Shown: one piece after another, positions 1-23,413 of the stretch | Position numbering within the stretch: the first letter of the stretch is position 1 | Layout of the letters: each line of letters starts with the position of its first letter | IMG/VR virus record: IMGVR_UViG_3300032323_001607 | Location: 1-23,413 of that record | Direction: 5' to 3' (one strand) | Origin: a virus | Length of the DNA stretch: 23,413 nucleotides | Made by a program: the position numbers and the translations under genes | The notes under the pieces: model-generated | Databases searched by the model: none | The model's input: only the letters and a program-made list of their open reading frames with translations | What the model was told of the DNA's origin: nothing

Positions 1-123
1 AGGTAAACGACCTCGTCGCGCGCGCCATGTCGTGGGACACGATCGAGAGCGACCCCGCCGTCCTACAGTTTGTTTCGTACGGCATTTGGGACTTTTTAGC
101 CGGGATGCCCGACCTTCGCCGGC
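1..123. other. Leader region before the small terminase; no gene called
   Basis: No convincing gene lies here. An open frame beginning at 27 runs through the terminase start in another frame and has unremarkable composition. If the window is circular, this stretch joins the HNH gene at the right edge and would hold the packaging-region leader. A weak promoter-like arrangement (positions 85-118) ends five bases before the terminase ATG and is listed separately. Confidence 0.5.
85..118 (+). promoter_or_regulatory. Weak promoter-like element before the terminase genes
   Basis: TTTG at 85-88 is followed after 22 bases by GACCTTCG at 111-118. This is one mismatch from the TAnnTTYG box seen before several other genes of this window. 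It ends five bases before the ATG at 124, matching the 4-6 base spacing of the other boxes. The first base of the box is wrong and the spacer is one base long for the family consensus, so this is a low-confidence call. Confidence 0.25.
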
Positions 124-447
124 ATGAACGGACCACAAGAAGCACGGTATGCACGCAGGTTGGCGGAATACGCTACCAGCACCGACCTGACGCCAGGCAT
201 CCAGTCCCTCATCTGGACCTTGGCGTGCGTGGAGATTGAGGAGGAAACCTTGCAGGATTACTGCAACCAGCACGGCACCTGCTACCAGGTAGTGGGCACG
301 GCCGGCGACCTGCTGAGCAAGATGCGCCCGGAGTGGAACCAGCTGAAGGAGGCCCGCCTCCGCAAGCAGGCGCTCATCGCACGCATCGAGCACAAGGTGA
401 AGAGCGCGGAGGAGACGGCCGAAAGCACTGAGCAATATTTTGGCTGA
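124..447 (+). CDS. terS: Terminase small subunit, P27-like
   Basis: Encodes 107 residues. In this family the small subunit recognises phage DNA and recruits the large subunit to start packaging. The N-terminal half is helical. The segment around residues 50-90 (YQVVG, then RPEWNQLKEARLRKQ) matches the pattern of P27-family small terminases, in which a conserved Tyr-x-V-x-G turn is followed by a basic helix. It directly precedes and overlaps the large terminase by eight bases, which is the standard order. The ATG at 124 has no Shine-Dalgarno sequence but has a weak TAnnTTCG-like box five bases upstream. The family call rests on pattern memory plus position. Confidence 0.8.
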   Translation: MNGPQEARYARRLAEYATSTDLTPGIQSLIWTLACVEIEEETLQDYCNQHGTCYQVVGTAGDLLSKMRPEWNQLKEARLRKQALIARIEHKVKSAEETAESTEQYFG

Positions 448-1999
448 TACCACGTACTACTTCGACGAGGCCAGCGCGGACCGGGCCGTCAACTTTATCG
501 AGACCTTCTGCACCCACGTCAAGGGCGAGCTGGGCGGGAAGCCGTTCCTGCTGGAGCCTTGGCAGAAGGACGACATCATCCGCCCGCTGTTCGGGTGGAA
601 GCGTGCCGACGGCCGGCGCAAGTACCGCACCTGCTACGTGGAGATCCCGCGGAAGAACGGGAAGTCCAACCTCTCGGCAGCGATAGCACTGTACATGCTG
701 TTCAGCGACGGCGAGCCAGGCGCGGAAATCATCAGCGCGGCCGGCGACCGCCAGCAGGCCAACATCGTCTTCAGCGTGGCGCAGGAGATGGTCTACAACA
801 ACGCTGAGTTGCGCAAGCGTGGGAAGGTGTACCGCAACCAGATCCAGTACAAGTCCAGCTTCTACAAGTCCATCAGCGCGGAGGCCTCCACCAAACACGG
901 GTTCAACTGTCATGCCGTGATTTTCGACGAGCTGCACACCCAACCCAACCGCGACCTGTTCGACGTGCTGGTGACTTCCACCGGCGCCCGTACCCAGCCG
1001 CTCATCATGGCCCTCACCACCGCCGGCCATGACCGCAACAGCATCTGCTGGGAGGTGCACGAGTACGCACGCCAGGTGAAGGAGGGCAGCGTAAAGGACG
1101 AGACCTTTCTGCCCGTGCTGTACGCTGCCGATGCGGAGGACGACTGGAGCCTGGAGGAAACCTGGAAGAAGGCCAATCCAGGCTACGGCAGCATCTGCCG
1201 GCCGGAGTATTTCGAGCAGGAGGTGCAGAAGGCCAAGAACGTACCGAGCTACCTCAACACGTTCCTGCGCCTGAACCTCAACATCTGGACCAGCGCGGAG
1301 CAGGCGTGGATCCCGGACGACATCTTCATGCGCGGCGCCGACCCGCTGCCGCCGGATGACGTGCTGCTCGGGCTGCCCTGCTACGGTGGCCTCGACCTCG
1401 CCAGCACGCAAGACCTCACCGCCTTCGCCCTCCTGTTCCGGGACGAGGAGGCGGACTGCTTCTACCTGAAGGTGCACCAGTTCGTCAACAGCGAGAAGGC
1501 CGAAAGCAAGAAGCTGAACGCCGGCATCGACTACCTACGTTGGGCGGAGGAGGGGCACATCACTGTCATCCCAGGCAACCGCACCGACTACCGCTACATC
1601 AAGGAGCACATCGTGCAGGCGGCGGCCAAGTACGACCTGCGCAGCATTGGCTACGATCCACGATTCAGCACCTACATCGTCAGCGAGCTGGTGGCGGAGG
1701 ACATCGTCATGCACCCGATGGCGCAGAACATCACTACCATGAACGGCCCGACCAAAGAGTTCGAGATGCAGATGCTGTCGGGCAACATCGTCCACGGCGG
1801 CAACGAGGTGCTGCGGTGGCAGATGGGCTGCGCGGTGGTGTACATGGACGTCAACGAAAACAAGCGGGTGGTGAAGGAGAGCTACAAGGAGAGCAAGAAG
1901 GTCGACGGCGTCATCGCCTCCATCATCGCCATGAACGAGTACGTTCACGAGCGCACGAGCGGCAGCTTCGACGAGTTCCTGGGCGTTATTTCACTCTGA
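440..1999 (+). CDS. terL: Terminase large subunit, Terminase_1 family
   Basis: ATPase and nuclease that pumps DNA into the prohead and cuts it; 519 residues, the normal family length. The ATPase motifs are PRKNGKS at residues 70-76 (Walker A) and VIFDE at about 160-164 (Walker B). The RNase H-like nuclease has acidic residues in GLDLAS (D319), GYDPRF (D406) and KVDG (D489). The start is TTG at 440. No ATG occurs between the in-frame stop at 398-400 and this codon, and the first internal ATG (residue 86) would remove the Walker A motif. The gene overlaps the small terminase by eight bases, consistent with translational coupling. Confidence 0.96.
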   Translation: MADTTYYFDEASADRAVNFIETFCTHVKGELGGKPFLLEPWQKDDIIRPLFGWKRADGRRKYRTCYVEIPRKNGKSNLSAAIALYMLFSDGEPGAEIISAAGDRQQANIVFSVAQEMVYNNAELRKRGKVYRNQIQYKSSFYKSISAEASTKHGFNCHAVIFDELHTQPNRDLFDVLVTSTGARTQPLIMALTTAGHDRNSICWEVHEYARQVKEGSVKDETFLPVLYAADAEDDWSLEETWKKANPGYGSICRPEYFEQEVQKAKNVPSYLNTFLRLNLNIWTSAEQAWIPDDIFMRGADPLPPDDVLLGLPCYGGLDLASTQDLTAFALLFRDEEADCFYLKVHQFVNSEKAESKKLNAGIDYLRWAEEGHITVIPGNRTDYRYIKEHIVQAAAKYDLRSIGYDPRFSTYIVSELVAEDIVMHPMAQNITTMNGPTKEFEMQMLSGNIVHGGNEVLRWQMGCAVVYMDVNENKRVVKESYKESKKVDGVIASIIAMNEYVHERTSGSFDEFLGVISL

Positions 2000-2000
2000 T

Positions 2001-2008
2001 TACCTTTG
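2001..2008 (+). promoter_or_regulatory. TAnnTTTG box six bases before the portal gene
   Basis: TACCTTTG, an exact match to the Bacteroidota -7 consensus TAnnTTTG, lies six bases upstream of the portal ATG at 2015 in the short gap after the large terminase. No TTTG is seen at the expected -33 distance. If functional, transcription would begin at or next to the start codon. Confidence 0.4.
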
Positions 2009-2014
2009 GCGCAC

Positions 2015-3211
2015 ATGGCTACCATCTGGGAACGTCTGGGGCTGCAGAAGCGGGCCCGCATCGGCAAGTTTGACAGCGCCACCATCGCGCAGGAGCTGGG
2101 CGTTTGGGCTATGACCCGGAGCGGCGCCAACGTCAGCGAGCAAAGCTCGTTAGCTATCTCTACCGTGTACGCTTGCGTCTACAAGATTGCGAGCACCATC
2201 AGCAGCTTGGGCCTTGACGTCTACGTCCGGGACGGCGCCTCGGTAGACGTAGCCAACGCGCACCCTGCTCAGGACCTCATCAAGTATGAGCCCAACAGCC
2301 GGCAGACGGCCTACGAGTTCTGGGAGACCATCGTGGCGCAGGCCTGCCTGTACGGCATGGGCTACGCCATCATCGAGCGGGACAGCCGTGGCTACGCCAG
2401 CAGCATGACCATCGTGGACTACTACGACGTCGAGGCGAAGGTGGTAAACAACGAGCCGGTCTACGTGGTGCGCGACTACGGCGTGGTGCGCACGGAGAAC
2501 ATGCTCGAGATCTGCAACCTGTTCCGTATGTCGCCTATCCGCCTGCACCGGGAAAACTTGGGGCTGGCGAAGTCGGCGCAGGATTTCGGGGCGGAATATT
2601 TCGGCAGTGGCGGGCAGATGACCGGCATCTTGTCGACGGACCAGCCCCTCAAGAAGGAGCAGATGGACGTCATCCAGGAGAGCTGGAACAAAGCGCAGAC
2701 GCAGGCCGGCACTAAGCTGCTGCCGTTCGGCTTCAAGTATAACCGCATCAGCATCTCGCCGGATGAGGCCCAGTTCATCGAGACGCGCAAGTTCCAAGCG
2801 GAGGAAATCTGCCGCATCTTCAGCGTCCCGCCGAGCCTCGTGCAGCTGCCCTCGCAGACGACGTTCAACAACGTCGAGCAGCAGAACCTCCAGTTCGCCA
2901 AGCACACGGTGACGCCGTGGGCCAACCGCATCGAGCAGGAGATTGACCGCAAGCTGATCCCGTCGTTCGACCGTCCGCGCATTTACTCCAAGTTCGCCCT
3001 GAACGACCTGTACCGCGGCGACATGGCGGCCCGCGCCAACTTCTACCAGCAGATGCTGCAGGCCGGCGTCATCAGCATCAACGAGGCGCGGAACAAAGAA
3101 GACCTGAACCCGGTGCCAGGCGGCGACATCCACACCGTCCAGGTCAACCAAATCGCCCTCGACCAGTTCGGCGCCTATTCCCAGAAGATTGCCAGCGATG
3201 CCATACAGTGA
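2015..3211 (+). CDS. Portal protein, HK97 family
   Basis: Forms the dodecameric ring at one capsid vertex through which DNA passes and to which the tail connector binds. The protein has 398 residues, typical for HK97-type portals. Recognisable features are the N-terminal SSLAISTVYACVYKIAST segment, the central TIVDYYDVEAKVV and EQMDVIQESWNKA helices, and the conserved SVPPSLVQL and LQFAKHTVTPW stretches that characterise the family. ATG 2015 is preferred over a TTG nine bases upstream because it follows a TAnnTTTG box at a spacing shared with other genes here. The 3' end overlaps the next gene by 14 bases. Confidence 0.95.
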   Translation: MATIWERLGLQKRARIGKFDSATIAQELGVWAMTRSGANVSEQSSLAISTVYACVYKIASTISSLGLDVYVRDGASVDVANAHPAQDLIKYEPNSRQTAYEFWETIVAQACLYGMGYAIIERDSRGYASSMTIVDYYDVEAKVVNNEPVYVVRDYGVVRTENMLEICNLFRMSPIRLHRENLGLAKSAQDFGAEYFGSGGQMTGILSTDQPLKKEQMDVIQESWNKAQTQAGTKLLPFGFKYNRISISPDEAQFIETRKFQAEEICRIFSVPPSLVQLPSQTTFNNVEQQNLQFAKHTVTPWANRIEQEIDRKLIPSFDRPRIYSKFALNDLYRGDMAARANFYQQMLQAGVISINEARNKEDLNPVPGGDIHTVQVNQIALDQFGAYSQKIASDAIQ

Positions 3212-5444
3212 TTACCCGGAGGCAGTAACGAACAACGCCAAGCGCGGCATCGAGTTAAACGACGCGGTGGATGGCCGGTGCGCTACGGATGTAGGGAAGG
3301 AGACCGCACGCATCCTCGCCAACCGGGAGACCATCAGCCACGATCGCACGGTGCGCATGTACAGCTTTCTCAGCCGTGCGCGCACTTACTACAACCCGGA
3401 CGACACGGAGGCCTGCGGCACCATCAGCTACCTCCTATGGGGTGGTGACGCTGGCCTATCTTGGTCACGCAACAAAGTAGAAGAAATGGAAGAGAACAAC
3501 GAACGCATGCAGCAGGTACGCAGCCAGTACGGCGAGGCGGTCGAGCTGCGCGTCAGCGAGGTCCGTGCGGCCTCCGACGACACCCTGACCATCAGCGGCT
3601 ACGCTGCCATGTTCGACGACGTCACCGACCTCGGCTACTTCAACGAGCGCATCGCTCGCGGAGCCTTCGACGGAGTGATGGACGACGACGTCCGGCTGCT
3701 CATCAACCATGCCGGCGTCCCGCTGGCACGCACCACCAACGGCACCCTCGACCTCGAGGTGGACGACAACGGCCTGCGCTACACGGCACGCCTGGCGGAC
3801 ACCACCGAGGGCCGCGACTTGTACAAGCTCATCAAGCGCGGCGACATCTCGCAGTCAAGCTTCGCCTTTACCATCGAGGACGAGGAGTGGGACCGCAAGC
3901 AGAACCTGCGCACCATCAAGCGGATGGGCAGCCTGCTCGACGTGAGCCCGGTGACGTACCCGGCCTACCCAACGACGACGGTGGCCGCTCGCATGAAGGC
4001 GCGGCAGGAGGAGCGCTCCATCGATCCCGAAGACGAGGAGCTGCTCGACGACATCCTCGAAGCAATCGACGACATCAAGGTCAAGATTGAGATGGCCAAG
4101 GCCGTCGAGGAGGAGGAGGACGTGATGCCCGAAGAACCCGTAAATTCTGAACGTGCTACATTCGCACCAGTTAATACTACAACCATGAACTTGAACGAAC
4201 TGAAGGCGCTCCGCGCCAAGCACTACGAGGAGCACGTCGCCCTCGTGGAGAACCCCGAGAAAGAAGGCCGCACCATGACCGAAGCTGAAGAGCAGCGGGC
4301 TGCATGGTTGGTTGGCGAGGTTGAATCTTTGGACAAGCGCATCAAGCACCGCGCCGACCACGAGAACATGGTCGCCCGCGTAGCTTACAGCGGCACGGCA
4401 TCGACCACCGAGAAGCGCGAAATCGAGCGCGTCAACGGTCATTTCAGCCTGTCCCGCGCTATCATGTCTGCAGCTAACGGCCGCAGCTTGGAAGGTGCTG
4501 AGGCAGAGTGGGCACAAGAGGCACAGCGTGAGATGCGGGCCCAAGGCTTGCAGGTTCTCGGCCAGGTGGCTATCCCGACCAAAGCTCTCCTCCGCGCATC
4601 TGCCGACAACTTCACGGCCGGCGCATACGGAGCTACCACGGACGGAGCGGCATTCGTTCCTGTGAACGTGGGCGGAGCTATCGAAGCACTGCGCGCACCG
4701 TCTGTCATCGAGCAGTTGGGCACGACCACGCTAAGCAACCTCACCGGCAACGTGAAGTTCCCGCGCGTCTCTGTGAAGGCAGCAGGAACGGCTGAGGGCG
4801 AGGTTGACGCGAATGCGGCATCGGGCCTTGAGATGGACGAGCTGACCCTCAGCCCGCAGCGGGTTTCCGCGAAGACCACCTACTCCAAGCAGCTCCTCCT
4901 CCAGGGCGGCGCAGCAGTGGACCTGGTCATCGCGCAGGAATTGCAGAACGCGATGAACGCATTTATCGATACGAAAGCATTCGACACGCTCGACGGCGCA
5001 ACCATCGACAACCAGTCCACGGACGGCTCGACGACCCTCACCGCTGCGATTGCAGTGGCTATGGAATCGGCAGTCCTCGCAGCAGGTGGAAACCTCGCAG
5101 CTGCACGGTACGTCATGTCTCCCACTGCTTACAAGTTCGCAAAGAACCTGGCGCAGGTAAGTTCTGTCTCTGCTCTGTACGATCTCGCCAGCAACACCTT
5201 CAACGGTTACCCGGCAGTGGCTACGCCGTACCTGGTGGACGCCAGCTCGGGAGTTGGACAGATGCTCTTCGGTAACTTCCAGCAGGGCTGCATCCTCGCC
5301 TACTTCGGAGGTATCGACCTGTTGGTTGACCCGTACAGCGCTGCCGGCAACGCGCAGATCGTCCTGCACGTCAACCGCTTCTTCGATTTCGACGTTCGCC
5401 AGGCTGGCGCTCTCTCGAAAATCATCGACATCAACGCTGCCTAA
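3198..5444 (+). CDS. Prohead protease-major capsid fusion, HK97 type, with extra N-terminal domain
   Basis: A 748-residue protein with three parts. Residues 1-95 form a helical domain (YSDYPEAVTNNAKRG, RMYSFLSRA, CGTISYLLWGG) that I recognise from Bacteroidota phage head proteins; its function is unknown to me. Residues 120-265 are an S78-type prohead protease with H171 (LINHAG), S221 (SQSSFAF) and a probable acidic third residue D248 (LLDVSPVTYPAYP). Residues 270-330 are acidic and coiled-coil-like. From M330 to the end is an HK97-fold major capsid protein (FPRVSV, SAKTTYSKQLL, NGYPAV). The protease would cleave the capsid N-terminal scaffold region during maturation. ATG 3198 is chosen over TTG 3189. 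A second start inside the gene at 4185 could make capsid protein alone. Confidence 0.93.
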   Translation: MPYSDYPEAVTNNAKRGIELNDAVDGRCATDVGKETARILANRETISHDRTVRMYSFLSRARTYYNPDDTEACGTISYLLWGGDAGLSWSRNKVEEMEENNERMQQVRSQYGEAVELRVSEVRAASDDTLTISGYAAMFDDVTDLGYFNERIARGAFDGVMDDDVRLLINHAGVPLARTTNGTLDLEVDDNGLRYTARLADTTEGRDLYKLIKRGDISQSSFAFTIEDEEWDRKQNLRTIKRMGSLLDVSPVTYPAYPTTTVAARMKARQEERSIDPEDEELLDDILEAIDDIKVKIEMAKAVEEEEDVMPEEPVNSERATFAPVNTTTMNLNELKALRAKHYEEHVALVENPEKEGRTMTEAEEQRAAWLVGEVESLDKRIKHRADHENMVARVAYSGTASTTEKREIERVNGHFSLSRAIMSAANGRSLEGAEAEWAQEAQREMRAQGLQVLGQVAIPTKALLRASADNFTAGAYGATTDGAAFVPVNVGGAIEALRAPSVIEQLGTTTLSNLTGNVKFPRVSVKAAGTAEGEVDANAASGLEMDELTLSPQRVSAKTTYSKQLLLQGGAAVDLVIAQELQNAMNAFIDTKAFDTLDGATIDNQSTDGSTTLTAAIAVAMESAVLAAGGNLAAARYVMSPTAYKFAKNLAQVSSVSALYDLASNTFNGYPAVATPYLVDASSGVGQMLFGNFQQGCILAYFGGIDLLVDPYSAAGNAQIVLHVNRFFDFDVRQAGALSKIIDINAA
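4157..4164 (+). promoter_or_regulatory. TAnnTTCG box upstream of the internal capsid start
   Basis: TACATTCG lies 20 bases before the internal ATG at 4185, in an AT-richer stretch (about 4138-4184) that resembles an intergenic leader although it is translated in the fusion. The same octamer occurs four bases before the gene at 7694. No -33 TTTG is visible. Confidence 0.4.
4185..5444 (+). CDS. Possible separately translated major capsid protein (internal start)
   Basis: ATG 4185 corresponds to M330 of the fusion and would give a 419-residue protein. It begins MNLNELKALRAKHYEE, a typical N-terminus of free-standing HK97-type capsid proteins with a helical scaffold (delta) region up to about residue 100, followed by the capsid fold. 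An AT-richer leader and a TACATTCG box lie just upstream. Capsids need hundreds of coat subunits but few proteases, so a nested start would solve the dosage problem of a fusion. The reading frame is seen directly; independent expression is inferred. Codons in this part use more A/T-ending forms (GCA, TCT, GCT) than neighbouring genes, as in highly expressed genes. Confidence 0.5.
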   Translation: MNLNELKALRAKHYEEHVALVENPEKEGRTMTEAEEQRAAWLVGEVESLDKRIKHRADHENMVARVAYSGTASTTEKREIERVNGHFSLSRAIMSAANGRSLEGAEAEWAQEAQREMRAQGLQVLGQVAIPTKALLRASADNFTAGAYGATTDGAAFVPVNVGGAIEALRAPSVIEQLGTTTLSNLTGNVKFPRVSVKAAGTAEGEVDANAASGLEMDELTLSPQRVSAKTTYSKQLLLQGGAAVDLVIAQELQNAMNAFIDTKAFDTLDGATIDNQSTDGSTTLTAAIAVAMESAVLAAGGNLAAARYVMSPTAYKFAKNLAQVSSVSALYDLASNTFNGYPAVATPYLVDASSGVGQMLFGNFQQGCILAYFGGIDLLVDPYSAAGNAQIVLHVNRFFDFDVRQAGALSKIIDINAA

Positions 5445-5465
5445 TTAGGCAACGACCACACAGGC

Positions 5466-5494
5466 GAAGGCCCGGGGCACTCCCCCGGGCTTTC
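5466..5494 (+). terminator. Strong hairpin after the capsid gene
   Basis: A 12-bp stem (5466-5477 with 5483-5494, one G-T wobble) encloses a five-base loop. It lies 22 bases after the capsid stop codon and is followed by only a short T-containing stretch. It may be a partial terminator or a 3'-end stabilising structure for capsid mRNA, features often placed after the most expressed gene. Full termination would cut off the tail genes unless the box at 5496 restarts transcription. Confidence 0.65.
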
Positions 5495-5495
5495 G

Positions 5496-5503
5496 TACTT
5501 TCG
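5496..5503 (+). promoter_or_regulatory. TAnnTTCG box four bases before the connector gene
   Basis: TACTTTCG directly follows the post-capsid hairpin and ends four bases before the ATG at 5508, the same spacing as at 7694 and 15817. A restart promoter after a terminator would be a logical arrangement. No -33 element is evident because the hairpin occupies that position. Confidence 0.4.
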
Positions 5504-5507
5504 GGCC

Positions 5508-6068
5508 ATGATGACCATCAACATCACCAGCTCGCCATCGCTCGACGACATCGTGACGGTGGCAGCTCTCAAGGCGTTCCTGCGCGTCGATCACAGCGAT
5601 GAGGACACCTACATCACCGCGCTCCGCCAGGTGGCCATCAGCTACGTGGAGAGCATCACAGACACCCGCCTCGGCGACGTGACGGCGGTGGGCTACATGG
5701 ACAGCTGGCACCCGGTATCTATCCCGGTAGGACCGGTGCAGAGCATCAGCTCCATCACGTACACCTCGACCAGCCAAACCACGCTGACCCTCGGCGCCAC
5801 GCACTACTACACCGACCTGGTGAGCAAGCCGGCGCGCATCCGCTTCGTCAGCCCACCCGACCTGTACGACTACGCCCTCAACCGGGTGCAGGTGAACATG
5901 ACTATCGGCTACCCTGAGGCGTCCATCCCCACGCCGCTCATTCAGGCGGTGCGCCTGCTTGTGGGCCACCTGTACGAGGCGCGCGTGGAGGAGGTGCAGG
6001 GCACCATCACGACCCGCCTGAAGATGGGCATCGAGGCACTGGTCAACCCCTACCGCGTCCTGTCATGA
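5508..6068 (+). CDS. Head-tail connector, HK97 gp6-like
   Basis: A 186-residue protein of the gp6/phiE125 gp8-like connector type, which forms the ring below the portal. The N-terminal helical pattern (ALKAFLRVDHSDEDTYITALRQVAISYVE) is the hallmark of this family, in which a short helix with an acidic D-x-x-D-D pattern precedes a longer helix. The C-terminal helix (PLIQAVRLLVGHLYEAR) is also typical. Position after the capsid gene fits. Two consecutive ATG codons begin the gene and the first is used here. The stop overlaps the next start (ATGA). Confidence 0.88.
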   Translation: MMTINITSSPSLDDIVTVAALKAFLRVDHSDEDTYITALRQVAISYVESITDTRLGDVTAVGYMDSWHPVSIPVGPVQSISSITYTSTSQTTLTLGATHYYTDLVSKPARIRFVSPPDLYDYALNRVQVNMTIGYPEASIPTPLIQAVRLLVGHLYEARVEEVQGTITTRLKMGIEALVNPYRVLS

Positions 6069-6394
6069 AGTTCGGGCGTATGGACAGCCGCATCACTATC
6101 GAGCGGACCACCACCACCACAAACACCTACGGCGAGCGGGTGAACGCGTGGGGCACGCTGGCGACGGTATGGGCGGACGTCATCTACCGAGAAGGCAGCG
6201 GCACGGAAAGCATTCAGAGCGCCCAGGTGCTGAGCAAGCAGCCGGTCCACTTTCTCATCCGCTACAGCACGACGGTGGCGGACGTCAGCCCAAAGGACCG
6301 GGTGAGCTACAACAGCAAGCTGTACAACATCGAGACCGTCCAGGAGATTGGGCGCAACGACGGTCTGCGCCTCACCTGCACCATCCGCGAGTGA
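6065..6394 (+). CDS. Head-tail adaptor / head closure protein (SPP1 gp16-like)
   Basis: A 109-residue beta-rich protein (MDSRITIER, YGERVNAWGTLATVWADV, KDRVSYNSKLYNIETV, LRLTCTIRE). This strand order is characteristic of the phage head-tail joining family, which closes the head and forms the interface with the tail. It overlaps the upstream connector by four bases and the downstream gp10-like gene by one base (TGATG). Confidence 0.88.
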   Translation: MKFGRMDSRITIERTTTTTNTYGERVNAWGTLATVWADVIYREGSGTESIQSAQVLSKQPVHFLIRYSTTVADVSPKDRVSYNSKLYNIETVQEIGRNDGLRLTCTIRE

Positions 6395-6888
6395 TGTTTA
6401 CCGCACGCATCGACGGCCTTGACCGCATCCAGGAACGCATCAGCAAAGCGGTGGAATTTGGTGAACTAAACCGCGCGCAGGTACAGAAATCCTACCGCAA
6501 AGTTGCCATGATCTACGTGCGCCGTGCGCAGGCTATGGTCAAAGACGCCGACAAAACCATCTACATCAATCGACGGGGAGCGGTCATCAAGATTGAGCAG
6601 GGCACGCTGCGCCGTTCGATGGGCACCTGGACAGCCAACAAGAAGTTCCCTACCATCTTGGCAGGACCGCGAGTAAACCATCCCATGAAGCGCAAGGTAC
6701 CGGCCAGCGCGGACGCCTGGTTTGCGCACATCGTGGAGCACGGTGACTTTCCGGATGAGTTTGGGGGCAAGAACACAGGACATCCAAACTATCTCATCCA
6801 CAAGCGGGCTATGGAATCGGTAGACGCCACGATGCGGCAGAAGCTTATAGGTGAGTTGCAGAAGGAGTTCTCACGCTACATGAAATGA
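6394..6888 (+). CDS. HK97 gp10-like neck/tail protein
   Basis: A 164-residue protein between the head closure and tail completion genes, where HK97 gp10-type proteins normally lie. Visible features are the N-terminal helix GLDRIQERISKAVEF, a conserved KSYRKVAMIYVRRAQ helix and a C-terminal segment (YLIHKRAMESVDATMRQKL) that ends in an amphipathic helix. The ATG at 6394 overlaps the preceding stop by one base; upstream extensions of the frame run through the adaptor gene and are not real. Function is inferred from position and the general gp10 pattern. Confidence 0.78.
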   Translation: MFTARIDGLDRIQERISKAVEFGELNRAQVQKSYRKVAMIYVRRAQAMVKDADKTIYINRRGAVIKIEQGTLRRSMGTWTANKKFPTILAGPRVNHPMKRKVPASADAWFAHIVEHGDFPDEFGGKNTGHPNYLIHKRAMESVDATMRQKLIGELQKEFSRYMK

Positions 6889-7670
6889 CAATAGGAAAAG
6901 CCATCTACTACCTGCTGAGCAACGACGCCACGGTGTCGGGGCTGGTCAGCACGCGCATCTTTCCGGAGGTGGCGGACCAGGAGCAGGCCATGCCTTACAT
7001 CGTGTACAACATTCGCAGCAACGACCCGAGCGACGTGCAGACCGGGCCGTCTGCCCTGGACACCGCCAGCATCGAGATAGCCTGCTATTCCACCAGCTAC
7101 ACCCAGGTCATCGACGTGGCCTCGGCGGTACGGCTGGCGCTGGACCGGGTGGGCGGCACGTACAGCGGCGTCAACGTGCAGAGCATCCAGTACACCACGG
7201 AGACCATGGACTTCGAGGAGGCGCAGCGGGCGTACAAGGTCATGGCCGACTACGAGGCGCGCATCGACCGGGGCAACTTGACGCTGCCCACGGTGACCGC
7301 CGTCCGTCCCGATCTCATCATTCGCGGTGCCGTGTACGACGAGCCGCGCACGCTCGCGTTGACCAACGGGGCCACCTTCACGGTGAACAGCGACGACCAC
7401 CTCCTCTTCGCCAACTACGCCTCCGCATCGGGTTCTGCAGCAGCTACCCTCCGGCTGCCGGCAGTGGCCGGCAACGAGGGCCGCGAGGTGCGTATCAAAA
7501 CCGGCAACCACCTGAGCAACCAGCGCACGCTCACGCTGCGACCCGCGGCTGCAGACACGACGGTCACCATCGACGGGAGCGCATCGGCATCGATGGACCG
7601 CTCCTATGACGGTATCACCGTGCACTGCATCGGCGGACAGTGGTACATCACGCAACGCAAATCGAAGTAA
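6885..7670 (+). CDS. Tail completion protein (DUF3168-like) with C-terminal beta domain
   Basis: A 261-residue protein. Residues 1-130 match the tail terminator pattern (AIYYLLSNDATVSGLV, RIFPEVADQEQAMPYIVY, IEIACYSTSY, MADYEARI), which caps the tail tube and joins it to the head. Such proteins are usually about 120-140 residues long. Residues 135-261 form an extra Ser/Thr-rich beta domain (ATLRLPAVAGNEGREVRIK, VTIDGS, WYIT) like those at the ends of phage fibres and other surface structural proteins. Its presence on a neck protein is unusual. It overlaps the upstream gene by four bases. Confidence 0.8.
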   Translation: MTIGKAIYYLLSNDATVSGLVSTRIFPEVADQEQAMPYIVYNIRSNDPSDVQTGPSALDTASIEIACYSTSYTQVIDVASAVRLALDRVGGTYSGVNVQSIQYTTETMDFEEAQRAYKVMADYEARIDRGNLTLPTVTAVRPDLIIRGAVYDEPRTLALTNGATFTVNSDDHLLFANYASASGSAAATLRLPAVAGNEGREVRIKTGNHLSNQRTLTLRPAAADTTVTIDGSASASMDRSYDGITVHCIGGQWYITQRKSK

Positions 7671-7681
7671 CCCGCATTCAT

Positions 7682-7689
7682 TACATTCG
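7682..7689 (+). promoter_or_regulatory. TAnnTTCG box four bases before the gene at 7694
   Basis: TACATTCG is identical to the box at 4157. It ends four bases before ATG 7694 in the 23-base gap after the tail completion gene. No -33 TTTG is seen. Repeated use of the octamer at the same distance from start codons is the main support. Confidence 0.42.
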
Positions 7690-7693
7690 CACT

Positions 7694-7897
7694 ATGATCG
7701 TAACCCTAAAGCAACCGCTCCAGGACTTTGGCTATGACTGGCCGGAAGGCTTTCAGGTCGAAGTGTCTATGAAGTTCTACCGCAAGCTCGTGGAGAGCGG
7801 GCATGTAGACGCGCACCCGGAGGACGAGAAGTACAAGAAGGTTGCGAAGCCTAAGAAGGCCGCAGCTGCAGCAGATACGGAACCCGAAAACACCTAA
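7694..7897 (+). CDS. Small unknown protein before the major tail protein
   Basis: A 67-residue protein with a compact N-terminal part (WPEGFQVEVSMKFYRKLVESG) and a Lys/Ala-rich, probably disordered tail (KKVAKPKKAAAAADTEPENT). The ATG at 7694 is favoured because a TACATTCG box ends four bases before it and the upstream extension overlaps the tail completion gene. The position resembles small HeH-motif-like or tail accessory genes in other phages, but I cannot assign a function. Confidence 0.7.
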   Translation: MIVTLKQPLQDFGYDWPEGFQVEVSMKFYRKLVESGHVDAHPEDEKYKKVAKPKKAAAAADTEPENT

Positions 7898-7901
7898 TAC
7901 T

Positions 7902-8348
7902 ATGGCCCAAACTACCGGCATCCTGAATGCCTCGAGCATTCGCTTCTTCACCGGCACCACCGACGGAACCCACGTTGTCGTCGCTAACGTGACCGAGTGC
8001 AGCATCTCCATGTCTACGGACGTGCGCGATATCACCACGAAGACCTCCGCAGGCTGGAAGGAAATCCTGCCGGCGCTGAAATCCGCATCTATCAACGTCA
8101 GCGGTTACTTCGCCGAGGACGCCACGAACGGCTTCAACACGCTGGTCGGTTACCAAATCGCAGGCACAAAGGTTTTCGCTACGTTCAGCAACGTGGGTTC
8201 CAGCGCCCTCCCAAACGTCGGAGACAAAGAATTCGACGTGGCAGGCTACATCACCTCCATCGAGCAGACCGCTGGCTTCGAAGATAACGTGACCTGGTCG
8301 CTGACCATGGACCTCACGGGCGCAGTGGTACATGAGACCATCGCATGA
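7902..8348 (+). CDS. Major tail tube protein (TP901-1 type)
   Basis: A 148-residue protein that should stack as hexameric rings to form the tail tube. It shows the strand pattern of the TP901-1/phage_tail_2 major tail protein family: VTECSISMSTDVRDITTKTS, then WKEILPALKSASINVSGYF, then the C-terminal FEDNVTWSLTMDLTG. It lies immediately upstream of the tail assembly chaperone pair, as in most siphoviruses. Codons are richer in A/T endings than in flanking genes, consistent with high expression. The ATG is four bases after the preceding stop. Confidence 0.9.
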   Translation: MAQTTGILNASSIRFFTGTTDGTHVVVANVTECSISMSTDVRDITTKTSAGWKEILPALKSASINVSGYFAEDATNGFNTLVGYQIAGTKVFATFSNVGSSALPNVGDKEFDVAGYITSIEQTAGFEDNVTWSLTMDLTGAVVHETIA

Positions 8349-8650
8349 CCGTAACCATCGGCACTGAGACCTTCCAGCTGCGCGCCTCGCTGGGCGCCTG
8401 GCGGAAGTTTGAACGGAACACCGGCATCCGCATCGCGGCCATCGACCAGAACGACGTCACCGTCATCGCTGAGCTTCTGTACTACTTCGCCGAGGCAGGG
8501 GCCAAGGCAGAAGGAGCAGAGTTCGACTACGACGTGGACAGCTTCTTGGACCTGTGCGAGGTGAGCGAGTTGCCTAAGCTGAGCGAAGCGGTGAGCACCC
8601 TGCTCGGCGCAGACGCCCAAAAAAAAAGCGGGGCAAAGGCAAGCCGGTAA
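8345..8650 (+). CDS. Tail assembly chaperone G
   Basis: A 101-residue unshifted product of the chaperone locus. Lambda gpG-like chaperones coat the tape measure and recruit tail tube subunits. It lies between major tail protein and tape measure. The fold-like pattern ETFQLRASLGAWRKFERNTG and the C-terminal SFLDLCEVSELPKLSEAV helices are typical of Gram-positive and Bacteroidota phage chaperones. It ends shortly after the nine-A run at 8619-8627, where a fraction of ribosomes should shift. It overlaps the major tail gene by four bases. Confidence 0.85.
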   Translation: MTVTIGTETFQLRASLGAWRKFERNTGIRIAAIDQNDVTVIAELLYYFAEAGAKAEGAEFDYDVDSFLDLCEVSELPKLSEAVSTLLGADAQKKSGAKASR

Positions 8651-8946
8651 ACTGGGACGAGATTGAGGCGATGGGGTTGGGCCAGCTTGGCCTGACCCCG
8701 TCGGCGCTTTACGGCCTCACCTTCGACGAGTTCAACAACGCCCTGACCGGCATGTACGAGCTCATGGAGCAGCGCGAGCAGAGGGAGTGGGAGCGCACGA
8801 GGTGGATGGCTACGATGCTGCTCAACCCACATACCAAAAAGCGCCTGTCACCCACCGACCTCATCGAGTTCCCCTGGGAGAAGAAGTCCAAACCTGCTGC
8901 TGATGGCATGGCTATCTTGCGGCAAATAGCACGAAAGAATGGCTAA
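8345..8946 (+). CDS. Tail assembly chaperone G-T, made by -1 frameshift
   Basis: A predicted 200-residue product: frame zero from 8345 to 8626, then -1 from 8626 to 8946. The T part (WDEIEAMGLGQLGLTPSAL, LTFDEFNNALTG, MELMEQ-like helix, NPHTKKRLSPTDLIEFPW) has the typical character of gpT extensions and has no good start codon of its own near its first residues. It ends inside the start of the tape measure gene by eight bases. This is the standard lambda-type G/GT arrangement. The shift rests on reading frames and the slippery sequence. Confidence 0.85.
8619..8627 (+). promoter_or_regulatory. Slippery sequence for -1 frameshift (run of nine A)
   Basis: Frame-zero codons CAA AAA AAA AGC contain an A-AAA-AAA heptamer that allows both tRNAs to re-pair after slipping back one base. 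The zero frame stops eight codons after the run, while the -1 frame stays open to 8946. A sequencing error in the homopolymer is the alternative, but the location between chaperone halves makes programmed slippage more likely. Confidence 0.85.
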
Positions 8947-11215
8947 GCTCGGCGACCTTATAGTCCGCGTAGGTGCGGACACCCGGGAGTTCAACCGCGA
9001 GCTGGGCAAGATCCAGCGGAAAATACGGGAGACCTCGGACAACATTATGGACATGGGGAAGGCCATGTCGATGGGCGTGACGTTACCCATTGCCGGGTTG
9101 GGCGCTGCAGCTGTCAAGGCTGCCGCCGACCTGGAGACCATGGAGACCCAGTTTATCTCGCTCACAGGAGGCGCGGAGCAGGCCGCCGCCATGGTAGACC
9201 AGCTGAACCAATTCGCTGCAGCTACGCCCTTCCAAATCGAGGAAATCGCAGGCGCTGCTCGCCAGCTGCTGGCGGCCGGCACGGACATCTCGCAGGTGAA
9301 CGAGCAGCTGCAGTTCCTCGGCGACATCGCAGCGACCTCCGGCGCGAGCATCGAGGAAATCACCGCCATCTTCGCAAAGGTCCAGGCCAAAGGCAAGGTG
9401 GAGCTGGAGAACTTGAACCAGCTCGCCGAGCGCGGCATCCCAATCTTCAAGGCGCTGAGCGACGCCACCGGCCTGCCGGCGGACAAGCTCGGAGCCGGAG
9501 CCGTCAGCGTGCAGCAGTTCAACGACGTGCTCAAGGGCTTCGCCCAGGAGGGAGGCTTCGCGGCCGGCGCCATGGAGCGCCTGTCGCAGACGGCAGCCGG
9601 GAAGTTCAGCACGGCCATGGACAACCTGAAGCAGGCGGGCGCGGAGATAGGGCGCGTCCTGCTGCCCTACGTGACCGCCGCCATCGACAAGGTCACGGAG
9701 CTGGCGGGCAAGTTCATGAACCTGGACGAAGGCACGCAGAAGACCATCGTGGCCATCGCGGGCATCGCGGCAGCCATCGGCCCAGCTATCATGGCGTTCG
9801 CTGCTTATTCGAAGGCTGTGGCAGGCATACAGGTTGCCATGGCTGCAGCTAAGGCCGCCGGCATCGCCCTGAACGCCACGCTGCTCACCAATCCAATCAC
9901 AGCAGTAGCTATTGCAGTGGCAGCAGCCATTGCCCTCATCATTGCCAACTGGGACCAGATCCACGCATACTTCACCAGCGGCGACGGGAGCAAGACCTGG
10001 GACCAGCTGAAGCAGACGGTGGCGTCTGCGGTGGATGCCATCAAGGAAATCTGGACCATGTTTGTCGGGTTCCTGCAGGTGGTCTGGAACCAGTTCGGCG
10101 ACGACTTCATCGGCATCGTGGGCAACGTCATGGACATGGTCTTTGGCATTTTCCGTGGCGTGCTGGGCGTCATCGGCAACCTGTTCCAGGCATTCACGAG
10201 CCTGCTGCAGGGCGACTGGAAGAGCGCCCTTGGCTACCTCGCCAACATCAGCATCACGATCTGGCAGACCATTACCCGCACGTTCCTCGGCGCACTGGAG
10301 ACGCTGGGCCGCGGAGTGGACGCTTTCCTCACGGCGGTAGGCGTTGACAGCAACATCGGCGGATTCTTAGACGGTCTGCAGGGTAAGGCGGACGCCTTCT
10401 TCAATAGCATCAAGTTCAAGTCCGACGAGGCGGCGGCCTCGGTGCAGAATTTCAGCGACAAGCTGGCGGCCATGCCTACACCCACCGCTCCAGTTCCCAC
10501 GGCGGGAACCGGTGGAGGGGGAGCAGCAGGCGGCGAGGCAGGAGCAGGACAGGCACCCGGCACGATGACGCCGGCGCCGACCCTCGCACCGCAGCAGATT
10601 GCCAACCCGCTGCTGATGGAGCCTAAGCTGATGCAGGAGACGGTGGAGCAGAACCTGGGCCAGCTCGCGGTGCTCGAGATGAATACCAAATACTACGCTG
10701 AGCTCATAGCGCAACACTGGGATGTGACCACAAACGCGGTCTTCGGGTTTGCCGAGCAGTTCGGCACCATGGTGGCCGACGTAGCTACCGGGGCCATGAC
10801 GGTGGGGGAGATGGTTAAGCAGATGGCGTTGCAAACCATCAAGAGCGTCATCGGCATGATCAAGGCAAACGTAATTGCCAACGCCACCAACCCGCTCAAC
10901 CCGGCCAACATCGCGTCAGCAGGTTTGGCTGCGCCTGCTCTGATTGTGGCCGGCCTGAGCCTGGTGGAAGGATTCCTGAACCAGGCCATGGCGTTTGCCG
11001 ACGGTGGCATCGTGAGCGGCCCTACGCTGGGCCTGGTGGGTGAGTACCCTGGAGCACGTACCAACCCGGAGGTCATCGCTCCGCTCGACAAGCTGCGCAG
11101 CATGATGGGCGGAATGGGCGGCAACGTGGTTGTCACCGGCCGCCTCGACGGGCGCGACATCCTGCTCAGCTCCGAGCGTTCTACCATTGACCGTTACCGC
11201 ACAAGAGGTTACTGA
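8939..11215 (+). CDS. Tail tape measure protein
   Basis: A 758-residue protein that sets tail length and is probably ejected during DNA delivery. The N-terminal segment (TQFISLTGGAEQA, AAATPFQIEEIAGAARQLLAAG) matches the tape-measure N-terminal domain. Hydrophobic helices lie at about residues 269-290 and 320-337, with further amphipathic hydrophobic segments to about 420. A Pro/Gly/Ala-rich linker lies at about 515-550. Near the C-terminus FADGGIVSGPTLGLVGE and NPEVIAPLDKL are the usual conserved tape-measure ending. At the known rule of about 0.15 nm per residue the tail would be near 110 nm. The start overlaps the G-T end by eight bases. Confidence 0.95.
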   Translation: MAKLGDLIVRVGADTREFNRELGKIQRKIRETSDNIMDMGKAMSMGVTLPIAGLGAAAVKAAADLETMETQFISLTGGAEQAAAMVDQLNQFAAATPFQIEEIAGAARQLLAAGTDISQVNEQLQFLGDIAATSGASIEEITAIFAKVQAKGKVELENLNQLAERGIPIFKALSDATGLPADKLGAGAVSVQQFNDVLKGFAQEGGFAAGAMERLSQTAAGKFSTAMDNLKQAGAEIGRVLLPYVTAAIDKVTELAGKFMNLDEGTQKTIVAIAGIAAAIGPAIMAFAAYSKAVAGIQVAMAAAKAAGIALNATLLTNPITAVAIAVAAAIALIIANWDQIHAYFTSGDGSKTWDQLKQTVASAVDAIKEIWTMFVGFLQVVWNQFGDDFIGIVGNVMDMVFGIFRGVLGVIGNLFQAFTSLLQGDWKSALGYLANISITIWQTITRTFLGALETLGRGVDAFLTAVGVDSNIGGFLDGLQGKADAFFNSIKFKSDEAAASVQNFSDKLAAMPTPTAPVPTAGTGGGGAAGGEAGAGQAPGTMTPAPTLAPQQIANPLLMEPKLMQETVEQNLGQLAVLEMNTKYYAELIAQHWDVTTNAVFGFAEQFGTMVADVATGAMTVGEMVKQMALQTIKSVIGMIKANVIANATNPLNPANIASAGLAAPALIVAGLSLVEGFLNQAMAFADGGIVSGPTLGLVGEYPGARTNPEVIAPLDKLRSMMGGMGGNVVVTGRLDGRDILLSSERSTIDRYRTRGY

Positions 11216-13290
11216 TGCCAGCACCAGCTGTACGCCTACGGGCAGAGTTTAGCGACATCCTCGGCGAGGAGTGGCAGCTCAACATTCATGACGCCGACTA
11301 TGCCGGCAGCATCGTGACGTTCAACGTGGGCGGCGATGCCTACGTCCTGCGCTACGAGGGCAACAATGAGGACCGGCACCAGCCTGTCATCGGCAGCACC
11401 ATCGAGTTTAGCATCGTGGAGAACGCCGCCGGCATCACTACGTTCCTGGACTACCTGCCGAGCAGCCAGGACGGGGAGTTGACGGTGACGTTGCGTTACG
11501 ATCCCGACGGGGTGAACACGCTGTACTGGGCGGGCGTCATCCTGCCGGAGCAGGTGGTGCGCCAAGACCAGGCATATCCGGCCGAGGTGCGCATAATTGC
11601 AGCTGACGACCTGGGCAACCTCGCTGGCATCCTGTTCAACGACAGCGGCACGCCGTACGACTACGCTGACGGGCGCAGCATCCGCGAGTACATCGTGAAG
11701 CACTGCCTGGGCAAGCTGCGCACCACCGACCACTGGGGAGCGAGCGATATCTTTGCCAGCTTGGACAGCGCCTTCACGCCCACCAACCTGTACGGCACGG
11801 GCGACTTCTTCAGCAACCTTAGGGTTGATACGGAGACGTGGTTGAATCCTGGGGAGAACGGCGTCACCGAATACTATACCACGCTGGAGGTGCTGCAGTC
11901 CTTCTGCCGTGTCTTTAACGCGCGCCTGTTCCTGGCAAACGGCCGCTTCTGGTTTATCCCAGTTACCAGCCACCACGACAGTGCTACGCTCACCTACCTG
12001 AACTACTACAGCAGCGGCAGCTATACGAGCAGCAGCACTGTCAACGTAGCCCTGACGCTGCAGACCGACCTTGTCAAAGAGGCAGGATGGGAATACACCT
12101 ACCAACTACCACTCAAGGAGGTGCGCCGCACGTTTAAGTTCGGAGCGCAGCAGAGCATCGCCGGCGTAGCTGAGCACCTCGAGGCGGACTTCGGCACGGA
12201 CGCCATCAACATAGCCGACTACACCTTCGCCGCTGGCACCAGGTTTCGCCTGACATTTACCAACGGCCACTACATGACGGCGCAGGGTGGCAACAACACG
12301 TTGGCCCGCGTGGACGTAATCTTCCTGCTTAAGGTGGGCAGCTACTACCACCGCTGGGAACATACCTACAGCGGCACGGCCTATTACTACGACTTCTTCA
12401 ACAGCCACGCGCCGACCGTCTACGGCACGCCTGAATGGACGACGGACAACACGGACCGCACGTACGTACGGGTGCGCAACGTCAACAAGGCGACGGGTGT
12501 AGCTTACCCATCCATCGACCCCCTCGGCGTCCCTGGCAACATCCCGGCAGAGTTTACCACGGCAGAGTTGCCGGCGGAATCTTCGGGCATCCAGCTGCGC
12601 GTAGGGTTCCAAGTGTTGAACACCAACGGAACGGTGAACACCACTTGGACGAACGCTACCAACGTCAACCTGTGGGACATAGCTGTCTACGTAGAAGGCA
12701 ACGAGGGCGACACCATTGACTATGTGGCTACCAACGCACTGAACGCACGATCCAAACTCGACAACGGGCAGGTGCTCATCGGCAGCATCAGCAGCAACCA
12801 GGCACGCGGTCAGATATTCGTGAAGACAGGTGCCAGCACTTTCTCCAGGACGGAAACTTGGAGCAGCACCACCTTCGCCGGCACCTACGACATTAACGAG
12901 TTGGGGGTGCAGGAGGTGCTGCGCGGGCAGAAGAACCCGCTGTACATCGAGCGAGGCAGCATCTACGCCAACGACAGCACCAAGCTGCTGCACATGTACA
13001 ACGTGGTGCTTAGCGACAGCCGGCGGATGGGCATTTACCAGTACAGCTACAACGGCAGGATGCGCCGCTATGACGTGGAGCTGTTCCACATCACCGGCAG
13101 CGCCAGCGACGTCAGCGTGGTGGCCAAGCCACCCAAGGTGCTCAACCCGCCGGTAGCTCCGTCGCCGGCCAGCGCCTCGCCAGGAGTAACTGACGAGATT
13201 GCCGTGAACAAGTTTAACATCCAGGTCGCCTCCGAGGACGCGGAACTGTTTACCATATTTTTACCGCTATCCTTTACTAAGGTCCGATAA
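11215..13290 (+). CDS. Tail hub / distal tail protein
   Basis: A 691-residue protein directly after the tape measure, where distal tail and hub proteins are encoded. The N-terminal 120 residues (EWQLNIHDADYAGS, YEGNNEDRHQPVIGSTIEFSI, LRYDPDGVNTLYWAGVILPEQ) resemble a distal-tail type beta domain used by Bacteroidota siphoviruses. A middle helical part (IREYIVKHCLGKLRTTDHW, TTLEVLQSFCRVFNARLFLANGRFW) recalls hub domains. The rest is Thr/Asn-rich beta structure. The C-terminus is Pro/Ser-rich (NPPVAPSPASASPG) followed by a short tail. It overlaps the tape measure stop by one base. The exact subfamily is uncertain. Confidence 0.65.
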   Translation: MPAPAVRLRAEFSDILGEEWQLNIHDADYAGSIVTFNVGGDAYVLRYEGNNEDRHQPVIGSTIEFSIVENAAGITTFLDYLPSSQDGELTVTLRYDPDGVNTLYWAGVILPEQVVRQDQAYPAEVRIIAADDLGNLAGILFNDSGTPYDYADGRSIREYIVKHCLGKLRTTDHWGASDIFASLDSAFTPTNLYGTGDFFSNLRVDTETWLNPGENGVTEYYTTLEVLQSFCRVFNARLFLANGRFWFIPVTSHHDSATLTYLNYYSSGSYTSSSTVNVALTLQTDLVKEAGWEYTYQLPLKEVRRTFKFGAQQSIAGVAEHLEADFGTDAINIADYTFAAGTRFRLTFTNGHYMTAQGGNNTLARVDVIFLLKVGSYYHRWEHTYSGTAYYYDFFNSHAPTVYGTPEWTTDNTDRTYVRVRNVNKATGVAYPSIDPLGVPGNIPAEFTTAELPAESSGIQLRVGFQVLNTNGTVNTTWTNATNVNLWDIAVYVEGNEGDTIDYVATNALNARSKLDNGQVLIGSISSNQARGQIFVKTGASTFSRTETWSSTTFAGTYDINELGVQEVLRGQKNPLYIERGSIYANDSTKLLHMYNVVLSDSRRMGIYQYSYNGRMRRYDVELFHITGSASDVSVVAKPPKVLNPPVAPSPASASPGVTDEIAVNKFNIQVASEDAELFTIFLPLSFTKVR

Positions 13291-14477
13291 TGGCGAACAA
13301 CTTCAAGGTCAAGAACTTCTCAAACAGCGCGACGAACACGTCCCAGGTGCTGTTCGAGGCATCGGCGTCTACCACGCTGGTGAAGTCCATCATCGTGAAC
13401 TGCGACAAGGCCAGCCCAAGCGCCACTGGCACGCTGAAAATAAAGAAGAGCGGCGGCGCCGAGGAGCTCATCAAGCGGGTGACGGTGACCAGCCAGGACG
13501 TGAGCACGGACATGCTGTACGACGTGCTGCCGCTCGAGGCCGGAGACAAGCTATACGCGACCAGCAGCGACACTGATTTGAACTGGATGATGTCGTGGGT
13601 GGAAAACACGACTGCTGCCATTGGTGCCTCTTTAAATGCCCTTAGTGACGTCGACACCACCGGCGTAGCCAACGGCGACGTGCTGACCTACAACAGCACG
13701 AGCGGCAACTGGGAGGCAGAAGCGCCGACGGGCGGAGGTGGAAACAGCTTCGGCATCATTGCCGTCGGAGGGCAGTCCAACGTTGCAGCGGACGCAGCCA
13801 ACGACACGGTGACCTTTGTCCCAGCCGGAGGCATGGAAATAACTACCAACGCCGGCACCGACACGGTCACGCTGCGCAGCCGTTCGCTTGACCTTGATGA
13901 TGTTACAGTTGACGCCAATCGGGAGATTGACCTGAACCAGAATACCTTTGTCATTAAGGAATCCACCACCGGTGACTTGGCGCAATTTAGCAGCACAGCA
14001 TCCGTACTGTTGAACCTCGGCGTCAAGGACCAAAACAGCGCCAACGGTTCGTCTATCAAGCTGTACGAGGCATCCAACAACGGCACGAACTACGTCCAGC
14101 TGGCAGTGGACAGCACGCTCGCATCCAACGTCACATTCACGCTGCCGACCAGCAACGGGACGAACGGACAGGTGCTGAAGAGCGACGGATCGGGGAATCT
14201 CTCCTACGTCACCAAAAAGCACACCCAGGTCACCGGTAAGACCGTAGCCACCGGTGCGTGGTCGCTGGTTTCGGGCTTCTACGAGGCCAGCATCTCCGAC
14301 GCGGCCATCCTGTCCACAAGCATCGTGGACGTCATCCCGGACAACGCCAGCGCGTCCGTAGCAGCCACGGCCGGCGTGCTACCACGCACCGACAGCAGCA
14401 CCGGTGCGGTAAAGATTTACGCTACCGCCACGCCAGCGTCCACGCTGACGGTAACCCTCAATATCTTAGATCTCTGA
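13290..14477 (+). CDS. Tail fibre / receptor-binding structural protein
   Basis: A 395-residue Ser/Thr/Asn-rich protein with no cysteine-based or catalytic motifs apart from one Cys near residue 38. The segment LNALSDVDTTGVANGDVLTYN is a repeat unit common in phage fibres, and VTFTLPTSNGTNGQVLKSDG is a frequent motif of aquatic phage structural proteins, here in single copy. A glycine linker (TGGGGNSFG) separates an N-terminal attachment domain (about 1-110) from the shaft. The gene overlaps both neighbours by one base. The role in host binding is inferred from position and composition. Confidence 0.7.
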   Translation: MANNFKVKNFSNSATNTSQVLFEASASTTLVKSIIVNCDKASPSATGTLKIKKSGGAEELIKRVTVTSQDVSTDMLYDVLPLEAGDKLYATSSDTDLNWMMSWVENTTAAIGASLNALSDVDTTGVANGDVLTYNSTSGNWEAEAPTGGGGNSFGIIAVGGQSNVAADAANDTVTFVPAGGMEITTNAGTDTVTLRSRSLDLDDVTVDANREIDLNQNTFVIKESTTGDLAQFSSTASVLLNLGVKDQNSANGSSIKLYEASNNGTNYVQLAVDSTLASNVTFTLPTSNGTNGQVLKSDGSGNLSYVTKKHTQVTGKTVATGAWSLVSGFYEASISDAAILSTSIVDVIPDNASASVAATAGVLPRTDSSTGAVKIYATATPASTLTVTLNILDL

Positions 14478-15442
14478 TGGCTGTAGGTAAATTCCACAAC
14501 AAGGCGCAGACCGCCGGTTCGACCGGCACGCTGTCCTTCAACCTAATCGAGTACACCAGCACCACCAACTGGAGCAAGCCGAGCGGCCTGGTCATGTTGG
14601 AGGTGGTTTGCGTAGGTGCAGGAGGCGGCGGAGGTTCAGGATCGCGCCAAGCTACCGGCGTCCTGTCCCGTGGCGGAGGCGGCGGAGCAGGCGGCAACAT
14701 CGTCTTTACTCAGCTGCTGGCATCAAGCCTGGCGTCAAGCGAGACGGTGACGGTGGGCGCAGGAGGCAACGGAGCTACAGCCATCACAGCGGACAACACC
14801 ACCAGCGGCAACGGCAGCGCCGGAGGCGACACCTCATTCGGCACGCATTGTGTAGCCAAGGGAGGCGGCGGAGGACAGGGCGTGAACGGTGCAGCACAGT
14901 CCACGCTGGGCACGGCCGACCAGCCGGACTGGTCCTACAGCTTCATCGGCAGCTCTGCAGGGCAGAACAGCGCAGGCGCAGGTGGTGCCGGTACCAACGC
15001 GGCTGCGCAAAGCGCCAACGCCGGCGGTGCGCCCAACTTCTCCGCGAACGTCGGCGGGCCTGCAGGTTCAGGCGTTACCACGACCAACGTCGCCAACATC
15101 GGCGGCACGGGTTCGCGACTGTACGACCTCACCGGCACCCTCAACACGGCAGCTTCGGCAGGCACTAACCCCGGCGGAGCAGGAGGCAACGGGACGGACA
15201 ACCACGCCGACCGCATGGTGCACACGCCGATGATGATAACCGAAAGCCCGGTCCGCGCCATCGGCAGCAGCGGAGGAGGCGGTGGTTCAGGCGTCAGCGT
15301 AGCCGGCGGAGCAGGCGGCAACGGCGGAAACTACGGAGCGCCAGGCGGAGGAGGAGGAGCAAGCCGCAACGGGTTCAGCAGCGGCGCAGGTGGCAACGGC
15401 AGCGGTGGCCTTGTTTTAATTCTTGAATACATCGTCTCATGA
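14477..15442 (+). CDS. Glycine-rich tail adhesin
   Basis: A 321-residue protein with an N-terminal domain (residues 1-50, ending LVMLEVVCVGAG) followed by many Gly-Gly-x and poly-Gly segments separated by short Ser/Thr/Asn-rich loops, and a short C-terminal strand (GGLVLILEYIVS). This is the pattern of the glycine-rich domain in many phage fibres, and by analogy with T4-like gp38 adhesins the glycine segments may pack as polyglycine-II helices with the variable loops contacting the receptor. It follows the fibre gene and likely forms the tip. The structural analogy is inference. Confidence 0.7.
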   Translation: MAVGKFHNKAQTAGSTGTLSFNLIEYTSTTNWSKPSGLVMLEVVCVGAGGGGGSGSRQATGVLSRGGGGGAGGNIVFTQLLASSLASSETVTVGAGGNGATAITADNTTSGNGSAGGDTSFGTHCVAKGGGGGQGVNGAAQSTLGTADQPDWSYSFIGSSAGQNSAGAGGAGTNAAAQSANAGGAPNFSANVGGPAGSGVTTTNVANIGGTGSRLYDLTGTLNTAASAGTNPGGAGGNGTDNHADRMVHTPMMITESPVRAIGSSGGGGGSGVSVAGGAGGNGGNYGAPGGGGGASRNGFSSGAGGNGSGGLVLILEYIVS

Positions 15443-15666
15443 TATTCGTCATCATCAAGGACAACTACGTCGTCAACCGGATTGTGGCAGATGCCATGCC
15501 TACCGAATACCCACACCCGCACGACCTGATCGTGGAGGACACCGACCAAAACATCCACATCGGCGACTGGTACGAGGAGGCAGAAGGACTGTTCTACCGG
15601 CCGGTGACCGGCACGCCGCCGGACGTTCCTATCGAGCTGCAACCGGCAGGAGATGGCCAAGCCTAA
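15439..15666 (+). CDS. Small fibre-associated protein, unknown
   Basis: A 75-residue acidic protein starting MIFVIIKDNYVVNRIVAD. Small proteins with this VIKDN-x-V-x-N-x-IVA opening and an aromatic ending (GDWYEEAEGLFYRP) are common directly after tail fibre genes, where they may assist fibre assembly. It overlaps the adhesin stop (ATGA). The function is not proven for the family. Confidence 0.7.
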   Translation: MIFVIIKDNYVVNRIVADAMPTEYPHPHDLIVEDTDQNIHIGDWYEEAEGLFYRPVTGTPPDVPIELQPAGDGQA

Positions 15667-15793
15667 GGCACAGGCGCAACCCGCCGGGATTGAACGGCAG
15701 GTGAGCAGGCCAGGCGTCCACGCTAAGACAAAGCAGGGCACGCATAAGCGCGGGAAGAACTGGCGCAAGCCCTACCGAGGACAGGGCAAGTAA
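15653..15793 (+). CDS. Small basic protein, unknown
   Basis: A 46-residue, strongly basic protein (MAKPKAQAQPAGIERQ, then SRPGVHAKTKQGTHKRGKN, ending RKPYRGQGK). I recognise the ending K-N-x-x-K-x-Y-x-GQG as a pattern in very small proteins between tail and lysis genes of Bacteroidota phages. The high charge suggests nucleic-acid binding or a structural minor component, but no role is known to me. It overlaps the upstream gene by 14 bases. Confidence 0.65.
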   Translation: MAKPKAQAQPAGIERQVSRPGVHAKTKQGTHKRGKNWRKPYRGQGK

Positions 15794-15804
15794 TTCTGTA
15801 GCAC

Positions 15805-15812
15805 TATATTCG
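15805..15812 (+). promoter_or_regulatory. TAnnTTCG box four bases before the lysis-region gene
   Basis: TATATTCG ends four bases before ATG 15817, the same spacing as the boxes at 5496 and 7682. It lies in the only gap between the tail genes and the lysis genes, so it could drive the lysis region separately. No -33 element is evident. Confidence 0.42.
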
Positions 15813-15816
15813 CCGC

Positions 15817-16032
15817 ATGGATATCGAGGCACTCTACTCCCTATTCGCTGCACTCGGCGCCGTCATAGGCGTCTACGTGAAGATGAGCAACGAGGTCGCA
15901 CGCCTCAAAGGACGCGTCATACAGCTGGAGCTGAACGACAGCGAGACACGCCGTCAGCTCAAAGAGATTGTCGAAAGCATCCACAAAATTGAGCTCACGC
16001 TCGCGCAGCTGGTAGCTCGCCTGGAGCGTTGA
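15817..16032 (+). CDS. Small membrane protein with coiled coil, lysis region
   Basis: A 71-residue protein with an N-terminal membrane segment (LYSLFAALGAVIGVYVKM, residues 6-23) and a long charged coiled coil (NEVARLKGRVIQLE to LVARLER). The topology resembles XhlA- or spanin-like accessory lysis proteins, but with the membrane anchor first. It directly precedes the endolysin. A role in membrane anchoring or lysis timing is plausible from context only. Confidence 0.75.
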   Translation: MDIEALYSLFAALGAVIGVYVKMSNEVARLKGRVIQLELNDSETRRQLKEIVESIHKIELTLAQLVARLER

Positions 16033-16049
16033 ACTGGTTCACACACCGC

Positions 16050-16418
16050 ATGCGATACTTCCAACTGTCCGAGTTCGATAGCCCCGATGCGCCCGGCAGC
16101 GGCGCGAAGATGGACAAGGAGTTCCTGGCTATGATTGACGAGGCCCGCCACCTCGCCGGGGTGCCCTTCAAGATTAACAGCGGGTACCGCACCCAGGCCC
16201 ACCACAACAGCCTCGCCAAGAAGGGCTACAAGACGGCCAAGAACAGCGCGCACCTGCGCGGTTTCGCAGCGGACATCCACTGCCCCGACAGCTCCAACCG
16301 TTACGCCATCATATTAGGGCTGCTCGGTGCGGGCTTCAACCGCATCGGCATAGCCAACACCTTCATCCATGTCGACAACGACCCGAGCCTCCCTGAAGAG
16401 GTCATCTGGACATACTAA
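16050..16418 (+). CDS. Endolysin, peptidase M15 family
   Basis: A 122-residue zinc peptidase that should cut peptide cross-links of peptidoglycan. The M15 signature is clear: SGYR at residues 44-47, then SAHLRGFAADIH with zinc ligands H68 and D75, and FIHVD with the third ligand H107. The ending EEVIWTY is typical of phage M15_3 proteins. ATG 16050 starts with the family-typical MRYFQLSEFDSPD; a TTG at 16029 would add seven residues and overlap the upstream stop. There is no signal peptide, so release needs a holin. Confidence 0.93.
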   Translation: MRYFQLSEFDSPDAPGSGAKMDKEFLAMIDEARHLAGVPFKINSGYRTQAHHNSLAKKGYKTAKNSAHLRGFAADIHCPDSSNRYAIILGLLGAGFNRIGIANTFIHVDNDPSLPEEVIWTY

Positions 16419-17274
16419 GCTCAAGCAGCACGGACCGACCACGTGGTCCACGGCCTACACCCGTAGCGTAACCGACGGGCCGGCCAGGTTCCTACTGCTG
16501 TCCGACGTCCACTTTGACAGCGTCAAGTGCGACCGAGCCCGGCTGAAGCGGCACCTCGACGAGGCCGTGGCGAGAGACGCCGCGGTCTTTTGTTTTGGGG
16601 ACTGGTTTGACCTGATGCAGGGCATGTACGATCCACGCAGAAGCTACAGCGGACTGCGACCGGAGTACAAGTCCATCACCTACCTCGACGACGTCATCAA
16701 CGACAGCATCGAGTTCCTCCAGCCCTACGCCGACCGGTGGCTGTTTATGGGCCGAGGTAACCATGAGACCAACATCGAGAAGCGCCTCAGCACCTCACCA
16801 ATCGACCGGCTGTGCCAGGGCATGGGCGGCATCGTTTCGCCAGGCAGTTACAGCGGGTGGATTAAGATTCAGATGACCAGGTACGAGAACGCCAGCTTCA
16901 TCCCGATGCTCATGCACTTTCACCACGGCTACGGAGGCAACGCGCCGCGCTCCAAGGGCGTCCTCAACGTCGACCTGGACCAGAAGGAGTGGCCGGATGC
17001 CGACGTCATCGTAAGCGGACACACCCACCAGAAGTGGCACGTGCCGATGACGGTGGAGCGCATCGGGCAGCAGATGGAGCTGCGCGAGGAGACGGTCCAC
17101 CATGTGAAGCTGGGCAGCTACAAGATGCTCGACCGCTTCGCAGGGTGGGAGGTGGAAAAGGGCTTCGCTCAGCCACGCCTGGGCGGGTGGTGGATGGACG
17201 TGCAGCTCAACCGCGCCAGGACGAACGGCAGGGAGAAAATCAATCACGTCACTACCTTCACAGAGGCACACTAA
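16369..17274 (+). CDS. Calcineurin-like metallophosphoesterase
   Basis: A 301-residue protein with all five metallophosphoesterase motifs in order: D46-x-H48 (SDVHFD), GD78 (FGDWFD), GNHE at 130-133, a histidine-rich segment near 183-186 (MHFHHG), and GHTH at 217-220. Such enzymes bind two metals and hydrolyse phosphomono- or diesters, including nucleic acids or nucleotides. ATG 16369 overlaps the endolysin by 50 bases; no other in-frame ATG precedes the first motif. It sits between endolysin and holin-like genes, so it is a late protein. Substrate is unknown. Confidence 0.92.
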   Translation: MSTTTRASLKRSSGHTKLKQHGPTTWSTAYTRSVTDGPARFLLLSDVHFDSVKCDRARLKRHLDEAVARDAAVFCFGDWFDLMQGMYDPRRSYSGLRPEYKSITYLDDVINDSIEFLQPYADRWLFMGRGNHETNIEKRLSTSPIDRLCQGMGGIVSPGSYSGWIKIQMTRYENASFIPMLMHFHHGYGGNAPRSKGVLNVDLDQKEWPDADVIVSGHTHQKWHVPMTVERIGQQMELREETVHHVKLGSYKMLDRFAGWEVEKGFAQPRLGGWWMDVQLNRARTNGREKINHVTTFTEAH

Positions 17275-17287
17275 CCAACACCATACA

Positions 17288-17458
17288 ATGTGGGATTTTT
17301 TCGCAGACAACTGGGCAGAGCTGGCGCTGGCCCTGATCGGATTAATGGGCACCATCACGGCCCTCACCTCGACCACGAAGGACGACACGGTGGTGGACAT
17401 CCTGAAGCGCATTCTGATGGCGGTGGTGGTGGGCAAGACGCCCACGCCGAAATCGTGA
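17288..17458 (+). CDS. Small membrane protein, holin candidate
   Basis: A 56-residue protein (MWDFFADNWAELALALIGLM) with one hydrophobic segment (LALALIGLMGTITALTS) and a charged C-terminus (VDILKRILMAVVVGKTPTPKS). The size, a single clear membrane segment and a position after the endolysin and phosphoesterase are typical of short class III holin-like proteins. The next gene starts inside its stop codon. Confidence 0.65.
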   Translation: MWDFFADNWAELALALIGLMGTITALTSTTKDDTVVDILKRILMAVVVGKTPTPKS

Positions 17459-17679
17459 ACCCTGGCACGGCGGCCCTGCTCAAGCTGCTGGGACGGTTCG
17501 ACCTGACGGAGGTCTTCAAGACCAAGGGCGACCTGCGCCGGTGGTCGGCCAAGCGGACGGTGGGCGGCGTCATTGCGCTGACTGCCTGCAGCGACATCAT
17601 GGCCCACGGCATCACGTGGCCGGCCGTTGCACTTTGCGCGGTGGCTGTGACGCCGTTGTGTCTATCTTTGAGCGAGTAG
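17455..17679 (+). CDS. Second membrane protein, holin candidate
   Basis: A 74-residue protein with a GTG start that overlaps the previous stop (GTGA). The N-terminal half is amphipathic (ALLKLLGRFDLTEVF) and the C-terminal half has two membrane segments (TVGGVIALTACSDIM and PAVALCAVAVTPLCL), preceded by a basic stretch (RRWSAKR). Two segments with a short loop fit a class II holin. It is the last late gene; a strong terminator follows 40 bases downstream. Either this or the preceding gene could be the main pore former. Confidence 0.65.
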   Translation: MNPGTAALLKLLGRFDLTEVFKTKGDLRRWSAKRTVGGVIALTACSDIMAHGITWPAVALCAVAVTPLCLSLSE

Positions 17680-17719
17680 AGTACGCAACACTACGCAGGT
17701 GAATTTGTTTGATTTGGTG

Positions 17720-17755
17720 AGCCCTGCCCCTAACGAGGGGTGGGGCTTATTTTTT
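17720..17755 (+). terminator. Rho-independent terminator at the end of the late operon
   Basis: An 11-bp stem (17720-17730 with 17737-17747, two G-T wobbles) encloses the loop TAACGA and is followed by a T-rich tract (17747-17755, one A). It lies after the last lysis gene and before the early promoter, so it should stop late transcription. It is the best terminator in the window. Confidence 0.92.
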
Positions 17756-17779
17756 GGGGTACCCTGACCCTCCTGTAAA

Positions 17780-17801
17780 AAAGTTTGCAGAAAGTTTGCA
17801 G
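17780..17801 (+). repeat. Tandem 11-bp direct repeat overlapping the promoter
   Basis: AAAGTTTGCAG occurs twice in a row (17780-17790, 17791-17801). The second copy contains the -33 TTTG. The period is one helical turn, as for operators where protomers bind side by side. It could equally be a duplicated -33 element. Confidence 0.6.
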
Positions 17802-17826
17802 GGATGTGGAACGTGCTCTAACATTG
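17795..17826 (+). promoter_or_regulatory. Early promoter, Bacteroidota type
   Basis: TTTG at 17795-17798 is followed after 20 bases by TAACATTG at 17819-17826. The consensus for Bacteroidota primary sigma factors is TTTG, 19-21 bases, TAnnTTTG, so only one base differs. It lies just after the late terminator and 25 bases before the first early gene. Confidence 0.7.
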
Positions 17827-17851
17827 CCCAGTCAAATCAAACAGACGACAC

Positions 17852-18091
17852 ATGAAAGATTACTTGGAACTTCCAATCTCCGAGATGGAGGTAGAAGACG
17901 TGAATTTCGAAGTTGAATTCGAAGGGTGGACAGACAAGAGCGGACCAGGACCGGATGAAAGCCACATCGACATCCTGAAGGTCACTTTGCGGTGCGGAAA
18001 GTGGAACATTGACGTAACCGAAGTGATGCAGTGCAGCGAGGATCTGCGCGGTCAAATTGAGGCGTACCTCGACTTCACCGCTGGCTACTGA
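17852..18091 (+). CDS. Early protein, unknown
   Basis: A 79-residue acidic protein (MKDYLELPISEMEVEDVNFE) with a predicted beta-rich middle and a helical ending (CSEDLRGQIEAYLDF). First gene after the early promoter, with a 25-base leader lacking a Shine-Dalgarno sequence. Small acidic first-expressed proteins are often host-takeover factors, but nothing here identifies one. I do not recognise it. Confidence 0.75.
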   Translation: MKDYLELPISEMEVEDVNFEVEFEGWTDKSGPGPDESHIDILKVTLRCGKWNIDVTEVMQCSEDLRGQIEAYLDFTAGY

Positions 18092-18246
18092 TGGACTACC
18101 GAGCACTCGAGCAGGACTACATCAACCTGCGCAAGATGTACGCCATTGCCCACAGCTTCATCGTGGAGGTGGAGTCAGGCAGCATCGACTACCTCGTCGT
18201 GCAGAAGGCTAAACAAGTGTTAAACGACCTAAAAGACCTCGACTAA
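18091..18246 (+). CDS. Small early protein, unknown
   Basis: A 51-residue, mainly helical protein (MDYRALEQDYINLRKMYAIA, ending QKAKQVLNDLKDLD). It begins on the last base of the preceding stop codon and ends sharing a base with the next start (TAATG), so the three genes are translationally coupled. It is supported by coupling and composition only; no family recognised. Confidence 0.65.
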   Translation: MDYRALEQDYINLRKMYAIAHSFIVEVESGSIDYLVVQKAKQVLNDLKDLD

Positions 18247-18482
18247 TGGCACGCAACCACTACACCGTCGAAGGCCCGCGCGTAGCATCTACGTCGATGC
18301 CGGAGCGGGCGCCCGAAAGCTTCAACGCCTGGCAGGAGGAGCTGCAATGGGAGCGCGACCTCGAGCGCATCCTGGAGGACTTCAAGTACCAGCTGCGCGA
18401 GAAGTTGCGCACGGCGTACTACAATAACACGAGGTCACAATCTGTGATGTCAAGTGATCACCAGCGCATCCAGCAGTCATGA
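18246..18482 (+). CDS. Small charged early protein, unknown
   Basis: A 78-residue protein with a disordered N-terminus (VEGPRVASTSMPERAPES) and a charged helix (WQEELQWERDLERILEDFK). The ending is AT-richer than the rest of the gene (about 18418-18470). It overlaps the next gene by four bases (ATGA). No family recognised. Confidence 0.65.
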   Translation: MARNHYTVEGPRVASTSMPERAPESFNAWQEELQWERDLERILEDFKYQLREKLRTAYYNNTRSQSVMSSDHQRIQQS

Positions 18483-18739
18483 GCGAGTTTAAATACGGCG
18501 ACATGGTGCAGGTGCGGGATGGGGAAGGAGCAATTTGGGAGCTACCTCGTTTTTATCTCTTGGGCATCCCGACGCCAAATGGTGGTATGATGCACTATAC
18601 AATGGGGTATGGCGAAGATGAATCAAACTTTTGCGGACGTCCAGTTTGCTGGAGATACGCCCGAAAGCTAACTCTCGAAGAGCGGCTGGAGCGCATTGAG
18701 CGAGCGCTGGCTGGACTGGGACCGAATCCGCAAGATTGA
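18479..18739 (+). CDS. KOW-like small protein, probably frameshifted near its end
   Basis: An 86-residue protein starting MSEFKYGDMVQVRDGEGAIW, a beta-barrel-like pattern (F-x-x-GD-x-V-x-V-x-D then W) common in short proteins of Bacteroidota phages. The frame ends at 18739 with a helix LTLEERLERIERAL. Another frame from 18672 to 18770 would end WDRIRKID plus ten residues and share the final TAATG with the next gene. The next gene ends with the same WDRIRKID. This suggests that the original ending was in that frame and that an indel has shortened this copy, or that the helical end is a newer replacement. Confidence 0.7.
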   Translation: MSEFKYGDMVQVRDGEGAIWELPRFYLLGIPTPNGGMMHYTMGYGEDESNFCGRPVCWRYARKLTLEERLERIERALAGLGPNPQD

Positions 18740-18929
18740 CCATTTTGTTGACGCCAACAAAAAGGACTAATGAGCAAGTTCAAAGAAGGCGAGCGCGTGG
18801 AAGTGTGCATGAATGACGACCGGCGCTGGAGGCAAGCCACGTTTCGGCAAAAGACCGTAGAGGTGTACTACTGGACACAAGAGCCGGGAGAGCCACCGTG
18901 TGGCTGGGACCGCATCCGCAAGATTGACC
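18716..18929 (+). repeat. Pair of 26-bp near-identical direct repeats at the 3' ends of tandem genes
   Basis: Positions 18716-18741 and 18904-18929 match in 25 of 26 bases (one C/A difference). The second copy encodes WDRIRKID in the gene at 18770. The first encodes the same peptide only in a frame different from that of the gene at 18479. The pair marks a tandem duplication or recombination event. Confidence 0.8.
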
Positions 18930-18949
18930 CGGACAAAAATGACGAATGA
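18770..18949 (+). CDS. KOW-like small protein, paralogue of the upstream gene
   Basis: A 59-residue protein (MSKFKEGERVEVCMNDDRRW, ending GWDRIRKIDPDKNDE). Its first 20 residues align with the gene at 18479 (MSxFKxG-x-x-VxV-x-x-x-x-x-x-W), so the two are paralogues. The start shares a base with a TAA at 18768-18770 that belongs to the alternative ending of the upstream copy. The end overlaps the next gene by four bases (ATGA). Confidence 0.7.
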   Translation: MSKFKEGERVEVCMNDDRRWRQATFRQKTVEVYYWTQEPGEPPCGWDRIRKIDPDKNDE

Positions 18950-19383
18950 GAACAGCACTTCAGGTGCTTATCGACTACATCAGCGACGAGCTGGAGCACA
19001 ACCGCAAGCTGCTCGAGGAGTTTCCACACGTCGCCAACGTGCTACTGCGCGCCGAAGAGCTGCTGCCCTACGAGCAGCGACAGCTGTCGGAAAATCCCAT
19101 CACTAACACCCAAACCACACCCACAATGTCGGATATCGACTTCACAACCTGGAAGCACTGGAACGAGTTGCCCACACAGGAAACCTGGTGCCTTATCGCA
19201 TACCGCTGGAAGGCCGTCGGAGACCCTTCGCGCATCCGGTACCAGGTAGATCGCACCATCCAAGGCGAGGCCCGCTGGTGGGGCACTGACCCACTCCGCG
19301 GACCCTTCGAGATACTCGGATGGAAACCTTTCGACCCGATTTCCGTACAGGAGGCCATCAACCTCGAAACCATCAAGCAATGA
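18946..19383 (+). CDS. Early protein, possibly a fusion of two small genes
   Basis: A 145-residue protein. Residues 1-50 are helical (MRTALQVLIDYISDELEHNR, RAEELLPYEQRQL), then a Thr/Pro/Asn-rich stretch (NPITNTQTTPT), then a Trp-rich domain from M61 (WKHWNELPTQETWCLIAYRW, EARWWGTDPLRGPFEILGW). The DNA of the stretch (19095-19125) is A/C-rich and unstructured, like a leader, and ATG 19126 could start the second domain on its own. I do not recognise either part. Confidence 0.65.
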   Translation: MRTALQVLIDYISDELEHNRKLLEEFPHVANVLLRAEELLPYEQRQLSENPITNTQTTPTMSDIDFTTWKHWNELPTQETWCLIAYRWKAVGDPSRIRYQVDRTIQGEARWWGTDPLRGPFEILGWKPFDPISVQEAINLETIKQ

Positions 19384-19532
19384 CACCGGAAACAATCCAA
19401 GCGATGCGCGACCTGCGCGCAGAGTTAGAAGGCGTGAACAGCGCCATCAGCGCCCTCAACCCGCAGCTGTCCCTCGGCATCGGGATGGCGCTCACCCTCA
19501 TCGACCGACGTATCCATGGGACAGCCAGTTGA
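19380..19532 (+). CDS. Small early protein, unknown
   Basis: A 50-residue helical protein (MTPETIQAMRDLRAELEGVN, LSLGIGMALTLIDRRI). It overlaps both neighbours, by four bases upstream (ATGA) and 17 downstream. The hydrophobic stretch is too short and interrupted for a firm membrane segment. No family recognised. Confidence 0.6.
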   Translation: MTPETIQAMRDLRAELEGVNSAISALNPQLSLGIGMALTLIDRRIHGTAS

Positions 19533-19902
19533 GGAGTTCCGGAAGCTGGCAGCGGCGTGCAACATGGCGCCGCACCACTTCCACAAGGACAAGCGTGGCT
19601 TCATCATCGTGACCCGGCAGGGCATCGACTACCTCCAGGCGCACCTCGGCATCGTGGTGACCTTCGAGACGGTGCTGGAGTGGTCCGACCCCGAGGCCGG
19701 CCGGTACGTCATCAAGGCCACCGGCACCATCCTGCGCAAGGACGGCAGCAAGCACTTCATCTCCAGCTTTGGGGAGACGAGCAAGGCCAACAACACCAAC
19801 CCCTACCCCGTCGCTATGTGCGAGAAGCGCGCGCTGTCGCGGGTGGTCCTGAAGCTGGTGGGCATGTACGAACTGGGCGCGGTAGGTGAGGACGAACTAT
19901 GA
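19516..19902 (+). CDS. Probable single-strand annealing / recombination mediator protein
   Basis: A 128-residue protein. Residues 65-128 (YVIKATGTILRKDG, then NPYPVAMCEKRALSRVVLKL and a short acidic end) match the pattern of phage Rad52/ERF-like proteins, where a beta-strand pair is followed by a helix containing A-x-x-x-R-A-x-x-R. Such proteins anneal complementary DNA strands during replication and repair. It is shorter than typical ERF or Rad52 proteins, so it may be a minimal or divergent version. SSB-like and NinG-like genes downstream support a recombination role. Confidence 0.5.
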   Translation: MGQPVEEFRKLAAACNMAPHHFHKDKRGFIIVTRQGIDYLQAHLGIVVTFETVLEWSDPEAGRYVIKATGTILRKDGSKHFISSFGETSKANNTNPYPVAMCEKRALSRVVLKLVGMYELGAVGEDEL

Positions 19903-20045
19903 GCCAGCTACGCAAGAACATGAAGGACATGCTCGCTGAGACGGTGGGCTTCCTTGCACAGTTTCTCTTCATGGTCGGTATTTTCGTCCTTATTGGCTGC
20001 GCTGGGGTCATTTCTTACCGCATAGTCACGTTGATGCTATGGTGA
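19899..20045 (+). CDS. Small single-pass membrane protein, unknown
   Basis: A 48-residue protein (MSQLRKNMKDMLAETVGFLA) with a membrane segment FLFMVGIFVLIGCAGVISY and a short positive end. It overlaps the upstream stop by four bases (ATGA) and the next start by seven. Tiny early membrane proteins can be superinfection-exclusion factors; this is only a possibility. Confidence 0.6.
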   Translation: MSQLRKNMKDMLAETVGFLAQFLFMVGIFVLIGCAGVISYRIVTLMLW

Positions 20046-20239
20046 CCGAGCTGCACGGCATATGGCTGTGGATTGCAGGCATCCTCGTCCTCGGTTATTT
20101 GTTAGTGAATAACATTGATTTGCGGTGGAGATTAGCAAAAGCAAACGCTCGCATCCGCAACCTTGAGAGCAAGCTGTGGACGAACGACGTCGAGGCCATC
20201 CTGGACGAAATCCTGGGCGATCCCGATGAGCGAGCTTGA
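20039..20239 (+). CDS. Small membrane protein with coiled coil, unknown
   Basis: A 66-residue protein with a membrane segment (IWLWIAGILVLGYLLV, residues 8-23) followed by a coiled coil (LAKANARIRNLESKLW) and an acidic end. It overlaps both neighbours. Together with the preceding gene it makes a pair of membrane proteins inside an early DNA-metabolism operon. Confidence 0.65.
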   Translation: MVTELHGIWLWIAGILVLGYLLVNNIDLRWRLAKANARIRNLESKLWTNDVEAILDEILGDPDERA

Positions 20240-20504
20240 CGACTTTTTCGACGAGGCAGAGCTGGACAGCACCACGCTCATCGAGGTGCGACGTGTTCGC
20301 CTCGAGTCACTTATGCAGTGCACCGTCCTGTGGGACGACGAGGCGACCCTCGACGCCATCATGTACGGGCCGATGGATGACCAGACCTACCACCAACTAA
20401 ACCTGCGCCTCATCGCGCACCTCGACCGGCCCGACTCGCGCGGCCGATGGACACAAACCCAAATGGCACGTTTTATCAAATCCTTTACTACAAATGGAGC
20501 TTAA
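20226..20504 (+). CDS. Early protein, unknown
   Basis: A 92-residue protein with an acidic start (MSELDDFFDEAELD), a charged middle and a basic end (GRWTQTQMARFIKSF). It overlaps the membrane protein gene by 14 bases. Composition changes to AT-rich only at its last few codons, where the next gene begins. No family recognised. Confidence 0.65.
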   Translation: MSELDDFFDEAELDSTTLIEVRRVRLESLMQCTVLWDDEATLDAIMYGPMDDQTYHQLNLRLIAHLDRPDSRGRWTQTQMARFIKSFTTNGA

Positions 20505-20637
20505 TAAAAAAAGAATAATAACACACACTTTTAAAGTCGATTATGAAACTCTAAAAATGGCAAAGCAAAAAGCAAGTGAATTGAACATGACAGTTTCGTC
20601 ATTTATTTATTGGTGTATAACAAATCAATTGAAATGA
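20494..20637 (+). CDS. Ribbon-helix-helix protein, AT-rich
   Basis: A 47-residue protein (MELNKKRIITHTFKVDYETL, then KQKASELNMTVSSFIYWCIT). The pattern of a short strand (THTFKV), a helix, an N/G-containing turn (LNMTVS) and a second helix fits Arc/CopG-type DNA-binding proteins, which act as dimers and often repress their own promoters. By hand count 39 of 144 bases are G or C (27%), against about 60% around it, so it is probably a recent acquisition. It overlaps the upstream gene by 11 bases and the SSB-like gene by four (ATGA), so it is fully embedded in the operon. Confidence 0.7.
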   Translation: MELNKKRIITHTFKVDYETLKMAKQKASELNMTVSSFIYWCITNQLK

Positions 20638-20984
20638 AACTAACGATTAACGGCACCGTCAAGTCGGTGCAAGAGCCCAAGACCTACCCCTCTGGATTCA
20701 CTATCTGCGACGTGCTCATCGAGAGCGGCAGCAACGTCTACCCCGTCACCTTCAAGAAGGACGACGTGGACGAAGCCCTGGCACTGGTGCCCGAGCACCC
20801 GATCACGCTGGAGTGCTACCTCAACAGCCGGGAGTGGCAGGGCCGCTACTACGTCGAGCTCAAGTACGCCGGCAGGCCGGAGGCCGCACCTGCTCCGGAG
20901 GCGGCCAAGAAGCCCTTGGCAGGACGCACCACCAACCGCATGGCGCCACCGTCAACCCCGACGCCCAATGACCTGCCCTTCTGA
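20634..20984 (+). CDS. Single-stranded DNA-binding-like protein (DUF3127 type)
   Basis: A 116-residue protein with an OB-fold-like N-terminus (MKLTINGTVKSVQEP, FTICDVLIE, YPVTFKKD, LECYLNSREWQGRYYVELK), a Pro/Ala-rich linker and the ending PNDLPF. The strand pattern matches the DUF3127 family of Bacteroidota, and a short acidic-hydrophobic tip is typical of SSB proteins that recruit partners. ATG 20634 overlaps the upstream stop (ATGA) and is preferred over a TTG at 20610. Confidence 0.78.
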   Translation: MKLTINGTVKSVQEPKTYPSGFTICDVLIESGSNVYPVTFKKDDVDEALALVPEHPITLECYLNSREWQGRYYVELKYAGRPEAAPAPEAAKKPLAGRTTNRMAPPSTPTPNDLPF

Positions 20985-20994
20985 CGAAAACTAC

Positions 20995-21228
20995 ATGATA
21001 GTGAGCAGCATGGAAGCCTTTTTGAACAAACACTACGGCAGCCTGACCATGGCGGCTGGCAAGCTCAAGGTCAGCCCGCAGACCATTACGAACTGGCTGA
21101 AGCGGAACCCGCGCGGGCTGCTCAAGCACATGCCGACCATGGTGCAACAGTGCAACGTCACAGAGACCCAAATCATGGGCGAGGTGCTGTATCACGAGGA
21201 GTACCTGCAGAGCATAGGACAACGGTAA
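20995..21228 (+). CDS. Helix-turn-helix DNA-binding protein
   Basis: A 77-residue protein with a helix-turn-helix at residues 15-40 (SLTMAAGKLKVSPQTITNWL), in which A-x-x-L-x-V-S-x-x-T-I-x-x-W is the standard spacing. It lies directly before the replication initiator and could regulate the early promoter or take part in initiation. ATG 20995 is chosen; ATG 20968 would overlap the SSB-like gene by 17 bases and remains possible. Confidence 0.72.
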   Translation: MIVSSMEAFLNKHYGSLTMAAGKLKVSPQTITNWLKRNPRGLLKHMPTMVQQCNVTETQIMGEVLYHEEYLQSIGQR

Positions 21229-21231
21229 ACC

Positions 21232-21990
21232 ATGGAACACGCCAACGGCATCTGGATACCAGGCGAGATATGGGAGCTGGACCTGCCGCCCCTCCACCGG
21301 GTATTCCTTGCGCGTCTGATGGCGTTGAGTAAGCAGGACGGTGCGAGCTGGGCTGGGGACGAGTTCCTCGCCCAGTCGCTCCGCTGCACCCCACAGCACG
21401 TGCGCAAGATGCGGCAGCAGCTGGAGGCCAGCGGACACATCGTGACCGACGGCTACGGCTACAAACGTCGGCTCCATGTCGAAGTTGCGCCTGTAGTTGC
21501 AAGCAACCAGAGAAGCAAGCAACCAGAGGCGCAAAAGTTGCAACCAGAGGCGCAAGAGTTGCAACCACAGTTGCGCCAAGAAGCAACCACAGTTGCGCAG
21601 AGTATAGAAGAGAATAGATATAGTAAAGAAGTAGTAAAGACCACCGCGCGTGCGCGCGAGGTTGTTTGGCCTTTTGATTCTGACCAGTTCATGACTGCCT
21701 GGAAGGAGTGGGAGGCCGATCGCCGCGAGCGCCGCGTCAAGCCATACACCACCCGCGGCCTCCAGACCGCACTACACCGCCTCCAACAAATCAGCGAGTA
21801 CAATGAAGGAATCGCAATCCGAATTATCTCCCAGTCCATCGCCAACGGATGGCAGGGGCTCTTTCCTCTTAACAACAAGCGGGGAAATCATCAGCATGAC
21901 AGACCACGAGGTAAGGACATCACTCCGGACGACCTTGCGCGCCTTGTGGCAAAGCGATACGGGCCTCGCTTTCCCCAAAACCACCAGTGA
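21232..21990 (+). CDS. Replication initiator, lambda O-like in organisation
   Basis: A 252-residue protein. Residues 1-78 form a winged-helix domain like those in phage initiators (IWIPGEIWELDLPPLHRVFL, DEFLAQSLRCTPQHVRKMRQ). Residues 90-128 are low-complexity and Gln-rich (QPEAQKLQPEAQELQPQLRQ) because the DNA carries iterons. Residues 145-225 form a C-terminal domain (FMTAWKEWEADRR, RLQQISEYNEGIAI, ISQSIANGWQGLFPL) whose SIANGWxGL motif recurs in Bacteroidota phage initiators and resembles helicase-recruiting DnaD/DnaT-like regions. It is followed by a loader-like gene. The family call is by pattern. Confidence 0.8.
   Translation: MEHANGIWIPGEIWELDLPPLHRVFLARLMALSKQDGASWAGDEFLAQSLRCTPQHVRKMRQQLEASGHIVTDGYGYKRRLHVEVAPVVASNQRSKQPEAQKLQPEAQELQPQLRQEATTVAQSIEENRYSKEVVKTTARAREVVWPFDSDQFMTAWKEWEADRRERRVKPYTTRGLQTALHRLQQISEYNEGIAIRIISQSIANGWQGLFPLNNKRGNHQHDRPRGKDITPDDLARLVAKRYGPRFPQNHQ
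21503..21600 (+). repeat. Iteron array inside the initiator gene, candidate replication origin
   Basis: GCAACCA occurs five times on the + strand at 21503, 21519, 21540, 21561 and 21583 (spacings 16, 21, 21, 22). AGTTGC occurs six times between 21483 and 21596, so dyads such as GTTGCAAC (21537-21544 and 21558-21565) recur. The spacing is about two helical turns, as expected for side-by-side binding of initiator dimers. Confidence 0.75.
21599..21658 (+). other. AT-rich unwinding-type tract plus alternating CG stretch
   Basis: Directly after the iterons, 21599-21640 is about 70% A+T and purine-rich, unlike the surrounding GC-rich DNA. It is followed by CGCGCGTGCGCGCG (21645-21658), a perfectly alternating purine-pyrimidine stretch able to adopt Z-form. 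An AT-rich tract next to iterons is the standard place for strand opening. Confidence 0.6.
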
Positions 21991-22564
21991 CGACATGACC
22001 ATCCGCAAAGCCCTCGAGTTGGGGCCGGAGGACACCAACGCCGCCATCCTCTACACCCTCAAGGAGCTGGTCAACGCCCTCGAGTGCAAGGTGACCATGC
22101 GAACCGCTGCCGACTTCGACGATGCCATGACCGTCATAACCGAGAACTACGGGTGGACCCTTGACGAGTTGCGCCACTGCTTCGCCATGATCCGGACCGG
22201 ACGTTTGGGGCCGGAGAACCTGTACGAGCGGTTCAAAGCCCGTGAGCTGTACGCCTGCATGCGACAGTACTCCGACGAGCGGGCGCGCCACCGCATGCGC
22301 CATGCAGCCAAGTACGACCCCGACGTGCAGGACATCAAGCCAGCCACAGAGCGCACCGCACAGTCCCTGACCGCCATAGCCGACGTCCTCGACCTGCCTG
22401 CCTACAAACCAAAGGCCGGTATCTTAGGGACCGATGGCGAAAGACAGCAAGGCGTGCCGGCAGCTGCACACCAAACCCAAAGCGAAGCCGAAGGGCAGGA
22501 AGCTCACACACGCGCAGGCAGTGAAGAAGGTCGACCTGTGGTTCAGCAAGCTGGTGCGCTATGA
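21896..22564 (+). CDS. Probable helicase-loader analogue (DUF6633-like)
   Basis: A 222-residue protein. The central part (TAADFDDAMTVITENYGWTL, ELRHCFAMIRTGRLGPENLY, CMRQYSDERARHRMRH) follows the pattern of DUF6633-type proteins encoded after replication initiators in Bacteroidota mobile elements: a helix with Y-x-x-x-x-x-D/E, then F-x-x-x-x-x-G-x-x-G, then a helix with Y-x-x-E-R. By position it corresponds to lambda P. The last 44 residues (after about 22434) overlap the NinG-like gene and may be non-conserved. ATG 21896 is chosen; an earlier ATG at 21803 would overlap the initiator by 188 bases. Confidence 0.6.
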   Translation: MTDHEVRTSLRTTLRALWQSDTGLAFPKTTSDDMTIRKALELGPEDTNAAILYTLKELVNALECKVTMRTAADFDDAMTVITENYGWTLDELRHCFAMIRTGRLGPENLYERFKARELYACMRQYSDERARHRMRHAAKYDPDVQDIKPATERTAQSLTAIADVLDLPAYKPKAGILGTDGERQQGVPAAAHQTQSEAEGQEAHTRAGSEEGRPVVQQAGAL

Positions 22565-22943
22565 AGCAGCAGACAGATACGGCAACGCCCGCTGCTTCAC
22601 CTGCGGCAAAGAAGACCACGTCTCCAACCTGCAGGCCGGACATTTCGCCTCTCGCCGCTTTTGGGCTACACGTTGGGATCAAGACAACGTCCGCACACAG
22701 TGTGTTTCCTGCAACATTTACCGAGCAGGAGAACAGTGGCTTTTTGGATGCAATCTCGAACGTGAGCAGCCAGGACGAGCTCATCAGGTTATGCAACGAG
22801 CGCAGCAGCACCGAGCGTACAAGGTGGAAGAGCTGGTGGAGCTTGCATCCCGATACAAAGCGGCTGCTCTCCTTCACGCCAGTATCAAGCGAGTGGTACA
22901 TCAGGCCGGAGGACGAGATACAGGTGCAGGAGTTGAGGAGTGA
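22434..22943 (+). CDS. NinG/Rap-like recombination protein
   Basis: A 169-residue protein with a NinG-like core: C54-x-x-C57 (CFTCGK), H70 (LQAGHF), the RWDQDN segment, and C90-x-x-C93 (QCVSCNIY). Lambda NinG is a structure-specific nuclease acting on branched recombination intermediates. The basic N-terminus (TKPKAKPKGRK) is typical too. It overlaps the loader-like gene by 131 bases; the conserved region begins at about residue 27, so a later start is possible. Residues after about 145 have no family counterpart. Confidence 0.82.
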   Translation: MAKDSKACRQLHTKPKAKPKGRKLTHAQAVKKVDLWFSKLVRYEAADRYGNARCFTCGKEDHVSNLQAGHFASRRFWATRWDQDNVRTQCVSCNIYRAGEQWLFGCNLEREQPGRAHQVMQRAQQHRAYKVEELVELASRYKAAALLHASIKRVVHQAGGRDTGAGVEE

Positions 22944-23085
22944 ACGGCTGCGCATCCTGTACTGGCTGGCAGACAACAGCGGACTGGGCAACAACCACAC
23001 CGAGTGGCAGAGCCACTGCCACCGCCTCGACCGCATCAAGGCAAAGCTGGTGCAGCTGACCGGCCACCAACCATTCGGCATCTGA
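22924..23085 (+). CDS. Small unknown protein between NinG-like and HNH genes
   Basis: A 53-residue helical protein (start GTG 22924; QELRSERLRILYWLADNSGL, RLDRIKAKLVQLTGHQ). The frame is open much further upstream, but that part overlaps the NinG-like gene. GTG 22762 would give a longer protein of 107 residues. The end shares one base with the HNH ATG, supporting real translation. The start is uncertain. Confidence 0.5.
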   Translation: MQELRSERLRILYWLADNSGLGNNHTEWQSHCHRLDRIKAKLVQLTGHQPFGI

Positions 23086-23399
23086 TGGCGTACATCCCCA
23101 ACAGCAGGCGCCGCTCGCCGTGGGTGCGCAAGAAGGTGGCCTTCGAGAACGTGGCGCAGGACACCAGGTACTGGTCCATGGACTGGAGACGAGCACGCGA
23201 GGCACACCTACGGCAGCACCCGCTCTGCAAGCACTGCGAAGAGCTGGGCACCCTCGTGGATCACATCGTGGCAGTGACCGACGGCGGCGAGTTCTACAAC
23301 CCCAGCAACTGGCAGACGCTGTGCCGTCGCTGTCACGGCATCAAGACCGCGCTCGAAACACGAGCAAGGAGGGGGAAGGGGGGGCGAGAAAATGGTTGA
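23085..23399 (+). CDS. HNH endonuclease next to the terminase
   Basis: A 104-residue HNH nuclease: C48-x-x-C51, VDH at 58-60, N75 (PSNWQTLC) and C80-x-x-C83-H84. In many HK97-type phages this type of HNH protein is encoded directly before the small terminase and is needed for cleavage of packaging sites. ATG 23085 shares a base with the upstream TGA. A run of G5-AA-G7 lies near the 3' end, so the last residues (RRGKGGRENG) depend on correct base-calling. Confidence 0.93.
   Translation: MAYIPNSRRRSPWVRKKVAFENVAQDTRYWSMDWRRAREAHLRQHPLCKHCEELGTLVDHIVAVTDGGEFYNPSNWQTLCRRCHGIKTALETRARRGKGGRENG
23368..23384 (+). other. G-rich tract near the HNH stop
   Basis: GGAGGGGGAAGGGGGGG, with runs of five and seven G. 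It may form a G-quadruplex-like structure or simply be a sequencing hazard. It lies close to the expected packaging-initiation region if the window closes into a circle. Confidence 0.5.
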
Positions 23400-23413
23400 C
23401 GAGGCGATGTCAT

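Follow-up and report, generated by a model that had tools for sequence, protein, structure and literature searches.

The stretch of DNA analysed here (the window) is a 23.4-kb (23,413-nt) linear virus contig, possibly incomplete, which carries terminase, portal, tape-measure and NinG-like genes. At the opposite end of the window from the terminase and portal genes lies a gene for an O-like replication initiator, with a small HTH protein encoded just upstream and a second gene, which overlaps the last 32 codons of the initiator in another frame, downstream (Table 1). The product of the downstream gene gave no Pfam match and no informative fold match, and the structural matches of its AlphaFold2 (AF2) model (mean pLDDT 64) all lay at Z 7 or below; the top ones, dynein fragments, were regarded as chance. 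Small helical proteins like it, distant look-alikes, nevertheless recur behind initiators of other types. Further upstream, positions 20494-20637 stand out in this phage of about 60% GC as an AT-rich island, where 42-bp segments drop to 19-21% GC, lower than anywhere else in the window; the island looks compositionally foreign. It encodes a 47-aa peptide similar to ribbon-helix-helix/NikA-like proteins, with a Pfam match (E 0.015) that misses the cut-off.

Table 1. Features of the initiator locus, in positions of the window.
Feature	Position	Strand	Remarks
Cro-like repressor, small HTH protein	21010-21228		weak PHROG repressor matches; just upstream of initiator
O-like replication initiator gene, 252 aa	21232-21990	+	phrog_678 match; AF2 domain layout
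Exchange unit: winged helix, iterons and AT tract	21235-21640	+	sole part of the gene in common with L101, L102, L111 and L112
Codons for winged-helix DNA-binding domain, aa 11-83	21262-21480	+	AF2 H-H-H-E-E; weak Pfam HTH_36; structural matches
Iteron 1, GCAACTACAGGCGC	21487-21500	-	16 to next copy
Iteron 2, GCAACCAGAGAAGC	21503-21516	+	codon frame 2
Iteron 3, GCAACCAGAGGCGC	21519-21532	+	codon frame 3
Iteron 4, GCAACCAGAGGCGC	21540-21553	+	codon frame 3; extended 18-bp dyad 21538-21555
Iteron 5, GCAACCACAGTTGC	21561-21574	+	codon frame 3
Iteron 6, GCAACCACAGTTGC	21583-21596	+	codon frame 1
AT-rich, purine-rich tract, presumed DNA unwinding element	21599-21640	+	26% GC, 81% purine, 42 bp
Codons for helical C-terminal domain, aa 151-205, presumed partner-binding	21682-21846	+	AF2 helices; motif QSIANGWQGLF
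Downstream gene, candidate helicase loader (P position)	21896-22564	+	similar small helical proteins behind initiators elsewhere

The initial annotation had read the gene as encoding a winged-helix initiator. Indeed, the protein matched the curated family phrog_678 ('replication initiation O-like', E 1.2e-12, aa 29-227), and also phrog_270 (E 1e-6), a likeness to the O families that, judged by sequence, is remote; Pfam returned no O family and HTH_36 alone, below threshold. An AF2 model built on an alignment of 19 relatives predicted a winged helix at aa 11-83 (pLDDT about 80-87 over most of the domain), a low-confidence stretch at aa 86-140 (pLDDT about 30-50) that is predicted to be a disordered linker, and a helical domain at aa 151-205. 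The modelled winged helix was matched by DnaD-N (Z 9.8, rmsd 4.3, 94 residues), by LexA (Z 9.6) and by the plasmid initiators 4pql, 4pta and 5kbj (Z 8.0-8.6), which we take to be of the RepA_N type; as far as the model goes, these are matches to a common winged-helix fold. The C-terminal motif is also found in the O-like proteins of the homologues L071 and L087. In five other homologues (L101, L111, L113, L117 and L121) the O-type C-terminus behind the iteron-bearing winged helix is replaced by an alternative domain (phrog_15768/28809, families of unknown function, with a motif around KDWKA).

Both the repeats (codons 86-122) and the AT tract (codons 123-137) lie inside the predicted disordered linker. 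Five copies of GCAACCA (21503, 21519, 21540, 21561 and 21583; spacings 16, 21, 21 and 22), six of AGTTGC (21483, 21495, 21536, 21557, 21569 and 21591) and dyads had been reported in the gene, and all of them are present, with GTTGCAAC at 21537 and 21558. As a repeat unit, the 7-mer GCAACCA is superseded by a 14-bp imperfect dyad, GC[AG][AC]C-N4-G[GT][CT]GC (that is, GCRMC-N4-GKYGC), six copies of which span 21487-21596 at spacings of 16-22 bp. Each dyad sits within about 18 bp, the best copy being TTGCAACCAGAGGCGCAA (21538-21555), and the copy at 21487-21500 matches best on the minus strand. On the plus strand, the degenerate 14-mer pattern has no match outside the array in the whole window. 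The GCAACCA copies occupy codon frames 2, 3, 3, 3 and 1, that is all three frames, and a repeated peptide therefore cannot account for them. We compared the array with two nulls of 5000 draws each, in which either the same 58-residue peptide was recoded with synonymous codons from the phage's own usage or the region's own synonymous codons were permuted. None of the recoded sequences reached the 70 observed pairs of repeated 7-mers (null mean 10, maximum 44), and the five GCAACCA copies compare with a null mean of 0.64 and a maximum of 3; under codon permutation the 7-mer pair score was reached in 0/5000 draws and five GCAACCA in 11/5000. The iteron repeats are neither chance nor a by-product of the encoded protein.

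Synonymous change is suppressed at the site. Among five close homologues, pS was 0.145 in the winged-helix codons, 0.016 in the iterons, 0.000 in codons 124-143 (AT/GC) and 0.169 in the C-terminus, and segregating silent codons numbered 1/59 versus 28/158 (Fisher p 0.001), which, given so few sequences, counts as modest evidence when taken alone. Silent change is likewise missing from the final 24 codons of the initiator, where the downstream gene overlaps. The 42-base AT-rich purine tract of the initial annotation is likewise there, adjoining the last iteron as the lowest-GC 40-mer region of the gene, and codons 124-143 were unchanged in the five relatives. In 16/16 homologues examined, the most AT-rich 40 bp of the gene lie immediately 3' of the iterons, the lowest-GC 40-mer starting level with the last mapped iteron or directly behind it once differing start codons are allowed for. 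The AT tracts of L039 and L008 contain near-exact 12-nt tandem repeats (GATAATAAAGAG two to three times; AATAGAGAAGTT twice), reminiscent of repeated melting elements. An alternating CG stretch, which had been counted as part of the origin, does exist (about 21641-21658) and is not conserved among relatives; homology among those that share the winged helix and iterons stops at 21640, and we therefore rejected the CG stretch as part of the repeat unit and of the origin.

Natural recombinants were found in both directions, initiator type and iteron type being exchanged together. In one direction, L101, L102, L111 and L112 match the exchange unit at 77-80% DNA identity and nothing else within this gene; they have the same winged helix, iterons and AT tract, followed by unrelated or distant C-termini. 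In the other, the type B relatives (L008, L010, L155 and others) are 86-92% identical to the window in DNA sequence across the upstream genes (20634-21230) and again from 21608/21647 onward, with 21231-21607 replaced and without a match. Several of them retain the C-terminus and both neighbouring genes while winged helix and iterons differ. Their array consists of five copies of CCGACACGAACGTC in frames 1, 2, 1, 3 and 2, followed by an AT tract of its own, and this one 14-mer, read in three frames, encodes unrelated peptides. A third group, L113/L114, has a winged helix that is 53-54% identical and iterons such as GTTCCTACAGGAAC, in which the centre TACA is the same and the arms are different; L101 and L114 have C-termini that are 99% identical, winged helices that are 54% identical and different iterons. 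Across sequence pairs, winged-helix identity of at least 0.75 went with a mean of 83% of linker 7-mers in common, and identity below 0.45 with 2%. Where winged-helix identity was at least 0.75 and C-terminal identity below 0.35, 69-83% of linker 7-mers were still in common; where C-terminal identity was 0.72-0.95 and the winged helix unrelated, only 1-2% were. These recombinants are the decisive evidence here, and because of the co-exchange and the frozen silent sites we infer that the winged helix and the iterons recognise each other. The initial annotation had proposed asking whether the iterons are conserved independently of the protein; the three frames, the suppressed synonymous change and the co-exchange all say that they are. 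Its suggestion that the DNA repeats shaped the Gln/Pro-rich linker also fits the predicted disorder and the quite different linker peptides of other types.

Repeats within the gene extend to the wider family. When 46 homologues were tested against a gene-wide synonymous-permutation null (200 shuffles, 5% level), most of them, about four in five, exceeded the null, as a rule in the linker that follows the winged helix. Against this null the repeats of the distant homologues L033, L062, L065, L070, L122, L130, L137 and L148 fell short of the 5% level, although L122 and L130 contain visible dyads. L071 and L087, strong O-like matches (E 5e-62 and 9e-79), carry dyad iterons at the corresponding position, those of L071 (TCCCTCAAACCGAGGGA) being close to the lambda iteron. 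Dyads with A-rich centres are found in other homologues, such as TCGCCAAAATGGCGA (L040) and GGGTCAAAATGACCC (L121), and the linkers of L040, L036, L028, L121, L123 and L117 have an AAAA-type dyad centre with arms CGCC, CCCC, GGTC, CGTC and GCGC. Taken across initiator types, the dyad sequences suggest a conserved centre and variable arms. A profile search of genome contigs with the winged-helix alignment found no host or prophage relative, and annotated phages gave only remote matches to the initiator (best E 3e-5).

In lambda and related phages, the origin iterons lie inside gene O, beside an AT-rich unwinding region. In lambda and the Stx phages (P27, 933W) the origin is in the middle of gene O, with iterons bound by O dimers beside the AT-rich tract, and plasmids fail to become established once the iterons carry silent mutations (PMC7466680). 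In the plasmid pSK41, the winged-helix N-terminus of Rep binds four Rep boxes located centrally within rep, and the central region encoded by the ori is a linker whose protein sequence is dispensable (PMC5703833). The phage studied here has the layout and dyad iterons of the lambda/Stx O/ori, with six copies as in the Stx origins and a C-terminal motif in common with the O-like relatives L071 and L087. It differs from lambda in its iteron, which is unrelated to TCCCTCAAAACGAGGGA, in a winged helix that is only remotely related and in having no recognisable P gene; moreover, L101 and others have a C-terminal domain of a different family behind the same cassette. It resembles pSK41 Rep in its winged-helix N-terminus and in the plasmid initiators among its structural matches, which at Z 8.0-8.6 may reflect a generic winged helix alone; pSK41 is a plasmid, however, not a phage, and RepA_N is not among the initiator's Pfam hits at E 0.01. 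The DnaD-type replisome organizers of Firmicutes phages have a similar wHTH N-terminus and supply the best structural match, and phrog_186 was hit at E 0.003, whereas the C-terminal domain here is O-like; no DnaD domain was hit in Pfam at E 0.01, and the fold search covered mainly aa 6-93.

By analogy with the lambda/Stx phages and pSK41, the site is best explained as a replication origin. We hold it to be very probable that 21483-21640 is the origin of this phage, lying within the codons for the linker of its own O-like initiator. The phage origin and the comparison with lambda put forward in the initial annotation are supported in architecture, namely a predicted winged-helix N-terminus, iterons in the linker, an AT tract 3' of them and an O-like helical C-terminus. 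Dimers of the winged helix would occupy the six dyad iterons of 14-18 bp and assemble into a nucleoprotein complex, the strain in which would be relieved by melting of the adjacent AT tract; the C-terminal domain would then bring in the host helicase, with the overlapping downstream gene perhaps supplying the intermediary. Together, the winged helix, the iterons and the AT tract would move between phages as one self-specific cassette. That replication starts here, and the steps leading to it (iteron binding, melting of the tract and helicase loading, with whatever part the downstream gene plays), are what we infer from the comparisons above. Cumulative GC skew, suggested earlier as a check, gave no clear turning point at the iterons in this 23.4-kb linear fragment (minimum at 22722) and so did not add to the case for an origin.

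The repeats could instead be transcriptional operators, bound by the upstream Cro-like repressor or by the initiator in autoregulation. A small HTH protein is indeed encoded next door, and dyads about two helical turns apart would also suit a repressor. However, L008, L010 and L155 retain the upstream gene at 86-91% DNA identity (20634-21230) with all of their iterons replaced, which makes the neighbouring protein an unlikely partner of the repeats; furthermore, the iterons are 250-370 bp into the gene and adjoin a conserved AT tract. We therefore consider operators in place of an origin improbable, while autoregulation may be a second role of the repeats.

Still less probable, in our view, is that the array arose as a by-product of a low-complexity Gln/Pro/Ala-rich linker, grown by codon duplication under selection on the protein. 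The protein is itself repetitive (QPEAQ repeats) and two of the spacings are 21 nt, that is in frame, but codon duplication is at odds with copies in three frames, frozen silent sites and the failure of the synonymous nulls, as well as with the unrelated peptides encoded by the type B 14-mer and with the predicted disorder of the linker. A different phage cis-site for the winged-helix protein, serving for example partition, incompatibility or packaging, seems just as unlikely. Dyad arrays are generic protein-binding sites, and nothing specific speaks for such a function; the match to the O-like family, the AT tract 3' of the array and a placement within the linker of the initiator comparable to that in lambda and pSK41 speak against it, as does the location of the terminase and portal genes at the other end of the window.

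The origin-inside-initiator layout has long been known; the iteron sequences, the family and its co-exchanged relatives seem to be undescribed. In the open-access literature we found no description of these iterons, this family or the natural swaps, older lambdoid-hybrid and subscription papers lying mostly outside that search, and nothing on iterons in Bacteroidetes phages and related topics. On balance we lean towards a three-part, self-recognising replication cassette of winged helix, iterons and AT tract. Among uncultivated phages it would be passed on by recombination and joined to unrelated C-terminal domains, the break points falling immediately ahead of the start of the gene and where the AT tract ends on its 3' side. 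Since winged helices that are 54% identical keep the TACA dyad centre and switch the arms from GCRMC to GTTCC, these phages may offer a natural code for how initiator proteins recognise their DNA. The lambda-type layout, with new iteron sequences, would extend to uncultivated phages whose relationship to lambda is only remote. The two-way natural swaps offer a comparative dataset for the co-evolution of winged helices and their repeats, which may help to predict the origins of metagenomic phages from their sequence and bears on the odd, fast-changing amino-acid compositions of initiator linkers.
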